A stretch of DNA of 64,000 nucleotides from Serpentinicella alkaliphila (GCF_018141405.1 NZ_CP058648.1:1875001-1939000), one strand, 5' to 3'; counted from the first letter of the stretch, positions 1-64,000 are shown. Notes: a model not told the origin generated them from the letters alone. Numbers and translations: made by a program.

Positions 1-1
1 T

Positions 2-202
2 GAAATAAGTACTACCTTAAGCTTTTTGAGCAAGTTTCTAATGACTATGGCACTAGCTGCTGTTGGATTAAAAACTAACTTAAAAAAGATGATTAAGTCT
101 GGAATAAAACCAATTGGTTTAGGGTTTATTGCCTCTTCTGTTGTTGTTTTAGTTTCAATGTTAGCCCAATATCTAGCTACAGCATATATATTTATTCACT
201 AA
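2..202 (+). CDS. C-terminal fragment of YeiH-type putative sulfate exporter
   Basis: An open frame enters from the left edge and ends at TAA 200-202, giving 66 residues. It begins EISTTLSFLSKFLMTMALAA and continues with a GLKTNL segment. This matches the final helices of the YeiH/Cons_hypoth698 family of membrane transporters, as judged from remembered family sequences. Two hydrophobic segments are visible, one around residues 5-24 and one around 40-64. The N-terminal part lies outside the window. The DNA just downstream has no intact gene and is interrupted by the insertion element, so this is the last intact coding stretch before the eroded region. Substrate specificity cannot be judged from this fragment. 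Confidence 0.6.
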   Translation, partial: EISTTLSFLSKFLMTMALAAVGLKTNLKKMIKSGIKPIGLGFIASSVVVLVSMLAQYLATAYIFIH

Positions 203-330
203 AATAAAACAGATTAATTGTTAGGAATAGATCATACGGGATTGAATAGTTCAATACCTATGTTTCCTGAAGTCACAGAGGCCTTAGTTGAAACTTGTAG
301 TTTTTTATGAGAAAAATTCCTCAGATATAA

Positions 331-346
331 CCTGACTTTGGAACAT
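331..346 (+). repeat. left terminal inverted repeat of the IS element
   Basis: The sequence cctgactttggaacat pairs with 2416-2431 (reverse complement cctgacttcagaacat), differing at two positions. It is preceded directly by ATATAA at 325-330, one copy of the putative target duplication. Confidence 0.8.
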
Positions 347-356
347 CATTCATAAG

Positions 357-401
357 AAAAAGTGCTGTAATCGTCTGTCTATAGAAGTTTCAGCACTTTT
401 T
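357..401. terminator. hairpin downstream of the IS transposase
   Basis: An 11-bp perfect stem (aaaaagtgctg with cagcacttttt) surrounds a loop of about 23 nt. It lies between the transposase stop at 420 and the left end of the element. On the plus strand it ends in a T run, so it may mainly block transcription entering from the YeiH side. It could serve both directions. Confidence 0.6.
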
Positions 402-419
402 ATTGTTGTTTTACGTTCA

Positions 420-2279
420 CTACATCTTTTTAATTATATTGGGGATTTCATTACTTAGCAGAACATTCTTTTCAATCTTAAATATGTCTTTGTTTATTTT
501 ACTATTAAGTAATTTGTCTGACATTATATATAATTTGTCTACTTTGTAATCAATTTCATCTATTATAAATCCTTCTAGTCCATTGATTATTTCATAGGTA
601 GATAATTCAACTTTATTCACTGCTAACTTATACTCTAATATTCTTTGCATTACTAAGGCTAAATAACAAATTAAAAAATGCGACCTAATTCTTCGTTCTT
701 TAAAGTGATATACTGGTCTTGTTTTTAAATTTGTTTTTAATATTCTAAAGGATTCTTCAATTTTATATAGAGATTTATAAGCTACCATTATATCTCTTTG
801 GGTTCATATCCACTTTATTTGTAACAATGTAAAAATATCCGAAATTTTCTTGCTCTTGTTTAATTATTTCCTCATCAATTTCAATGTTTATTTTTTCTTT
901 AGGGTTTTCTACTGCTTTATAATACTTGCTTTTGGATTTAGTTGTTGAATTGATTGTAAAATCCTTTATATTCTTTTTAGCTCTTTCAATCATTTTCTCT
1001 TGTTTAAACATCTCACGTTCTTTGTAGACATCTGAATATTTTTTTATGATTAATTCGTCATAGGTTTCATCATTCTGACTCACCTTTCTTTTACTGGTTA
1101 TATATCCGCTTTTGTATTTAGCTTCTGCATTAGAAGTTATGTTCCAAGATGAATTAAATTTCTTCTCTTTTAAATCTTTAGGAACTGCACTGCCCTTAGA
1201 ACCTACAATGTAACTAAGCCCTTTACCTCGAATCATCTCTAAGTTAGCCCTTGAATTTAAGCCCCTATCAGCCACTATTATGATTTCTTTTATGGTGTAA
1301 TTATTTAATATATCGTCAATGACTTCTTCCATGGTATGTAATTCATGTTTGTTGCCTTTAAAAAGCCTATAAGAAATAGGTATCCCATTGGTGTCTATTA
1401 GTAAGCCCATAACAACTTGTGTTTCATTTCTTTTATTATCCTTACTCATACCTCTTTCTCTAAATCCGTCTTCATCAAAAGACTCAAAGTAATAGGTTGT
1501 ACAGTCATAAAATGCTAATGACATATTTCTATCTGGAATAATCTTTCCTATATGATCATTTAAATGTTTGAAAAGTTTATTTTCATTCATTTCAAAATTT
1601 TTATCATAGGTAGCTATATTTTGTTCCAATTCATCAGAAGTGTTTTTAATGTTATATTCTAATATTTTTTTAGCCTCTGAATCAACGGTATCTAAGAGGA
1701 TTTCCATGTTTTTTATGAGCTGAACTCCATCTGTTAGTGCTTTAGATTTATGTTTATTAAATCCAGAAAAAACATCTAGGGAAGAATAAATGTTATCGCT
1801 ATTCACAAAACTGAAATCATATAGGAAATCATCTTTTCTAGAAGCCACTTCAAGCTTGCTTGAAGGATTAAATAATCTACCAAGTACCTGATAGAACATT
1901 AAGTTACTAAAGGAATAATCTAGTTTAGAATCTTTCACCATTTTAGTAAAAAGTTAGGTAATTTCAATTGGTTAAAGATTTTTAGGTATGGAAGATAACC
2001 TAAGTTTTTATGATTAAGAGAAAGCTTATCTTTTGACAATGATTCAATGAAATCTTCAAAGTTTTCAAATCCTTGAGAAGCTTCATCCAGTCTAATCATT
2101 TCTTTTAGATCTGCTTCAGCTTGAGCAAGAGCTTCCTTACCTGATTTAGAATCTAAATCATGAGTACCAAAACCTTTAATCTGAATTTTTTTTGATTTCT
2201 TAGTTTTGGGATCTCTAATCCCCTTAGCGATTGATATAAAATATTTACCATTTGGTCTTTTAGATTTACTAATATACAT
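420..2279 (-). pseudogene. IS1634-family (IS4-like DDE) transposase, split by two frameshifts
   Basis: The reading frame starts at ATG 2279 behind GGAGGTG. It runs in frame to about 1940 (ending FNQLKLPNFLLK), shifts to the frame covering 775-1941, and shifts back near 780-790 to end at 420. The three parts join into one DDE transposase of about 600 residues. The first Asp is in FYDCTTYYFE, the second Asp in VADRGLNSR, and the Glu in YKIEESFRILK. The second break can be explained by a duplicated AG in cccaaagagatata; removing it restores NPKDIMVAYKSLYKIEE. The first lies in an A/T-rich stretch, ttttactaaaatgg. Both catalytic Asp and the Glu survive, so decay is recent, unless the shifts are translational recoding or sequence errors. 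On sequence alone it is most likely inactive. Confidence 0.8.
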
Positions 2280-2361
2280 GCTACACCTCCACAAAAACCC
2301 TCTAACTATATTATACATCATATTCTACACCACGACAAGTCGTGAGTGTTAATAAATAAAA

Positions 2362-2404
2362 AAATAATGAGAAATGTTAAAAATTAGACATTTACTCATT
2401 ATTT
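2362..2404. terminator. hairpin upstream of the IS transposase
   Basis: A stem of about 16 bp with one bulge (aaataatgagaaatgt with acatttactcattattt) lies between the transposase start and the right inverted repeat. It is flanked by A and T runs on both sides. It would stop transcription reading into the element, a common IS feature. Confidence 0.55.
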
Positions 2405-2415
2405 GTTATTAATTT

Positions 2416-2431
2416 ATGTTCTGAAGTCAGG
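2416..2431 (-). repeat. right terminal inverted repeat of the IS element
   Basis: The sequence atgttctgaagtcagg is the inverted partner of 331-346. It is followed directly by ATATAA at 2432-2437, the second copy of the putative target duplication. This fixes the outer edge of the element. Confidence 0.8.
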
Positions 2432-2437
2432 ATATAA

Positions 2438-2732
2438 TAATTATCAAAAACTAAATATAGTAGAACCTCGAAAGATAAAAGGCTGGGCTTAAAATAATTA
2501 TTAGGACTATCAAAATCAAGTGATAATAAGTTTATAGATAACTTATATGTCACAGGAAATATAGATTATGTAATGACAAGGAAATCAGATATTTATCATT
2601 AGTATAAGCCTAACAGATTACTATTTGAAAACCTATGAACTTGATGTCTCAGATTGGATTAGATGTAAAAAAATCAAGCTTTAATAATCCTATATTTTAT
2701 AGGATTAAGTGAGTTCTAACGGAGCACTGCAC
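2438..2732. other. eroded sequence with no intact gene
   Basis: No reading frame of useful length is present. In the plus frame near 2530-2610 a protein-like stretch (NLYVTGNIDYVMTRKSDIYH) is followed by stops. This may be a remnant of the gene into which the IS inserted, together with the similarly broken stretch at 203-324. The ancestral product is not recognisable. Confidence 0.4.
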
Positions 2733-2759
2733 TTGTAAAGGACTATAGGTAGGTATAAT
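2733..2759 (+). promoter_or_regulatory. candidate sigma-A-like promoter for the Asn-rich small protein
   Basis: TTGTAA at 2733-2738 and TATAAT at 2754-2759 are separated by 15 bp, slightly short. A second TATAAT at 2766-2771 lacks a good -35. The start codon is at 2801, so the leader would be about 35 nt. The assignment is weak because of the spacing. Confidence 0.35.
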
Positions 2760-2800
2760 TAATGATATAATACACAACCTACATTAGGAGGTGAAGTAGA

Positions 2801-3034
2801 ATGTCTAACAATAACCAAAACAACGGGAATAGAAGCAATAAAAATAATCAACAAAGAAGTGTATCTGACAGCTTGAAAAATACAGCAGGGGCTGCATTTC
2901 AGACAGTCCATAGTGCTTTAGAAACAACAGAAAATATTGCGATGAATGTTGTTGATGGAACAACTAATGTTGTGAATAGTATAACAGACAACTCTAACAA
3001 CAATTCTAACAGTAAAAGAAATAATAGGAAATAA
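2801..3034 (+). CDS. Asn-rich small hypothetical protein
   Basis: This is a 77-residue protein starting at ATG behind a strong AGGAGGTGA. About 21 of its 77 residues are Asn. They are concentrated at both ends (MSNNNQNNGNRSNKNNQQRS and NSNNNSNSKRNNRK) and flank a central 40-residue segment of amphipathic character, SLKNTAGAAFQTVHSALETT. No signal peptide, Cys or known motif is present. Composition and size resemble minor spore or coat-associated proteins, but that is only an impression. It stands alone, with a hairpin terminator about 140 bp downstream. Function is unknown. Confidence 0.6.
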   Translation: MSNNNQNNGNRSNKNNQQRSVSDSLKNTAGAAFQTVHSALETTENIAMNVVDGTTNVVNSITDNSNNNSNSKRNNRK

Positions 3035-3171
3035 AAAAAAGTAATATTTATCTAGACTCTGGATTTTTAGAATGCTTGAAGTGGTCAGATTAATCTATTA
3101 CTGAAAACGAGCCTTAGAAGCGATAAAATTGATAACGCTGTCAAGGATATTTTTTAAAAAGAGACTTAAGG

Positions 3172-3204
3172 ATACCCTCATATTATAAAGTGATGTGAGG
3201 GTAT
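3172..3204. terminator. rho-independent terminator-like hairpin
   Basis: The stem ataccctcat pairs with gtgagggtat (one mismatch possible) around a short AT loop, and is followed by tttct. It probably ends the transcript of the gene at 2801. Confidence 0.65.
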
Positions 3205-3718
3205 TTTCTATACTGTAATCGTATATAACCTGTCTTTAGGTAATTAGAATACTGATTTGGAAAAAATTTGTCTTAGGCAACATTAGTAACGATAGTTGTT
3301 ATAATAACTAATATATTTGGATTTTGAGGATCTGGTCTTTCGTAAATTTATCTTCCATTTATTCTCGTTATTCTTAAGATTTTGAAATTAAAATCATTTT
3401 GTTAAACTCTTTTGTTAATTTTTAGTATAATGAATAAAATTGTTTAGGAAGCTTTTTGGGGATTTAGATATTAATAATCATAAAATAAGTTTATTCATTA
3501 GGGTATGTTATTGATCGGGAGTATATATGTGGTGTAGTTATAGATGTGGTTTGTTGAAATAAAATCTAAGCAATACCTATGGTCAATCTAGATATAAGAT
3601 AAAGTACGTGCTATGATATATTTATTAAAATCAGGATTTCACATTTGAGTTTCTTAAATATGGTATCAAAGCCAATATAAAAAAGAATTTGCCTAATACT
3701 AAAATCTGTGAAAAGGAG
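3205..3718. other. intergenic region without a recognisable gene
   Basis: About 510 bp with no reading frame of note on either strand. It precedes the broken GyrI-like gene and could hold a decayed N-terminal DNA-binding part of that gene, but no helix-turn-helix sequence could be read from it. No convincing promoter was found. Confidence 0.35.
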
Positions 3719-4126
3719 ATGGAAATAATTAATATCAATGAGGACATTAAGGTTTTTTGTGTAACAGCAACATCTTTCCCAGACGGTATTTTAGATGCGC
3801 ATGAGAGGATTCATAAAACAATAACCTTTTCAGCAGATAGAAGGTACTTTGGAATTTCACGTCCTGAAAGGAATGTTATTGTATACAAAGCATCTGCCGA
3901 AGAATTAGAAAATGAGTCAGAAGAATATGATTTTGAATCATTTATAATTAAAAAAGGATAATACATAAGTATTATTATATCGAACTATATGGAGGACCCA
4001 CAAGCTATTGGGATAGCATTTAAAAAACTAACCCCATATCCTGGCATAGACACTAATGTCCACTGTGTTGAATGGTATATTGGAGACACAGATGTAACGT
4101 GGATGAAGGCTAGAAGATTAAATTAA
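3719..4126 (+). pseudogene. GyrI-like / AraC effector-binding-type protein with an in-frame stop
   Basis: The first part reads MEIININEDIKVFCVTATSF and onward through YFGISRPERNVIVYKA to FIIKKG, then hits TAA at 3959-3961. Reading the same frame past the stop continues the same protein: YISIIISNYMEDPQAIGIAF and on to CVEWYIG...MKARRLN, ending at TAA 4124-4126. The joined product is about 135 residues. It matches the small-molecule-binding domain family found alone or fused to AraC/MerR regulators. One nonsense codon therefore separates two well-conserved halves with no frameshift, so the lesion is recent or the stop is an error. An upstream TTG at 3689 extends the frame without a ribosome binding site; AAGGAG lies directly before ATG 3719, closer than usual. 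Confidence 0.75.
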
Positions 4127-4605
4127 CACATGGGAGGTTGTTTTTTTCTTTTAACTGTCAAAGACGGGATTTTAGTAAAAAATAGCAAAGGTTAATCTGA
4201 GTAAAAAGGACAATTCATGATAAGCTAGCATTTAGATAAAGAATAAAGAGCAGAAACGCCATAGTAAACTTAAAATAAGGGCAAAAATATATCAAATGCT
4301 AAAATGTTATCAAGAGCAAAACTCCATAGTTTTAACGTATCCATTGTGAATTGTCTGGGCAATCACAAAGGAAACCGTTGTTCATTTTAAAACTTTCTCT
4401 CCTGTGATTAAATATTTCAAATATATTTTCTGTATGAGAACATTTTTTATATTCTATTAATATTTTCTTAGTTAAGTAGGGACGGGCCTTCTAATATTAG
4501 AATATGAGAGGAAGGTTAGATAGTTTAAAGTCTAAGTAGTTCAATTACAATCCATAATATTCTATTCTGTAGAGGTTTAAGGTAAAGATACAATAGTTAT
4601 ATATA
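4127..4605. other. intergenic region without a recognisable gene
   Basis: About 480 bp between two broken genes. Scanning both strands gave no reading frame with protein-like composition, no tRNA and no clear repeat. It is consistent with eroded DNA. Confidence 0.4.
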
Positions 4606-4638
4606 GAAAGTAGTAGCAAATTAACAGCTACTACTTTC
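4606..4638. terminator. terminator hairpin of the frameshifted gene at 4638-5208
   Basis: A perfect 12-bp stem (gaaagtagtagc with gctactactttc) surrounds a 9-nt loop. Its outer arm touches the stop codon of the minus-strand gene. The T tract on the minus strand is weak (tatatata). Confidence 0.65.
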
Positions 4639-5208
4639 TATTCTTCTTTTATCCATCTTTTAAGTTTTTTAATTACCATATTATAGTTTATTTGTAAAAT
4701 TTCTGGAAGCATACCTCCTAGTATTTTTTCTGCTTCTTTAAAACCTTTATATTATAGCATCCTTCAGTGTTTCATACTTTTCCTTATCTCCACCGGATAT
4801 AGCTTTAGCAAACTCTACAATACGGTCACTGACAGCCTCAGGACTTAAAGGTCCTCCATCACTGATCATTTTTAGAGCTTCAACACGAGTCTCTTCATCT
4901 ATTTCTACAGTTGCATCCATATTCTCAATATCTTGAAATGTTAGACCCTGTCTTTCAAGAAGCTGCTTTACCAATTCCTTCAGATGATGATAGGTTCTTT
5001 CGCTTTCTTGTTTTAACTTTTCGACAGTTTTTTCGTCTACTTTTGTGTTAGGCTTACCATAGGTTGCTTTTTCAATGTTGTTTTGAGATGGAGTGTATTT
5101 ATCCTGTATTATATTAGGATTTTGAGTATCTTTTTGGACTATACTACTCTTTGACATCTCTGTTTGGCTTAAAGGAAAATTATGGTTAGGATTATTAGTT
5201 ATTCTCAT
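4638..5208 (-). pseudogene. hypothetical protein of a clostridial family, C-terminus frameshifted
   Basis: The intact first part is 153 residues from ATG 5208, behind AAGGAGG. It has a polar, disordered N-terminus (1-60), then a helical region with LVKQLLERQGLTFQDIENM, EIDEETRVEALKMISDGGPL and VSDRIVEFAKAISGGDKEKY. It stops after LKDAII at 4747. Skipping one base just after ATAATA continues with KGFKEAEKILGG, LPEILQINYNMV and KRWIKEE, ending at 4638-4640. The homologues I remember in Clostridia carry exactly this continuation, so a one-base insertion near 4748-4752 has cut off about 35 residues. The function of the family is not known to me. A truncated product could still be made. Confidence 0.7.
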
Positions 5209-5485
5209 AAAAACCTCCTTAAATTTACTTGTTTTTTGAATTATTGGAATTATAATAAAAAACTTTAGTATTAAATAATGATGTAATCTAGAGGAGTCGG
5301 AGGTATGGTTTGCAACGGATTATGTATTTTTCTCAATATAAAACTGCAGTTACAGTGATTCTCTGAACATTAACATAAAAAGATTGTTATTTCCAAAGTG
5401 TTTATTTTTATTATAATAGGGTGGCTTTATAGCATTAGGTTAAAAACTCTAATAAATCAATAGTAAAATCAAAAAATAAATATAT

Positions 5486-5514
5486 TTGTAAGGTGTTATT
5501 TTACGTTATATAAT
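5486..5514 (+). promoter_or_regulatory. sigma-A-type promoter of the DUF2200 gene
   Basis: TTGTAA at 5486-5491 and TATAAT at 5509-5514 are 17 bp apart. They lie about 30 bp before the start codon at 5543. This is one of the best-formed promoters in the window. Confidence 0.7.
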
Positions 5515-5542
5515 AAAAATAAAATATAAGTGAGGACGTATT

Positions 5543-5893
5543 ATGGCGAAACAGCATATTTATACAATGAGTTTTTCAAAAGTTTATCCCCATTATGTTA
5601 CAAAGGGGGAGAAAAAAGGACGGACTAAAACAGAAGTTGATGAAATAATTTGTTGGTTAACAGGATATAGTCAGGAAGAGTTAGGAGTGCAACTTGAAAA
5701 GCAGACAGACTTTGAGACCTTCTTTGCAGAAGCTCCCCAAATGAATCCTTTGCGGACTTTAATTAAAGGTGTGGTTTGTGGCGTACGAGTTGAAGACGTG
5801 GAAGAACCAATAATGAAGGAAATTCGTTATTTGGATAAGCTAATTGATGAGTTAGCAAAGGGGAAATCTATGGATAAGATTTTGAGAAAATAA
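5543..5893 (+). CDS. DUF2200 domain-containing protein
   Basis: A 116-residue cytoplasmic protein whose whole length matches the DUF2200 family. The conserved N-terminal block [20 protein letters not shown] is followed by [17 protein letters not shown], then a C-terminal helix with [15 protein letters not shown]. It starts at ATG after GTGAGGACG and has its own promoter and terminator, so it is a single-gene unit. Biochemical function of the family is not established. It has no membrane segment or Cys cluster. The full expected length is present and no lesion is visible, unlike the neighbouring genes to the left. Confidence 0.85.
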
Positions 5894-5920
5894 TAATGAA
5901 AATTAAAAATTTTTAATCTA

Positions 5921-5957
5921 AAATATTGCCCTTATCTATTTGATAGGGGCAATATTT
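5921..5957. terminator. bidirectional terminator
   Basis: The stem aaatattgcccttatc pairs with gataggggcaatattt (16 bp, one G-U) around a 5-nt loop. It lies between the convergent DUF2200 and deacetylase genes and has A and T runs on both sides. Confidence 0.85.
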
Positions 5958-5999
5958 TAATAGTAGAGTATAATTTTATGAAATTATTGGTTTTACTCA

Positions 6000-6911
6000 C
6001 TACCTAACTATAGGTTTATTTGCTAGTCTTAATTTAACCATAGTATCCAGCTCATCTTGAGTTATATCTCTAAAGGTTCTAAAAGTATAGCCTTGTTCTT
6101 TTAATCGTTCTATGACTTCAGGTAAAATTTCAAGTAGTTTTGTATTTTTTTCTAAGTCATGCATAAGTATAACTGCAAAATCATTTTTCTTAACATCCTT
6201 AAAAATATTATCCAACATCTTAGCCCCATTAGTATAATCAGGTGTCGTATCACCTGCGCTTACGTTCCAATCAATATAATAGTATCCTTTCTCTTTTATA
6301 TCCTCAGTAAGTAGAGGCATGAACTGTCTACCACCATATTTAAATGAGCTATGATTAGAAGACCCTCCTGGGAATCTAAAATATGGCGGTGCATCAAACC
6401 CTAATATGTTTTTATACACCGATTCAACCATATAAAAATCTTCATAAAAGGTATCAAAAGTACTATATATTGCAAAATTGTGTGTATGGGAATGGGGTAT
6501 TACCATATGTCCTTCGTTATAAGTATTTTGTAGGATTTCAGGATGTTTTTCCATCATTATTCCTAAAGTAAAAAATGTCGCCTTTACATCATGCTCCCTA
6601 AGAATATCTAATACTTTAGGAGTTAAACGAGTAGGGCCATCATCAAAGGTTAAAAAAACCTTTTTTCTAGAGTCAACAACAGGAACAGGCTGAACCTCTA
6701 TCTCTTCATTTTCATTTATTTCTTCCTCTTCAGTAATAATATTCTCTTCATCGATTATATCTATAGGTTCAGGATTTTCTATTTCATTATCAGTTTCGGG
6801 TACATTAGTAGTGGGCACTGATTTAAAAAGCTCTCCGTAGGTTTCAGGCATTAAAGTAAAAAATAATCCGAATAATATAATAATAGCAAATGCTAGTCGT
6901 TTAGTAACCAT
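6000..6911 (-). CDS. membrane-anchored polysaccharide deacetylase (NodB domain)
   Basis: A 303-residue carbohydrate esterase family 4 protein. Residues 5-22 form a signal or anchor helix. Residues 35-75 are an acidic linker rich in Glu and Asn. The NodB domain follows with all motifs: TFDDGP (88-93), HSHTH (140-144, metal ligands), RFPGGS (179-184), DWNVSAGD (about 214-221) and ILMHD near 250. It therefore should be an active metal-dependent deacetylase acting on N-acetylated cell-wall glycan outside the membrane. The ATG follows GGAGAG. It is monocistronic, transcribed away from the ABC operon, and shares a terminator with DUF2200. Whether it acts on peptidoglycan during growth or sporulation cannot be told. 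Confidence 0.9.
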   Translation of the reverse strand: MVTKRLAFAIIILFGLFFTLMPETYGELFKSVPTTNVPETDNEIENPEPIDIIDEENIITEEEEINENEEIEVQPVPVVDSRKKVFLTFDDGPTRLTPKVLDILREHDVKATFFTLGIMMEKHPEILQNTYNEGHMVIPHSHTHNFAIYSTFDTFYEDFYMVESVYKNILGFDAPPYFRFPGGSSNHSSFKYGGRQFMPLLTEDIKEKGYYYIDWNVSAGDTTPDYTNGAKMLDNIFKDVKKNDFAVILMHDLEKNTKLLEILPEVIERLKEQGYTFRTFRDITQDELDTMVKLRLANKPIVR

Positions 6912-7245
6912 ATAAATCTCTCCATTTCTTATTTTCTGATGTTAATACATTATAGATAGCGACACTTAAAATGATATGAAGATTTTATTAAAAATTTAAA
7001 ATTTAAAATAAATAGAACGTTAATTTTTTATACTAAAGTAGAAATAATATTATCTATATTAATTATACAACTAAAAAGTATGGAGTAATACACATTATTG
7101 TATAATACCTAAAAATGTGACAAATTTATTATTTTTCCAAATATTTTTAATTTTTATTTAAAAATATTAGAGGGTTGATTGTTGGTAAATACTGTTATAT
7201 ATTAAATTCAATAAGTGCGTATAAAGTATTGAATGGAGGATTACT
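6912..7245. other. AT-rich divergent promoter region
   Basis: About 330 bp between the divergent deacetylase and ABC transporter genes. It is extremely AT-rich with many A/T runs. Candidate -10 hexamers (for example tatatt near 7195) occur, but none pairs with a convincing -35. No operator palindrome or coding frame was identified. Confidence 0.4.
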
Positions 7246-7971
7246 GTGATAGAATTAAAAAATGTGTCAAAGACCTATAATGGAGCAAAAAAGGTAGTTG
7301 AAAACATAAGTCTTGCGATACCTGATGGAGAAATAATAGGATTTTTAGGCCCAAATGGAGCAGGTAAAACAACTACAATTAAAATGATTACAGGTATTTT
7401 AGAGTGTGATGAAGGTACTATAAGTATTAATGGATATGATATAAACAAAAATAGTATAGAGGCAAAAAAACAATTTGGTTTTGTACCTGATAATCCTAAT
7501 TTATTTTTGAGACTTAAAGGAATCGAGTATTTAAATTTTATGGCTGATATTTATGGTGTTTCGACAGAACAGAGGCTGAATAGGATAGAGGAAATGTCGA
7601 GGCGTTTTGATATGGCAAATGCCCTTGGTGATCAAATACAAAGTTACTCTCATGGTATGAGACAAAAAATAATGGTGATGGGTGCTTTAGTACATGAGCC
7701 ACCCGTATGGATACTTGATGAACCTTTAACTGGATTAGATCCAAAGTCTGCCTATGTGTTAAAGGAAATGATGAAAGAACATACTGCAAATAATAAAACT
7801 GTATTTTTTTCAACTCATGTACTAGATGTGGCTGAAAAGGTTTGTGATAGGGTAGCAATAATAAATAAAGGAAAAATATTGTTTACAGGAAAATTAGATG
7901 AGATGAGAAATCATTTTAAAAGTGACGAATCATTAGAAAAGATATTTTTGGAGATGACAGAAAATGAATAA
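7246..7971 (+). CDS. ABC transporter ATP-binding protein (ABC-2 export type)
   Basis: A 241-residue nucleotide-binding subunit starting at GTG behind TGGAGGA. Walker A GPNGAGKTT is at 35-43, the signature YSHGMRQK is near 136, and Walker B WILDEPLTGLDP near 158 with the H-loop FSTHVLD downstream. The signature is SHGMRQK instead of LSGGQ, which is common in this exporter subfamily. It overlaps the next gene by 8 bp and should couple to that permease. The direction is probably export, by family. Substrate is unknown. Confidence 0.9.
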   Translation: MIELKNVSKTYNGAKKVVENISLAIPDGEIIGFLGPNGAGKTTTIKMITGILECDEGTISINGYDINKNSIEAKKQFGFVPDNPNLFLRLKGIEYLNFMADIYGVSTEQRLNRIEEMSRRFDMANALGDQIQSYSHGMRQKIMVMGALVHEPPVWILDEPLTGLDPKSAYVLKEMMKEHTANNKTVFFSTHVLDVAEKVCDRVAIINKGKILFTGKLDEMRNHFKSDESLEKIFLEMTENE

Positions 7972-9619
7972 TTTTATTGCTTTATCTAGGGTTTTTATTA
8001 AGAATATTATTAATTCAGCTTACAAAAACAACAAACTAAATATTAAGACAATAGCAATAGTGGGTCTAATAATATTAAGTTTTTTACCAATAGTAATAAA
8101 TCTTATAAGGTTTTTAAATTATACATATGATGTATTAGTAGTAATAGGGCAGGAAGGTGTATTAATAAGCCTAGGAATAGTTATTACTGGTCTACTAGTT
8201 TTTTTTCTCGGACTATTTTATATTATTAGTACTTTCTACTTTTCAAATGATATTGAAACTTTGCTACCTTTACCACTAAAGCCATATGAAATAATTAGTG
8301 CAAAGTTTTTAATAGTTCTACTATATGAGTATATAACAGCACTAGTTATTTTAGTGCCATCTTTAGGTATATATGGAATCAATAGTGGTGCAGGTATTAC
8401 TTACTATATTTTATCAATAATAACTCTACTTTTATTTCCGATAGTACCTTTAACTTTGGGGTCAATAATAGTAATGGTTGTTATGAGATTTTCAAATGTT
8501 GCAAAAAATAAAGATCTATTCAAGTTAGTAGGTGGAATAACTGCATTAGTTATAGCATTTGGAGTAAATATTTTGATTCAAAGATTTATGAATAATGTAT
8601 TTGCAGATCCAGAAGCATTACAAAATTTAATAATAGAAGGTAATAACTCTTTAATACAACTTTATAGTAGCGTATTTCCAGGTCTTAAATTTTTAGTTGA
8701 AGGCTTACTGAATAGTTCAACATATAACGGTATTTTTAATTTTATTATTTTTATTGCAATAACTATCGTTCTATATACTATATTTCTGTTTATTGCCGAG
8801 AAAATATATTTTAAGGGAGTAGCGGGAATATCGGAGGTTGGTTCCAAAAAGAAAGAATTAAGCAAGAAACAGTTGGAGAAAGGTGCAGTTAGAAGTTCGG
8901 TAATATTATCATACACTTCTAAGGAATTGAGAATATTATTTAGAACGCCTATATACTTTTTAAATTGCATACTAATAAGTTTTATTTTTCCATTTATTCT
9001 ACTTTTACCTGTATTAACTCAACAGGATGGATTAAATTCTCTATTGAATTTAATAAACGAAAGACCCCAAAGTTATGTAGTAGTTTTAGGTTTCGCACTT
9101 GCTATAGTTATAACATCAACTAATGCTATTACATCCACATCTATATCTAGAGAAGGACTCAATTATTATTTTAGTAAATATATACCTGTTAAATACGAGA
9201 TTCAAATTGTATCGAAAGTTATGTCTGGAGTAATTATGGGTTTGATAGGGACAACTATGTTGTGTATAATAGCAGTAATAGTATTAAATATAAATATATA
9301 TTTAGTATTAATCACATTAATAATTTCTATGTTAGGAACAACATTTGCGGCAATGATAGGCATTTTAATAGACTTATATAACCCTAAACTTATCTGGGAT
9401 AGTGAACAAAGGGCAGTAAAACAAAATCTAAATGTTTTATTTCATACGTTAATTGGAAGTATTTTTGCTGGAGTTACTTTTTTCTTTGTATTCAAATCTA
9501 ATTTAGGACTGTTAGTAACTATTACTAGTTTATTATTTGTTTATGGAATCTTAAACTTTGCCTTATATAAAATTTTAATGACTTTAGGGGTAAAGCTATA
9601 TAGTAAAATAACTGTTTAA
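7964..9619 (+). CDS. ABC-2 type transporter permease, large
   Basis: A 551-residue integral membrane protein with about twelve predicted membrane segments in two halves, joined by a cytoplasmic stretch around 290-310 (GSKKKELSKKQLEKGAVRS). The early motif DIETLLPLPLKPYEIISAKFL is typical of the PF16949-type ABC permeases that carry both halves in one chain. It begins inside the last codons of the ATPase gene, showing translational coupling. It has no partner substrate-binding protein, consistent with an exporter. The substrate is not deducible. Confidence 0.85.
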   Translation: MNNFIALSRVFIKNIINSAYKNNKLNIKTIAIVGLIILSFLPIVINLIRFLNYTYDVLVVIGQEGVLISLGIVITGLLVFFLGLFYIISTFYFSNDIETLLPLPLKPYEIISAKFLIVLLYEYITALVILVPSLGIYGINSGAGITYYILSIITLLLFPIVPLTLGSIIVMVVMRFSNVAKNKDLFKLVGGITALVIAFGVNILIQRFMNNVFADPEALQNLIIEGNNSLIQLYSSVFPGLKFLVEGLLNSSTYNGIFNFIIFIAITIVLYTIFLFIAEKIYFKGVAGISEVGSKKKELSKKQLEKGAVRSSVILSYTSKELRILFRTPIYFLNCILISFIFPFILLLPVLTQQDGLNSLLNLINERPQSYVVVLGFALAIVITSTNAITSTSISREGLNYYFSKYIPVKYEIQIVSKVMSGVIMGLIGTTMLCIIAVIVLNINIYLVLITLIISMLGTTFAAMIGILIDLYNPKLIWDSEQRAVKQNLNVLFHTLIGSIFAGVTFFFVFKSNLGLLVTITSLLFVYGILNFALYKILMTLGVKLYSKITV

Positions 9620-9644
9620 ATGATTGGAAATGGAGGAGATTATT

Positions 9645-9857
9645 TTGCCAAAACTTAGAACGAGTGAATTCTTATTAATAATCGTTCCATTATTAGTATC
9701 AGTGGTACTTTATCCTTTTTTACCTAGCACAGTTCCAAGACATTTTGGTATAAATGGAGAAGTAAGCTATATTTCAAAAGATTTTATCTTTATATTTTCA
9801 TTTGTCCCTTTTTTAGCATATAAATTACATAAATATAAGGAACGATTAAAAAAATAA
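9645..9857 (+). CDS. short DUF1648 membrane protein
   Basis: About 70 residues from TTG 9645, which has GGAGGA seven bases upstream. An in-frame TTG at 9624 lacks such a site. It holds the DUF1648 signature LPSTVPRHFGINGEVSY between two hydrophobic segments (8-26 and 45-60). DUF1648 is normally the N-terminal part of longer SdpI-like or membrane-bound proteins of 150 residues or more. Here it stops after KYKERLKK, so it is either a minimal member or a truncated one. It is the third gene of the ABC operon and is followed by a strong terminator. Confidence 0.7.
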   Translation: MPKLRTSEFLLIIVPLLVSVVLYPFLPSTVPRHFGINGEVSYISKDFIFIFSFVPFLAYKLHKYKERLKK

Positions 9858-9877
9858 ATAACAATAAATATTCGAAC

Positions 9878-9917
9878 AAGCAAAGCTTAAGATATATATA
9901 GGTCCTAAGCTTTGCTT
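9878..9917. terminator. bidirectional terminator between the ABC operon and the end-joining operon
   Basis: The stem aagcaaagcttaag pairs with cctaagctttgctt (13 of 14) around a loop of about 12 nt, followed by tttgtttc. It lies between two convergent operons. Confidence 0.85.
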
Positions 9918-9933
9918 TTGTTTCTCAGTCATT

Positions 9934-10848
9934 CTATATCATTAACTTTAAATTATTTAATACGTCATTAAACCTTTGAGCTTTTTTACTCTTTTCAAAT
10001 TCTTTAAATGGACAACCTTTAGATAATAGTCTTTCTATAATTGCATCTAATGGAAAATGGGTAGGAGATAGGGACTGATTAACCTCTTCCCAAAATAAAG
10101 GTGTTGCAACAAGTGCTTCATCATTGCCCCTTACGGAATAGGGGGCAATGATTGTTTTGCCAAAGGCATGTTGTAGATAATCTACATAAAGGCGGTTTCC
10201 GCGGTTCTTCTTTAATCGTTCTATAGTAAATAAATTCGGCTCTTTTTTTACTAAATAATTTGCTAAAAATTCAGTAAAAAGTCGTGTCTCATCATAGGTA
10301 AATTCATTTTCAGGTAAAGGAATATATATTTGTAGACCTTTATTTCCTGAGGTTTTAATAAATGATTTTAACTTCAAGTTATCTAATACCTCTTTTAGCA
10401 TTAAAGCTGCCTCCACAGCTAGATTAAATTCATTTCTAGATGGTGGATCTAAGTCTAAAACTATTTCAGAAGGTTTCTCAGAGTCAATTAAATTAAATGG
10501 AGTATGAAAGTCTATAGCAATTTGATTTCCAAGCCAAATTAAGGTAGGTAATTCGGAACATACTATATAGTTAATATTTTCAGTTTTAAATGTTTGTATA
10601 AAATCCGGTGCATAGTCAGGACAGTTTTTTTGATAAAATAATTCACCACCAACACCATGGGGGTATCTAATTACTGTCAATATTCTATTTTTTAAAAAAG
10701 GTAGCATATATGGTGATATTTCAATTAAGTATTGAAGATATTTTAGCTTTGTAATGTCTTTTGAAGGCCACAGAGGTTTATCAGGGCTTGTTATTTGAAG
10801 CTCGTGTCCTTCAATTAAAATTTTATGTCTATCTAAGGTTTTAGGCAT
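9934..10848 (-). CDS. ligD: LigD-type DNA polymerase/primase of non-homologous end joining
   Basis: A 304-residue primase-polymerase (archaeo-eukaryotic primase superfamily), equivalent to the polymerase domain of LigD as a separate protein. The metal-binding pair Asp132 and Asp134 sits in IVLDLDPPSRNE. IDFHTPFN precedes it and IKTSGNKGLQIYIPLP follows it, with the usual PYSVRG...VATPLFWEEV near the end. It fills in ends held by Ku, preferring ribonucleotides in studied relatives. The start is ATG 10848, which has GCGGAGGAAATTCT before it; the longer frame to 10881 lacks a site. It is the last gene of the operon. No separate phosphoesterase domain was found. Confidence 0.9.
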   Translation of the reverse strand: MPKTLDRHKILIEGHELQITSPDKPLWPSKDITKLKYLQYLIEISPYMLPFLKNRILTVIRYPHGVGGELFYQKNCPDYAPDFIQTFKTENINYIVCSELPTLIWLGNQIAIDFHTPFNLIDSEKPSEIVLDLDPPSRNEFNLAVEAALMLKEVLDNLKLKSFIKTSGNKGLQIYIPLPENEFTYDETRLFTEFLANYLVKKEPNLFTIERLKKNRGNRLYVDYLQHAFGKTIIAPYSVRGNDEALVATPLFWEEVNQSLSPTHFPLDAIIERLLSKGCPFKEFEKSKKAQRFNDVLNNLKLMI

Positions 10849-10864
10849 AGAATTTCCTCCGCAT

Positions 10865-11704
10865 TTAAATAATAAACTCAATAAAAATTGGAGACCTTAA
10901 AATACCATTTAATAAAAAGCCTCTACCTTTTAGTCTACACTTAATAAGTGGTTCTAAGTAATAAAATTGAGAATCCTCACTATCTTTAATCTTATTTGCT
11001 ATTTGGAAGAATGCTTCACGGTGGGCTGGACTTATGCCGTAAAGAACTAGTCCTAAAGGCCTTCCATCTTCATGGCTACACAAAAGGGCATTATCTTTTT
11101 TCCTGTAACCAGTAATAACTGCATTAACATTAAGCCAATTAATTATTTTTAACCAGGAGGATGACCGCTTTCCTATATAAGAGGAAGATAGCTTTTTAGC
11201 AACCATACCCTCAAGATTATTCTCTTTTACTTGAGTAAAAAAGCTAATTCCATCCTCTTTAATATATGGAACCTTATTAATTATTTCATTATCTGTAATT
11301 ACTTCATCTAGTATAGCTTTACGTTCATATAAGGGTTTATTTCTTAAATCCTTGCCATTGAAATACAAAATATCAAAGACTTTGTAGCATACAGGACTAA
11401 TAATAATGTGTTGTTTTATCTTATCTTCTTTTTTCATTCGAAATCTTTTCATTATACCTTCAAAATCTTCGTTACCTTCTTTAGTTAATCCAATGAGTTC
11501 GCCATCAATAACTACTTTCTTGTTTATACCTTCAAGTATCTCAGGGAATTGTATATTTAATTGTGTACCATTTCTTGAATACAGTTTCGGACTAACAATA
11601 TTCGAAAATTCAAGTCTAATGCCGTCATACTTGGGTTCAAAAATAAAATTTGAATCAGAAAAAGGGTCTGGGAAGGTGTCTAGTAGCATAAGAGGATAAA
11701 ACAT
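10865..11704 (-). CDS. ATP-dependent DNA ligase (LigD ligase domain, stand-alone)
   Basis: A 279-residue ATP-dependent ligase. The nucleotidyl-accepting Lys25 is in FEPKYDGIRLEF, VVIDGELIG and CYKVFDILYFNGKDLR follow, then EGMVAKK and a C-terminal oligonucleotide-binding fold with WLNVNAVITGYRKKDN. It lacks the N-terminal DNA-binding domain of replicative-type ATP ligases. This size class is typical of the ligase partner of bacterial Ku. It sits between ku and the polymerase gene, with 6 bp to ku and 16 bp to the polymerase start. The start is ATG 11704, within reach of a weak site in the end of ku. Confidence 0.9.
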   Translation of the reverse strand: MFYPLMLLDTFPDPFSDSNFIFEPKYDGIRLEFSNIVSPKLYSRNGTQLNIQFPEILEGINKKVVIDGELIGLTKEGNEDFEGIMKRFRMKKEDKIKQHIIISPVCYKVFDILYFNGKDLRNKPLYERKAILDEVITDNEIINKVPYIKEDGISFFTQVKENNLEGMVAKKLSSSYIGKRSSSWLKIINWLNVNAVITGYRKKDNALLCSHEDGRPLGLVLYGISPAHREAFFQIANKIKDSEDSQFYYLEPLIKCRLKGRGFLLNGILRSPIFIEFII

Positions 11705-11710
11705 TAAAAT

Positions 11711-12523
11711 TTACGCCTTCTTTCTCTCTTCTGTCTTTTTACGAGTAGTCTTTTTAGCCTTAGTCTTTTTAATACTCTCTTCTAAAGCCTTCATAATATC
11801 AACAACATTATTATCCAGTTGTTTTGCTTCTACACCTTTTTCGTTTTCAAGTTTTTCTTTAATAAGCTCCATTAAAGCAGTGCGGTAATCATCTGTAAAC
11901 TTTTCTGGTTCAAAAGGTTCAGTTAATTGGTCTATTAATAAAGTAGCTGTATCCATTTCTTTTTTAGATAGCTCAATATTTTCAGGGATATTAGGAACAT
12001 CAGAAATTGCTCTTACTTCATCTGGGAAATGAAGGGTCTCCATAATTAGTGCATTATTAAAGGGTCTCACAACAGCAAGCTTTTCCTTAGAACGAATCAT
12101 AATTTTTGCAACTCCTATTTTACCGGAGTTGGCTAAGGAATCTCTAAGAAGAGAATATGCCTTGCCACCACCATCTCCTGGACTTAAATAATATGAACGA
12201 TCAAAATATATTGGATCTATTTCTTCTAACTTAACAAAATTAATAATATCTACTGCCTTAGCCTCTTGGTCCTTTTTTAGTTTTTCTAATTCATATTTAT
12301 CAAGCTCTATAAATTTATTTGTGGTATATTCATAGGCCATAATAATATCTTCCGGTTGAACTTCCTCATTACAATGCTCACAAGTCTTCTTATATTTTAT
12401 AGGATTGTTACATTTTTTATGAAGCTGCCTTAGTTTTATATCTTTATCTTCCGTTGCAGCGTGTAACTTAACTGGAATATTTACTAGTCCAAAACTAATA
12501 CTACCTTTCCAAACCGTATGCAT
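11711..12523 (-). CDS. ku: Ku DNA end-binding protein
   Basis: A 270-residue bacterial Ku homodimer subunit. The N-terminus MHTVWKGSISFGLVNIPVKL is diagnostic. A Cys-containing block, CNNPIKYKKTCEHCNEEV, and the core SYYLSPGDGGGKAYSLL follow. The C-terminal tail is Lys- and Arg-rich (KKTKAKKTTRKKTEERKKA), as in Ku proteins that bind DNA and recruit the ligase. It holds double-strand ends in non-homologous end joining, which is thought to matter for spores at germination. ATG follows GAGAGGTG. It precedes the ligase and polymerase genes, and follows an amidinohydrolase gene by 28 bp. Confidence 0.95.
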   Translation of the reverse strand: MHTVWKGSISFGLVNIPVKLHAATEDKDIKLRQLHKKCNNPIKYKKTCEHCNEEVQPEDIIMAYEYTTNKFIELDKYELEKLKKDQEAKAVDIINFVKLEEIDPIYFDRSYYLSPGDGGGKAYSLLRDSLANSGKIGVAKIMIRSKEKLAVVRPFNNALIMETLHFPDEVRAISDVPNIPENIELSKKEMDTATLLIDQLTEPFEPEKFTDDYRTALMELIKEKLENEKGVEAKQLDNNVVDIMKALEESIKKTKAKKTTRKKTEERKKA

Positions 12524-12551
12524 ATATATACACCTCTCATCTTTATAGTTT

Positions 12552-13376
12552 TTATTTACTCATTCTTGTTAGGGGTAGGATAACACAGCCTATACTTCCT
12601 TGAGCTTTAATAATTTCTGTAAAATCAATAAATATTGAGTTATAACCCTTTTCACTTAATATTTTTGCAAATCTTTCATTGCTAGTAAGTATATTTTTAT
12701 TACCTAGACAAACTATATTAGGTGCTAAAGAGTCTAGCTCATTATCGGGAACTTCAATAACTTTTGAAAATTTATTTAATACAGCTTCTGGATTATATAG
12801 ACCTTTGGATTTTATGCATGTTTCTTCATCAAGTATATTAAATACGCAGTCTAAATGAATTTTAGACTTATCAAAAGTAAGAGGCACAATTTCATAATTA
12901 AGATTACTATTTTTCATAAAAGCTTCTAATTCTTCTACTGCTCTCCCTGTTGAACGATCACCTATACCAATAATTACATGGTTTTTATGAACTAACACAT
13001 CTCCACCTTCAATTTCGTTTTCCATGATGTATGTATTAAGATTATTTCTTTTAGAAAAATCCAATATATTCATGGTTTCTGTTTTCCTTATGTTTTCTGT
13101 CATTTTAGAAATAAATAAAACATCTTCCACAACAAAACCTATATCTCTAGTAAAAACCTGTGATGGTTCTCCTGTTAGGTTTAAGAATTCAATGGTAACG
13201 CCATGGGATTTCAGGGTATTTACTAAGTTTTCGTATTGCTGTAAAGCAAGCTTTAGATCAATACTTTTAACGGAATTAATATATTGATCAGTTATTTGTA
13301 AATTATTTGGATAGGCCATAATACAATACTCTATTGGATCATATTCATTAACTATAAAAGGCTTTATTTTTACCAC
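12552..13376 (-). CDS. amidinotransferase-family hydrolase (dimethylarginine dimethylaminohydrolase / arginine deiminase-like)
   Basis: A 274-residue pentein-fold enzyme. The catalytic set is visible: TRD at 77-79, EGGD at 123-126, His174 in KIHLDCVF, and nucleophile Cys264 in GSIGCVILPLTR. The family hydrolyses guanidino groups of arginine or methylated arginine, giving citrulline. The length fits single-domain dimethylarginine hydrolases better than arginine deiminase (about 400 residues). The start is GTG 13376 with only a weak GAG upstream. It lies first in the minus-strand operon, 28 bp before ku. No metabolic link to end joining is known, so co-transcription may be incidental. Exact substrate uncertain. 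Confidence 0.85.
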   Translation of the reverse strand: MVKIKPFIVNEYDPIEYCIMAYPNNLQITDQYINSVKSIDLKLALQQYENLVNTLKSHGVTIEFLNLTGEPSQVFTRDIGFVVEDVLFISKMTENIRKTETMNILDFSKRNNLNTYIMENEIEGGDVLVHKNHVIIGIGDRSTGRAVEELEAFMKNSNLNYEIVPLTFDKSKIHLDCVFNILDEETCIKSKGLYNPEAVLNKFSKVIEVPDNELDSLAPNIVCLGNKNILTSNERFAKILSEKGYNSIFIDFTEIIKAQGSIGCVILPLTRMSK

Positions 13377-13551
13377 CTCATTTATTTAATTTAATAATAT
13401 ATATAGTTTCCAAAATGGTAATAAAAATTAAAAACTAAAATTAAAATGAACAATATTGAAAAGAATATATATAAGATACTTTTTCAAACAAGATTTTATT
13501 AAAATAATATGGTAAAATATATAATTAATTAAGTGAAAGGGGCTTTTTAAA

Positions 13552-13857
13552 TTGGCCATAATTGAAGTTACTATAATACCTATTGGAACTGAATCTACTA
13601 GCATTAGTGAATATGTAGCCGATTGTCATAGGGTATTGAAGGATAGTGATAAAATAAAATATCTATTAACTCCAATGGGAACTGTCATAGAAGGTGAACT
13701 AAGTGATGTATTAGATATAATAAAACAAATGCATGAAGTACCATTTTCAAATGGTGCTATGAGAGTAGCAACTACAATAAAAATAGATGATAGAAGAGAT
13801 AAAGTAGGAACTATGGAACAAAAACTAAATTCTGTAGAAATAAAGTTAGATATTTAG
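13552..13857 (+). CDS. MTH1187-family thiamine-binding protein
   Basis: A 101-residue protein of the UPF0045/MTH1187 family (YkoF-related ferredoxin-like fold). Conserved features are VTIIPIGTESTSISEYVADC at the N-terminus, YLLTPMGTVIEGE in the middle and GAMRVATTIKIDDRRDK near the end. Family members bind thiamine or hydroxymethylpyrimidine in the cytoplasm. The start is TTG 13552 with GAAAGGGG upstream. No thiamine-pyrophosphate riboswitch is visible before it. It heads a nine-gene plus-strand run, 12 bp before sfsA. Confidence 0.85.
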   Translation: MAIIEVTIIPIGTESTSISEYVADCHRVLKDSDKIKYLLTPMGTVIEGELSDVLDIIKQMHEVPFSNGAMRVATTIKIDDRRDKVGTMEQKLNSVEIKLDI

Positions 13858-13869
13858 AAGGGAATAAGT

Positions 13870-14556
13870 ATGAAGCTAAATTACAACATGGTTTTTGCAA
13901 AGTTTATAAAAAGGGTTAATCGGTTTATAGCTTTCGTAGATATAAATGGAGAAGTTACCCAGGTACATGTTATGAATACTGGTAGGTTGGGTGAGTTGCT
14001 TGTAGAAGGTGCTGAAGTTATGCTTTCAGTTGAGCCTTCAGAAATAAGAAAGACTGCCTATGACCTCCGTATGGTTAAGAAAGAAGGGATATGGGTTTCC
14101 GTTGACTCTCAACTGCCTAATAAAATAGTTGAAGAGGGGATTATCTTGGGGCTTATTGATGAACTAGAGGGCTACAAAGAAATAGCTAGAGAGTCCTTTT
14201 ACGGAAAAAGTAGATTTGACTTTAAACTAACTGGTGATGATATATGCTTTGTTGAAGTGAAAGGTGTAACTTTAGAGAGAGACGGCTGGGGTTACTTCCC
14301 TGATGCTCCTACAGATAGAGGCAGAAAGCATATTGATGAAATGATATTGGCCGTTGAAGAAGGTTATAGAGGGGTAATAATCTTTTTAATACAGCACCCT
14401 GGAATTAATGGTTTTTCTCCTAATCAAGAGATGGATATTGCCTTTGCAAATAAATTAATTAAAGCGAGGGAATTAGGGGTAGAGATAATTGCATATGGAT
14501 GTAATGTAAGTTTAAATGAGGTCAAAATAAATAAAAGATTACCCGTACATTTTTAA
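13870..14556 (+). CDS. sfsA: DNA/RNA nuclease SfsA
   Basis: A 228-residue SfsA homologue of normal length. It has an N-terminal OB-fold part (FAKFIKRVNRFIAFVDINGE, HVMNTGRLGELL) and a C-terminal nuclease-like domain with SRFDFKL, CFVEVKGVTL and GYFPDAPTDRGRKHIDEM. The E-x-K in VEVKGV is the expected metal-binding motif of this restriction-endonuclease-like fold. The protein was first described in E. coli as a sugar fermentation stimulator; nuclease activity was shown later. It lies 12 bp after the thiamine-binding gene. Confidence 0.93.
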   Translation: MKLNYNMVFAKFIKRVNRFIAFVDINGEVTQVHVMNTGRLGELLVEGAEVMLSVEPSEIRKTAYDLRMVKKEGIWVSVDSQLPNKIVEEGIILGLIDELEGYKEIARESFYGKSRFDFKLTGDDICFVEVKGVTLERDGWGYFPDAPTDRGRKHIDEMILAVEEGYRGVIIFLIQHPGINGFSPNQEMDIAFANKLIKARELGVEIIAYGCNVSLNEVKINKRLPVHF

Positions 14557-14588
14557 GAAAATATATAGATTTGTTAAGGGGTGGAAAA

Positions 14589-15059
14589 ATGTCATACACA
14601 ATAATTGATATACTAGATAAAATTATAATAATTGAGGAACTCATTCATAAAATATATGTTGAACTTGGAAAATCTGAAAATATTGGCGTTAATCTACGTA
14701 CTGTAGCTAACATATTTGCACTTGAAGAAAAAAGACATGCTGAAACATATACAAGTATTAAGGAAAGAATACGCCATGATAATGATATTGAAATAGATTT
14801 TGACCTTTATGATAAGGCTTCAAAGGTTATAAATGATTATAAATGTAAAATACATAAACCAAATATAAATAACTTAAATGAGATACTTGAATTTATGTTG
14901 CAAATAGAAAAAGAAAATGTCGCTTTAATAATAAGAATTAGAGATATTCTAATAACGAGTCTTGATAAGGAAAATACATTAATTTATAAAGTGTTAGATG
15001 AATTATTGGTTGAAGAGTTAAAGCACGTAGAAAATCTAGAACAATTTTTAAAGAGGTGA
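14589..15059 (+). CDS. ferritin-like (rubrerythrin-type) four-helix protein
   Basis: About 156 residues from ATG 14589, preceded by AAGGGGTGG; an upstream in-frame TTG at 14571 overlaps that site and is not favoured. Four helices carry ligand-like residues: EELIHK, a FALEEKRHAE block, MLQIEKENV and LLVEELKHVENL. The two E-x-x-H pairs and the lone Glu residues are those expected of a diiron ferritin-like site. There is no C-terminal rubredoxin domain, so it differs from true rubrerythrin. It probably acts in peroxide or iron handling. It is followed 4 bp later by the pyruvate-kinase-domain gene. Confidence 0.75.
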   Translation: MSYTIIDILDKIIIIEELIHKIYVELGKSENIGVNLRTVANIFALEEKRHAETYTSIKERIRHDNDIEIDFDLYDKASKVINDYKCKIHKPNINNLNEILEFMLQIEKENVALIIRIRDILITSLDKENTLIYKVLDELLVEELKHVENLEQFLKR

Positions 15060-15063
15060 TAAA

Positions 15064-15615
15064 ATGGTTTTTAAAAATTCAGGTAAAGAAAACACGGATG
15101 AAACATTGGGATTAGCTATTGAGGCTTCAAAAAATAGGTTAATTAAGCATATAGTAGTTGCTTCCTGCTCAGGTGAAACAGCTTTAAAACTAAAACTTAA
15201 ATGCAATGACATAAATATAGTATGTGTTACCCATGCCAATGGATTCGAAAAGCCAGGTCAAAATGAAATGACAGATGATGCAAGAACAGAATTACAACAA
15301 AGTGGAATTATAGTATTAACTACTACACACGTTCTTAGTGGTGCAGAGAGAGGTTTAAGCAATAGATTTGGAGGAATTTATCCAATTGAAATTATGGCTC
15401 ATACTTTAAGGATGCTTGGACAGGGCGTTAAAGTAGGAGTAGAAATTGCAGTGATGGCGTTAGATGCAGGTTTAATACCATATAATGAGCCCATAATAGC
15501 AATAGGTGGAGCCGCAGAAGGAGCTGACACCGCAATTATAATTACACCCGCACACGCTAGCAGAATATTAGAAACAGAAATTCATGAAATTATTTGTAAG
15601 CCCTATAAAATCTAA
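15064..15615 (+). CDS. stand-alone pyruvate kinase C-terminal (alpha/beta) domain protein
   Basis: A 183-residue protein equivalent to the allosteric C-terminal domain of pyruvate kinase without the catalytic barrel. The pattern TLGLAIEASKNRLIKHIVVA, then SGETALKLK and VCVTHANGF, fits the PF02887 fold. A second Gly-rich part, IAIGGAAEGADTAIIITPAHA, follows. Such free domains occur widely in Clostridia and archaea; function is not settled, though binding of a phosphorylated ligand is plausible. The ATG has GAGGTGA upstream and lies 4 bp after the ferritin-like gene. It cannot be a kinase by itself. Confidence 0.85.
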   Translation: MVFKNSGKENTDETLGLAIEASKNRLIKHIVVASCSGETALKLKLKCNDINIVCVTHANGFEKPGQNEMTDDARTELQQSGIIVLTTTHVLSGAERGLSNRFGGIYPIEIMAHTLRMLGQGVKVGVEIAVMALDAGLIPYNEPIIAIGGAAEGADTAIIITPAHASRILETEIHEIICKPYKI

Positions 15616-15629
15616 AGAACGGTGATAAA

Positions 15630-16175
15630 ATGAGAGTATTTTTCGCGTTAGAATTTGATTCTGTACTAAAGAGTAAAATGAAAAGAGTTCAACAAATAAT
15701 TGTAGAAAATAGCCTAAAAGGTAATTTTACAGCAGAGGAAAACTTTCATTTAACTTTAGAATTTATTGGTGAGATTAAAGAAAATGAGGTTGAAAAACTT
15801 AAAGCTGCCTTAATAAAAGCAATAGAAAACCATTCGAAATTTAATATAAATATAAAGGGCATAGGAAATTTTCGAAGAGGTAATAAAAAAATTTTATGGT
15901 TTGGAGTAAATAACAATGAACATTTAAATAGGCTTTTTCAATCATTAGGTCAGGAGTTATATGATTTAGGTTATGAAAGGGAAGAGAGAGCATATACTCC
16001 GCATATTACTATAGGTAGAGAAGTAATATTAAAGGAAGACTCTGTTAATATAGAACAAGTAATAAACTTTAATGAATTGGTTTCAATTAACAAAGTTTCA
16101 TTAATGGGGAGTACAAGGAAAAATGGTAAATTGGTATATATTCCTATTTTCTCTATTCCACTTAAGGACGATTAA
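15630..16175 (+). CDS. thpR: RNA 2',3'-cyclic phosphodiesterase (2H family)
   Basis: A 181-residue 2H phosphoesterase. The two catalytic motifs are His40 in HLTLEFIG and His125 in HITIGRE. The N-terminus MRVFFALEF is typical of ThpR/LigT. It opens 2',3'-cyclic phosphates on RNA ends in the cytoplasm. It sits 14 bp after the pyruvate-kinase-domain gene in the same run. Length matches the family and no lesion is seen. Confidence 0.9.
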   Translation: MRVFFALEFDSVLKSKMKRVQQIIVENSLKGNFTAEENFHLTLEFIGEIKENEVEKLKAALIKAIENHSKFNINIKGIGNFRRGNKKILWFGVNNNEHLNRLFQSLGQELYDLGYEREERAYTPHITIGREVILKEDSVNIEQVINFNELVSINKVSLMGSTRKNGKLVYIPIFSIPLKDD

Positions 16176-16224
16176 TAGGTTGTTATAAATTTATAGAGAA
16201 TATAAAAATAAGGGGGGCGTATTT

Positions 16225-16905
16225 ATGGAATATAAAATAATAGGTTCAACAATGCCTTTAATTCAAATAACACTTAATAGAGGAGAGGTTATTAAGTGTC
16301 AGGCAGGTGCAATGAAATGGATGGATGACACAGTTGATATGGATACTAATATGGATGGAGGGCTAGGTGGATTTATTAAAAGAAAGGTTATGGGAGAAAG
16401 TGGCTTTATAAATTTCTTTAAAGCAACTAAAGATGGTGATCGGATAGCCTTTGGTCATACATTTCCTGGGAATATAATAGCAATAGATGTAAGCAAAAGA
16501 TCAATAATTTGTCAAAAAAGGACTTTTTTATGTTCTACAGTTGGGGTAGAATTAAATATTGTATTTCAAAAAAGATTAGGAACTGGTTTCTTTGGTGGTG
16601 AGGGCTTTGTTATGCAAGAACTAAAGGGAACGGGAATAGCCTTTGTTGAAATTGATGGGGAATCAATTGAAATAGATTTAGAAAGAGGCCAAACAATTAA
16701 AGTAGATACGGGTTCAGTAGCAATGTTTGAATCTACAGTAGACATGAATATTGAGATGGTAAAGGGTATGAAAAATGTACTCTTTGGTGGTGAAGGACTA
16801 TTTTTAACCAAACTAAAGGGTCCTGGAAAGGTTTGGATTCAAACAATGCCAATACAAAGTATGGCCGGAGAGCTATTTCCATATCTACCAATATCTACGA
16901 GATAA
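16225..16905 (+). CDS. TIGR00266/AIM24 family protein
   Basis: A 226-residue beta-rich protein of the AIM24/TIGR00266 family. Features include MPLIQITLNRGEVIKCQAGA, then MDDTVDMDTNMDGGLGGFIK, a central FGHTFPGNIIAID, and a C-terminal repeat FGGEGLFLTKLKGPGKVWIQ. The two halves look alike (GEGFVMQELKGTG against GEGLFLTKLKGPG), as expected for a double-stranded beta-helix. Function in bacteria is not defined. It starts at ATG after AAGGGGGG with 49 bp to the preceding gene. Confidence 0.88.
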   Translation: MEYKIIGSTMPLIQITLNRGEVIKCQAGAMKWMDDTVDMDTNMDGGLGGFIKRKVMGESGFINFFKATKDGDRIAFGHTFPGNIIAIDVSKRSIICQKRTFLCSTVGVELNIVFQKRLGTGFFGGEGFVMQELKGTGIAFVEIDGESIEIDLERGQTIKVDTGSVAMFESTVDMNIEMVKGMKNVLFGGEGLFLTKLKGPGKVWIQTMPIQSMAGELFPYLPISTR

Positions 16906-16926
16906 TATGTAGCTAGGAGGGAACAA

Positions 16927-17643
16927 ATGATTACAACTATTTTATTTGACTTAGATGGTACACTGTTACCAGTAGATATGAATATCTTTATTAAAGAATA
17001 TCTTAAAGGGCTAAATACAAAGTTTAAAGACTATTTTGAGCCAAATGAGCTTTCAAAACTAGTGCTTGAATGTACAAAAAAGATGATATTAAGTACGGAC
17101 AAAGATAAAACGAATTCAGAAGTTTTTTTCGAAAATTTTTATACTAAAACTACAAATGCACAGGAAGTATTAACCCCAATATTTGAAGATTTTTACAAAA
17201 ATGACTTTCTTAAACTAAAGGGATTAACAAATGAGAACAAATCTATACAGGAATCAGTTAGAGTGTTAAGGGATAAAGGTTATGAACTAGTAGTTGCAAC
17301 AAACCCTGTTTTTCCAAGAAAGGCAATAACTAATAGAATAGAATGGGCTGGTTTTAATGAAGAAGACTTTTCTTTTATAACAAGCTTTGAAAATATGCAT
17401 TTCTGTAAGCCAAATAGAGAGTACTATAAAGAGATTTTAGATTACATAGGAAAAAATCCAAAGGAATGTATAATGGTGGGCAATGATGTAGAGGAAGATA
17501 TGGTCGCTAAAGAAATAGGTGTTCAAACATTCCTTATAGAGGATAATATAATAAAGAGAGGAAACAATCTTTCTAATGTAGATCATAAAGGGAGCTACCA
17601 AGATTTTTATAATTTTGTAATGAATTTACCGAAGCGAGGTTAA
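16927..17643 (+). CDS. HAD-superfamily hydrolase
   Basis: A 238-residue HAD phosphatase. Motif I is Asp8 and Asp10 in LFDLDGTLLP, motif II is VVATNP, and motif III/IV reads FCKPNREYY and IMVGNDVEEDM. A helical cap lies between motif I and II (about 15-95), which fits the subfamily I cap. It should remove phosphate from a small cytoplasmic metabolite, identity unknown. ATG is preceded by TAGGAGGG, 21 bp after the AIM24 gene. Confidence 0.88.
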   Translation: MITTILFDLDGTLLPVDMNIFIKEYLKGLNTKFKDYFEPNELSKLVLECTKKMILSTDKDKTNSEVFFENFYTKTTNAQEVLTPIFEDFYKNDFLKLKGLTNENKSIQESVRVLRDKGYELVVATNPVFPRKAITNRIEWAGFNEEDFSFITSFENMHFCKPNREYYKEILDYIGKNPKECIMVGNDVEEDMVAKEIGVQTFLIEDNIIKRGNNLSNVDHKGSYQDFYNFVMNLPKRG

Positions 17644-17647
17644 TAAT

Positions 17648-18136
17648 ATGAAAGCTATAGTAGTTTATTATTCTTTTGAAGGAAATACTAAATTAATTGC
17701 ACAGACCATTTCTAATACAATAGATGCAGATATAGAGGAATTAAAGCCTAAGAAGGAAATAGAGTCAAAAGGATTTATGAAATATTTATGGGGTGGAAGT
17801 CAGGTCATGATGAAAAAAAGTCCTGAGTTATTTCCATTAAACAAAAATGCTGAAGATTATGATATTATTTTTATAGGTACACCAATTTGGGCCTGGACAT
17901 ATGCACCACCAATTAGAACTTTTTTAGAGAATAGTAATATTAGTAATAAGAAAATAGCTTTATTTAGTTGTCACGAAGGCCAAAATGGTAAAACCTTTAG
18001 TCATTTTAAAGATAAGTTAAAAAACAATATATTTTTAGGTGAAATTGATTTCTTTGCACCTTTAAAATCTAATAAGGAAATATCAGTTACTCAGGCAAAG
18101 GATTGGGCAAAGGAAATGTTAACAAAAGCAAAGTGA
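17648..18136 (+). CDS. flavodoxin-like protein
   Basis: A 162-residue flavodoxin-fold protein. The phosphate-binding loop is YYSFEGNTKLIAQ near residues 8-20. The region IFIGTPIWAWTYAPPIRTFL contacts the flavin in related proteins, and FSCHEGQNG supplies the second side. It most resembles the flavodoxin_4 type of NADPH-linked electron carriers. It overlaps nothing but starts 4 bp after the HAD gene and ends 10 bp before mnmA. Confidence 0.88.
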   Translation: MKAIVVYYSFEGNTKLIAQTISNTIDADIEELKPKKEIESKGFMKYLWGGSQVMMKKSPELFPLNKNAEDYDIIFIGTPIWAWTYAPPIRTFLENSNISNKKIALFSCHEGQNGKTFSHFKDKLKNNIFLGEIDFFAPLKSNKEISVTQAKDWAKEMLTKAK

Positions 18137-18143
18137 GGTTTAG

Positions 18144-19247
<1,104 letters not shown>

Positions 19248-19251
19248 ATCT

Positions 19252-19288
19252 AACTAAAATCCCACCTGTTTTTGGTGGGTTTTTAGTT
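19252..19288 (+). terminator. terminator after mnmA
   Basis: A 15-bp stem (aactaaaatcccacc with ggtgggtttttagtt) has a short T-rich loop and a T run inside the second arm. It closes the operon that begins at 13552. Confidence 0.9.
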
Positions 19289-19309
19289 AAAAGAAAAGGG
19301 GATTAGCAA

Positions 19310-20425
19310 ATGAATTATATTTGTAATGATTGTAAATCAAAGTACCCTATAAATGATTCTAAAATATTATGTAATTGTGGTGGAATGTTAAACTTAGAAA
19401 AAGATATACTGGATTTTACTGATGAAGATATTAATAAAAGAGAATTCAGTTTATTTAGATACTTAAAGGTGCTACCTTTTAACAGAAATGAACATAGCTG
19501 GAGAAAGGTTAGTATGGGTGAGGGATTAACTCCAATCATTCCATTTGATGATAAGTATAAAAATATATTATTGAAAATGGATTATTTAATGCCCACCTTA
19601 TCCTTTAAAGATAGAGGAGCAGTAGTACTTATTGCTAAAGCTAAGGAATTGGGTATAACTAAGGTCATACAGGATAGCAGTGGTAATGCAGGAAATTCCG
19701 TTGCTGCCTATGCTTCTAGAGTAGGTATTAGTTGTGATATATATGTTCCGGAGGGTACTTCAGAAAAGAAAGTAAAACAAATTGAGGCCCATGGAGCAAA
19801 AGTTCATATTATTTCTGGTACTAGAGAAGATACTGCAAAGGAAGCACTTAAAGCTGTGAATAAAGGTGATGGTTTTTATGCTAGTCATGTATATAACCCG
19901 ATCTTTTATGAAGGAACTAAAACCTATGTTTATGAAGTATATGAACAACTAAATGGATGTTTACCTCATAGCTTTGTAATACCTGTAGGGAATGGCACAT
20001 TACTTTTAGGAGTGTACATAGGATTATTAGAACTTTTAGAGTATGGTCTTATATCAAAATTACCTAAAATTATAGGTGTACAGGCAGAAAACTGTGCTCC
20101 AATATTTAGGGCTTTTGTTGACGGAAAAGAAGTTGTTGACCCTGTTGAAAATTATGGGACAAAAGCAGAAGGGATTGCAATTGCAGACCCCAAGAGGGGA
20201 AAACAAATATTAGAAGCTATAAGTAAAACAAATGGAACTATTATAACAGCTAAGGAAGAAAAAATTCTGGAAGCACAAAAGCTATTAGCAAAAAAAGGCC
20301 TATATGTTGAAGTGACAACTGCTGCAACTCTAGCAGCTTATCTGGAATATATTAAGGAGAATAACGAAATTTCTAATCAGAACGTAATAATACCATTATG
20401 TGGAGCCGGATTAAAATCTAGCTAG
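19310..20425 (+). CDS. threonine synthase-like PLP-dependent enzyme with zinc-ribbon N-terminus
   Basis: A 371-residue fold-type II PLP enzyme. The N-terminus has a small metal-binding ribbon: Cys5 and Cys8 (CNDC), Cys21 and Cys23 (CNC). The PLP lysine is Lys100 in LSFKDRGA, followed by the phosphate-cradle region QDSSGNAGNSVAAYA and, later, VIPVGNGTLLLGVY. This matches the short threonine synthase branch, which makes threonine from O-phosphohomoserine, but related enzymes act on other amino acids. No homoserine kinase or dehydrogenase gene is nearby. ATG follows AAAGGGG. It is probably co-transcribed with the phosphoesterase gene 14 bp downstream. Confidence 0.85.
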   Translation: MNYICNDCKSKYPINDSKILCNCGGMLNLEKDILDFTDEDINKREFSLFRYLKVLPFNRNEHSWRKVSMGEGLTPIIPFDDKYKNILLKMDYLMPTLSFKDRGAVVLIAKAKELGITKVIQDSSGNAGNSVAAYASRVGISCDIYVPEGTSEKKVKQIEAHGAKVHIISGTREDTAKEALKAVNKGDGFYASHVYNPIFYEGTKTYVYEVYEQLNGCLPHSFVIPVGNGTLLLGVYIGLLELLEYGLISKLPKIIGVQAENCAPIFRAFVDGKEVVDPVENYGTKAEGIAIADPKRGKQILEAISKTNGTIITAKEEKILEAQKLLAKKGLYVEVTTAATLAAYLEYIKENNEISNQNVIIPLCGAGLKSS

Positions 20426-20439
20426 TTAGGGGTGAATTT

Positions 20440-21585
20440 GTGGGTAGATGGATAATAATATTTTTTCTATTGATTATTAGTATATATTTTTTACTACATT
20501 ATTACATAGGTAAAAAAGGTTTGAGTATTCTGAATTTTAACAAATGTTCAAAAAATATATATTGGTTTTTTATCTATTTCTTAGGGTTTTCCTTTTTTTT
20601 AGGTAGGATAGGAAATGAGTATATACCATGGAATATAAGCACTTTACTTACCGTTATAGGAGCCTATTGGATAGGATTAATTGTATATTTGTGGATTTTA
20701 TTTATTGCAAAAGATATTGTAAATTTATTCGTACGTACTATATTTGGAAGACACAATATAATAGAAGAAAACAAAAAGCTTATTAATCTTACAATAATTA
20801 TATTGTCTGTAATACTTGTTGCTTACGGAGCTATTAATGCTAAGCGGCCACGGATTGTTGAATATTCCATTGATATTAACAAAAAAGTAGAAAATATTGA
20901 TCAAATGAAAGTAGTTCTGATCTCCGATTTACATATTGGGCAAATTGTAGGTAACAGATTTTTAAGAAATATAGTTAATATAGTAAACTCTTTGGAGCCT
21001 GATTTAATTCTAATACCAGGTGACATTATTGATGATAATCTACATGAAAATATACAGGTAAAGATAGGAGATATATTAAAGGATTTGAACTCAACCTATG
21101 GTGTCTATGCTTCATTGGGCAATCATGAGTTTATTGGGGGTCAAGCAGATGAAATAGAAGAGTATTTAAATAGTGTAAATATTAATGTTTTAAGGGATGA
21201 GGCTTTAAAAGTAGCTGATAGTTTTTATATTATTGGAAGAGAGGATAAGGCTAGTGAGAGGTTTACAAATATACACCGAAGAGAATTGTCGGATATTATG
21301 CTAGAAATAGACCGATTGAATCCTATATTTATGCTAGATCACCAACCAATAGATATAGTTATGGCTAGAGATGAAGGTGTTGATTTACAGGTTTCAGGTC
21401 ATACACATAGAGGTCAAATTTTACCCGGAAGATTTTTTACAAAGAGAATTTTTGATGTGGATTGGGGTTTATATAAGGAAAGCAGCTATCATCTAATAGT
21501 TACATCAGGAGCTGGTACATGGGGACCACCTATTAGAATTGGTACTAATTCTGAAGTAGTATTAATAAATATAAATTTTAACTAG
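20440..21585 (+). CDS. membrane-anchored metallophosphoesterase
   Basis: A 381-residue protein starting at GTG after TAGGGGTG. Residues 1-135 hold four or five membrane segments. The rest is a calcineurin-like phosphoesterase with all metal motifs: LISDLHIG near 165, PGDIID, SLGNHEF and VSGHTHRGQ. It resembles the YkuE/YaeI group, although those usually have one anchor, so the multi-helix N-terminus is longer than normal. The catalytic domain should face outside or inside depending on the helix number, which could not be settled. A bidirectional terminator follows. Confidence 0.87.
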   Translation: MGRWIIIFFLLIISIYFLLHYYIGKKGLSILNFNKCSKNIYWFFIYFLGFSFFLGRIGNEYIPWNISTLLTVIGAYWIGLIVYLWILFIAKDIVNLFVRTIFGRHNIIEENKKLINLTIIILSVILVAYGAINAKRPRIVEYSIDINKKVENIDQMKVVLISDLHIGQIVGNRFLRNIVNIVNSLEPDLILIPGDIIDDNLHENIQVKIGDILKDLNSTYGVYASLGNHEFIGGQADEIEEYLNSVNINVLRDEALKVADSFYIIGREDKASERFTNIHRRELSDIMLEIDRLNPIFMLDHQPIDIVMARDEGVDLQVSGHTHRGQILPGRFFTKRIFDVDWGLYKESSYHLIVTSGAGTWGPPIRIGTNSEVVLININFN

Positions 21586-21590
21586 TAAAA

Positions 21591-21614
21591 AACCACCTAG
21601 GGATTTAGGTGGTT
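21591..21614. terminator. bidirectional terminator
   Basis: The stem aaccaccta pairs with taggtggtt around a 6-nt loop, with A and T tracts outside. It lies between the convergent phosphoesterase and ABC permease genes. Confidence 0.85.
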
Positions 21615-21622
21615 CACTCATT

Positions 21623-22945
21623 TTATTCAGTTCGGATAGCCTCGAGGGCACTAAGCTTCATAGCGCGTCTGGCAGGATAGAATCCAGAAACCAAGCCAAC
21701 TATAGTAGTAAATACTAATGTTGCAAGTATTAACCATAGTGGAATTATAGATATTTTTGTATTTCCACCACCAGGCCCAAAGAAATTTATAAATCTAAAG
21801 CCAACAGAGTTTAATATGTAGGACGCTATTTTACTGAGTATTACTCCCAGAAGTCCACCGATAAAACCAATCATGCCTGCTTCAAATAAAAATAGTCTTC
21901 TTATATCTTTTAATGATGCTCCTATTACTTTCATAATACCTATTTCTCTAGTGCGTTCATATATCGACATAACCATTGTATTAGTAATACCTAAAGCTGC
22001 AACTAATAGTGATATGGCACCTATCCCACCCAGTACAGCCTGTAGAACAGAAGAAGTTTTTTGTAGTGAGTCTAAATAATCCGATAAACTATAGGCATTA
22101 AAGCCCATGTCTTTAATCTGCTGCTGTATTTTCTGTACTTCTTTTATATTTCCTACTTTTACCATAACCCTATTATATCCACTATGGGACTGAGACCTAT
22201 TATTGTTTCTATTATTCTGAGACTTATTATGTTCGTCTACCTTTTTCTTTAGTTGGGTAATAGGCATAAAGGCTGAGTAATCCTTCTCCCAATCCCCTTC
22301 CTGTAATATTCCTACTCCATTGATTTTGTAATGTTTAGGTTTTCCTTGATTTTCACTATATCCCATATCGAAGGTTAGTTCTAGCTTATCTTTCATAACA
22401 TTAACATTAGATTGTGGGGGTGGGCCATAACGCATTCTTGCTTTAGGGTTATAAAACTGTTGACTAACATGTGCCCCGAATACAACATTTAATGTATCCC
22501 CAAACTCTAGAAGTCTACCGTCATTTAATTTAAATTCAAATTGTTCCATAACATCAGGATTAATTCCTTTTATAGAAACATATGCTTCAAATTTACCTGA
22601 GATTATTTTGACGTGTGACTCCAAAATCGGTGTAACTGCTTCAACACCTGCTATTTCGGAAAATTTCCTTACGGCAGAATCATCCAAAACTAATTTTTTC
22701 TGTTGTGGGCCTGAGGGCTTTCCACCATCGTGGTACATATCATAGGGTGGATTTACATTAATTATGTTTAGGCTTCCCATTCGGCTTAATTCCTGTTTAA
22801 AACCTTCATTCATTCCAAAACCTAAAGAAACCATAGTTATAATAGATGCTGTGCCGATAATTACTCCAAGTATTGTCAAAAATGTACGTAATTTTCTTCT
22901 CCAAAGGTTTTTAATGCCCATTCTAAAAAGCTCTACACTATTCAT
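21623..22945 (-). CDS. MacB/FtsX-type ABC transporter permease
   Basis: A 440-residue permease with the MacB layout. There is one N-terminal membrane helix (FLTILGVIIGTASIITMVSL, about 21-40), a large extracytoplasmic domain to about 300, then three C-terminal helices of the FtsX fold. The motif TNTMVMSIYERTREIGIMKV and the last segment ending GFYPARRAMKLSALEAIRTE are diagnostic. The outer domain has a polar insert (DEHNKSQNNRNNNRSQSHSG). It works by transmembrane force transfer and not by a classical channel, by family. It overlaps the preceding gene of the operon by 8 bp and is the last of three genes. Confidence 0.92.
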   Translation of the reverse strand: MNSVELFRMGIKNLWRRKLRTFLTILGVIIGTASIITMVSLGFGMNEGFKQELSRMGSLNIINVNPPYDMYHDGGKPSGPQQKKLVLDDSAVRKFSEIAGVEAVTPILESHVKIISGKFEAYVSIKGINPDVMEQFEFKLNDGRLLEFGDTLNVVFGAHVSQQFYNPKARMRYGPPPQSNVNVMKDKLELTFDMGYSENQGKPKHYKINGVGILQEGDWEKDYSAFMPITQLKKKVDEHNKSQNNRNNNRSQSHSGYNRVMVKVGNIKEVQKIQQQIKDMGFNAYSLSDYLDSLQKTSSVLQAVLGGIGAISLLVAALGITNTMVMSIYERTREIGIMKVIGASLKDIRRLFLFEAGMIGFIGGLLGVILSKIASYILNSVGFRFINFFGPGGGNTKISIIPLWLILATLVFTTIVGLVSGFYPARRAMKLSALEAIRTE

Positions 22946-25001
22946 CTAGGAACATACCCTTCTCTTTGTTTTTTCTCTTTCTAATTAGAAATATTGCTAC
23001 TGCCATAGCAAGAAGTAATGAAACTCCTGAACTAGCCCAAATTAAAGTTTTTTTACTATTACTTTCAGGTGGAAACTTTTCTTGAAAATCCGGTGGCATT
23101 TCTTCAAAATGCATTTCTAATACATTCACAGAGAAATCTTTTCTTATCTCAATTTTTTCGCCAGCTGGATCATCATAGGTGAATACAATGCTTCCCTCAA
23201 GTTGTCCAGGAGATGTAGGAGTTACATATGCTTCGTAGTAATCGTTATTACCAGATTCAAAATTACCTACAAAGTAATTACCATTTTCAACACTGAAGTT
23301 TCCTTCTGTTTTAACCATTAAATTATATAGGGTAACCTTACCCATATTATAAAACTCTAGAGAAACCGGAAAGGGCTGTCCAACATATGCTTCAAAAGGT
23401 GGAATTGATAATTCACTAGTCTCAAGTCTAGTTGGTTGTATAACTGGGATTCCTATTAATTCCGATGCCTTATATTCATTTCCCTCCAAGTCCTCATATT
23501 CAAAGTTAGCTAAGATAGTATAAGTTTTTTGTTTTGCATCAGGTACAGTGTAAAGTTGAATATTTCTATCAACAACAGATTTTGGCTCTATATAATCTAT
23601 AAAGAAAGTATTACTACTGTTCACAGGAGTAAATACATTTCCACTTGTTTCAGTTTTTTCGTCAACTGTAAGATATATTTTTATATTTTGAACTGCCTTT
23701 TCACTATGGGTATTAAAGAAGGATAAATTTAAATTATAATTTTGTCCTGCCTTTACCATAGTTGGACTAGAGACATATTGATCAATAATAAGCTTTGGGA
23801 TAGATTTGCTACCGCTTATTTTAGAATTATTAACTGGTATAAAGACTTTATGAGTTTCTTCGTGTTTAGTATTGCTATCGTCTCTATATTCTAAGTGGAT
23901 GTCAATATCATGAAGTCCAGATTCAATTTTATCTGAAGCATGTAGAACATATGAAATATAGTTTTGATTACCACCTAAAATTCGAGTAATATGCTTTACA
24001 TTTGAAGAATTTAAAATAGTTAAACCATTAGTTTTTAATCCATTTAGGGTTATCTTTACATCCTTTGCCCCTAAACTTCCAATATTCTGTAATGTAAATC
24101 CTAAGGTTACAGTTTCTCCGGCTTGTGTAGTTGAAGGAGATAAATTAATCTCTTGAATCGAGAATTTTGGAAATGTATTTCTATTAACAATTTTGATAAA
24201 TAGTGTCTCTGAAGAATCAAAAGGGTTCCCATGAGAATTTGTAAACTTATAGCTTAGCTTAAGTTGGTATGTTTTTTCTTCTGCAGTAGGATTAACAAAA
24301 AAATCTAATTTGTACTCTCTTGAGCCATTCGCACTAATCGATGATATTGAATTAGATGTTGATTCAGTAAATTCAATAGGGACAACTTGTCCATCAAAGG
24401 ATGGAGTTATTACAATATTTTGAGCAGAGTGATTACTACTATTTTTAATAGTAATTGGTAAAGATACATTTTTACCAGCTTCTATTGTAAAGTTACTAGG
24501 AGTTGAGGCGGCTAGTCTAGGAACATTTTTAGTTGTATCTACCTCAGGCTCCTTCTTAGGCTCTGGGAGTTTTGCTGTTCTAATTCCAATATAATCAGTA
24601 ACCGTGAGTACTTCATCATTTTTAGTATAGGTTATTTTAACAGTAAGCCTTTGATTTGAGCCACCAGTATAAATAATACGAATAGGACTGTCAGATATTG
24701 AAGTATCTATGCCATTAGTTAGTTCATCAGCAACAAAAATATTAGAACCTCTATTATCAGGATAAAAAGACCCATTATCTAAAACCGTGACATAGATGTT
24801 TTTTAGTGTTTCCCCAGATCTATTCAGAAGTTTAAGAGTTAAATCAAAGGGGTCTCCTTCATATACTGAGGATGAAAGGCCATTGTGCTCTGATATATAT
24901 ATATCTGTTAGACTTCCAGTTTCAGTAGAGTATGTATATAGAGATGAATTAATATTAAATAATAAAGTAAAAACAATTAGTATAGTCAATATCCTTTTCA
25001 A
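22938..25001 (-). CDS. large CARD-like repeat surface protein with C-terminal membrane anchor, partner of a MacB-type ABC system
   Basis: A 687-residue secreted protein starting at TTG directly after the stop of the ATPase gene. Residues 1-25 are a signal peptide (ILTILIVFTLLFNINSS). About five beta-sandwich repeats of the CARDB or COG1361 type follow, each with a pattern such as AGETVTLGFTLQNIGSLGA, then NLNLSFFNTHSEKAVQNIKI and PVSLEFYNMGKVTLYNL. A helix at 655-675 and a basic tail anchor it. It sits between the ATPase and permease genes of a MacB-like operon in the place where an HlyD-type adaptor usually is. It could be the extracellular arm of the system. The ligand is unknown. Confidence 0.8.
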   Translation of the reverse strand: MKRILTILIVFTLLFNINSSLYTYSTETGSLTDIYISEHNGLSSSVYEGDPFDLTLKLLNRSGETLKNIYVTVLDNGSFYPDNRGSNIFVADELTNGIDTSISDSPIRIIYTGGSNQRLTVKITYTKNDEVLTVTDYIGIRTAKLPEPKKEPEVDTTKNVPRLAASTPSNFTIEAGKNVSLPITIKNSSNHSAQNIVITPSFDGQVVPIEFTESTSNSISSISANGSREYKLDFFVNPTAEEKTYQLKLSYKFTNSHGNPFDSSETLFIKIVNRNTFPKFSIQEINLSPSTTQAGETVTLGFTLQNIGSLGAKDVKITLNGLKTNGLTILNSSNVKHITRILGGNQNYISYVLHASDKIESGLHDIDIHLEYRDDSNTKHEETHKVFIPVNNSKISGSKSIPKLIIDQYVSSPTMVKAGQNYNLNLSFFNTHSEKAVQNIKIYLTVDEKTETSGNVFTPVNSSNTFFIDYIEPKSVVDRNIQLYTVPDAKQKTYTILANFEYEDLEGNEYKASELIGIPVIQPTRLETSELSIPPFEAYVGQPFPVSLEFYNMGKVTLYNLMVKTEGNFSVENGNYFVGNFESGNNDYYEAYVTPTSPGQLEGSIVFTYDDPAGEKIEIRKDFSVNVLEMHFEEMPPDFQEKFPPESNSKKTLIWASSGVSLLLAMAVAIFLIRKRKNKEKGMFLDE

Positions 25002-25706
25002 TTATATTATCCCCCTTTGATTCTGCTCTTCTATTCTTTCAATTTCTCCATCCTTAATATAGACAACCTTGTCTGCATAGTGACTTATTTCTATATCATG
25101 AGTAACTATTATTAAAGTCTGGTTACTTTGACGAGCAAAGTTGGTAATTAGTTCCATAATATCTAATGTAGTTTTTGTATCTAAGTTTCCTGTAGGCTCA
25201 TCAGCAAAAACTATCGATGGTTTAGAAATAAATGCTCTCGCAATACTAACCCGTTGCTGCTGGCCGCCACTCATCTCTGAGGGTTTGTGGTTTAATCGAT
25301 CACCGAGGCCAACGGATTGGAGCATTTTCGCTGCTGCTTTAATACGATTCTTTTTAGAGACGCCTCTAAATATTAATGGAAGACTTACGTTTTCTATTGC
25401 TGTAAGCATAGGTAACAGGTTATAGGATTGAAATACGAAGCCTATATTTTCTTGTCTGAATTTAGCTAACTGTTTTTCATTCATCTTTTCAATAGATTTG
25501 TTCTTAATAATTATCTCACCTTTAGTAGGTTTTTCTAATCCGGCCATCAGGTTTAATAGGGTACTTTTGCCTGAGCCAGAGGTGCCTAGAAGGCAAATAA
25601 ATTCCCCCTGTTTAATTGATAGGTCAACATTTTTAAGGGCATATATTTTCTCATCGCCCATTCTATATATTTTTTTTACATTGTTTAATTGTATAATATT
25701 TTCCAA
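25002..25706 (-). CDS. ABC transporter ATP-binding protein, MacB/LolD type
   Basis: A 234-residue ATPase. Walker A is GTSGSGKST (about 41-49), the Q-loop FVFQSYNLLP, the signature MSGGQQQRVSIARAF and Walker B IVFADEPTGNLD. The EPTGNLD element marks the LolD/MacB/FtsE group, not nutrient importers. Translation starts at TTG, with GGGGG upstream. It heads the three-gene operon and is joined without a gap to the repeat protein gene. Confidence 0.93.
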   Translation of the reverse strand: MENIIQLNNVKKIYRMGDEKIYALKNVDLSIKQGEFICLLGTSGSGKSTLLNLMAGLEKPTKGEIIIKNKSIEKMNEKQLAKFRQENIGFVFQSYNLLPMLTAIENVSLPLIFRGVSKKNRIKAAAKMLQSVGLGDRLNHKPSEMSGGQQQRVSIARAFISKPSIVFADEPTGNLDTKTTLDIMELITNFARQSNQTLIIVTHDIEISHYADKVVYIKDGEIERIEEQNQRGII

Positions 25707-25886
25707 AAATTAACCCCCTTAACTGAAAATACCAAGTAGCATATTAATTATACTCCTAAGTTATTTAAAGTTAAAGTGGTGCACCTATAATTTTATGATT
25801 AATTTTTGACAAAGTTTCACCATTGTGTATTAAGAAGAATAGTATAATATCACAAGTTCTTGTATTACAAAAAAGGAGGAAAAAAA

Positions 25887-26105
25887 ATGAATTATGAGTG
25901 CAGACCAATTCATCCACCGATCATGCATTATCAAATTTACCCAATTCCATTTATGCCAGTCGATCCATTATTAGCCCATGCATATGTACCATACCAAACC
26001 TATATGATGGCATATCCATTGCCAGAGGCTTTAGATAAAGGGACGTTATTCCCAGAATTATATTTTCCTTATGTTCCTGAGGATAAGAAATGGGGGGGAT
26101 GTTAA
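25887..26105 (+). CDS. cotJA: spore coat associated protein CotJA
   Basis: About 72 residues from ATG 25887, which follows AAAGGAGG; the upstream in-frame TTG has no site. The protein is Pro- and Tyr-rich: HPPIMHYQIYPIPFMPVDPL, YVPYQTYMMAYPLPEAL, and FPELYFPYVPEDKKWGG at the end. This is the CotJA type of spore coat component, small and without membrane helices. It overlaps the cotJB start by a few bases, so translation is coupled. In Bacillus the operon is made in the mother cell under sigma-E; whether the same holds here cannot be read reliably from the upstream DNA. Confidence 0.88.
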   Translation: MNYECRPIHPPIMHYQIYPIPFMPVDPLLAHAYVPYQTYMMAYPLPEALDKGTLFPELYFPYVPEDKKWGGC

Positions 26106-26362
26106 TGAAACACGATAGAGTTGCCCTTTTACAAAGATTACAGGAAGTTGAGTTTGCTGCCTTAGAATTAAATCTATATTTGGATACTCATCCATTAGAT
26201 CAAAATGCTTTAATGCAGTATAATCAACTTGCAAGTCAATTGCAAATGTTGAAACAGCAATATGAAATGGCTTATGGGCCACTTTTGAACTTCGGGTTTT
26301 CACCAAGTCAATTCCCTTTTAAGTGGCTTGAAGGGCCATGGCCTTGGGAACGTCAATACTAA
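26099..26362 (+). CDS. cotJB: spore coat protein CotJB
   Basis: About 87 residues. ATG 26099 and ATG 26105 are both possible starts; a GGGGGGA lies just upstream and the gene overlaps the cotJA stop. The core LLQRLQEVEFAALELNLYLD then THPLDQNALMQYNQLASQL is the CotJB signature. The C-terminus WLEGPWPWERQY is a Trp-rich tail often seen in the family. It is a structural component of the spore coat and is thought to need CotJC. It is 22 bp before cotJC. Confidence 0.9.
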   Translation: MLMKHDRVALLQRLQEVEFAALELNLYLDTHPLDQNALMQYNQLASQLQMLKQQYEMAYGPLLNFGFSPSQFPFKWLEGPWPWERQY

Positions 26363-26383
26363 TAGATAGGAGGAGGCAAGTTT

Positions 26384-26956
26384 ATGTGGATTTATGAAAA
26401 GAAACTTCAGCATCCAGTTAGAATAGAAAAATGTGACCTTAGAATGGCAAAATATTTGTATACTCAATATGGAGGTCCGGATGGTGAACTATCTGCTGCT
26501 ATAAGATATTTAAATCAAAGATACACTATTCCGACAAATGAAGCAAAAGCATTACTTACGGATATCGGAACTGAGGAACTAGCACATGTTGAAATGATTG
26601 CAACTATGATTTATCAGCTGACTGAAGATGCTACTGTAGAACAATTAGAAGCAGCTGGGTTAGGTGGAAACTATGCAATTAGAAATAGAGCACTTTTCCC
26701 AGCGGATGCTAATGGTGTGCCTTGGACAGCAACATATTTTCAAGCCCATGCAGACCCAATTGCAGATTTACATGAAGATATGGCTGCGGAACAAAAAGCT
26801 AGAACGGTATATGAAAATCTACTTAATATGACAGATGACCCAGGTATGAAGGATACTTTAAGGTTCTTACGCGAAAGAGAAGTAGTTCACTTCCAAAGAT
26901 TTGGTGAAGCTTTGAGAATCGTTCAAGAATACCAACAAGCTAAAAAATACTTTTAG
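26384..26956 (+). CDS. cotJC: CotJC, spore coat manganese-catalase-family protein
   Basis: A 190-residue manganese catalase-like coat protein. The fold's metal site residues are carried by the helices with TDIGTEELAHVEMIATMI and, later, DMAAEQKARTVYENLL and REREVVHFQRFGEAL, each with Glu and His spaced as in dimanganese catalases. It begins at ATG after TAGGAGGAGG. It is the final gene of the operon and is followed by a terminator at 26971. A second, degenerate copy of its 3' half is found at 34855-35024. Confidence 0.94.
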   Translation: MWIYEKKLQHPVRIEKCDLRMAKYLYTQYGGPDGELSAAIRYLNQRYTIPTNEAKALLTDIGTEELAHVEMIATMIYQLTEDATVEQLEAAGLGGNYAIRNRALFPADANGVPWTATYFQAHADPIADLHEDMAAEQKARTVYENLLNMTDDPGMKDTLRFLREREVVHFQRFGEALRIVQEYQQAKKYF

Positions 26957-26970
26957 CTTATAATATATAA

Positions 26971-27007
26971 AAGAGGGTGTAAAAAATTATAGGAACTACA
27001 CCCTTTT
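26971..27007 (+). terminator. terminator after cotJC
   Basis: The stem aagagggtgta pairs with tacaccctttt (one mismatch) around a loop of about 15 nt, with T residues at the end. It closes the cotJ operon. Confidence 0.75.
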
Positions 27008-27330
27008 TAGCTTTGTGAATTTTTAATTAAAGTTTAATCTTATCTTGGAGCAGGCTTTGGTCTATGCCCCACCCCAAACCAAACTAACTACTTTGGCCCT
27101 ATGGTTAAAAACGGCAGGAAGTGCTAAAAGTAAACCAAGAACAATTATGTTGTTTTTAAAACCTAGATGCAAACAAATTTTACATTAACCAATCTCTACT
27201 AATATTTTAACTTACTAAAACCAATAACTATCTTTGAGAAAAAAGTATTGGGATACCGAGTAGCTTAAAAGCTTTCCTAGGGGCTCAAATAAATTAATAG
27301 ATATAAAAAGAACGGGTTTTTAGAATAATT
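27008..27330. other. intergenic region without a recognisable gene
   Basis: About 320 bp between the cotJ terminator and an IS1182 remnant. There are no usable frames on either strand and no tRNA or clear repeat. It may include the outer end of the decayed element, but no terminal repeat could be identified. Confidence 0.4.
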
Positions 27331-27842
27331 TTAGCGCACATATAGAAGAAAAAGTTTATTTTCTAAGAAATTTACTATTTCTTGGGTTATATTTAAAGTT
27401 ACTGATATATCAAACTTTTCCTCATACACTTCATTTATTTCATCTATAATTTATTGATTTTATCCTTCACCTTTTTTACCCACTAAAGTAACAAGCTGAT
27501 AGAATAAATTTTAAATTACTTTTGACAGATTACCATTTCTAAAACTACTTATTTTATTGTGATCTGGAGACTTTTCTCCTTCTATTAACCACATGAAATT
27601 ACTGTCTCTTTTGCAAGCCTTCTCAATTTTTCTTGAAGAGTAATATTATTCGTATACGCATAGGCCAAAATTTTTAATAGTAATCTCGGGGAGTTGGCGG
27701 TCTTCCTTTTGTTGAATAGAGATCATACAGCTTTGAGAAATCTAGCAAATCTAAAACATCATTAAGTTCTCGTACCAGATCATCCTCTAGTATCATATAT
27801 ACGTGTTTTTGGCAAAATTACTTGAGACCCTCTCATAGCCAT
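27331..27842 (-). pseudogene. IS1182-type transposase remnant, multiply frameshifted and internally deleted
   Basis: The start is still readable: ATG 27842 behind AAGGAGAG, giving MAMRGSQVILPKTRIYD. With several frame changes the rest reads EDDLVRELNDVLDLLDFSKL, YDLYSTKGRPPTPR, LLLKILAYAYTNN, KIEKACKRDSNFMWLIEGEK, SPDHNKISSFRNGNLSKV, and then VYEEKFDISVTLNITQEIVN. This follows the N-terminal half of IS1182-family transposases (DUF772 region). The piece with the first catalytic Asp is missing, so there is an internal deletion as well as at least three frameshifts. It is inactive. It lies directly downstream of cotJC. Confidence 0.75.
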
Positions 27843-28011
27843 AGTATACTCTCCTTAATATAAATGCCTTTGTAGTAATTGCATTATTCTAAAAAGGTTG
27901 GCTATTTTGAGTTTGCCTATTCTTTTTTGCATAAAAGGGTCGTCTCAGCTTTAGATTAATTTTTCTATTTAGAGACGCACCTTCTTTATTCTAAAAATAG
28001 AGAAAATAATT

Positions 28012-29181
28012 TTATTTATGAGCATACCTCTTTTGTTTAATTATCACTAATGCAATGGCAAATAAGGCTATAGCAAAAGCTAACTGGACTAGTATACCAT
28101 GGATTATCGGTTGTAGGGTAGCTTGGGTAATGCTAGTAAGATCTGCTATAGTATCATTGACCTTTATATACCAGAATATCGGGTTAAAGGTTCCTAGAGT
28201 TCGTAGTGTATCACTCAAAAGGGCTTGAGGTACAAAGGAACCACCTAAAAATGATAATCCCAGGGATAGACAGTTTCCTATAGGATCAATTGAATTTTTA
28301 GTTGCAAAGGTAGCAACTAAAAAGCTTATACTTAAACAAAGTACCGTCAAAACAAATGAATTAACTATAAATAATAATGCACCAGTCTGGTTAAAAGTAT
28401 TCTTATTAATGACAAAAGCTAAAACAACAAATATCAGCCAAATAATAAGGGCCATTGACAAATTACTGAGAATAAGCTGGATATTATAGCTTTTAATACT
28501 AATAGGTGCACAATAGTTACGCATTTTAATGTCTTTATTATTAAATATCAGCATTATTCTACCTACCATGGATATAAGCATAGCTATTAATATATAGGAT
28601 AAAAAGTTAAAGTATCCTTTTAGGTTAGACAAACTAGTATCATGTGCATTGAATCTATTTATAAAAGATACATTTACTTCTGTTGAAATATCAGTAATAA
28701 CTTTCTCATGCACCTCTTCTAGAGACATTTCGGGGTGTGCCAGAATATATAGTCTTGCAGTATTTAAATAGTTATCTATAAGTCTAATTGCGTATTGTGA
28801 GCTTACTGAATCTGGAACATACATCGTTTTAACCTTTGGTTGATCTGCTGAAATAAAATCATTTTGGAACCCTTTAGGAATTGTTACAATAAACTCTGTT
28901 TGTCGGAAGAATAGTGCATCTTTAATGCTTTCCTCATCTCTTTTAATTTCTACTGGTCTTGAAATGCTTTTAATGTAACTTTCTAGCCCATTTGACAGTT
29001 GTGTATTATCGTCATTTATAACAGAAATCTTAACTTTAGAAAGTTCAAATACATCTTCCATCTGGGTTAATCCCCTGTCTGAGAATAAGATTGAGAGGCC
29101 AACGAAAATAATGGTATATATTAAAAATACAGTTAGAAATTTTCGGGGTATTATTTTACAAAAAAGTTTAGATGCTTGCAT
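28012..29181 (-). CDS. ABC-2 type permease, YhgE/YbhR-like, second permease
   Basis: A 389-residue ABC-2 membrane protein. One helix at 15-33 is followed by an outer domain (about 40-180) containing KISVINDDNTQLSNGLESYI, then five to six helices in 185-385. The stretch SLGLSFLGGSFVPQALLSDT just before the last helices is the ABC-2 hallmark. It begins at ATG after AAGGAGG, overlapping the end of the other permease gene by 14 bp. The two permeases probably form a heterodimer with the ATPase at 30294. The direction is probably export. The gene is the last of the operon. Confidence 0.87.
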   Translation of the reverse strand: MQASKLFCKIIPRKFLTVFLIYTIIFVGLSILFSDRGLTQMEDVFELSKVKISVINDDNTQLSNGLESYIKSISRPVEIKRDEESIKDALFFRQTEFIVTIPKGFQNDFISADQPKVKTMYVPDSVSSQYAIRLIDNYLNTARLYILAHPEMSLEEVHEKVITDISTEVNVSFINRFNAHDTSLSNLKGYFNFLSYILIAMLISMVGRIMLIFNNKDIKMRNYCAPISIKSYNIQLILSNLSMALIIWLIFVVLAFVINKNTFNQTGALLFIVNSFVLTVLCLSISFLVATFATKNSIDPIGNCLSLGLSFLGGSFVPQALLSDTLRTLGTFNPIFWYIKVNDTIADLTSITQATLQPIIHGILVQLAFAIALFAIALVIIKQKRYAHK

Positions 29182-30283
29182 ACTTTTGCCTCCTTAAAAT
29201 CAGAATTGTAGAGGTGCAGAAGATTACACCTAAGCTGGCTAATAGGCCAAGATTGAGAAAATATCTATCAAAAGTATCGTAATAATATAGGGCGTAAAGA
29301 CCATCGGTAATTAGGTTTGCAGGATTAATATAGGCAATGATAGGAGCTTTTTCTTGGATGAAATATTTCACCTGGATAACCATTAAACCAGATAAAAAAC
29401 ACATAACCATAACGATATTAGAAACTAACATATCTTTAATTTCTGATTTAAACTTTGTTAGTAAGCCGAACAAAGAACCAAACATGGTCCCAGTAAAACA
29501 TCCTACTAAACATAGAACCCCTATATGTATGATTCTATCGCCAAAGTCTACATTAAGAAATTTTGATATATAGGTGATTGCAATTATTACTGACATAAAT
29601 TGAAAACATATAGTGGCAGAGATCACCGACAAAAATGCCTTTAGTTTATGTGTAGGTGCAACATTTAACCTTGCTGCAAGTGGAGATTGATTAGCTTGAA
29701 TTATTGATATAGCATAGCTTCCTGCAACTGCAGAGAAAAGGCAGGTCATTGCAAGAAGAGCAAAATAGTAAACAACAATTATGTTCATTGCGCTACTTAA
29801 AGGGACTTCCTCTATAAAGCTTTCATTAAAACTAATATCTTCTAAGAAACCCATTTGAATGAGTTGAGGATTACCATCTATAATATTATAGATCGTTGCA
29901 GAAATTTGAACAAAATTATCGAGAAAGACTTTTGAAATGGACTGGTTAAGACCAGAACGGAATATCACAAGCTCAAGCCCATCTGTATTCTTTATATAAC
30001 CTGTAATTGCTCTATTTGATAAAAGATCTTTTGCCTCTGCTTCAGTTGTGTGTGATATATTGAAAAGATTACTTTCATTCATCGCTTTCTCAAGTCCTAA
30101 GGGCATTGTATGATCTGTAACTATTGCGATTTTAACCGGGTTAAAGACTTCATTAGACATAACGTTTGCAAAGGCTAAATTAAAAAATGTTGCTAAAATA
30201 AGAGGAAAGCAAAGCATCCAGAATAAGGACATCTTATCTTTTATTAGTGATTTAAAGCTATATTTAAAAATATGAAATGACAT
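29168..30283 (-). CDS. ABC-2 type permease, first permease
   Basis: A 371-residue ABC-2 permease. It has the N-terminal membrane helix FWMLCFPLILATFFNLAFAN, an extracytoplasmic domain of about 130 residues (VKIAIVTDHTMP...LEDISFNESF), then five or six helices including MTCLFSAVAGSYAISIIQAN and CFTGTMFGSLFGLLTKFKSE. It follows GGAGGT and is placed between the ATPase and the second permease. It is similar in layout, not sequence, to its neighbour, as in heterodimeric lantibiotic or drug exporters. Substrate unknown. Confidence 0.87.
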   Translation of the reverse strand: MSFHIFKYSFKSLIKDKMSLFWMLCFPLILATFFNLAFANVMSNEVFNPVKIAIVTDHTMPLGLEKAMNESNLFNISHTTEAEAKDLLSNRAITGYIKNTDGLELVIFRSGLNQSISKVFLDNFVQISATIYNIIDGNPQLIQMGFLEDISFNESFIEEVPLSSAMNIIVVYYFALLAMTCLFSAVAGSYAISIIQANQSPLAARLNVAPTHKLKAFLSVISATICFQFMSVIIAITYISKFLNVDFGDRIIHIGVLCLVGCFTGTMFGSLFGLLTKFKSEIKDMLVSNIVMVMCFLSGLMVIQVKYFIQEKAPIIAYINPANLITDGLYALYYYDTFDRYFLNLGLLASLGVIFCTSTILILRRQKYASI

Positions 30284-30293
30284 AGTATACCTC

Positions 30294-31226
30294 CTAATCT
30301 CTTAATTCTTTTCCTGTTATTTCAAGGAAAACATCATTAAGAGTTGGTAGTTCAGAATATATTTTACCGTAGCTTATATCATTTTCCGCAATGAAGCTTA
30401 TTATATTAACAAGATTACTTGCCCCATTTCTTTGTTTAATGGTTAAGGTATTTTCTTTTAAATCTATATCAATAACATTAGGTATTTCACGCATTCTTTT
30501 TAAATGATCTTCATTGATATTAAATGTTTCAACGACGATTTTTTCACCAAGTGAGATCATACCTTTAACTTCTTCCTTAGTCCCTGAGGCAATTACTTTA
30601 CCTTTATCCAAAATTGCAAGCCTAGAGCAAAGCTGTTCGATTTCTTCCATGTAATGGGATGTATATATAATGGTTGCTCCCTCTTCATTTAGTCTCTTAA
30701 TACCTTCTAAAATATTATTTCTGCTTTGAGGATCAACAGCCACTGTTGGTTCATCTAAAATTATTAGTTTTGGATTATGGGCAATCCCGCAGGCAATGTT
30801 AAGTCTTCTTAAAAGGCCACCACTTAATCCTTTTGGATAAAACTTCACAAAGTCTTTTAAAGCTACAAATTCAATTGCCTGTTCCACCAGTTCTTTACGT
30901 TTTTTCTTATCGGTTACATAAAGACCGCAAAAGTAATCAATGTTTTCGTAAACATTAAGTTCTTCGAAAACTGCTACGTTTTGCATAACAATTCCTATAT
31001 CGCGTTTTATGTCATATGCAGCTGGCTTCATCTCTTTGCCAAAGATTTTGATATTACCCTTATCAAATTTTAGTAAAGATAGTAGACAATTTATAGCTGT
31101 TGTTTTACCTGAACCATTAGGTCCTAATAGTCCAAAAATTTCACCTTCCTTGATCTCAATGTTTAAATGGTCAAGAGCTATTAGATCTCCATATCTTTTT
31201 ACTAGATTTTCAATTTTCACTATCAT
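30294..31226 (-). CDS. ABC transporter ATP-binding protein (DrrA-like)
   Basis: About 310 residues from ATG 31226, which has GGAAAGGG nine bases upstream; an ATG at 31235 directly abuts that site. Walker A is GPNGSGKTT, the signature LSGGLLRRLN and Walker B LIILDEPTVAVDP with TSHYMEEIEQLC. The extra C-terminal part (about 220-310) is the regulatory tail of the daunorubicin/bacitracin-type export ATPases. It heads the operon and is divergent from a two-component system. Confidence 0.92.
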   Translation of the reverse strand: MIVKIENLVKRYGDLIALDHLNIEIKEGEIFGLLGPNGSGKTTAINCLLSLLKFDKGNIKIFGKEMKPAAYDIKRDIGIVMQNVAVFEELNVYENIDYFCGLYVTDKKKRKELVEQAIEFVALKDFVKFYPKGLSGGLLRRLNIACGIAHNPKLIILDEPTVAVDPQSRNNILEGIKRLNEEGATIIYTSHYMEEIEQLCSRLAILDKGKVIASGTKEEVKGMISLGEKIVVETFNINEDHLKRMREIPNVIDIDLKENTLTIKQRNGASNLVNIISFIAENDISYGKIYSELPTLNDVFLEITGKELRD

Positions 31227-31295
31227 AAATATCATCCCTTTCCTTTTTTTTATAATCCTATTGTAATAAAAATATCTAGAATACTGCAGTGTAAT

Positions 31296-31318
31296 TTGTC
31301 ATTAGATTCATATGACAA
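31296..31318. promoter_or_regulatory. candidate operator palindrome in the divergent ABC/two-component promoter region
   Basis: TTGTCAT at 31296-31302 and ATGACAA at 31312-31318 form a perfect 7-bp inverted repeat with a 9-bp spacer. It lies in the 166-bp gap between the exporter ATPase gene and the histidine kinase gene. It is a reasonable binding site for the LuxR-type regulator at 32511, but that pairing is an inference. Confidence 0.5.
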
Positions 31319-31334
31319 TTGTAATATTTACTTA

Positions 31335-31362
31335 TTATTGATAAGCTTTGCTGTGCTATAAT
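31335..31362 (+). promoter_or_regulatory. candidate promoter of the histidine kinase/response regulator operon
   Basis: TATAAT at 31357-31362 is exact. TTATTG at 31335-31340 is 16 bp upstream and only moderately like the -35 consensus. The start codon is at 31393 behind GGGAGGTG. It is about 16 bp from the palindrome at 31296-31318. Confidence 0.5.
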
Positions 31363-31392
31363 TAAAGTAAAATTAATCCAGGGAGGTGAATC

Positions 31393-32457
31393 ATGGGTAA
31401 TATATTAAATAAGTTGATTATTTTTGTGGGAACCTGTGTACTTCTTTTTTTTGAATTTACTCCCCATGAAGGTATTATCGCCATAGCACTAGCTATTGCT
31501 ATAAGTGGACTATTAGAATATTTCAGTAATGAGAGATTAGCTAAATGGTTATTTATTGGTTTACTAATATTATCAGGATTTTACGTTCAATTTGTATTTT
31601 TCATACCCTTAATAAGTTATGACCTACTAATATCAAAAAACCAAATGCTAACACTATTGGCACTTTTTCCATATGTATTGCATCTTAATAAATTTAATTC
31701 AGGTGCAATTATGGGGGGATTAATTGTTATTTCTGCAATTGTCTATTTCTTAAAAGTAAGAGAAATTAAAGAAAGGAAACTAAGAGAGGATTATATAAAT
31801 CAAAGGGATTATCTAACAGAACTTTCAATTTCACTAGAAGAAAAGATAAATGAGTTAGTTAGTAAGCAAGATGTAGAGGTTAATCTTGCTACATTAAATG
31901 AGAGAAATAGGATTGCGCGAGAAATACACGATAATGTGGGGCATCTTCTTTCGAGCTCAATTTTACAAATTGGAGCCGTTATAGCTATAAGTAAAGATGA
32001 GAATACTGTAAAAAATCTTGAAGTGGTTAGGGATACATTGAATGAAGGTATGAACTCCATAAGAGAAAGTGTACACAACTTACATGACCATTCTATTGAC
32101 CTTTATGGTGAGATAAATAAACTAATTAAAACTTTTACTTTTTGTAAAATAAAATTAAATTATGAAATAATTGGAGATATGCCTGCCAAGGCTAAATACG
32201 CCATTATAGCAATTATTAAAGAGGCACTATCAAATGTTATGAAACACTCCAACGGTGATCAGGTTTCTATAAGTTTATATGAACACCCGAAGCTTTTTCA
32301 ACTCATTATATATGACAATGGGAATAAAAAAATGGACCCTGATAATTTCAAAGGAATGGGTCTTGAAAGTATAAAGCAACGGGTTGCATCACTAAATGGG
32401 ATAGTGAATTTCGAACAATCAAAAGGGTTTAAAATATTTATTTCTTTTATGAAATAA
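31393..32457 (+). CDS. sensor histidine kinase, DesK/NarL-type
   Basis: A 354-residue kinase. The N-terminal 1-122 holds about five membrane segments with very short outer loops, so it probably senses within the membrane. A helical linker follows, then the HisKA_3 dimerisation part with His179 in RNRIAREIHDNVGHLLSS. The ATPase part has AIIKEALSNVMKHSNG (N box) and FKGMGLESIKQRV (G box). It is 12 bp before the upstream extension of the regulator gene, so the pair is one unit. It is divergent from the ABC exporter, the usual sign that it controls that exporter, perhaps in answer to a membrane-active compound. Confidence 0.9.
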   Translation: MGNILNKLIIFVGTCVLLFFEFTPHEGIIAIALAIAISGLLEYFSNERLAKWLFIGLLILSGFYVQFVFFIPLISYDLLISKNQMLTLLALFPYVLHLNKFNSGAIMGGLIVISAIVYFLKVREIKERKLREDYINQRDYLTELSISLEEKINELVSKQDVEVNLATLNERNRIAREIHDNVGHLLSSSILQIGAVIAISKDENTVKNLEVVRDTLNEGMNSIRESVHNLHDHSIDLYGEINKLIKTFTFCKIKLNYEIIGDMPAKAKYAIIAIIKEALSNVMKHSNGDQVSISLYEHPKLFQLIIYDNGNKKMDPDNFKGMGLESIKQRVASLNGIVNFEQSKGFKIFISFMK

Positions 32458-32510
32458 AGACTTATGAGGTGCATGCAACTAAACTTATATATATATTAAT
32501 GGGAGGTACC

Positions 32511-33137
32511 ATGAAAATAATAATTGTGGACGATGATATTCTTGTTTCTTCATCTTTAAAAACTATCATAGAGTCTAATGATGGATTTGAAGTGTTGGCA
32601 GTAGCAAATAGTGGAGAAGACGCTATAAAACTATATAAAGAGCATCATCCTGAAATACTTTTAATGGATATAAGAATGGGCAAAATTAATGGGCTAGAAG
32701 CAGCTGCAGAAATATTAAATACATTTCCTGATGCAAAAGTTCTTTTCTTAACCACTTTCGCAGATGATGAATATATTATTAAAGCATTGAAGATTGGGGC
32801 TAAGGGTTACATATTAAAACAACATTATAACAGTATCGTACCAGCACTTAATGCAGTTTATTGTGGACAGAGTGTATTTGGCGAGGAAATTATCACCAAG
32901 CTTCCATCAGTTATGACTAATAAAGAAAATAATAAAGATTACCAATCATTTGGGATTTCAGAAAAGGAATTTGAAATTATTTCATTGGTTTCAAAAGGTC
33001 TATCAAATAAAGAAATAGCAAAAGAATTGTATTTAAGTGAGGGAACCATAAGAAATTACATAAGCGTAATTCTAGAAAAACTAGAATTACGAGATCGAAC
33101 CCAACTAGCTATTTTTTTCTTCAACCACCTACTTTAG
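32511..33137 (+). CDS. LuxR/NarL-type response regulator
   Basis: About 208 residues from ATG 32511, which has GGGAGGT; the frame extends upstream to 32469 without a site. The receiver domain has Asp7/Asp8 (IIVDDD), phospho-acceptor Asp53 in LLMDIRMG, and Thr/Lys in FLTTFADD and KGYILKQ. A GerE-type helix-turn-helix follows near 145-200 (FEIISLVSKGLSNKEIAKEL). The kinase gene is directly upstream. The likely target is the divergent exporter promoter with the palindrome at 31296. Confidence 0.92.
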   Translation: MKIIIVDDDILVSSSLKTIIESNDGFEVLAVANSGEDAIKLYKEHHPEILLMDIRMGKINGLEAAAEILNTFPDAKVLFLTTFADDEYIIKALKIGAKGYILKQHYNSIVPALNAVYCGQSVFGEEIITKLPSVMTNKENNKDYQSFGISEKEFEIISLVSKGLSNKEIAKELYLSEGTIRNYISVILEKLELRDRTQLAIFFFNHLL

Positions 33138-33265
33138 ATATTATATATGAGAAAAAATATATAATTGAAATAAGCTAGATTATTGTCAATCTCTGAATAG
33201 ATTACTGAATAGAAGTAGATGGAGAAAGAAAGTGTATGTTTGAAGAAAAAAATTGAAATAAGAAA

Positions 33266-34067
33266 ATGAAATTACTAACCACAATTTCTTTCCACGTGTC
33301 CCATGAGCTCAAAACTCCTTTAAATATTATACTAGGTTCTGTTCAGATAATGGAAAGGAAGATTTCACTAATTATCCAGCTTGGACAGAATACTTCAGAA
33401 AATATTTAAATAAGCTCAAACAAAACAGTTTCCGCCTGTTAAGATTGATAAATAATCTGATAGATATTAATAAAGCAGATGTAGAAAAATTAAAAAACTG
33501 TTTTGTTAATGATATATTGTAAAGGTTGTAGAAGACATTTCCTTATCTGTAGTGGAGTATGCAGCGTTTAAGGATATTGAGCTTATATTTATACAGAAGT
33601 ATAAGAGAAAATAACAGCCTTTGATCATGACTTGATAGAAAGAATCTTATTAAACCTTTTATCTAGTGCTATAAAGGTTACTGGATCTGGAGGAAAGATT
33701 GAAGCAACTGTTTATGATCAAAACGATAGAATTGCTATTTCAGTAAAAGACAACGAAATAGGAGTGCCAGAAGAAAAATTGGAGAGTATATTTCACCGTT
33801 TTGTTCAGGTAGATAGTACTTTAAGCAGGAGAGCTGGAGGCTTAGGAATTGGGTCTTTCATTAGTAAAGTACTTAGTAGAGCTGCATGAAGGAAATATAC
33901 CTGACAGAAGTGAGGTAAATAATGGAAGAGAGTTTATAATAGAGCTTCCCGTATGATTTATAGAAGTAGAATGCCCACATGGAAATGATAAAAATTTTTC
34001 AGATATAGAAAAAATTAAGATAGAGTTTTCTGATATTTATATAAGTTCAAATACTAATCTGGCTTAA
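33266..34067 (+). pseudogene. histidine kinase remnant, frameshifted
   Basis: Pieces of one histidine kinase lie in different frames. First comes HVSHELKTPLNIILGSVQIM (H box), then LLRLINNLIDINKADVEKLK, then LIERILLNLLSSAIKVTGSG (N box) and VKDNEIGVPEEKLESIFHRF (G1). The last pieces are ELVELHEGNIPDRSEVNNGR, then the end ECPHGNDKNFSDIEKIKIEF ending at TAA 34067. At least three frameshifts or stops separate them. The C-terminal tail with DIEKIKIEFSDIY is typical of clostridial PAS-type kinases. No sensor domain remains upstream. It is non-functional and belongs to a family different from the intact kinase at 31393. Confidence 0.8.
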
Positions 34068-34558
34068 AGTTCAAACTTGTATAAGAAAAATTGAATAAAG
34101 ACTTCCTTATAGTCCTTGTTGATTAGAGATTTATTAAACTACAATGTATGTTGCAGGAAATATAAGAATAACTGATAATATAGATGTCATTTTCAATAGA
34201 TAAGATGACAGAAAAAGTGAGCACCAATCTATCTGCAATCTTTTATTGACCAATCACCTAGGAAGTACTTGTTAATGAAAATTATATATAATGAATTGAA
34301 TTTCTTAGAATTATGAATTAATTCAAGATAATAAAAAATAGTACAAAAACCACCACAAGTTCAAGCAGTTATGTAAGTAACACAAAATCTGTGCATTGAC
34401 AAAAGGCAATGTTGAAAAGCCCTTCAGAGTAGCTTGAACCAGTTTGATTGCTGTAGGTTGATGGATTTTTGGTAACATTAGGTGCCGTAAATGGATACAT
34501 TTTATTAAGTATTCAAAATAGACATAAAAGTGTACTAGTTGGGAGAGGAGTTGAAAAA
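34068..34558. other. eroded intergenic region
   Basis: About 490 bp with many stops on both strands and no repeat or RNA gene recognised. It continues the decay seen in the histidine kinase remnant. The frame starting at 34469 upstream of the small Cys protein is open but has no ribosome binding site. Confidence 0.4.
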
Positions 34559-34723
34559 ATGGGAAAAAAGGATAAAAAATTATGCAAGCTTGTTATAGAG
34601 GATTATATAAAGGATGAGTTCGATAAATATAAAGAAATAGTAAAAGAGGCCAAGTATGTTTGTCGAAAATGTGGTCGGGTAGCTCGCAAAGATAAAAGAC
34701 TTTGCAAACCTGAGGAAATGTAA
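34559..34723 (+). CDS. small Cys-containing basic protein
   Basis: About 54 residues from ATG 34559, which has GGGAGAGGAG upstream; the longer frame from 34469 lacks a site. It is rich in Lys and ends in CRKCGRVARKDKRLCKPEEM, where three Cys could bind a metal with Cys14 of MGKKDKKLCKLVIED... nearby. Similar small proteins occur in Clostridia as hypothetical proteins. It is intact although the DNA on both sides is wrecked. Function is unknown. Confidence 0.6.
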   Translation: MGKKDKKLCKLVIEDYIKDEFDKYKEIVKEAKYVCRKCGRVARKDKRLCKPEEM

Positions 34724-34854
34724 CTAATATATTAATGTAACTAATATATAACCAGGAAAGATAGTGGAAAACTGCAAAAGTCTTCTTTTAAATCTATTGG
34801 GGAGTTAGGAGTGGATTCAATGTATGGAGGTTGCCATATATTCAACATTACGGT

Positions 34855-35024
34855 ACCCGATTACTGATTTAATGAAGATATGTCGGGAAAACAAAAAACA
34901 CGATACCTATAGCATTTAATAGATTAAACTGATTATCTAGGTGTAAAAGATACTTTAAAATCTTAGTGAGGCTTTAAGAATTGTTCAAGAATATAAACAA
35001 GCTGAAAAATATTTTAAAATTTAA
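34855..35024 (+). pseudogene. cotJC remnant (second copy, 3' half)
   Basis: The stretch reads NEDMSGKQKTRYL, stop, HLID, stop, TDYLGVKDTLKS, and after a frameshift EALRIVQEYKQAEKYFKI. It lines up with the intact CotJC at 26384, where the same part reads HEDMAAEQKARTVYENLL then MKDTLRFL and EALRIVQEYQQAKKYF. The block with REREVVHFQRF is deleted. There are at least two stops, one frameshift and one deletion. The divergence from the intact copy is too high for a recent duplication, so it may be an older paralogue. Confidence 0.8.
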
Positions 35025-35223
35025 TATTGAAGATATTAGGGGTAATCGGGAAAATACCGAATTGACCACTAAATAGCAATAAACATAAAAATTGTTAGAA
35101 ATTGAGGCTTGCTTTGAGCCCTTTCTAGCAGTTTTCTCGATATTTTATTCCTGTCTCAATTACGCCTGTATTTTGAGCGCAACAAAAACATGTCTTATTC
35201 AGAGGCGGGTGTCTTAATCCAAA

Positions 35224-36207
35224 TTATGCGGCTTCTTCAATTTTTCCTTCAAATCTTTTGATTTTACCCGTTATAAATTTATGATGCTTATCTATGTTTT
35301 TACCAAAAGCGAATAGTATAAACTCTTTTAGCACCTTATCCTGTGAACGATGGTTAAACTGGCTAATTTAATTATATAATTTACATCTAAAGCCGTCGTT
35401 TGCTTTCATATCACCAAAGAAACCTTCTGTTTGAATGGAACGGATTTGCCTGTTTAGAATGCCCTTGCAATGCCTTCACCTTTAGCAATCACCATAAGTT
35501 TGGCTTGTATTTTAATCATTTCTAGGGTAGACATGTTGTCGATTTCAATGACTACATTATTTGATAACTTTTTCTTATTGTTCACTTTTCTTGACCGGTT
35601 CTTTTGGATGACTTCTCCCACTTTTTCCATGCCTTCTATAATGAACATGTTCATAGTGGAAAGCGTGTACTTTACATCCATAAGCATTTCATATAATCAG
35701 GTTATTGTAATCATTATAGCCATTCTCAATAGCATCTAGTAGCCCTACAAGGTGGTAATTTAGACTACCACGCCAAACAAAAGTGTAACGATTAGCATTT
35801 GCTTCGATTTTGGTGCCATCTATAAAAAGAGCTTCAAGAGAGACAAACACTTCCTTTTGGAGACGTCTCATGAACTGATGATGTAAATCCTTAAAAATCT
35901 CCTTCGATAGTTTGTTATTGATGAAATCATAGAAAGCATCGCGCTGTGGCCTTTCGCCTTGAGCAAGCCAAATGTAGGCAATGTCTCTAGCACATAACTC
36001 TACAATTCTATCTACTGCTCGTACACTTCTAAGAGCAGAATAGACTAATACAGAAAATAACATGATGGGGTTATAACCTTTTCGTCCCAACCTGTTGTAC
36101 TGATTTAACAAACTAGAGAAAACTAGCTCTTTCATAACACGTTTCACTACGTGTACAGGATCATCTAATGGAACACCAATTTGGTATAAATTATAATTAA
36201 TTCGGAG
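35224..36207 (-). pseudogene. IS1182-type transposase remnant, larger copy
   Basis: The open frame begins near 36207 and includes YQIGVPLDDPVHVVKRVMKE, YNRLGRKGYNPIMLFSVLVY, ELCARDIAYIWLAQGERPQR, then LEALFIDGTKIEANANRYTF with the first catalytic Asp in FIDGT. A stop at 35689 follows. The next frame covers 35454-35687 (SRKVNNKKKLSNNVVIEIDN, KGEGIARAF). The last part, QTEGFFGDMKANDGFRCKLY and KIKRFEGKIEEAA, ends at 35224. A large internal part is missing and several frames are used, so the copy is dead. It belongs to a different subfamily from the remnant at 27331. Confidence 0.8.
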
Positions 36208-36289
36208 TTACCCAAATTCAAAAAATTTGTTATAATAATTATACATGTTTTTTTGTTTTGCACGAATGTTGCAATAGCAAATCGAAATT

Positions 36290-36319
36290 AAGATGGGGGT
36301 CAGATACCATCTTTTTTTC
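36290..36319 (+). terminator. hairpin with T run near the IS1182 remnant
   Basis: The stem aagatgg pairs with ccatctt around a 10-nt loop, followed by seven T. It lies upstream of the transposase remnant and may shield it from outside transcription. Confidence 0.5.
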
Positions 36320-36325
36320 GTGCAA

Positions 36326-36367
36326 AAATCCTCCTACAATGTATATTCGACATTTGCAGGAGGATTT
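36326..36367. terminator. terminator of the GerW-like gene
   Basis: The stem aaatcctcctacaatgt pairs with acatttgcaggaggattt (17 bp with one bulge) around a loop of 7 nt. On the minus strand it follows the gene at 36448 and ends in T residues. T residues also follow on the plus strand. Confidence 0.75.
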
Positions 36368-36447
36368 CCTTTTTGAATTATAATTTTTTTTGTTTTTTTA
36401 TCTATCTATTTCCCGACAGCCCCATTATAGGTTAACTAAAAAAAGGA

Positions 36448-36894
36448 TTATTTATTTTGCTGTTGACTTTGTAGTTGACCTTGCTGTTCTTGTCCTTGAC
36501 TTTGCCCTTGTTGTTGAGAATTTTGCCCAATGCCCATCATTTGAGGTAACTTATTAACGAGTTGGCTTACTGCTCCACTAGTTGGAGAGTTTATAGATAT
36601 GACTGATACATTACCTTGTTCTATAACCAATACAGCATCAGTTGTTATTTTTGCACCTAATCCTATAGCGTCCATTCCGGTATTTGCAGAGCCTTGGGAT
36701 GTAGATGTCATTCCTTGAGTGAGCTTGCCTGAAGAGTTTCCACCTCCATATCCTATAGAAACTGAAATAACAGGAATTATAGTCTTATCTTCAACTGATA
36801 GCGGTTTGCCAAGGGTACCATCCTCGTTAGTAAAGCTTTCAATATTTGAAAATAGAGTTCTAACATTTTGTTCCATTGTATTATTTATATCCAT
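36448..36894 (-). CDS. ytfJ: GerW/YtfJ family spore germination protein
   Basis: A 148-residue YtfJ homologue. Core motifs are DGTLGKPLSVEDKTIIPVIS, SIGYGGGNSS and GLGAKITTDAVLVIEQGNVS. The C-terminal tail after 110 is Gln-rich (GIGQNSQQQGQSQGQEQQGQ) and of low complexity. In Bacillus, GerW acts with GerD-related steps of germination and is made in the forespore. The ATG has AGGAGGAATT upstream. It is downstream of a DUF2953-like gene, a pairing seen in many spore formers. Confidence 0.9.
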   Translation of the reverse strand: MDINNTMEQNVRTLFSNIESFTNEDGTLGKPLSVEDKTIIPVISVSIGYGGGNSSGKLTQGMTSTSQGSANTGMDAIGLGAKITTDAVLVIEQGNVSVISINSPTSGAVSQLVNKLPQMMGIGQNSQQQGQSQGQEQQGQLQSQQQNK

Positions 36895-36928
36895 GTTAAT
36901 TCCTCCTTGAATTTATTCTACAATGTTT

Positions 36929-37408
36929 TTATACGAGAGCCAATAAAAAACGGCCAAGGTTTAATTTTGCGGTGGCATTGATATTTATAAAATCATTGGT
37001 AACTAAAAAGTCTGGTTTTTGGTATAGAGATTCCAATTTTAATAAACTTGGAATCATGTTGAGTGCAGCAAAAGTTAAGCCTGTAAAATAAGGGTCTTTA
37101 AACCCATACTGAGCATTTATACGAACATCAGTAGGATTAATTTTCTTTAGTACATTTTTATTTCTACTTTCGGAATTATGACTTGACATCTGTTTCTTAA
37201 AAATTTTTTTGCTAAATATAAATATACTTAGAGTTAAACTGTTGTTTTCCAAGGATACCACTGATTTTAAAATAGGGTAAAGCCATAACAATGTTACATT
37301 TACATCTGAAGAAGTTGAGTCGAAGTGAAAAATAATATTTGAAGCTACAATAAACAAAAGAACCATAAGAATTAAAACTGTCACTATTAATAAATATAGA
37401 AAAACCAC
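36929..37408 (-). CDS. DUF2953-like membrane protein
   Basis: About 159 residues from GTG 37408, which has GGAGGTAATATCC just upstream. The frame can be read to 37552 but that start has no site. The N-terminus has one long hydrophobic segment (FLYLLIVTVLILMVLLFIVA). The rest is soluble, with a conserved C-terminal block KINPTDVRINAQYGFKDPYF then TGLTFAALNMIPSLL and NINATAKLNLGRFLLAL. This fits DUF2953, which is often encoded next to ytfJ. The gap to ytfJ is 34 bp. Function is unknown. Confidence 0.8.
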   Translation of the reverse strand: MVFLYLLIVTVLILMVLLFIVASNIIFHFDSTSSDVNVTLLWLYPILKSVVSLENNSLTLSIFIFSKKIFKKQMSSHNSESRNKNVLKKINPTDVRINAQYGFKDPYFTGLTFAALNMIPSLLKLESLYQKPDFLVTNDFININATAKLNLGRFLLALV

Positions 37409-37704
37409 GGATATTACCTCCATGCTTTGTAAAATGTGATTCTTAAATAGTTTAACCCAACTGCTTTCTTTTATATTATAAGATACTGCTATAATTAAAA
37501 TGACATGGAAAAAAATGAAGATGATAACAATCGTAGAAGTAGAAGATATCAAAAATTTTTATAAGATGCGTGTGTAAAAAATTAAAATTAAGCATTTTTG
37601 AGTTTTCTGTATTGTAAATTAAAGGTATATCAAAATATATGGATATATAATTTTGTAAAAAATAATACTATACTTAAGACAATTTATTTGAAAGGACTAA
37701 TGCT

Positions 37705-38418
37705 ATGTTTACGAGACTTTTTATAGTTGCAATAACACCCACTATAGCAATTGGTACAGCTATATATTTAACTGATAGGTATGATAGAGAACCACCTGCA
37801 TTACTATTTAAAGTATTCGCCTTAGGTGCATTGTCAGTAATTCCAGTTGCAATAGTAGAAAGATTTTTAATAGGTATTAATATACTACCGGGCATTTTAG
37901 GAGTAGCATATATGGCTTTTATTGTAGCAGGTTTTACTGAAGAATACTTTAAAAGAGCTGTAGTATTATTCGGAGCATATAATAGCGAGCATTTTAATGA
38001 AAAACTAGATGGTATAGTTTACTGTGTATTTTCAGCCTTAGGTTTTGCTACGATAGAAAATATTATGTATGTAGTATTTAGATTCTCGGGAAATTATTAT
38101 GTGGGGATTATGAGAGGAATCTTATCTGTACCAGCCCATGTATTATTTGGAGTAACAATGGGGTACTATTTGTCATTAGCAAAATTTACCAAAGATGAGA
38201 GCTTAAAGAAAAGATATTTTAGACGTTCACTTTTAGTTCCAATGATATTTCATGGAATATTTAATTTCATACTAATGGCTAGGGTACCTTTATTAATGTT
38301 ATTTTTCATACCATTTGTTATTTATCTATGGAGAGTTAATCTTATTAGATTAAATAAATACACTAGATATAGTAAAGAAGATAATGAAATTATAGAAGAA
38401 AAAGATAAGGACGAATAA
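37705..38418 (+). CDS. prsW: PrsW family intramembrane metalloprotease
   Basis: A 237-residue CPBP/PrsW protein with about seven membrane segments. The catalytic pair appears as GFTEEYFKRAVVLF, then ENIMYV, then GILSVPAHVLFGVTMGYYL and PMIFHGIFNFIL. These Glu and His residues match the conserved motifs of the PrsW family. In Bacillus, PrsW starts the cleavage of the anti-sigma factor RsiW; no anti-sigma/sigma pair is in the window, so the target is unknown. ATG follows GAAAGGAC. The gene faces away from the DUF2953 gene and ends with a terminator. Confidence 0.9.
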   Translation: MFTRLFIVAITPTIAIGTAIYLTDRYDREPPALLFKVFALGALSVIPVAIVERFLIGINILPGILGVAYMAFIVAGFTEEYFKRAVVLFGAYNSEHFNEKLDGIVYCVFSALGFATIENIMYVVFRFSGNYYVGIMRGILSVPAHVLFGVTMGYYLSLAKFTKDESLKKRYFRRSLLVPMIFHGIFNFILMARVPLLMLFFIPFVIYLWRVNLIRLNKYTRYSKEDNEIIEEKDKDE

Positions 38419-38428
38419 TCGTCCTTAT
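38405..38428. terminator. bidirectional terminator
   Basis: The perfect stem ataaggacga pairs with tcgtccttat around a 4-nt loop, followed by TTTAT. It overlaps the prsW stop codon and separates it from the convergent minus-strand gene. Confidence 0.85.
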
Positions 38429-38442
38429 TTTATAGTAATTAT

Positions 38443-38967
38443 TTATCTTTGATTAGCAATAATTTTGACTATTAGTTCAATACTTGCATTTTCAGGGATT
38501 TGAAATGTTCCTGAACGTAGTCTAGAGGTTAATTTTAGTCTTTCAGCCTCTACAATAAAATGACTTACCTCTTCAATTAAACCATGTTCTTTTAAAAGTC
38601 TTCCAATAGCTTGACCTGTTGATCCATCCGGAATTGTAATTTTAATATTGTCCACAACTATAATCCCATTATCAGCTGGCGGAGTTGGTGTTGTTGGAGT
38701 TGTAGGCTCTGGTACAGTGACTTCTTCTTTCTTTTCTTCTATTTCTTCCTTTTCTTCCTCAACTATTTCTTTTTCATTGTCAACTTTTTCATTTTCCTTA
38801 GTTGAATTTGATTGATTGTAATTATTGGTATTAGCTGCTATGACAGTATTACTAGTTGGAAGCCATGAACCTAAATGCCAATTAACTACAAAAAACATTG
38901 AAATAGCAATAACTACAGCCAAAATAATATCCGTATAGTCGTGAATGAAATCTTTTAGTTTTTCCAT
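38443..38967 (-). CDS. MltG/YceG-like N-terminal domain protein, membrane-anchored
   Basis: About 174 residues from ATG 38967 (behind AAGGGAATATATA); the longer frame to 39045 has no site. It has one N-terminal membrane helix (about 17-36), an acidic Glu/Lys linker (EKVDNEKEIVEEEKEEIEEK) and a Pro-Thr linker. A 70-residue C-terminal domain follows, IKITIPDGSTGQAIGRLLKE...RSGTFQIPENASIELIVKII. The last domain is like the N-terminal LysM-like part of MltG/YceG, but the catalytic transglycosylase part is absent. It may bind cell wall near the septum. It stands alone between prsW and the bacilliredoxin homologue. Confidence 0.78.
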   Translation of the reverse strand: MEKLKDFIHDYTDIILAVVIAISMFFVVNWHLGSWLPTSNTVIAANTNNYNQSNSTKENEKVDNEKEIVEEEKEEIEEKKEEVTVPEPTTPTTPTPPADNGIIVVDNIKITIPDGSTGQAIGRLLKEHGLIEEVSHFIVEAERLKLTSRLRSGTFQIPENASIELIVKIIANQR

Positions 38968-39191
38968 TATATATTCCCTTTCTTGTGTGTAATTATCTAT
39001 TAATAGAATAACATAAATAAAATTATAAATCCAACAGATAAACAAAGAAATATAAGGAAGGGCTGATAATTAATAAAAAGAAATTACATATAATTGATTT
39101 TTGAAGTTATAATATCAGTAAAAATATAATATACAATTAGTAAATGGTGTTTAAATCGAAAAATATGAAATATTAGGGGAGGTAGAATTAA

Positions 39192-39548
39192 GTGGCTACA
39201 AAAGTAAAAAAGATTGGTACAGTCGAAAGTTTAGAGAAAATAATACGTGGGTCAAAAAAGAAACCTGTATTCATTTTTAAACATGAAGAGACCATACCAG
39301 AGAGTCAGGAGGCATATACTGAGTATTTAAGCTTTATAGAAGACAATGAAGAGGATATATTATTTACCTTTGTAAATGTTCGTGAAGATTCGGAAGTTTC
39401 AGATGCCATTGAAGAAATGTTAGATATTAGTGATTCAGTACCTCAGTTAATTTTATTAATTGATGGAGAAGTTGCATGGGACGATAAAGGTTCTAATATA
39501 GTTTTTGATAACATTCTAGAGGTTGTAAATGAATTTGTTATGGTCTAA
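39192..39548 (+). CDS. bacilliredoxin-like (YtxJ/BrxC family) protein lacking the catalytic Cys
   Basis: A 118-residue thioredoxin-fold protein starting at GTG, behind GGGGAGG. The block PVFIFKHEETIPESQEAYTE aligns with FKHSTTCPIS...AY in YtxJ/BrxC proteins, but the position of the active-site Cys is Ile, and there is no other Cys in the protein. The following SVPQLILLIDGEVAWDDKGS holds the cis-Pro and the conserved end. It therefore cannot act as a bacillithiol-disulfide reductase by the known mechanism. It may have a structural or binding role. It is 118 bp before lepB. Confidence 0.75.
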   Translation: MATKVKKIGTVESLEKIIRGSKKKPVFIFKHEETIPESQEAYTEYLSFIEDNEEDILFTFVNVREDSEVSDAIEEMLDISDSVPQLILLIDGEVAWDDKGSNIVFDNILEVVNEFVMV

Positions 39549-39665
39549 TTTAAAAGAAAGTTTTGTTTAGGTAGCAGCATGTAGTCCTGTCATAAAAACC
39601 GTATATTGATTTAGATCAGTTATAGTGCTAAAATATATATTAGGTTTTCTGACAGGGGGATAAAG

Positions 39666-40187
39666 ATGAAGAAAGAAATTATTGAGTGGATTAAGGTTAT
39701 TGCCATATCTTGTATTATAGCATTTATTATTACAATATTTGTTAAGCCAACAATTGTAAAACAATATTCAATGAGTCCTACTTTAAATAATAATGATTTT
39801 TTACTAATTAATAGATTGCTATATACTAGAGGAACACCTGAAAGAGGAGATATAATAGTTTTTAGATCTAATATAAAGACTGATTCTGGAAGAGATAAAT
39901 TACTTATAAAAAGAGTTATAGCACTACCTGGAGAAAAAATTACTATACATGATGGTTTAGTGTATATAAATGATAATCTACTAGAAGAAGAGTATTTACA
40001 AGATGTTTTTACTTCAGGACAAATTGATTTAGTTGTACCAAAAAATAAATTATTTGCTATGGGAGATAATCGCGGAAATAGTTTAGATAGTAGAGACTCC
40101 GCTTTAGGCTTAGTGGATAATGAACAAATAATAGGTAAAGCATTTTTAAGACTATATCCATTTAATAAACTTGGCTATTTATATTGA
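39666..40187 (+). CDS. lepB: signal peptidase I
   Basis: A 173-residue type I signal peptidase of the short Gram-positive kind. There is one membrane helix (8-27), the catalytic Ser36 in QYSMSPTL, the general base Lys82 in LIKRVIALPGE, and the end motif MGDNRGNSLDSRD. It releases secreted proteins on the outer face of the membrane. The ATG follows AGGGGGATAA. A T-rich terminator follows directly. Confidence 0.94.
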   Translation: MKKEIIEWIKVIAISCIIAFIITIFVKPTIVKQYSMSPTLNNNDFLLINRLLYTRGTPERGDIIVFRSNIKTDSGRDKLLIKRVIALPGEKITIHDGLVYINDNLLEEEYLQDVFTSGQIDLVVPKNKLFAMGDNRGNSLDSRDSALGLVDNEQIIGKAFLRLYPFNKLGYLY

Positions 40188-40195
40188 AGAAGAAT

Positions 40196-40220
40196 CCTAT
40201 CATAAAGATAGGTTTTTTTT
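40196..40220 (+). terminator. terminator after lepB
   Basis: The short stem cctatc pairs with gatagg around a 5-nt loop, followed by eight T residues. Confidence 0.85.
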
Positions 40221-40312
40221 GTGCAAAAATTAGTAAATAAAATAGTAATAAAAATTTATTATTAGCAAATTATATAAAGGAGAAAAAATATTTTGTGAAG
40301 GAGGATTTACTA

Positions 40313-40741
40313 ATGAAAGTAAAAGATATTATGACGAAGCATGTGTTCGCTGTAGATTCACGAAGCTCCTTAAATGAAGTTGCAAAGCAAATGAGAGATT
40401 TAAATGTTGGGTCAATTCCGGTTTGTGATAATAGAAATAATCCAGTGGGTATAGTTACAGATAGAGATATTGTTGTAAGAGGTATTGTTGAAAATTTAGA
40501 CTCTTCCTCAAGTGTTGACAAGGTAATGTCTAAAGAGCTTATTTGGATAAGTCCTGATGCCCATGCCCACGAAGCTGCAAGACTAATGGCTGAAAATCAA
40601 GTAAGAAGACTGCCTGTAGTAGAAAATGGACAAATTGTGGGTATGATTGCAATTGGTGACTTAGCTGTAAGAAATATATATGTAGATGATGCAGGAAAGG
40701 CTTTAAGTGACATATCGACTCCAAGTAGACCTATGAAATAA
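40313..40741 (+). CDS. CBS-domain pair protein
   Basis: About 142 residues from ATG 40313, which has AAGGAGG; the frame extends to GTG 40295, inside that site. Two CBS domains make up the whole protein: VKDIMTKHVFAV...GIVTDRDIVVRGI (about 3-62) and DKVMSKELIWISPDA...GMIAIGDLAVRNI (about 68-125). Such pairs bind adenosyl ligands and control another protein. No partner is fused. The gene is alone and has its own terminator. Confidence 0.92.
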   Translation: MKVKDIMTKHVFAVDSRSSLNEVAKQMRDLNVGSIPVCDNRNNPVGIVTDRDIVVRGIVENLDSSSSVDKVMSKELIWISPDAHAHEAARLMAENQVRRLPVVENGQIVGMIAIGDLAVRNIYVDDAGKALSDISTPSRPMK

Positions 40742-40747
40742 TGATAT

Positions 40748-40778
40748 TAAAAGTTCCTGTTAAAAGCAGGAACTTTTA
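40748..40778 (+). terminator. terminator after the CBS gene
   Basis: The stem taaaagttcctg pairs with caggaactttta (12 bp) around a 7-nt loop. It begins within 10 bp of the stop codon. Confidence 0.85.
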
Positions 40779-40869
40779 TATTAATATAGAAAATTATAAG
40801 GTGGTATATTATTCTTAAAAATTAATATTATACTTAATGAGATCAAATATTATAGGGGGACCTTTTCTT

Positions 40870-42522
40870 ATGACTAAGGGTATAATTACAATTACTATAA
40901 ATAATTCTAAATCATTACAATATGAAAAAGGAGTAGCTTTAGAGGAAATAGCTAAAAATCTGCAGGAAGAGTTTAATGATTTGATTGTTGCAGCTTTAGT
41001 AGATGGAGAATTAAAAGAACTTAATTACATATTAGATTCAGATTGCGATGTGAAATTCATAGACTTATCTACTACTATAGGTTCTCGTATATATCAAAGA
41101 AGTTTAACCTTCATTTTCGTAAGGGCAAGTATGGAGTTATTATCCGGTTGCAAAGTTACAGTAGAACATTCAATTAGTAAAGGCCTTTATTGCGAAATAC
41201 ATTACAAGAGGGCTATAGATAAAGATGATGTTGAAAGAATAGAAGGAAGAATGCGAGAAATAATTTCAGAAGATGCACCATTTATAAAAAGTAGAATTCC
41301 AGTGAATGAAGCTAGGGATATTTTTAGAGAATACTGCCATGTTGGTAAGGTAAATTTATTGAAGTACAGGGAAAAGCCATATATAAATATTTATCAATGT
41401 GGATGGCTTAAAAATTACTTTTACGGATACATGGTGCCTTCAACAGGATATATTAAAGACTTTAAAGTACAATATTATTCTCCTGGTATAGTATTACAAT
41501 TTCCTAGAATTGAAGATGGAGGAACAATACCTGAATTTGAGGAACATCCTAAACTGTTTAAAGTGTTTAGGGAGTCAGAAAAATGGGGTGAAATACTTGA
41601 AATAGATTATGTTGCTTCTTTAAATGACATAATTGTTTCCAGAAAAGAAACGGAATTTATAAGAATTGCAGAGGCACTTCACGAGAAAAAAATAGCTGAA
41701 ATAGCTGATACAATAACTAAAGATATACATGAAAAGCGAGTAATACTAATAGCAGGCCCTACATCATCAGGTAAAACAACCTTTGCTAATAGATTAATGA
41801 TTCAATTAAAGGTAAATGGGATTAAACCTGTAGCCATTTCTTTAGATGATTATTTTGTAAATAGAGAAGATACTCCATTAGATGAGTTTGGAGAATATGA
41901 TTTCGAATCCTTGTATGCAATAGATATAAAATTATTTAATGAACATCTTCAGAAACTATTAAAAGGTGAAGAGGTAGAAATACCGACTTTCAATTTCCAT
42001 AAGGGAGCTAGAGAATTTGCAGGACACAGGGTAAAAATCTCTGAAGACCAGCCTATAATCCTTGAGGGTATTCATGCTTTAAACGATGAATTAACAAGAT
42101 CTATATCAAAAGCTAATAAATTTAAAATATATATAAGTGCATTGACACAGTTAAATATTGATGAGCATAATCGAATTCCAACAACTGATACTAGACTCAT
42201 CAGACGTATAGTAAGAGATAGTAAATTTAGATCTAATGATGCACTAAGAACACTGTCCCTATGGCCGTCCGTAAGAAGGGGAGAAGAAAAAAATATTTTT
42301 CCTTTTCAAGAAGAGGCTGATGCAATGTTTAACTCTGCGCTGTTTTATGAATTAAGTGTATTAAAGAAATACGCTGAGCCATTATTAAGACAGGTTGAAA
42401 CAGAAAGTCCATACTATGTGGAGGCAAAAAGGCTATTAAAGTTTTTAAATTATTTTGTAGCATTAGAAAATGAAGAGGAAATACCGAGAAATTCAATTAT
42501 GAGAGAGTTTATTGGAAAATAG
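40870..42522 (+). CDS. nucleoside kinase (uridine kinase domain with TGS/ThrRS-like N-terminus)
   Basis: About 550 residues from ATG 40870, which has AGGGGGA nine bases before it. Residues 1-60 are a TGS-like domain, 75-190 a ThrRS second additional-type domain (TFIFVRASMELLSGCKVTVE). The C-terminal kinase has Walker A GPTSSGKT at 296-303, the loop AISLDDYFVNREDTPLDEFG and DTRLIRRIVRDSKFRS. The arrangement is the common clostridial two-part nucleoside kinase annotated as uridine kinase. It phosphorylates a nucleoside, probably uridine or cytidine; this is a family inference. It is monocistronic with a terminator at 42536. Confidence 0.88.
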   Translation: MTKGIITITINNSKSLQYEKGVALEEIAKNLQEEFNDLIVAALVDGELKELNYILDSDCDVKFIDLSTTIGSRIYQRSLTFIFVRASMELLSGCKVTVEHSISKGLYCEIHYKRAIDKDDVERIEGRMREIISEDAPFIKSRIPVNEARDIFREYCHVGKVNLLKYREKPYINIYQCGWLKNYFYGYMVPSTGYIKDFKVQYYSPGIVLQFPRIEDGGTIPEFEEHPKLFKVFRESEKWGEILEIDYVASLNDIIVSRKETEFIRIAEALHEKKIAEIADTITKDIHEKRVILIAGPTSSGKTTFANRLMIQLKVNGIKPVAISLDDYFVNREDTPLDEFGEYDFESLYAIDIKLFNEHLQKLLKGEEVEIPTFNFHKGAREFAGHRVKISEDQPIILEGIHALNDELTRSISKANKFKIYISALTQLNIDEHNRIPTTDTRLIRRIVRDSKFRSNDALRTLSLWPSVRRGEEKNIFPFQEEADAMFNSALFYELSVLKKYAEPLLRQVETESPYYVEAKRLLKFLNYFVALENEEEIPRNSIMREFIGK

Positions 42523-42535
42523 TTCAAAAATATAG

Positions 42536-42566
42536 GCGTGGTTATTAACCACGCTTAATTATTTTT
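42536..42566 (+). terminator. terminator after the nucleoside kinase gene
   Basis: The stem gcgtggtt pairs with aaccacgc around a 3-nt loop and is followed by a T-rich tail. Confidence 0.85.
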
Positions 42567-42630
42567 TTAATAAAAATTTAGTAATATAAATATACTATAA
42601 TATAAAACGGACAAAGTTAAGGGTGGTATT

Positions 42631-43113
42631 GTGGAAAATCTATATATGGGTTTATCAATTATATTAATAGTATTAGGACTTGTTGGAATTTTTGTGCTAG
42701 CTTTACCAAGTGTTATATTGGTATTAGCAGGAATTTTTATATATTCGTATATAACAAATTTCACCGTAATTTCTATACAACTTATAATTATATTTAGTAT
42801 TTTAACTATTATAACTATGTTCTTTGATTATTTAACAACTATAGTAATCGCAAAAAAATATAATATTTCCAATAAAAATATTGCTGGAATGCTTTTATCA
42901 GGACTAATTGGTTTTTTAGTTTTGAATGTTGTTGGTTTAGTTATTGGTCAGGCTATAGGGATTGTGGTTTTTGAATTATTATCTGGGGAGGACTGGATAA
43001 AGTCTATAAAAAAGGGTGGTTTATCCTTCCTAGGTTTTGTCTTAACTGTTATTATTAAGGTGTTCGTTGTATGTTTGATGGTAGGAATTTTTGCTTACAA
43101 AGTTATTTTTTAA
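42631..43113 (+). CDS. DUF456 family membrane protein
   Basis: A 160-residue membrane protein starting at GTG after GGGTGG. About four membrane segments are seen. The Gly-rich middle LIGFLVLNVVGLVIGQAIGI and the end GGLSFLGFVLTVIIKVFVVC match DUF456. The function is not known. It lies 68 bp before the Lon-like gene and may be co-transcribed with it. Confidence 0.85.
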   Translation: MENLYMGLSIILIVLGLVGIFVLALPSVILVLAGIFIYSYITNFTVISIQLIIIFSILTIITMFFDYLTTIVIAKKYNISNKNIAGMLLSGLIGFLVLNVVGLVIGQAIGIVVFELLSGEDWIKSIKKGGLSFLGFVLTVIIKVFVVCLMVGIFAYKVIF

Positions 43114-43181
43114 AAAAGTGCAATTATCTCTTGCTAATGAATAGGATATTATTAGACTTCTATCGTTAGGGGGGATATTAT

Positions 43182-45494
43182 ATGGAAAAGTATAATTCAC
43201 TTTCACATGAACATTTACGAAGGTACAGTAAACTAAATAAATTTTCATTTAAATCTACAGATGAGCTTCCTCAGTTAAATAGTATTTTAGGCCAGAAGTC
43301 AGGTGAAGAGGCTATGCAATTTGGCCTTAAAATCGATCACTCTAGTTACAATATTTATTTAAGCGGTGAAAAGGGGACTGGTAAGACTAATTACACAAAA
43401 CAAATTATTAAAGAGATTAGTAAGGAAAAAGCAGTACCTGATGATTGGTGCTATGTTTATTGCTTTGATACTCCTCGAAATGCTATAGCACTAAATTTGC
43501 CAGCTGGCAAAGGTAGACTTTTTCAAAAAGATATGGATAATCTTCTCGAGGATCTTATAGTTAACGTCCCGGAAGCTTTTAATAGTGACGACTATGAAAG
43601 ACAAAAAAATGAAGTAGTTAAACAATATCAGGAACAAAAAAATACTTTACTACAGTACTTAACAGAGTTTTCGAAAGAAAGACGATATTCCTTAAAAAGT
43701 ACTAGTTCTGGGTTTGTTTTTACACCAATAAAAGAAAAAGAAGGGGAAGAGGGTTATATACAGGAGGATCTTGAAAAAGATCTTGAAGAAATTCATGAAG
43801 AAGCATTAAATGTTATGTTAAAAATAAAAAACTTAGAAATACAAGCTAAAAACCAGCTTTTAAAACAAGAAAATGATTGCGCGCTTTTTGTTGTAAAGCC
43901 ATTAATAGATGAATTAATCTTAAAATATAAAGAGCATAAAAAGGTTATTGAGTATCTTAAAAATGCTGAAAAAGATATAGTAGAAAATATATATTACTTT
44001 ATACCAGATGAAGGTGAAGAAGGGGCTACAGATTCCAAAAAGCTTTTAAGTGATCCTTTCTTAAAAAGGTATAGAGTAAATCTATTTATAGATAATAGTA
44101 AAACAAATGGAGCACCAGTTGTATTTGAGTATAATCCAAGTCTAATTAGATTAACCGGGGCTATGGAGTATGAAAATGTCAATGGTGTTACGAAAACTGA
44201 CTTTTTAATGGTAAAACCAGGATCAATTCAGTTGGCCAATGGCGGATATTTAATAGTAGAAGCAAAGCAGTTATTAACAAACCCCTATGCATGGGAGTCC
44301 TTAAAGAGAATTCTGCAGACAAAAGAAATAGCCGTAGAAAGCTTAGGAAGTCAATTAGGCATATCAGAGGCAGCAGCCTTAAAATTAGAGGCAATACCAA
44401 TAAAGTTAAAGATAATTATGATAGGTAGTGAGATGATTTATCACTTGTTATATAACTATGATGAAGATTTTCAAAAGTATTTCAAAATTTTAGTTAGTTT
44501 TGATTATGAAATGGACAGAGATGATGAAAGTGAGCTAAAAATTGCTCGGTTTATTAAAAGTTATACTAATGAAGAAAATATGCTTCCTTTTGATGCCCCT
44601 GCTGTCGGTAGGATAGTTGAACATAGTTCCCGGTTAACTGGTAATCAAAATAAATTATCTCTAAAATTTAATAAAATTATTGAAGTTATTATTGAGTCTA
44701 ACGAATGGGCTAAAATCCATAATAGAAATATTGTAACAGCCATAGATGTGGATAAAGCCATTGCTAAGAAATTAGATAGAGTTAATAAATATCAAAATAA
44801 AGTTCAAGAAATGTTTGATAATGAAAAGGTATTGATTGACATAAAGGGCAATAAAATTGGAGTAGTAAATGGGCTTTCAGTTTTAAGTATAGGTGAATTT
44901 AGTTTTGGAAAGCCAAGTGTAATTACAGTGACAACGAGTATGGGTAAGGAAGGTATTATTAATATAGAAAGAGAAGTTAATTTAAGTGGAGATATTTATG
45001 ATAAGGGAGTAATGATTCTTTCGGGGTTTATTCAAGAGAAATTTGCTCAACGTAAAAATATTAGTTTTACTGCCAGCATTTGTTTTGAACAATCTTATGG
45101 TGGAGTCGACGGTGACAGTGCTTCTAGTGCAGAGCTTTATGCATTACTTTCAAGTCTAGGTAAAATACCATTGAAACAATATATTGCAGTGACTGGTTCA
45201 GTAAATCAAAAAGGGTATATCCAGCCTGTTGGGGGTATAACCGAAAAAGTAGAAGGATTCTATGATTTATGTAAAAAAAGAGGATTTACGGGTAAACAAG
45301 GCGTAATTATACCGTATCAAAACATAGATAATCTTATGTTAAAGGATGAAGTTGTAGAGGCGGTAAAAGAAGGTCAATTCCATGTATATACAGTAAAGCA
45401 TGTTAATGAAGGAATCGAACTAATGACAGGATTGGATCATAAGAAAGTGTATGAGCTAGTAGAAAACAACCTAAATTTATATTTAAATAAATAA
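43182..45494 (+). CDS. Lon-like ATP-dependent protease of the AAA_32 type
   Basis: A 770-residue Lon-related protein with the AAA_32 arrangement. Walker A GEKGTGKT lies at 62-69. A long coiled insert follows (about 140-280). Walker B-like [20 protein letters not shown] precedes a sensor region near 420. The C-terminal Lon protease domain has Ser646 in [11 protein letters not shown] and Lys689 in [10 protein letters not shown]. The two are 43 residues apart, as in E. coli Lon (679/722), so the Ser-Lys dyad is intact. It starts at ATG after GGGGGGATATT. It should degrade misfolded or regulatory proteins in the cytoplasm. Its targets are unknown. Kbl is 29 bp downstream. Confidence 0.9.
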
Positions 45495-45523
45495 AAATTT
45501 CAAAACTAGAGAGGAAGGTTCTA

Positions 45524-46708
45524 ATGAGTATTCATGAATTAAGCTACTTAAAAGAAAAAATTGAGGATTTAAAAAAAGATGGTGTCTATCGAACACTACC
45601 AATATTAGAAGGACCAAATGAAGCAGAAATCATTTTAAATGGAAAAAAAGTTATAAATCTATCTTCTAATAATTATTTAGGTTTTGCTAATCATCCAAGA
45701 TTAAAGGAGGCCTCTATAAAGGCAATAGAGAAGTATGGTGTGGGTGTTGGTGCTGTTAGAACTATAATTGGAAATATGGATATTCATGAGGAAATGGAAA
45801 GGGTACTAGCAGAATTTAAGAAAGAAGAAGCAGTTATGGTTTTTCAATCAGGTTTTAACTGTAATGCGGGAACAATACAAAGTGTAACTGATGAAGAGGA
45901 TTTAATAATATCAGATGAACTAAATCATGCTAGTATAATTGACGGTGCAAGATTGAGTAGAGCTAAAAAAACAGTTTTTAAGCATGCAGACGTAAATCAT
46001 TTAGAAACAGTTTTAAAAGAGAATAGAGATAAGTATAGAAATATATTAATAATAACAGATGGGGTATTTAGTATGGATGGAGACCTAGCTCCACTTCCAG
46101 ATATCGTTGAAGTAGCTGAAATATATAATGCTATGACATATGTTGATGATGCCCATGGCTCAGGAGTACTTGGTACAAATGGAAGAGGTACTATTGATCA
46201 TTATGATTTGCATGGGAGAGTAGATTTTACTATTGGAACATTATCAAAGGCTATTGGGGCCATAGGTGGATATGTTGCAGGAAGTAATACTATGAGAGAT
46301 TGGCTGAGTCATAGGGGTAGACCATTACTATTTAGTACTTACTTACCGCCGGCTGTTGCTGGAGCAGTAATAGAAGCTGTTAAGATTTTAATGTCTACAT
46401 CAGAGTATACAGATAGACTGTGGAATAATGCGAACTACTTTAAAGCAAAAATGAAAGAATTAGGATATAATATTGGAAATAGTCAAACCCCAATTACACC
46501 TGTAATTATTGGTGGAGAAGATAAAACAATGAAATTTAGTAGAAGATTATTAGAGGAAGGACTTTTTGTTTCAGGTATAGTATTCCCAACAGTACCTCTA
46601 GGTACTGGAAGGGTAAGATGTATGGTTACAGCAAATCATACTAAGGAACAATTAGACCGTGCCCTAGAAATATTTGAAAAAGTAGGAAAAGAGATGAGTG
46701 TAATATAA
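45524..46708 (+). CDS. kbl: glycine C-acetyltransferase (2-amino-3-ketobutyrate CoA ligase)
   Basis: A 394-residue alpha-oxoamine synthase (fold-type I PLP). Features are [20 protein letters not shown], then [40 protein letters not shown], and the PLP lysine in [17 protein letters not shown]. The family covers Kbl and BioF; the length and motifs fit Kbl. It would split 2-amino-3-ketobutyrate to glycine and acetyl-CoA during threonine breakdown. No threonine dehydrogenase gene is next to it, so the substrate could also differ. ATG has GAGAGGAAGG upstream. A terminator follows. Confidence 0.9.
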
Positions 46709-46721
46709 TATATGAAGAAAT

Positions 46722-46756
46722 AATTCGGCATGAAACATCTTGCCGAATTTATTTTA
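46722..46756 (+). terminator. terminator after kbl
   Basis: The stem aattcggca pairs with tgccgaatt around a 10-nt loop, followed by T-rich sequence. Confidence 0.85.
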
Positions 46757-46808
46757 AGTTTACGAAAGATATACTATTGATAATGTTATTTTATAAGCAA
46801 AACTTTTG

Positions 46809-46826
46809 AGAAGCCAATTGGCTTCT
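46809..46826. repeat. perfect palindrome
   Basis: The 18-bp palindrome agaagccaattggcttct stands in the gap between kbl and a small membrane peptide gene. It could be a second terminator or a protein binding site. No T run follows directly. Confidence 0.5.
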
Positions 46827-46906
46827 TAAGGGTAATAGGCCTATTATAAGGAACGCAGATACATATTATAGTGCAATTTATTTGCTCAAAATTGGGGGGA
46901 TTTTCG

Positions 46907-47053
46907 TTGAGTAAAAAGGTAATATTTATATTAATTAGTATTGTGACAGTATTGGTAGTGATACTGTTATGGCTTATACCCTATATAGGGGGAAGTGGAG
47001 AGTTTATAATGCATTTAAGTGATAAGTATCATCAGTTAGATTTTAAAGGTTGA
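46907..47053 (+). CDS. short membrane peptide, possibly a truncated gene
   Basis: About 48 residues from TTG 46907, preceded by GGGGGGA. An in-frame GTG at 46871 has no site. It reads as a single hydrophobic helix (VIFILISIVTVLVVILLWLI), then YIGGSGEFIMHLSDKY and a stop after DFKG. It looks like the signal-anchor of a longer exported protein. Reading on after the stop gives only a short basic tail. Neither a family nor a partner could be recognised. Confidence 0.45.
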   Translation: MSKKVIFILISIVTVLVVILLWLIPYIGGSGEFIMHLSDKYHQLDFKG

Positions 47054-47714
47054 TTTTCGCAAAAGAAGAGGAACTACTTGAATAAAATAAAAGCATAAGA
47101 CACATCAAAGGTGGGTTAGTAACAAAAAGTAAATATTCTAAAGAGCAGAAGTTACTTTAAAAGGTATCTTCTTTTCTTATAAAAAGACAATTATAACTAT
47201 CAAAATTTTAGATTCAAAATAAATTGTACTGTACATATGTAAGGATTTAGCTACTATTTAGAAAATGGATCATAATTTACAGAAATTCGACATCTAATGC
47301 AAATAATTACATAATTCGACACATGCTATAAAATTATTATGCTAGAATAAATGTATTCACTGAAAAGTGAGGGAAGTTGTACATCGAATAATGGGTGTTA
47401 TTTAAATGTAAATGTATTATGGCTAGCGCTCTAGATTACATAGTTGTACACGAAATGAGATAAAACTGCTACCGGCTAATATGAATGGTAGGAAATCTCA
47501 TTAATATATCCATATAAAGTTGTGTGATTTAGGATAGTAGCACACTATTTCAGAAGTAGTACTTCATTTAAGTTCTTTATTCAAGTCGAAAGATAACTTA
47601 CTAATGTTAGAATGGATATTTTTTTAGAAAATAGCTATGATTTAACAAATAAAACAATTTACTTTGTTTATTCAAAATCATAAAACAGATAAAAAGATTA
47701 GAGGGGGAGAACTT
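47054..47714. other. long leader region with a structured element
   Basis: About 660 bp before the PAS-GGDEF-EAL gene, with no coding frame on either strand beyond a small open stretch. It contains a two-part stem-loop at 47454-47502 and several shorter hairpins. The pattern does not match the class I or class II c-di-GMP riboswitches by eye. It could be a long 5' leader or eroded sequence. Confidence 0.4.
47454..47502 (+). promoter_or_regulatory. candidate structured RNA element with two stacked stems
   Basis: An outer 8-bp perfect stem (aatgagat with atctcatt) encloses an internal loop and an inner 5-bp stem (ctacc with ggtag) with a 13-nt apical loop. It lies about 210 bp upstream of the diguanylate cyclase/phosphodiesterase gene. 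No family could be named. It may be chance pairing in AT-rich DNA. Confidence 0.3.
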
Positions 47715-50204
47715 ATGAACAAAAAAGATAGTCAATGGTTCAATGAAAAAATAGGAAAAATTCAATCTTCTTTCTCGGATTATATAAATGATGGTAAAGC
47801 AATTAGACCGCACAATGCAACTTTAAAAATAATAGCAATATATATATTTATAGGTTTAGTATGGATAATGTTATCAGACCGCTTATTATCTTCTATTGTA
47901 AAAGATATTGACATGTTAATCACTATGCAAACATACAAAGGTTGGCTTTATGTATTTATTACTGGGATAGTTTTTTATTTAATTATATATAGAAGAATTT
48001 ATTTATATAAAATATCGACAGATACAGTTTTTAAAGGTTATGAAGAATTGAGTTCAACCTATGAAGAATTATTAGCTATGGATGAAGAACTAAGTCAACA
48101 GTTTAATGAACTAGAGAACACAATAAAATTGTTAGAAAAGAGTGAACAGCGTTATAATTTAGCAGTAGAAGGAGCAAATGATGGTATTTGGGAATGGGAT
48201 ATTGAAAGTGGCGTATATTTCTCTTCATTAAAATGGATAAGTATATTTGGATATACTGATGAAGAAGTTCCTAGAACTTACGATTCATGGTTAAAGCTAG
48301 TTCACAAGGAAGATAGGGAGAGTGTAGAAAAGGACATAAATGATTATATAGTATCAAGATTAGGAATTTTAGAAAATACATTTAGACTGAGATGTAAAGG
48401 TGGAGAATACCGTTGGGTATTATGTAAAGGAAAAGGCATTTGGGACGAAAAAGGAAATCCCGTAAAACTTGCAGGTTCACATACAGATATTACTGATTAT
48501 GTTGAACTACAAGATAGTTTTTATAAAAAGGAAGAACTATATAGAAATATAGTGAATGGAGCGGCTGTATTTATTTTAGGTGTTGATAAGGATGAAAAAG
48601 TCATTGAATTTAGTCCCTACGCAGAAAAATTAACTGGTTACAATAAAGAAGAAGTTATGGGTGCAAATTGGTCTGATTTATTCATACCCTACGAAAGTAA
48701 AAAATATACCAAATCAGTCATCACAAGAATATTAAATGGTGAAAAACTTATAAATCAAGAAAATAAAATTATTACAAAGGATGGTAGAATAAGAGATATT
48801 TTATGGAATAACAGTACTATCCACGATAGGCATGGTAATGTAATAGGGGCAATTGGAGTTGGAGCTGATATAACTGATTATAAAAGCATGGAAAAGGAGC
48901 TTTATAATTTAGCCTATTATGATCAGTTAACTGGATTACCAAATCGACAAAATTTTGAGATTATGTTAAATGAACGAATTGATATAGCAAAGGATACGGG
49001 GGAAAAGTTTGCATTACTATACCTAGACTTAGATGATTTCAAGAGAATAAATGATATATATGGACATTCATATGGAGATGTTTTATTAAAAAAAGTTGCA
49101 AGTGCACTCAAGACAATTGTTGAAAACGAAAACTTAGCTCGATTAAGTGGCGATGAATTTGCAATAATAATAACAAATGTCATGGATACTGATGATTTGT
49201 TTGGCAATATTTCTAATATAATGGAGTTAGTAAATAAAGCCTGGAATGTTGAAGGAAATGAATTCTATATTACAAGTAGCGTAGGAATAACTATTTATCC
49301 AGACCATGGTACAGATTTACAAACTTTACTTAAAAACGCTGATACTGCAATGTATGAAGCAAAGGAAAATTCAAAAAATTGTTATGCTATGTATACTTCA
49401 AAAATGCATGATAAGACGCTTAAAGCTTTATCGATGGAGAAAGATTTAAGAAATGCCTTATTAAAGGATGAGTTTATAGTTTATTACCAACCAATTATAG
49501 ATTTTATTACTGGAGAAATAGTTGGGTTAGAAGCGTTGATAAGGTGGATGCATCCAGAAATGGGGCTGATTTCACCAGTGGAATTTATACCTTTTGCAGA
49601 AAAAACTGGGTTAGTTGTTGAAATAGGAGAAGAAGTAATAGTAAAAGTATATAAGCAACTAAGGAAATGGTACGAATTAGGCATATATAATATGAAAGTT
49701 TCAATTAATTTATCTGCAATACAAATAAAACAACATAACTTCATAAATAGAATAATTGATTTGACAGAGGAAATGGGCATAAATGGTGAAAACATCATCT
49801 TTGAAATTACTGAAAATATTGGGATTTACGACTTAAAACATACTATAAATGTTTTAAAGATGTTAAAGAGTATGAATATAAAAATTGCATTAGATGATTT
49901 TGGGACAGGTTATTCTTCATTAAGTTATCTTCAGAAATTACCTATTGATATTATTAAAATTGATAGAGAATTTATTAAAAATATTACAAAGGACTCAAAT
50001 GAACAATTTATTGCTAAATTAATTATTAGCATTGCACACAGTATGAGTTGTGTTGTTACTGCTGAAGGTATAGAAACATTAGAGCAATATAATAAACTAA
50101 AAAGCTATGGATGTGATTTTGCTCAAGGATATTTACTTAGTAAGCCGCTTCCTGTAGAAGAAATTGAATCAATGTTAATATTAAAAAAAATATTTGACTA
50201 TTAA
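47715..50204 (+). CDS. PAS-PAS-GGDEF-EAL signalling protein
   Basis: About 829 residues from ATG 47715, which has AGAGGGGGAGA; the frame extends to 47664 without a site. Two membrane helices lie near 40-60 and 75-95, then a coiled linker. PAS/PAC domain 1 holds DGIWEWDIESGVYFSSLKWI and RWVLCKGKGIWDEKGNPVKL. PAS domain 2 holds FSPYAEKLTGYNKEEVMGAN. The GGDEF domain has SGDEF in RLSGDEFAIII, a variant found in active cyclases, with DLDDFKRINDIYGHSYGD. The EAL domain has GLEALIRW and ALDDFGTGYSSLSYLQKLPI. It may make and break cyclic di-GMP. The balance of the two activities cannot be predicted. Confidence 0.92.
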   Translation: MNKKDSQWFNEKIGKIQSSFSDYINDGKAIRPHNATLKIIAIYIFIGLVWIMLSDRLLSSIVKDIDMLITMQTYKGWLYVFITGIVFYLIIYRRIYLYKISTDTVFKGYEELSSTYEELLAMDEELSQQFNELENTIKLLEKSEQRYNLAVEGANDGIWEWDIESGVYFSSLKWISIFGYTDEEVPRTYDSWLKLVHKEDRESVEKDINDYIVSRLGILENTFRLRCKGGEYRWVLCKGKGIWDEKGNPVKLAGSHTDITDYVELQDSFYKKEELYRNIVNGAAVFILGVDKDEKVIEFSPYAEKLTGYNKEEVMGANWSDLFIPYESKKYTKSVITRILNGEKLINQENKIITKDGRIRDILWNNSTIHDRHGNVIGAIGVGADITDYKSMEKELYNLAYYDQLTGLPNRQNFEIMLNERIDIAKDTGEKFALLYLDLDDFKRINDIYGHSYGDVLLKKVASALKTIVENENLARLSGDEFAIIITNVMDTDDLFGNISNIMELVNKAWNVEGNEFYITSSVGITIYPDHGTDLQTLLKNADTAMYEAKENSKNCYAMYTSKMHDKTLKALSMEKDLRNALLKDEFIVYYQPIIDFITGEIVGLEALIRWMHPEMGLISPVEFIPFAEKTGLVVEIGEEVIVKVYKQLRKWYELGIYNMKVSINLSAIQIKQHNFINRIIDLTEEMGINGENIIFEITENIGIYDLKHTINVLKMLKSMNIKIALDDFGTGYSSLSYLQKLPIDIIKIDREFIKNITKDSNEQFIAKLIISIAHSMSCVVTAEGIETLEQYNKLKSYGCDFAQGYLLSKPLPVEEIESMLILKKIFDY

Positions 50205-50239
50205 CTTTAAAAATAATACTTTGTATTAAGTGAAAAAAG

Positions 50240-50285
50240 AATCTCCTTACTAAATTTGAAAAAATATAAATTTAGCAAGGAGATT
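50240..50285 (+). terminator. terminator after the GGDEF-EAL gene
   Basis: The stem aatctccttactaaattt pairs with aaatttagcaaggagatt (one mismatch) around a short A-rich loop, with T residues at the end. It is about 35 bp after the stop. Confidence 0.85.
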
Positions 50286-50381
50286 TTATATAGACAGATT
50301 TACGTGCGTTGAGTGTACAAAAAAGCCGAGAGAGCCTGGCATCATCTTGGCATCTTCTAATGGCTATGTCGTTATACCCAG

Positions 50382-50572
50382 TTAATATTCACTGAGGCGG
50401 CCATTATCAATCCATGAGAGCCATACATCTTGCCTTGCTTAGTATTCTTTATAAATTTTTCCAGCCTTTTCGTAAATAGCTCAGATTGATTCTTCATCTG
50501 TTGAATTGTATCTATTCTTATTCGTCTATAGAGCTCAGGGAATTTCATAAAATTTTCATAAGTTTCCTTGTC
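50382..50572 (-). pseudogene. remnant of a small hypothetical protein gene
   Basis: The minus strand reads DKETYENFMKFPELYRRIRI, then DTIQQMKNQSELFTKRLEKF and IKNTKQGKMYG, and after one frame change SWIDNGRLSEY and a stop. The C-terminal pattern resembles a family of small proteins with an ending like YGxWNDNGRLL, perhaps of the YdeI type, which I cannot confirm. The N-terminal half is missing and one frameshift is present. It follows the alpha/beta hydrolase gene on the same strand. Confidence 0.5.
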
Positions 50573-50596
50573 ATCCTACATCTAATAGCATTTACA

Positions 50597-51751
50597 TCAT
50601 TTTATATCTGCAAGGTTATTTTTTCCTGACAACACATCCTTTTCCAAAATTTGTTTAACTTTTTCAGGCTCTTCAAATATCGGACTGTGGGCTGAATTTA
50701 TAAAGGTATAGAATCCTTTCACTGGTGCCTGCAGTTTCTCAAAGTACTCCTTTGTTAAAGTATAGTTGCATGTATAATCGTGTACACCTTCAAAGAAATA
50801 GACGGGAATGTTCAACTTCTGTACTATCTTAGTCAAATCCGTTTCCATCATCTCATCCCACATCTTCTGATATTGGCTCGAGTTTTTACCACGCCATAAA
50901 TTTATCTTTTCACTAAGGGTATACTCCCTACTCTGAAAGCTTGTGAAAAAGACACCCGTGATTACCGACTTCATATTGTGCATCGTACCTATGCCAAGCC
51001 TATGCATCGCTACGTCACGTAGATTACGATATGCCTTTGGCACAGCATTCATTTCAGGTATAGGAAACTTCTCAAGCTTTTGGACCATTCTTATATCCCT
51101 GGCCTTCGTATACTGTTCTATCATATATTTGTATGCTAGTTTTTCAGATTCGAACTGTCGTGACATCTGAGCCACGCCGATATAGGCGTTGTACAGCTCT
51201 GGTGCCCGTGCAGCAACCTGAATCCCAAGAAAAGATCCTCCCGAATGTCCCATTAGGTAAATCTTTTCCTGTCCAAAGCGCTTGCGAAGGTAGTTTGATA
51301 CCTCTATTGTGTCGGATATCAACTGCTCCCATGTAACAGTCTTAGGGGGAACCTCCGAATTATAGGAAAGTCCAGTACCTCGTGTTTCCCAATAGCAGAC
51401 CGTAAAATAATCCTCAAGACCTGTAGGATATTTACTAGTAAGCCAATACGTAGGTAGACCTGGACCTCCATGCAGGAAAAGCAGTACTGGCTTCGCTTTA
51501 TCCCTACCCTTAATAAACATCCCCTGTTCTACTCCATTGATATTCACATGGATTTTTTCTGAAATGCTGCCTACCAACGGCCTTCCATTTTCATCTATGA
51601 AAGGGATTGGTTTTCCGGGACTCCACGCTAATAATACACCTGCAAAAATAAAAGTACTCACAAGTAAAATAGAAAGGACAATAAACATTACTCTTCCAAT
51701 CCCCCTCCGAAATGACTTAATTGAAAATCGATTCATTGATTTATCTTTCAT
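50597..51751 (-). CDS. membrane-anchored alpha/beta hydrolase
   Basis: A 384-residue serine hydrolase with an N-terminal helix (21-42). The oxyanion block HGGPG is at 94-98 and the nucleophile Ser170 in MGHSGGSFLG. Catalytic Asp and His are in FEGVHDYTCNY and FINSAHSPIFEEP. The HGGPG loop is typical of prolyl aminopeptidase-like or epoxide hydrolase-like enzymes, so the substrate could be a small peptide or ester. The ATG follows AAGGAG and it is 37 bp after the TetR gene, probably its target operon. The GC content looks somewhat higher than the neighbours, which may indicate transfer. Confidence 0.87.
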   Translation of the reverse strand: MKDKSMNRFSIKSFRRGIGRVMFIVLSILLVSTFIFAGVLLAWSPGKPIPFIDENGRPLVGSISEKIHVNINGVEQGMFIKGRDKAKPVLLFLHGGPGLPTYWLTSKYPTGLEDYFTVCYWETRGTGLSYNSEVPPKTVTWEQLISDTIEVSNYLRKRFGQEKIYLMGHSGGSFLGIQVAARAPELYNAYIGVAQMSRQFESEKLAYKYMIEQYTKARDIRMVQKLEKFPIPEMNAVPKAYRNLRDVAMHRLGIGTMHNMKSVITGVFFTSFQSREYTLSEKINLWRGKNSSQYQKMWDEMMETDLTKIVQKLNIPVYFFEGVHDYTCNYTLTKEYFEKLQAPVKGFYTFINSAHSPIFEEPEKVKQILEKDVLSGKNNLADIK

Positions 51752-51788
51752 CTTTACTCCTTATTTGTATAGCCAATGGCTAGTAAAT

Positions 51789-52366
51789 TTATTTATTCCA
51801 AATAATATCTTCGATTTTATCTTCCCAAGCCTTGTCATAATGCACATTTTTCATTGTTGCAATGGAAGCAAGGCCATGCACCGTCGCCCATAAGGAGATG
51901 ATTGCATCTTCCATTTTATGCTTAGACATTCCCATCCCTCTGAAAATAGGCAAAGCAACGGTTTTAAAAAGCTCAAAAGGTGGAAAGTTCGAGCTTCCAT
52001 CACCATCTAAGGAAAGATTCACCTCCATACACGGCTGGGAAAATAGAAATATTGGGGGTTATTAATAAAAAACATAACATAACTCTTACCAATTTGAACA
52101 AGAGTACTTGGGTCATTTGGATTAGCGCAAGATTTTATTGCATTCTCCAGTATCTCCATAAACTGTTTCACAACATGGGCCTGCATTGCTTCCAATAGAT
52201 CCTCTTTACTTTGAAAGTGACTATAGGGTGCTGCTTGACTTACCCCGCACAATCTAGATACTTTTCGTAATGAAAATTGTTTTGCACCCTCTTGGTTAAT
52301 GAGTTCAATACCCGCTTCTATTAGTGAGTTTCTTAGATCTCCATGGTGATATGATTTAGTTGACAT
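51789..52366 (-). pseudogene. TetR/AcrR-type regulator, frameshifted by one base
   Basis: The first part from ATG 52366 (after GGAGGTTATAGG) has a normal TetR helix-turn-helix: NSLIEAGIELINQEGAKQFS, LRKVSRLCGVSQAAPYSHFQ, SKEDLLEAM. It ends VMFFINNPQYFYFPSRVWR and stops. In the next frame FSQPCMEVNLSLDGDGSSNF continues to the end of the ligand domain at 51789 (LWATVHGLASIATMKN). Adding one T within tatttctatttt restores YFLFSQPC, so a one-base deletion explains the break. The DNA-binding part could still be made but the dimer and effector part would be lost. Its promoter and operator are clear (52396-52429). Confidence 0.85.
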
Positions 52367-52395
52367 TTCCTATAACCTCCAATATGTTAACATCA

Positions 52396-52420
52396 TTAAG
52401 ATTATACCTCAAAATCTTAA
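52396..52420. promoter_or_regulatory. operator palindrome in the tetR promoter
   Basis: TTAAGATT at 52396-52403 and AATCTTAA at 52413-52420 form a perfect 8-bp inverted repeat with a 9-bp spacer. It overlaps the -10 hexamer and spacer of the tetR promoter, as expected for TetR-type autoregulation. Confidence 0.7.
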
Positions 52421-52429
52421 CAATGTAAA
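52401..52429 (-). promoter_or_regulatory. sigma-A-type promoter of the tetR-hydrolase operon
   Basis: On the minus strand, TTTACA (52424-52429) and TATAAT (52401-52406) are 17 bp apart. The start codon at 52366 is 35 bp downstream. The palindrome at 52396-52420 covers it. Confidence 0.75.
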
Positions 52430-52765
52430 GATGGGTTACAATAAAGTTATATGTACTTTTTCAGAATAATATGAAATTGAAAGAGAAAGTATATTATTTA
52501 TTTGCAACACCCATGCCTAAGAATAAATTCTTCTTCTCTATCACGACCACACACTCCGCATGTTATGTATAATAAACATATGTAAACCTATTAGCTTAAT
52601 AGCGTGAATGTATTGTTACAACATTTGTTTAATATAGTATATGATGGAAGTTAAATTGGTAAAAATAGTTTGAGCTACTTAATGTTGACTTCACTGTGTG
52701 ATAGTTTATTATGGGTGCAAATTGGACATTTTAAAAAGTGACGCTAGTATATTGGAGGGGTAAAT
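52430..52765. other. divergent upstream region of the RND operon
   Basis: About 335 bp upstream of the efflux gene. No coding frame is seen. A few AT-rich -10-like hexamers occur near 52640, but no good -35 pairs with them. Nothing shows a second copy of the tetR palindrome, so it is not clear that TetR controls the efflux genes. Confidence 0.4.
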
Positions 52766-53917
52766 TTGCGTGGTAAAAGTTTTTTAGTTTTATCTTTTTA
52801 TATTGTTATGTGTTTGATCATAACAGTTAATATAAATGGATGTTCAAATAATGATTCCGAGGAAGAAAGGCTAACGGCTATTGAAGTTTCTGAAGCACAA
52901 AGAGGAAACATAACCCAGTGGGTAACACTCACTTCTCAGTTAAAACCAGTGGAAAATGTAATGATATTTGCTAAAACACCAGGTCTAAATGTGACTAATG
53001 TAAATTTTAAAGTTGGTGATTCAGTTAAAGAAGGGGATTTGTTATTTGAATTAGATAAAAGCATCCTTAGACAGCAGGTGGAGCATGCTAAGCTAAATTA
53101 TGACATGGCAAAGGATAATTATAATAAACAAAGAGAGCTATTAGAAAATCAACAGAAGGCTATGGAAGATATAGCAGTTTTATCAACCAATAGAGGATTA
53201 AACAAGTTTGTACAAGGCAATTCTACCTTAAATGTTAGTGGTGTAATTGGAAATGTTGAAGCTTCACTTTTGGCTGCAAAGGCACAGGTAGATCAATCAA
53301 AAATGGCATATGCCAATACATTAAGACAATTAACTGAGCTAGACTATTATTCTCCAATTGATGGAGTGATTTCACAGCTTAATGTTTTTGAAAATCAAAT
53401 AGCTCTAAATCAACAACCTGCTTTAGTAATTACAAATACTAAAATTTTAAAGTCGAATATTCATGTTTCAGAAAAACTATTAGACGAAATAAGGATAAAT
53501 GAAGAGGTATATGTTGATATAGATAATGATATAAGAAAGGGTATTGTTTCCTTAGTAAATACTGTTGCAGACCCCAGATCAAATCTATATTTAGTAGAGG
53601 TTATTATTGATAACGAAGACAACGCTTTAAAAATAGGATATTTTAATAAAGTTAGATTTCAGCGGGCAAAGAAAGAAAATGTAGTTGTTATTTCAAAGGA
53701 TGCAATACTTTTTGAAGGTAAGGATACTTATGTTTTTATTGAAGCTGAGGAACGGGTGTTTAAAAGAAGAATAGAACTTGGAATCGAACAAGATGATAAT
53801 GTGGAAATAGTGAGTGGAGTGGAAACAGGAGAAAAAGTGGTAATAAAAGGACAACAATATTTAAAGGATAAAATGAAGGTTCAGGTAGTCAGAGGTGGTA
53901 ATCATGAAAATATCTAA
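52766..53917 (+). CDS. RND efflux periplasmic-adaptor-type (HlyD/MFP) lipoprotein
   Basis: A 383-residue membrane fusion protein starting at TTG after GGAGGGG. The signal region ends in INGCSNND, so Cys26 may be lipidated. The lipoyl halves are NVMIFAKTPGLNVTNVNFKV...DLLFELD and YYSPIDGVISQLNVFENQIA, around a helical hairpin (about 95-190, rich in Gln/Lys). The beta-barrel and a membrane-proximal part follow (IEAEERVFKRRIELGIEQDD). In a single-membrane organism it would work outside the membrane with the RND protein. It overlaps the RND gene start by 14 bp. Confidence 0.9.
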   Translation: MRGKSFLVLSFYIVMCLIITVNINGCSNNDSEEERLTAIEVSEAQRGNITQWVTLTSQLKPVENVMIFAKTPGLNVTNVNFKVGDSVKEGDLLFELDKSILRQQVEHAKLNYDMAKDNYNKQRELLENQQKAMEDIAVLSTNRGLNKFVQGNSTLNVSGVIGNVEASLLAAKAQVDQSKMAYANTLRQLTELDYYSPIDGVISQLNVFENQIALNQQPALVITNTKILKSNIHVSEKLLDEIRINEEVYVDIDNDIRKGIVSLVNTVADPRSNLYLVEVIIDNEDNALKIGYFNKVRFQRAKKENVVVISKDAILFEGKDTYVFIEAEERVFKRRIELGIEQDDNVEIVSGVETGEKVVIKGQQYLKDKMKVQVVRGGNHENI

Positions 53918-56900
53918 TTGGGCAGTAAAAAAACCCGTATCTGTTTTTATGCTTATAGCTATAGTTTTATTGTTAGGTGCTGTATCCATATTTAGATTAC
54001 CAATGGATTTATTACCCCAAATGAATATACCAGTGGCTATGGTTACAGTTAGATATCCTGGAGCGGGGCCATTTGAAATAGAAAATATGATAACAAGACC
54101 TTTAGAAGAGGTATTAGCTACAGTACATAATGTAAAAAAACTTTCATCCTCATCCGCAGAAGGTGTATCCACAGTTACTATAGAATTTAATCAGGGTACT
54201 GATATGGATTTTGCTACATTACAAATGAGAGAAAGAATTGATTTAATTAAGGATTTTCTTCCAGAGGATGCCCTTACTCCAATGGTTCTTAAAGTAGATC
54301 CAAATCAGCTACCAATTATGATATTGGCCTTAGGTGGAAGTAATGATTTAAGTAGGCTTCAAATTATTGCAGAAAAACATATAAAGCCTAGATTAGAAAG
54401 GTTAGACGGAGTAGCTTCTGTCTCAATAACTGGTGGTACAGAAGATATTATAGAGATAGTGTTTAATCCGGATGTTTTATCTTCATATAATATTACAGCT
54501 ATGCAATTGATGAATTTACTAAGAACGGAAAATGTTAATTTACCCGGTGGTGAAGTTGCGATGGGGAATAGAAATGTACTCATTAGAACTGTCGGAGAGT
54601 TTGGAAATTTAGAGGAGATAAGAAATTTGCCAATACCACTTCCTACAGGGGGGAGTGTACCACTTGAAGAAATAGTAGAAATTAATCTAACTCAGAGCGA
54701 TGCAATACAAATTGTTAAAATTAATGGAGAAAAAGCAATTAGAATGGCTATTCAAAAACAAGCAAATTCTAATACAGTTACGGTAACAAATATTATACAT
54801 AGGGAGATAGATGAACTTACGAAGAGTTTAGATGACATATCAATTGATCCAGTTATAGATCAGTCAATCTTTATAAGAAGATCAGTATATAACGTTGGAG
54901 CAACGGCTTTAATTGGTGGTATACTTGCGATTTTAATTTTATACTTATTTATGAAAAATATTAGAGTAACATTAGTAATTGCACTATCAATACCAATTTC
55001 TATAATAGCTACTTTTACACTAATGTATTTTTCAGGTATTACTTTAAACCTACTATCATTAGGAGGTTTTGCTTTAGGTGTAGGTATGCTAGTTGACAAT
55101 GCAATTGTAGTTTTAGAAAATATATTTAGATATAGGGAGGAAGGGTATGAGCCAAAAGAGGCTTCAATAAATGGTGCTAGTGAAGTATCAATGGCTGTAA
55201 CCGCATCAACCTTGACAACGGTGGCTGTTTTCTTACCTATTGCCTTTGTGGAGGGAGTTACGGCGGAGATATTTAGAGAATTAGCATTAACAGTTACGTT
55301 TTCTCTTCTTGCATCTCTGGTTGTTTCCTTAACACTAGTACCAATGCTTTGTTCTCAAATGTTAAGTAAAAAACATAACAGCTTTGTTTGCTCAGGTGTT
55401 CACGGTTTATTTAATAAGCTATTTGATAGTCTGAGTGATAAATACGCTAGGATGCTTAGTTGGAGTATGTATCATAGAAAGACAGTAATTTTGTTAATAG
55501 CTATATTGTTTATTATTACAATCAGTCTATCTTTATTTACTGGTTCAGAATACTTCCCAGACTTTGATGACGGAATGTTTATGATTAATATTCGATTACC
55601 CCATGGTGCAAATATTAGTGAAACTACAAATATTGCTGAAAATATTGAAAACATACTTTATGATTATAAAGATGTTAAGACAGTTTTTACTAATATAGGT
55701 GGTGGGGATGTTTTCTTTGATTCTCATAGCGGAAGATCTCATATGGCAGTAATAAATGCTAGATTAGTACCGGCTAGTGAGCGGAAAATGACAACGGCTG
55801 AAATAATAGATAGTATTAGAAGAGATTTGAATAGAATTGCCGGGGCAGATATTTCTATTTCTGGTATATCTTCATTTATGGGAATGGGTATGGGTGGTAC
55901 TTCAATTGAAATAGAAATAAAAGGCGATGATTTAGAGATGCTAAAAATAATTTCTGAGGATTTCATAGATATAGTTGATAATGTTAGAGGAACTAGAGAA
56001 GTTACTTCTAATTATATGGAAGGCCGGCCTCAAATGGAAATTAAGTTAAATCGTGATATTGCATCTCAGTACGGTCTTCAGGCAGCTCAGGTTGCTACAA
56101 CAGTTAGAAATATTTTAAATGGCACATCCGTAACAAAATTTAGATTAATGGGAAAAGAACTAGATGTTATAATGAGAGGTGAAAAGCATTTTAAGCATGA
56201 TCTTTCAAATTTTATGCTTATGCCTATAACTACAGTTTTAGGTGTTAATGTTCCTTTGGAACAGATAGCTCAAATTAATAATGCCATTGGCCCAAGTGTA
56301 ATTAGAAGATCAGATCAAGTAAGGACTGTAACTGTAAGCGCCACTTTATTTAACCGAGATTTAAATAGTGTAGTAGGTGATATAGAGAATAGACTTGAAG
56401 ACTATAATCTACCAGCGGGATATAGCTATCAATTTAGAGGTCAGAGAGAACAGTATGAAGAGGCAATGAATAGTCTAATTTTAGCAGTAATATTAGCTAT
56501 ATTATTAGTCTATATGATCTTAGCTGCTCAATTTCAATCCTTCCTATATCCGTTTATAATAATACTATCAGTTCCCTTAGCCTTTTCTGGTGGAGTATTA
56601 GGACTATTTATTAGCAGAAGGCCTATTAGTGTTCCAGCAGTAATAGGTGCAATAGTCTTGGCAGGAATAGTAGTAAATAATGGTATAGTATTAATAGACT
56701 ATATTAATACCTTAAGATATAACGGAAAGGACAGAGTAGAAGCAATTTTACAGGCAGGTCCAACTAGATTAAGACCAATTATGATGACTACATTAACGAC
56801 TGTATTAGGCCTGTTTCCGTTAGCCCTAGGTATAGGTGAGGGGGCAGAAGTACAGGCACCATTAGCCACAGTTGTTATTGGGGGTCTAATATTATCAACC

Positions 56901-56993
56901 GTCTTAACCTTAATTGCAATGCCAGTAATTTATCTACTATTGGATGATTTAAAAGTTAAGGTTTTAAGGAAAAATAATGACATTATTAAATAA
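53904..56993 (+). CDS. RND-family efflux transporter (AcrB/MdtC-like)
   Basis: About 1029 residues from ATG 53904, which has AGAGGTGG inside the end of the adaptor gene. It has the RND fold: helix 1 (VFMLIAIVLLLGAVSIFRLP), a large outer loop, helices 2-6 near 330-500 with GVGMLVDNAIVVLENIFRYR (motif with the transport Asp), a second loop, and the final helices with VVNNGIVLIDYINTLR. It should exchange protons for a drug, lipid or metal export substrate. There is no outer-membrane channel gene, consistent with a single-membrane cell. Confidence 0.93.
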   Translation: MKISNWAVKKPVSVFMLIAIVLLLGAVSIFRLPMDLLPQMNIPVAMVTVRYPGAGPFEIENMITRPLEEVLATVHNVKKLSSSSAEGVSTVTIEFNQGTDMDFATLQMRERIDLIKDFLPEDALTPMVLKVDPNQLPIMILALGGSNDLSRLQIIAEKHIKPRLERLDGVASVSITGGTEDIIEIVFNPDVLSSYNITAMQLMNLLRTENVNLPGGEVAMGNRNVLIRTVGEFGNLEEIRNLPIPLPTGGSVPLEEIVEINLTQSDAIQIVKINGEKAIRMAIQKQANSNTVTVTNIIHREIDELTKSLDDISIDPVIDQSIFIRRSVYNVGATALIGGILAILILYLFMKNIRVTLVIALSIPISIIATFTLMYFSGITLNLLSLGGFALGVGMLVDNAIVVLENIFRYREEGYEPKEASINGASEVSMAVTASTLTTVAVFLPIAFVEGVTAEIFRELALTVTFSLLASLVVSLTLVPMLCSQMLSKKHNSFVCSGVHGLFNKLFDSLSDKYARMLSWSMYHRKTVILLIAILFIITISLSLFTGSEYFPDFDDGMFMINIRLPHGANISETTNIAENIENILYDYKDVKTVFTNIGGGDVFFDSHSGRSHMAVINARLVPASERKMTTAEIIDSIRRDLNRIAGADISISGISSFMGMGMGGTSIEIEIKGDDLEMLKIISEDFIDIVDNVRGTREVTSNYMEGRPQMEIKLNRDIASQYGLQAAQVATTVRNILNGTSVTKFRLMGKELDVIMRGEKHFKHDLSNFMLMPITTVLGVNVPLEQIAQINNAIGPSVIRRSDQVRTVTVSATLFNRDLNSVVGDIENRLEDYNLPAGYSYQFRGQREQYEEAMNSLILAVILAILLVYMILAAQFQSFLYPFIIILSVPLAFSGGVLGLFISRRPISVPAVIGAIVLAGIVVNNGIVLIDYINTLRYNGKDRVEAILQAGPTRLRPIMMTTLTTVLGLFPLALGIGEGAEVQAPLATVVIGGLILSTVLTLIAMPVIYLLLDDLKVKVLRKNNDIIK

Positions 56994-57009
56994 AGAGGGG
57001 AAATGCAAA

Positions 57010-57291
57010 ATGTTAGTTGGGGTATGTTCTATGAAATTAGTAATGTATGATACGGATTCATTAAAAGCTAAAAGACATATTATTAAAAGTGTTATAGAAA
57101 GAATAAAATCAAGATTTAATGTGTCAATTGCAGAAATAGGAGAGCTTGACAAATGGCAGTTGTCCGAGATCGGTTTTTGTTGCATAAGTAATAGTAGAAG
57201 ACATGCAGATGAGGTTATTCAATCTGTTATTAATTTTATTGAGCGAGACGGTAGATTTGACATTACAAGCTGTGAAATAGATATATACTGA
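57010..57291 (+). CDS. DUF503 family protein
   Basis: A 93-residue protein from ATG 57010, preceded by GAGGGG. Features are MLVGVCSMKLVMYDTDSLKA, RHIIKSVIERIKSRFNVSIA and EIGELDKWQLSEIGFCCISN, which cover the DUF503 domain. It is a small ferredoxin-fold protein seen near rbfA and infB in other Firmicutes. Here it lies between the RND gene and nth. Function unsettled. Confidence 0.87.
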   Translation: MLVGVCSMKLVMYDTDSLKAKRHIIKSVIERIKSRFNVSIAEIGELDKWQLSEIGFCCISNSRRHADEVIQSVINFIERDGRFDITSCEIDIY

Positions 57292-57316
57292 AAGGAAAAT
57301 ATGTATGGGGGAAAAA

Positions 57317-57952
57317 ATGCTTTCGAAAGCTAAAATAAAGAATGTTTTAAGGATTTTAGAGGAAATGTACGCAGGGGCTGAAAGTGAATTAAACTATTCT
57401 AATGCCTTCGAGTTATTAATAGCTACAATACTAGCAGCCCAATGTACTGATAAAAGAGTAAATGAAGTGACAAAGGAGATATATAAAGAATATAAAAGTC
57501 CTGAGGATTTTTTAACCCTAAGTCAAGTGGAGCTTGAAAAAATGGTAAAAAGCTGTGGTTTCTATAAAAATAAAAGTCAAAATATTTTAGCTACCTGTAG
57601 AATATTAGTCGAAAAATATAATGGAGAGGTACCAAGCACATTAGAGGAGCTAACTACATTACCTGGTGTTGGAAGAAAAACTGCTAATGTAGTAATAAGT
57701 AATGTATTTGGCCAAGATGCTATACCTGTCGATACTCATGTGTTTAGGGTATCTAATCGGTTAGGGCTTGCTAGTAGTGATAATGTTTTGACTACTGAAG
57801 AACAGCTTATGAAAAATATACCAAAAAGAAAATGGTCTGAGGCCCATCATTGGCTAATATATCATGGGAGAAGAATTTGTAAGGCTAGAAAACCACAATG
57901 TGAGGAGTGTCCTTTATCAATAGATTGTTTGCACTTCAAAAACTCAAAATAA
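57317..57952 (+). CDS. nth: endonuclease III
   Basis: About 211 residues from ATG 57317 after GGGGG (an ATG at 57305 is possible but lacks a clear site). The helix-hairpin-helix with the catalytic Lys is LPGVGRKTANVV and the catalytic Asp is in PVDTHVFRVSNR. The iron-sulfur loop is CKARKPQCEECPLSIDC (spacing 6-2-5), complete. It removes oxidised pyrimidines from DNA and cuts the abasic site. It follows DUF503 by about 25 bp. Confidence 0.95.
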   Translation: MLSKAKIKNVLRILEEMYAGAESELNYSNAFELLIATILAAQCTDKRVNEVTKEIYKEYKSPEDFLTLSQVELEKMVKSCGFYKNKSQNILATCRILVEKYNGEVPSTLEELTTLPGVGRKTANVVISNVFGQDAIPVDTHVFRVSNRLGLASSDNVLTTEEQLMKNIPKRKWSEAHHWLIYHGRRICKARKPQCEECPLSIDCLHFKNSK

Positions 57953-58033
57953 AAAGAAGGAAATAGGATGTTTCTGAAGAAATGTATAAATGTATATGTA
58001 ATTTGTTGTTTTTGAAAGGATGTTATTTTTCTT

Positions 58034-60025
58034 ATGGAAAATTTAAATAATGGGTCTATGGTTTTTGCATTAGATATTGGCACTAGAAGTATAGTAGGGT
58101 TACTAGGGACTATTGAAGATAATAGAATAATCGTACATTACTCCGCAATGGAATTCCATCGAGACAGAGTAATGTATGATGGTCAAATACACGATATTGA
58201 TGGGGTTTCTAAAATTGTTAAAACCGTAAAAGACAATTTAGAGAATCAGTCAGGTTTTAGGCTTGATGAGGTTGCTGTAGCAGCAGCTGGAAGATCGTTA
58301 AAAACATGTCACGTTACAATCGAGAAAAATATAGATTTAAATAGAGAGATTGACAGACATCTAATAAATACATTAGAAATAGAGGGCCTACAAAAAGCAC
58401 AGAATTCAATTAAAGATACGGAAGTTAATGATAAGGATTATTTATGCGTAGGTTACACAATAAAGAATTATTTTCTAAATGATGCATTGATTACTAATCC
58501 ATTAGGTCATAGGGGTGAAATCCTTAGGGCAGATATTATTGCTACTTTTTTACCACAAATAGTTGTGGATGGATTACATTCAGTAATGTCTAAAGTAGGG
58601 CTAGAAATATCCTTTATTACCCTAGAGCCAATAGCGGCTATTGAGGTTGCAGTACCACAGAATGTAAGATTACTAAATATCGCTTTAGTAGATATAGGAG
58701 CAGGGACATCGGATATAGCTATAACAAAAGACGGAACAATAATTGGATATGCTATGACATCAACTGCTGGAGACGAAATAACTGAAGCAATAGCTAAGGG
58801 ATATTTAATGGATTTTGACTCTGCTGAAGTACTAAAGTGTAATTTAAATAAAGAAAAAATACAAAATTTAACTGACATTTTAGGTTTTACTAGAGAAGTA
58901 GAATCTAATGAGATATTAGATACTGTAGAAGAATCCATTGAACTTGTAGGTAAAGAAATAGCAGATAGTATTTTAAAGCAAAATGGTAAGCCTCCTAGTG
59001 CTGTGTTTTTAATAGGTGGTGGAAGCCAAATTCCTAGGTTACCAGAGATAATATCTGGGCATTTAGGTATTCTTAAAGAGCGGGTTGCAGTAAGAGGCAT
59101 AGAGACAATTCAAAACCTAATACATGATAGCTCTACATTAATAGGGCCAGAAGGGATTACCCCTGTAGGAATATTAGTTAAAGCTATTAAAAATAGAATG
59201 ACAGATTTTATTACAATAAAAGTAAATAAAAACCAAATTAAACTATTTCAATCTAAAAAATTAAAAGTAAGCGATGCTTTAATAATCGCTGGATTTAATC
59301 CAAGGGATTTAATTCCAAAAAAAGGACAAGCAATTACTGTTTATATAAACGGACAAAAAGAAATTTTTTATGGTGAGTATGGTGAGCCTGCAAAAATATA
59401 TGTAAATGAACAGGTGAGTAGCCTTGACACAGTAATAAAAGATAGAGACAATATTAATATTATTCCTGCTCAGCCAGGAAAACCGCCTTCACAAAGATTA
59501 GAAAATGTTATTAAAAAAGAAGATGGTTTTATTTTAAATGGTCAATATATAGATTTTGTATATAATATAACTTTAAATGGGAAGGGGATAAATGAAAAAC
59601 AAGTTTTATCAGATGGTGATAAAATTGAATATAATAAAATAAGAAACGTAGAAGAACTGTGTGATTCAAGAGAAATTGATCTAAATGTATATAATATCTA
59701 TATAAATGGTAAGATAGTAGATAAAAATACGGAAATAAACAAAAATGATCGTGTAGTTGTTATTAATAAAGATCAAAAATTAGAACTAACTAAAGATAGC
59801 AACGATTATAGTGAGCATATAATCATTAATTGTAATGGAGATCATGTTAAAATTCCTTGTGTGAAAGATGAAATTTATTTTGTTGATATTTTTAACTTTA
59901 TAGATTTTGACAGATCAAAGGTTCAAGGAAAACTAATATTAAGACATAATGGAAGATATGCTAATTATACAGATAAGTTAGAAGACGGAGATTATATAGA
60001 AGTTTATTGGGAAAAGGCACAGTAG
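58034..60025 (+). CDS. FtsA-like actin-family protein with long C-terminal extension
   Basis: A 663-residue protein. Residues 1-380 have the FtsA/PilM actin fold: VFALDIGTRSIVGLLGTIED (phosphate 1), IALVDIGAGTSDIAITKDG (phosphate 2) and AVFLIGGGSQIPRLPEIIS (adenosine motif). Residues 380-663 are unlike FtsA. They contain repeated beta-grasp-like units, each ending in a pattern like LNGKGINEKQVLSDGDKIEY, IYINGKIVDKNTEINKNDRV and YTDKLEDGDYIEVYWE. Normal FtsA is about 420 residues. No ftsZ is nearby. It may be a divisome or coat-linked ATPase. The nucleotide motifs are intact. Confidence 0.83.
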   Translation: MENLNNGSMVFALDIGTRSIVGLLGTIEDNRIIVHYSAMEFHRDRVMYDGQIHDIDGVSKIVKTVKDNLENQSGFRLDEVAVAAAGRSLKTCHVTIEKNIDLNREIDRHLINTLEIEGLQKAQNSIKDTEVNDKDYLCVGYTIKNYFLNDALITNPLGHRGEILRADIIATFLPQIVVDGLHSVMSKVGLEISFITLEPIAAIEVAVPQNVRLLNIALVDIGAGTSDIAITKDGTIIGYAMTSTAGDEITEAIAKGYLMDFDSAEVLKCNLNKEKIQNLTDILGFTREVESNEILDTVEESIELVGKEIADSILKQNGKPPSAVFLIGGGSQIPRLPEIISGHLGILKERVAVRGIETIQNLIHDSSTLIGPEGITPVGILVKAIKNRMTDFITIKVNKNQIKLFQSKKLKVSDALIIAGFNPRDLIPKKGQAITVYINGQKEIFYGEYGEPAKIYVNEQVSSLDTVIKDRDNINIIPAQPGKPPSQRLENVIKKEDGFILNGQYIDFVYNITLNGKGINEKQVLSDGDKIEYNKIRNVEELCDSREIDLNVYNIYINGKIVDKNTEINKNDRVVVINKDQKLELTKDSNDYSEHIIINCNGDHVKIPCVKDEIYFVDIFNFIDFDRSKVQGKLILRHNGRYANYTDKLEDGDYIEVYWEKAQ

Positions 60026-60101
60026 TATTAATTATTTCTTTAATTTTTAGTGGTGAAATGGCATTATATAATCTATTACTACATTAAAGGAGAGTATAAT
60101 T

Positions 60102-60890
60102 ATGAATACGTCTAAAAGGAATTACTTATCGATAGTTTCATTAGTACTAATTGTACTTTTAGTGTCAACTGTTATGTTGGTAAATTCTAGAAAAGATAGT
60201 TCAGTAATTAGTAGTGACAACAGTAAACAAACGATAGATTTAGTGTTTAAACCAGTTGAAATAGAACCATTAAAAGAGGTAGAAATAACTGATGAATTCA
60301 AGTATGTAGATACAATAGAATTAAAATGCTTTAATGGAAGTCTACATGTATACGCAAAAAATGATGAAACAGAAAGTGGAGAAGTGTATGGGTTTATAGA
60401 ACACAATAACAAGTTTTATGAGGTTAATGTTATATCAGCCTATGGAGTTGAGGATCAAAATATTAATTTAGTTGATGTAACTAAGGATGGCAGAAATGAA
60501 CTACAGTTAATAGGAAGTTTAGGTTCAACCTATGCGGAACTTAAAATAATTTCTTACGATGCAAATGATGAACAATGGATTAATCTACTTACAATGGGAA
60601 CCCCTTATATAGTTGATTTAGATGGAGATGGAGTAAATGAGTATATTGGTGTTTCCACTGGAAGTATGCCAGGCTTTGTTGATATATATAGATGGAATGG
60701 AGAATTCTTTGTAAAAGCTAGCGTTACTGAATCGACAAATAATATTTATGCAAATTTATATAATAACCAGGTAACTTCTGAACATAAAAGTATACAGGAT
60801 GGAAGCTGGATAATAGAAACGGGTAATAATGATAAATCTGAATTCTATAGATATGAACTAGGTAAGCTAGTAAAAACAATCCAAAATTAG
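60102..60890 (+). CDS. membrane-anchored VCBS/FG-GAP-like protein
   Basis: A 262-residue exported protein. One hydrophobic segment (11-28) at the N-terminus has no Cys, so it is an anchor or signal peptide and not a lipoprotein. The C-terminal part has FG-GAP/VCBS-type motifs with Asp-rich loops (LVDVTKDGRNELQLIGSLG and IVDLDGDGVNEYIGVSTG), typical of Ca-binding beta-propeller blades, though only two or three blades are present. It lies 76 bp after the FtsA-like gene. Function is unknown. ATG has AAAGGAGAG. Confidence 0.75.
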   Translation: MNTSKRNYLSIVSLVLIVLLVSTVMLVNSRKDSSVISSDNSKQTIDLVFKPVEIEPLKEVEITDEFKYVDTIELKCFNGSLHVYAKNDETESGEVYGFIEHNNKFYEVNVISAYGVEDQNINLVDVTKDGRNELQLIGSLGSTYAELKIISYDANDEQWINLLTMGTPYIVDLDGDGVNEYIGVSTGSMPGFVDIYRWNGEFFVKASVTESTNNIYANLYNNQVTSEHKSIQDGSWIIETGNNDKSEFYRYELGKLVKTIQN

Positions 60891-60919
60891 CTATGTTTTA
60901 AATTAAGTGTTGACCGATT

Positions 60920-61108
60920 TTGGGCAAATATACAAAAGAAGAATTAGTAGAAGCTTTGCGCCCTATATCTTCGATAATTAGTAAATGTGAAAAAGGGCAG
61001 CTGAAATTTGCTGAGGGTACATCTCATCATAGTCGCTTTAAGAATATTATTAAGGCTATGCATATTTCAAAATCCCTAATAACAAATGAAATTAGCAGTA
61101 TGGGTTAA
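60920..61108 (+). CDS. small conserved protein of unknown function
   Basis: A 62-residue protein starting at TTG 60920 with no good ribosome binding site, which is a weakness. It reads MGKYTKEELVEALRPISSII, SKCEKGQLKFAEGTSHHSRF and KNIIKAMHISKSLITNEISS. The pattern KYTKEEL...ISKCEK...GTSHH...IKAMHISKSLI is a small protein family that I recall in Bacillus and Clostridia genomes. Function is unknown. Confidence 0.7.
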   Translation: MGKYTKEELVEALRPISSIISKCEKGQLKFAEGTSHHSRFKNIIKAMHISKSLITNEISSMG

Positions 61109-61157
61109 TATAAATTATTCTCCGAGATAAACACTAATAAAATCAACACAATATCTG

Positions 61158-61200
61158 AAAGGTATTTACTTAAATAAAAAGTAAATACCTTTGTATTTTT
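61158..61200 (+). terminator. terminator after the small conserved gene
   Basis: A 12-bp stem (aaggtatttact with agtaaatacctt) has a 9-nt loop and is followed by a T-rich tail. Confidence 0.85.
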
Positions 61201-61326
61201 TGTTTTATAATTTTAATCCAAAATCTAAATTGAGGTCATAAAATTTTAAAAGTAATAATAAACATTAATAAGTTTTATAATTATTGGAAAAATATATTAA
61301 TCCATTAAAATAGTAGGGGGTACACC

Positions 61327-62748
61327 ATGGAATTAATCAGAATGAACAAAAAGAAAATAATAACAACTATTAGTATCCTTTGCTTAATAGCTGCTATTTT
61401 CATTATATTTACCTCAGCATTATTATCAAAGGACACGATATATTCAAATATATACATTAATGATGTGGATGTTAGTGGGTTAACAGTTAAAGATGCGGAA
61501 GAAAAATTAACTAGCATTTATAAAAACAAGTTAGAAACTATGAAATTAAATTTAGTTCATGAAAACTACAAATTGCTTATAAAAGCTGAAAATATAGATT
61601 ATACATATAAATATAAAGAATCTATCAAAGAAGCACATAAAATTGGACGAAATATTAGTGTTATTGAAAGCATAAAAGAGATTTTTTCCTTAAGAACAGA
61701 GCCTATAGTAGTGCCACTAAAATCGACATATAATGAAATGAGGCTAAATGAATTAATTGAAAGAATCAGTTCTGAAATAAATCGAGAGCCAGTTAACGCT
61801 AGTATACAAAAAAATAGCAATGGTTTTGCAATAGTCGAAGAGATATCAGGAGTTATTGTAAATAAAGGGAAAACAAAGGAAAATATTTTAATTGGCTTTG
61901 AGGGTTTAGATGGTTTAGATGTAGAGATAAGTATAGATAATGTTATGCCAAATATAACTAAGGAGCAGCTTAGAGCTATAGATCATTTAGTAAGTGAATA
62001 TAAAACATCTTTTAATCCACAAATTGTTGGTAGAGTAAGAAATATTGAAGTGGCTGCAAATAGAGTAAATGGAACATTATTAATGCCTATGGAAGTTTTT
62101 TCATTTAATAATATTACTGGATCAAGAAGTAAAGCAGGCGGATACCATGAAGCCCCAATAATTTCAAATGGAAAATTTGTACCGGGAGTAGGTGGAGGTG
62201 TTTGCCAAGTTTCTACTACTTTATATAATGCTGTAATCAGAAGTGATTTAGCTATAGTTGAAAGAAGAAATCATTCTCTACCTGTTGTCTATGTTCCTCT
62301 TGGTCATGATGCAACAGTCACGGATAATTATATAGATTTCAAATTTCAAAACAATAAAACCTATCCTATATACATAGAAAGTAAAGTACAGGGGGACTCC
62401 CTGTTTGTGGGGATATATGGACAGAAGAAAGGTAGTACCAATACATCAATAGATCTTCATTCACAAATAACAGAGGTAATAAGTCCAAGGATTGAAGTTA
62501 AAAAGGACCCTAATATGAATATAGGGGAAAAGAAAGTTATTCAAGAGGCTAAAAATGGATATAGAGTAGATACATATAAGGTTTACTATGAGTCAGGAGT
62601 ACAGGTTAGGCGAGAGCATATTTCCAGAGATTATTATAATCCAATACATGGGGAAATAATAGAAGGGGCAAGACCAGTAGATGTTAAAAATAACGAACAG
62701 GATATAGAACAAGTAAATATAAATGAGTCAGAGGTCATAGATTATTAG
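61327..62748 (+). CDS. VanW family protein with putative peptidoglycan-binding and G5-like ends
   Basis: A 473-residue exported protein. Residues 15-38 form a membrane helix. It continues with repeats of a PG_binding_4 type (YSNIYINDVDVSGLTVKDAE). The VanW domain then has FSFNNITGSRSKAGGYHEAP and GVGGGVCQVSTTLYNAVIRS with HDATVTDNYIDFKFQNN. A C-terminal part, EAKNGYRVDTYKVYYESGVQ, has the look of a G5 domain. It may act in cell wall or spore cortex handling; VanW's role is not defined. ATG follows AGGGGG; another ATG at 61342 is possible. Confidence 0.88.
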   Translation: MELIRMNKKKIITTISILCLIAAIFIIFTSALLSKDTIYSNIYINDVDVSGLTVKDAEEKLTSIYKNKLETMKLNLVHENYKLLIKAENIDYTYKYKESIKEAHKIGRNISVIESIKEIFSLRTEPIVVPLKSTYNEMRLNELIERISSEINREPVNASIQKNSNGFAIVEEISGVIVNKGKTKENILIGFEGLDGLDVEISIDNVMPNITKEQLRAIDHLVSEYKTSFNPQIVGRVRNIEVAANRVNGTLLMPMEVFSFNNITGSRSKAGGYHEAPIISNGKFVPGVGGGVCQVSTTLYNAVIRSDLAIVERRNHSLPVVYVPLGHDATVTDNYIDFKFQNNKTYPIYIESKVQGDSLFVGIYGQKKGSTNTSIDLHSQITEVISPRIEVKKDPNMNIGEKKVIQEAKNGYRVDTYKVYYESGVQVRREHISRDYYNPIHGEIIEGARPVDVKNNEQDIEQVNINESEVIDY

Positions 62749-62827
62749 ATCTATGGCCTATTTACATATAGTTAATTTTATGCATTTTTGGTATAATGTT
62801 ATTAAATAATAAAAGAGGAGGAGAGCC

Positions 62828-63523
62828 ATGGAGCATTTTTTATATGACAAGGATGTCCAATGTCCATTGTGTAGGAATAAATTTAAAACGAAAAAAGTTA
62901 GGACAAGGTTTTTGAAAGTCGTTAAAAGAGATGATGACTTTTGTGTTACATATAAGGATATTAATCCAATATACTATCATATTTTTACTTGTCCAGAGTG
63001 TGGCTATAGCTCCTCAGAGAGTGAATTTAATAATTTAAGTAAAATAGGGAAAGAAATATTGGAAAAAAGTATTAGAGGCAAGTGGAGTAAAAGGGACTTT
63101 GGTGGAATTAGAGGACATAGGGAGGCTGAAGAAGTGTACAAGCTAGCTATACTCAATGGACAGCTAATGAAAAAACCAAAGGGATATATAGGGGGGTTGT
63201 GTTTAAAGCTAGCTTGGATTTATAGAGAGCAAAATGATAAAAGAGAATTTGCATTTTTAAAATATGCCTTAGACCTTTTGGAAGATGCTTATCAAAATGA
63301 ACGATTCCCGATTGCGAGCTTAGATGAAGTTAATCTAGCCTATCTAATAGGAGAACTGAGTAGAAGGTTGGGAGACCCAAAAAAATCTGTTGTTTGGTAT
63401 TCTAAGGCTTTAGATAACCCTGATATTAGAAGACATAGACTTCTACAGATTAGGGCTAGGGAGCAATGGAGCTTAGCAAGGGAACAATATAAATCACATA
63501 AGGAAATGAAACAAAATGCCTAA
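62828..63523 (+). CDS. DUF2225 family protein
   Basis: A 231-residue protein of the DUF2225 type. The N-terminus has two metal-type Cys pairs, Cys12/Cys15 (QCPLCRN) and Cys55/Cys58 (TCPECGY). The middle and end are helical and TPR-like (EAEEVYKLAILNGQLMKKPK, DEVNLAYLIGELSRRLGD). Function is not known. It starts at ATG after AAAGAGGAGG and overlaps the methyltransferase start by 8 bp. Confidence 0.88.
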   Translation: MEHFLYDKDVQCPLCRNKFKTKKVRTRFLKVVKRDDDFCVTYKDINPIYYHIFTCPECGYSSSESEFNNLSKIGKEILEKSIRGKWSKRDFGGIRGHREAEEVYKLAILNGQLMKKPKGYIGGLCLKLAWIYREQNDKREFAFLKYALDLLEDAYQNERFPIASLDEVNLAYLIGELSRRLGDPKKSVVWYSKALDNPDIRRHRLLQIRAREQWSLAREQYKSHKEMKQNA

Positions 63524-64000
63524 CATTTACTATAGTAATTTAAACATTTCGAATATGAACTTATGGTTAGCCTCTTGTAGTGAAGGGGTTATTTCTATAG
63601 GGTTAAATGAAAAAAAGGAAGATTTTATTAAAGATTCTAATAAGCATTTTAGGGAGTATACGCTTAAGGAAGATTCTTTAGCAAATAAAGAGGTGGCTAT
63701 ACAGCTTGAGGAATATTTTATGGGCAGAAGAAAAGAATTTTCATTCCCAGTTATACTCAAAGGCACTGATTTTCAGAAAAAAGTATGGGCTGAATTAATG
63801 AAGGTCCCATTTGGACAAATTGCTACATATAAAGATATAGCTCTTAGGATAGAAAATGAAAAGGCAACTAGAGCTGTAGGTATGGCAAATAATAAAAATA
63901 GACTGCCGATTGTAGTTCCATGTCATAGAATTATTGGTTCAAACGGTGCCCTTGTAGGGTATGCTGGAGGTATCGAGATAAAAAAACAATTATTGGCCAT
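63516..64000 (+). CDS. ogt: methylated-DNA-[protein]-cysteine S-methyltransferase, incomplete at window edge
   Basis: The gene runs off the right edge, so 161 residues are visible. The N-terminal domain reads MPNIYYSNLNISNMNLWLAS. The C-terminal part has FQKKVWAELMKVPFGQIATY, then the acceptor Cys136 in VVPCHRIIGSNGALVGYAGG. It removes alkyl groups from O6 of guanine by a suicidal transfer to Cys136. It overlaps the DUF2225 gene by 8 bp, so both are translated from one message. Only the last few residues should be outside the window. Confidence 0.93.
   Translation, partial: MPNIYYSNLNISNMNLWLASCSEGVISIGLNEKKEDFIKDSNKHFREYTLKEDSLANKEVAIQLEEYFMGRRKEFSFPVILKGTDFQKKVWAELMKVPFGQIATYKDIALRIENEKATRAVGMANNKNRLPIVVPCHRIIGSNGALVGYAGGIEIKKQLLA

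Follow-up and report, generated by a model that had tools for sequence, protein, structure and literature searches.

The window analysed here, 64,000 nucleotides of the Serpentinicella alkaliphila genome, carries on its minus strand (21623-25706) three ORFs in the order A, M, P (Table 1). Translation of the window showed that A and M abut directly and that M and P overlap by 8 bp (22938-22945), the ATG of P lying within the terminal Asp-Glu codons of M, ctaGATGAATAG. The gapless operon of ATPase, anchored repeat protein and permease described in the original prediction was thus found as claimed. AAGGGGG-type ribosome sites precede the TTG starts of both A and M.

Table 1. Positions of the features of the A-M-P locus in the window
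Feature	Position	Strand	Basis
A, LolD/MacB-type ABC ATPase, 234 aa, TTG start	25002-25706	-	ABC_tran, LolD profile
M, secreted repeat protein, 687 aa, TTG start	22938-25001	-	ORF, profile search, alignment, AlphaFold
P, MacB/FtsX-fold permease, 440 aa, ATG start	21623-22945	-	MacB_PCD and FtsX, model, fold matches
Conserved core of M, domains 4 and 5, residues ~396-630	23118-23816	-	29-homologue alignment, AlphaFold borders
Membrane helix and cytosolic tail of M, residues ~650-687	22941-23054	-	alignment, AlphaFold
Promoter-like site TTAACT-16-TATAAT 5' of A	25747-25774	-	position as sole argument
Symmetric hairpin AACCACCTAGGGATTTAGGTGGTT between P and the convergent gene	21591-21614	.	position and stem length

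The hairpin beyond P is probably a terminator shared with the convergent gene; terminator-like sites were no commoner in the scan than expected by chance, and this assignment was made from position and stem length. Promoter-like sites of the TTAACT-16-TATAAT kind likewise did not exceed the chance frequency. The convergent gene (20440-21585, plus strand) encodes a calcineurin-like phosphoesterase (YaeI/LpxG-like) whose N-terminal part is hydrophobic. Divergent from the operon, cotJA/cotJB/cotJC-like spore-coat genes lie at 25860-26956 (plus strand), with CotJC matching the Mn-catalase family at 1e-66; these genes suggest that the organism probably forms spores. At 28012-33137, genes for an ABC-2 ATPase and two ABC2_membrane_3 permeases (minus strand) diverge from a NarL-type two-component pair (plus strand).

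In the translation of A the Walker A (GTSGSGKST), signature (MSGGQQQR) and Walker B (FADEPTGNLD) motifs are all intact. The protein matched ABC_tran at 4e-38; its nearest NCBIfam profile was LolD (2e-76), with a score of 256 bits that is below the equivalog cut-off of 308, and the closest solved sequence was archaeal MJ0796 (8e-74). The permease P matched MacB_PCD (PF12704, 1.1e-21) and FtsX (PF02687, 9.3e-21), both above cut-off. In its model (pLDDT 86.2, pTM 0.71), TM1 and TM2 form long stalks, and a helix at the N-terminus, an alpha/beta domain on the extracytoplasmic side and the helices TM3 and TM4 make up the remainder. The best fold matches, Streptococcus pneumoniae 5xu1 (5xu1_M, Z 26.3) and Bacillus subtilis YtrF 9o9x (Z 26.2, 411 residues), were tied, and were followed by LolE and MacB. 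By sequence, the top solved relative was YtrF (phmmer 6.5e-31, full length), with MacB close behind. With a four-TM permease with long stalks and an ATPase with intact motifs, A and P have the features of type VII (MacB/FtsX-fold) systems.

The repeat protein M

CARDB and NEW3 are generic domains of many unrelated surface proteins. M belongs marginally to the CARDB domain proteins, exceeding the Pfam gathering score (1.3e-5, 25.8 bits against 22.7), and NEW3 was slightly under its cut-off. A six-frame search of the whole S. alkaliphila genome with CARDB gave no match. Among 29 M proteins, the CARDB (PF07705) and NEW3 (PF10633) profiles matched 24 and 22, respectively, at E <= 0.001. Pfam and NCBIfam offer no model for the M protein or for its conserved core containing the PVNSSNTF loop, and a fold search with M returned generic Ig-like chains only (TRAP-beta, transglutaminase C-terminal domains, alpha-2-macroglobulin), which gave no functional lead.

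The AlphaFold model of M, built from 29 sequences (mean pLDDT 82.9, pTM 0.39), is confident for the single domains and not for their mutual arrangement. It contains beta-sandwich domains at residues ~34-139, 163-272, 280-391, 404-521 and 526-628, and a single C-terminal membrane helix at residues 650-680. The N-terminus, as read from the sequence, resembles a Sec signal and has no lipobox cysteine. M is predicted to be a type I membrane protein with a Sec signal peptide, an extracytoplasmic Ig-like chain, a membrane helix and a short cytosolic tail. The signal peptide, the approximate number of five repeats and the single C-terminal helix of the earlier description are all accounted for. So is the statement that M is not an HlyD-type adaptor: in the profile search M, a beta-sandwich chain anchored at its C-terminus, matched neither an HlyD nor a lipoyl family.

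Conservation in the alignment of 29 homologues is strongest in the last two domains, which include the PVNSSNTF loop (residues 459-466), and in the membrane helix and the tail, which consists of a basic cluster followed by an acidic LDE end. The number of outer domains differs among homologues (median length ~678 aa, maximum 1078). A conserved membrane-proximal and a variable distal part would fit an arm docked at its membrane end. An acidic residue was present among the last three positions of M in 222 of 257 overlapping M/P pairs and also in 19 of 25 non-overlapping ones; the acidic end is thus not simply a by-product of the P start codon sharing bases with M.

Distribution and linkage of the three genes

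Homologues of M were found in 11/20 genomes of the family, 62/291 of the class and 64/398 of the phylum. Counted per order, the values were 131/249, 33/63 and 24/25, the third order being queried with a homologue of M. A genome scan with a subset of the M alignment detected M in 80 named records, all Bacillota by title; hosts include Alkaliphilus peptidifermentans, A. serpentinus, Syntrophomonas wolfei, Anaerotignum, Lutispora, Fenollaria and Soehngenia. The S. alkaliphila genome itself (3.26 Mb, one contig) has one M gene.

From Clostridia, 304 distinct M loci were obtained, 269 of which had enough DNA on either side to be assessed. The A-M-P order on a single strand was present in 247 of these 269 (earlier counts were 242/263 and, with a simpler gene caller, 142/165); the loci were collected by similarity to the M of the window, and more distant homologues could behave differently. 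M and P overlapped or abutted in 257 of 282 pairs. The commonest spacing was the 8-bp overlap seen in the window (105/282), which suggests translational coupling.

The presence of P follows that of M. Among the 20 family genomes, a P orthologue occurred in all 11 with M and in none of the 9 without it. These orthologues were 50-65% identical and full length except at a contig end in one genome (G014); the nine genomes without M had partial P matches at 35-42% identity, or none. No recurrent flanking gene was detected beyond the trio, the commonest neighbouring family, encoded on the opposite strand, being present in 14 of 128 loci. Since the flanking genes do not recur, the conserved module consists of the three genes A, M and P alone. 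These data uphold the proposal that the three genes belong to a joint system: the order is nearly constant, M and P are contiguous, within the family P occurs exactly where M does, no further neighbour is conserved, and a pattern in which M mostly lacks ABC genes was not seen.

Nearly all loci deviating from A-M-P were artefacts or cases of M adjoining another ABC transporter. Several of them (L071, L146, L203, L227, L239, L253) seem to be due to a broken reading frame, an additional small ORF or the end of a contig. A true variant, with the order M-A-P, is L101. In L068 and L072 a second M directly follows A-M-P and is itself followed by ABC-2-type genes and by a membrane protein, respectively. 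In L083, L085 and L112, M was accompanied by an ABC-2-like permease and, at a greater distance, by an ABC ATPase; L083 has a GntR gene 5' of M, and the other two have similar small ORFs. In L114, L116, L118 and L119, possibly also in L117 (at a contig start), M adjoins an FtsX-type permease of 650-936 aa. In L259 and L265, M is followed by A and then by a double-FtsX permease of 779-785 aa, and L263 is a cut locus. The M homologues at L259, L263, L265, L114, L116, L118 and L119 are short and the permeases Bce-like or ADOP-like; at L259 a histidine kinase gene lies immediately 5'. Among the surveyed loci no close M homologue was found clearly apart from ABC genes.

Covariation and relation to known ABC systems

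Residue covariation between M and P was analysed by the mean-field method with 262 pairs (effective number ~203). In a control with 218 A-P pairs the same method placed at the top ATPase residue 154 with P341, which adjoins the cytoplasmic coupling region. The best M-P pair was M670-P411 (membrane helix with TM4), and the next plausible pairs included M589-P381 and M586-P373, which connect the last beta domain to the shoulder; implausible pairs, e.g. M493-P343, scored equally high. Over all columns, individual scores were within the nulls, obtained by simulating columns independently on the same tree, and the top pairs were not enriched for topologically compatible residues. An i/i+4/i+8 pattern at P373/377/381 in the first list faded with more sequences. 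When the top five scores were averaged for two regions (helix-TM, and domain 5/linker against P366-402), each mean was matched by 1 of 40 nulls and the two jointly by none; across the regional tests, 1-2 of 40 nulls attained the real values. Since both regions were picked after sight of the first pair list, these values are taken as a hint that M may lie near the TM helices and the TM3-TM4 shoulder of P rather than near its large outer domain. Pseudo-likelihood covariation with few iterations gave topologically impossible M-P pairs and was discarded.

Like A and P, YtrEF of B. subtilis (PDB 9o9x/9o9y) consists of a separate ATPase and a four-TM permease. The ytr operon is described in PMC12772383 as ytrGABCDEF, without an Ig-chain gene. 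It combines a GntR repressor and ABC-2 genes with YtrE/YtrF, whereas the operon of the window comprises A, M and P only, with M inserted between ATPase and permease. The Gram-positive MacAB-like systems (S. pneumoniae 5xu1, YknXYZ) share with A-M-P a MacB-fold permease, a separate ATPase and an extracytoplasmic third subunit. That subunit is, according to PMC5985334, an HlyD-type adaptor with an N-terminal helix; M, in contrast, lacks an HlyD domain, and its anchor is a helix at the C-terminus. The E. coli MacB equivalog is an ATPase-permease fusion, whereas here ATPase and permease are encoded by separate genes, and the two scores against PRK10535, 132 and 235 bits, are below the cut-off of 966.

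BceAB belongs to the type VII superfamily, as does A-M-P, and a few M homologues adjoin double-FtsX permeases (~780-936 aa). Bce permeases have ten TM helices in a single chain (PMC11466899); the BceAB permease is ~640 aa long, whereas P has 440 aa and four TM helices. LolCDE and FtsEX have the permease fold and a LolD-like ATPase in common with A-M-P, but the operon of the window encodes neither a lipoprotein acceptor nor a wall hydrolase, and the NCBIfam scores are below the cut-offs for these families (lolCE, 83 bits against 362 for P; LolD, 256 against 308 for A). Taken together, A-M-P would work in the MacB manner but differs from MacAB in its third subunit, from Bce-type transporters in its permease and from Ytr in its operon, in agreement with the original prediction of a design distinct from MacAB and BceAB. 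The open literature, as far as accessible, yielded no description of such an ABC module with an Ig-like arm.

Possible working mode of the A-M-P complex

A, M and P very probably form one cell-envelope machine. We lean, by a narrow preference, to a type VII ABC complex in which M is a dedicated Ig-like, C-terminally anchored external arm for mechanotransmission. Mechanotransmission is an established mode of the MacB/FtsX fold, and in MacB, LolCDE, FtsEX and BceAB ATP-driven motion can be relayed outward without a substrate crossing the membrane (PMC5985334, PMC11466899). In the simplest stoichiometry, A2P2 would carry one M on each P. The helix, membrane-proximal domain and tail of M would dock onto P, perhaps on its outward-facing TM3-shoulder-TM4 side, and the outer domains would extend to the wall zone. 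When A binds and hydrolyses ATP, the stalk helices of P would shift, this motion would be handed to M, and M would then act on a partner in the wall or at the membrane surface; no substrate would need to cross the membrane. M homologues are also found with ABC-2 and double-FtsX permeases, so that docking would not be bound to one permease. In the flanks of the surveyed loci there was no neighbour gene or regulator pointing to the task of A-M-P.

Rather unlikely, in our estimate, is a role of M as the subunit that binds or recruits the substrate of a type VII exporter or antibiotic-protection system; at the membrane surface it would capture a peptide or lipid, which it would then pass to the outer domain of P. 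P does resemble the MacB, pneumococcal and Ytr permeases, some relatives of these permeases act in antimicrobial-peptide resistance (PMC5985334), and the distal domains of M differ in number, as a target-facing part might; but M has Ig-like chains only and no binding-protein fold, and resistance or biosynthesis genes do not recur beside the trio. Regulation of a cell-wall hydrolase or synthase in the manner of FtsEX, with M as a built-in external lever or scaffold, is judged unlikely: the FtsX-type fold of P, and the fact that lipid II-cycle inhibitors induce the operon of YtrF, its top solved relative by sequence, would suit it, but no hydrolase gene recurs beside the trio, and deletion of ytrF had no clear phenotype (PMC12772383). 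By this analogy, with induction on one side and the lack of a clear deletion phenotype on the other, a cell-wall role of A-M-P is plausible. That M is an independent surface protein sharing just an operon with A and P, as the generic occurrence of CARDB and NEW3 in unrelated surface proteins might suggest, is highly improbable given the near-invariant order, the overlap, the joint presence and absence of M and P, and the fact that even aberrant M genes adjoin another ABC transporter.

The reading of M as a mechanotransmitting arm can be extended. The pairing of M relatives with ABC-2 and double-FtsX permeases raises the possibility that the arm, not the motor, defines function. M might then be one of a general class of Ig-chain arms, anchored at their C-terminus and interchangeable among MacB-type, double-FtsX and ABC-2 motors, an idea that we regard as doubtful; if true, the Ig-chain arm would be a mechanical output module common to several ABC folds. 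Single-membrane bacteria have several type VII ABC systems for which, to our knowledge, no output is known. A-M-P offers a tractable case, being widespread and tightly linked and having a known partner of the motor, a visible external subunit with a docking core separable from its variable outer part.

Elsewhere in the S. alkaliphila genome (609500-619000, locus L433), the gene of an HlyD-family protein (419 aa) adjoins those of two 401-aa MacB-type permeases; this MacB locus with its HlyD adaptor means that both designs coexist in one genome.
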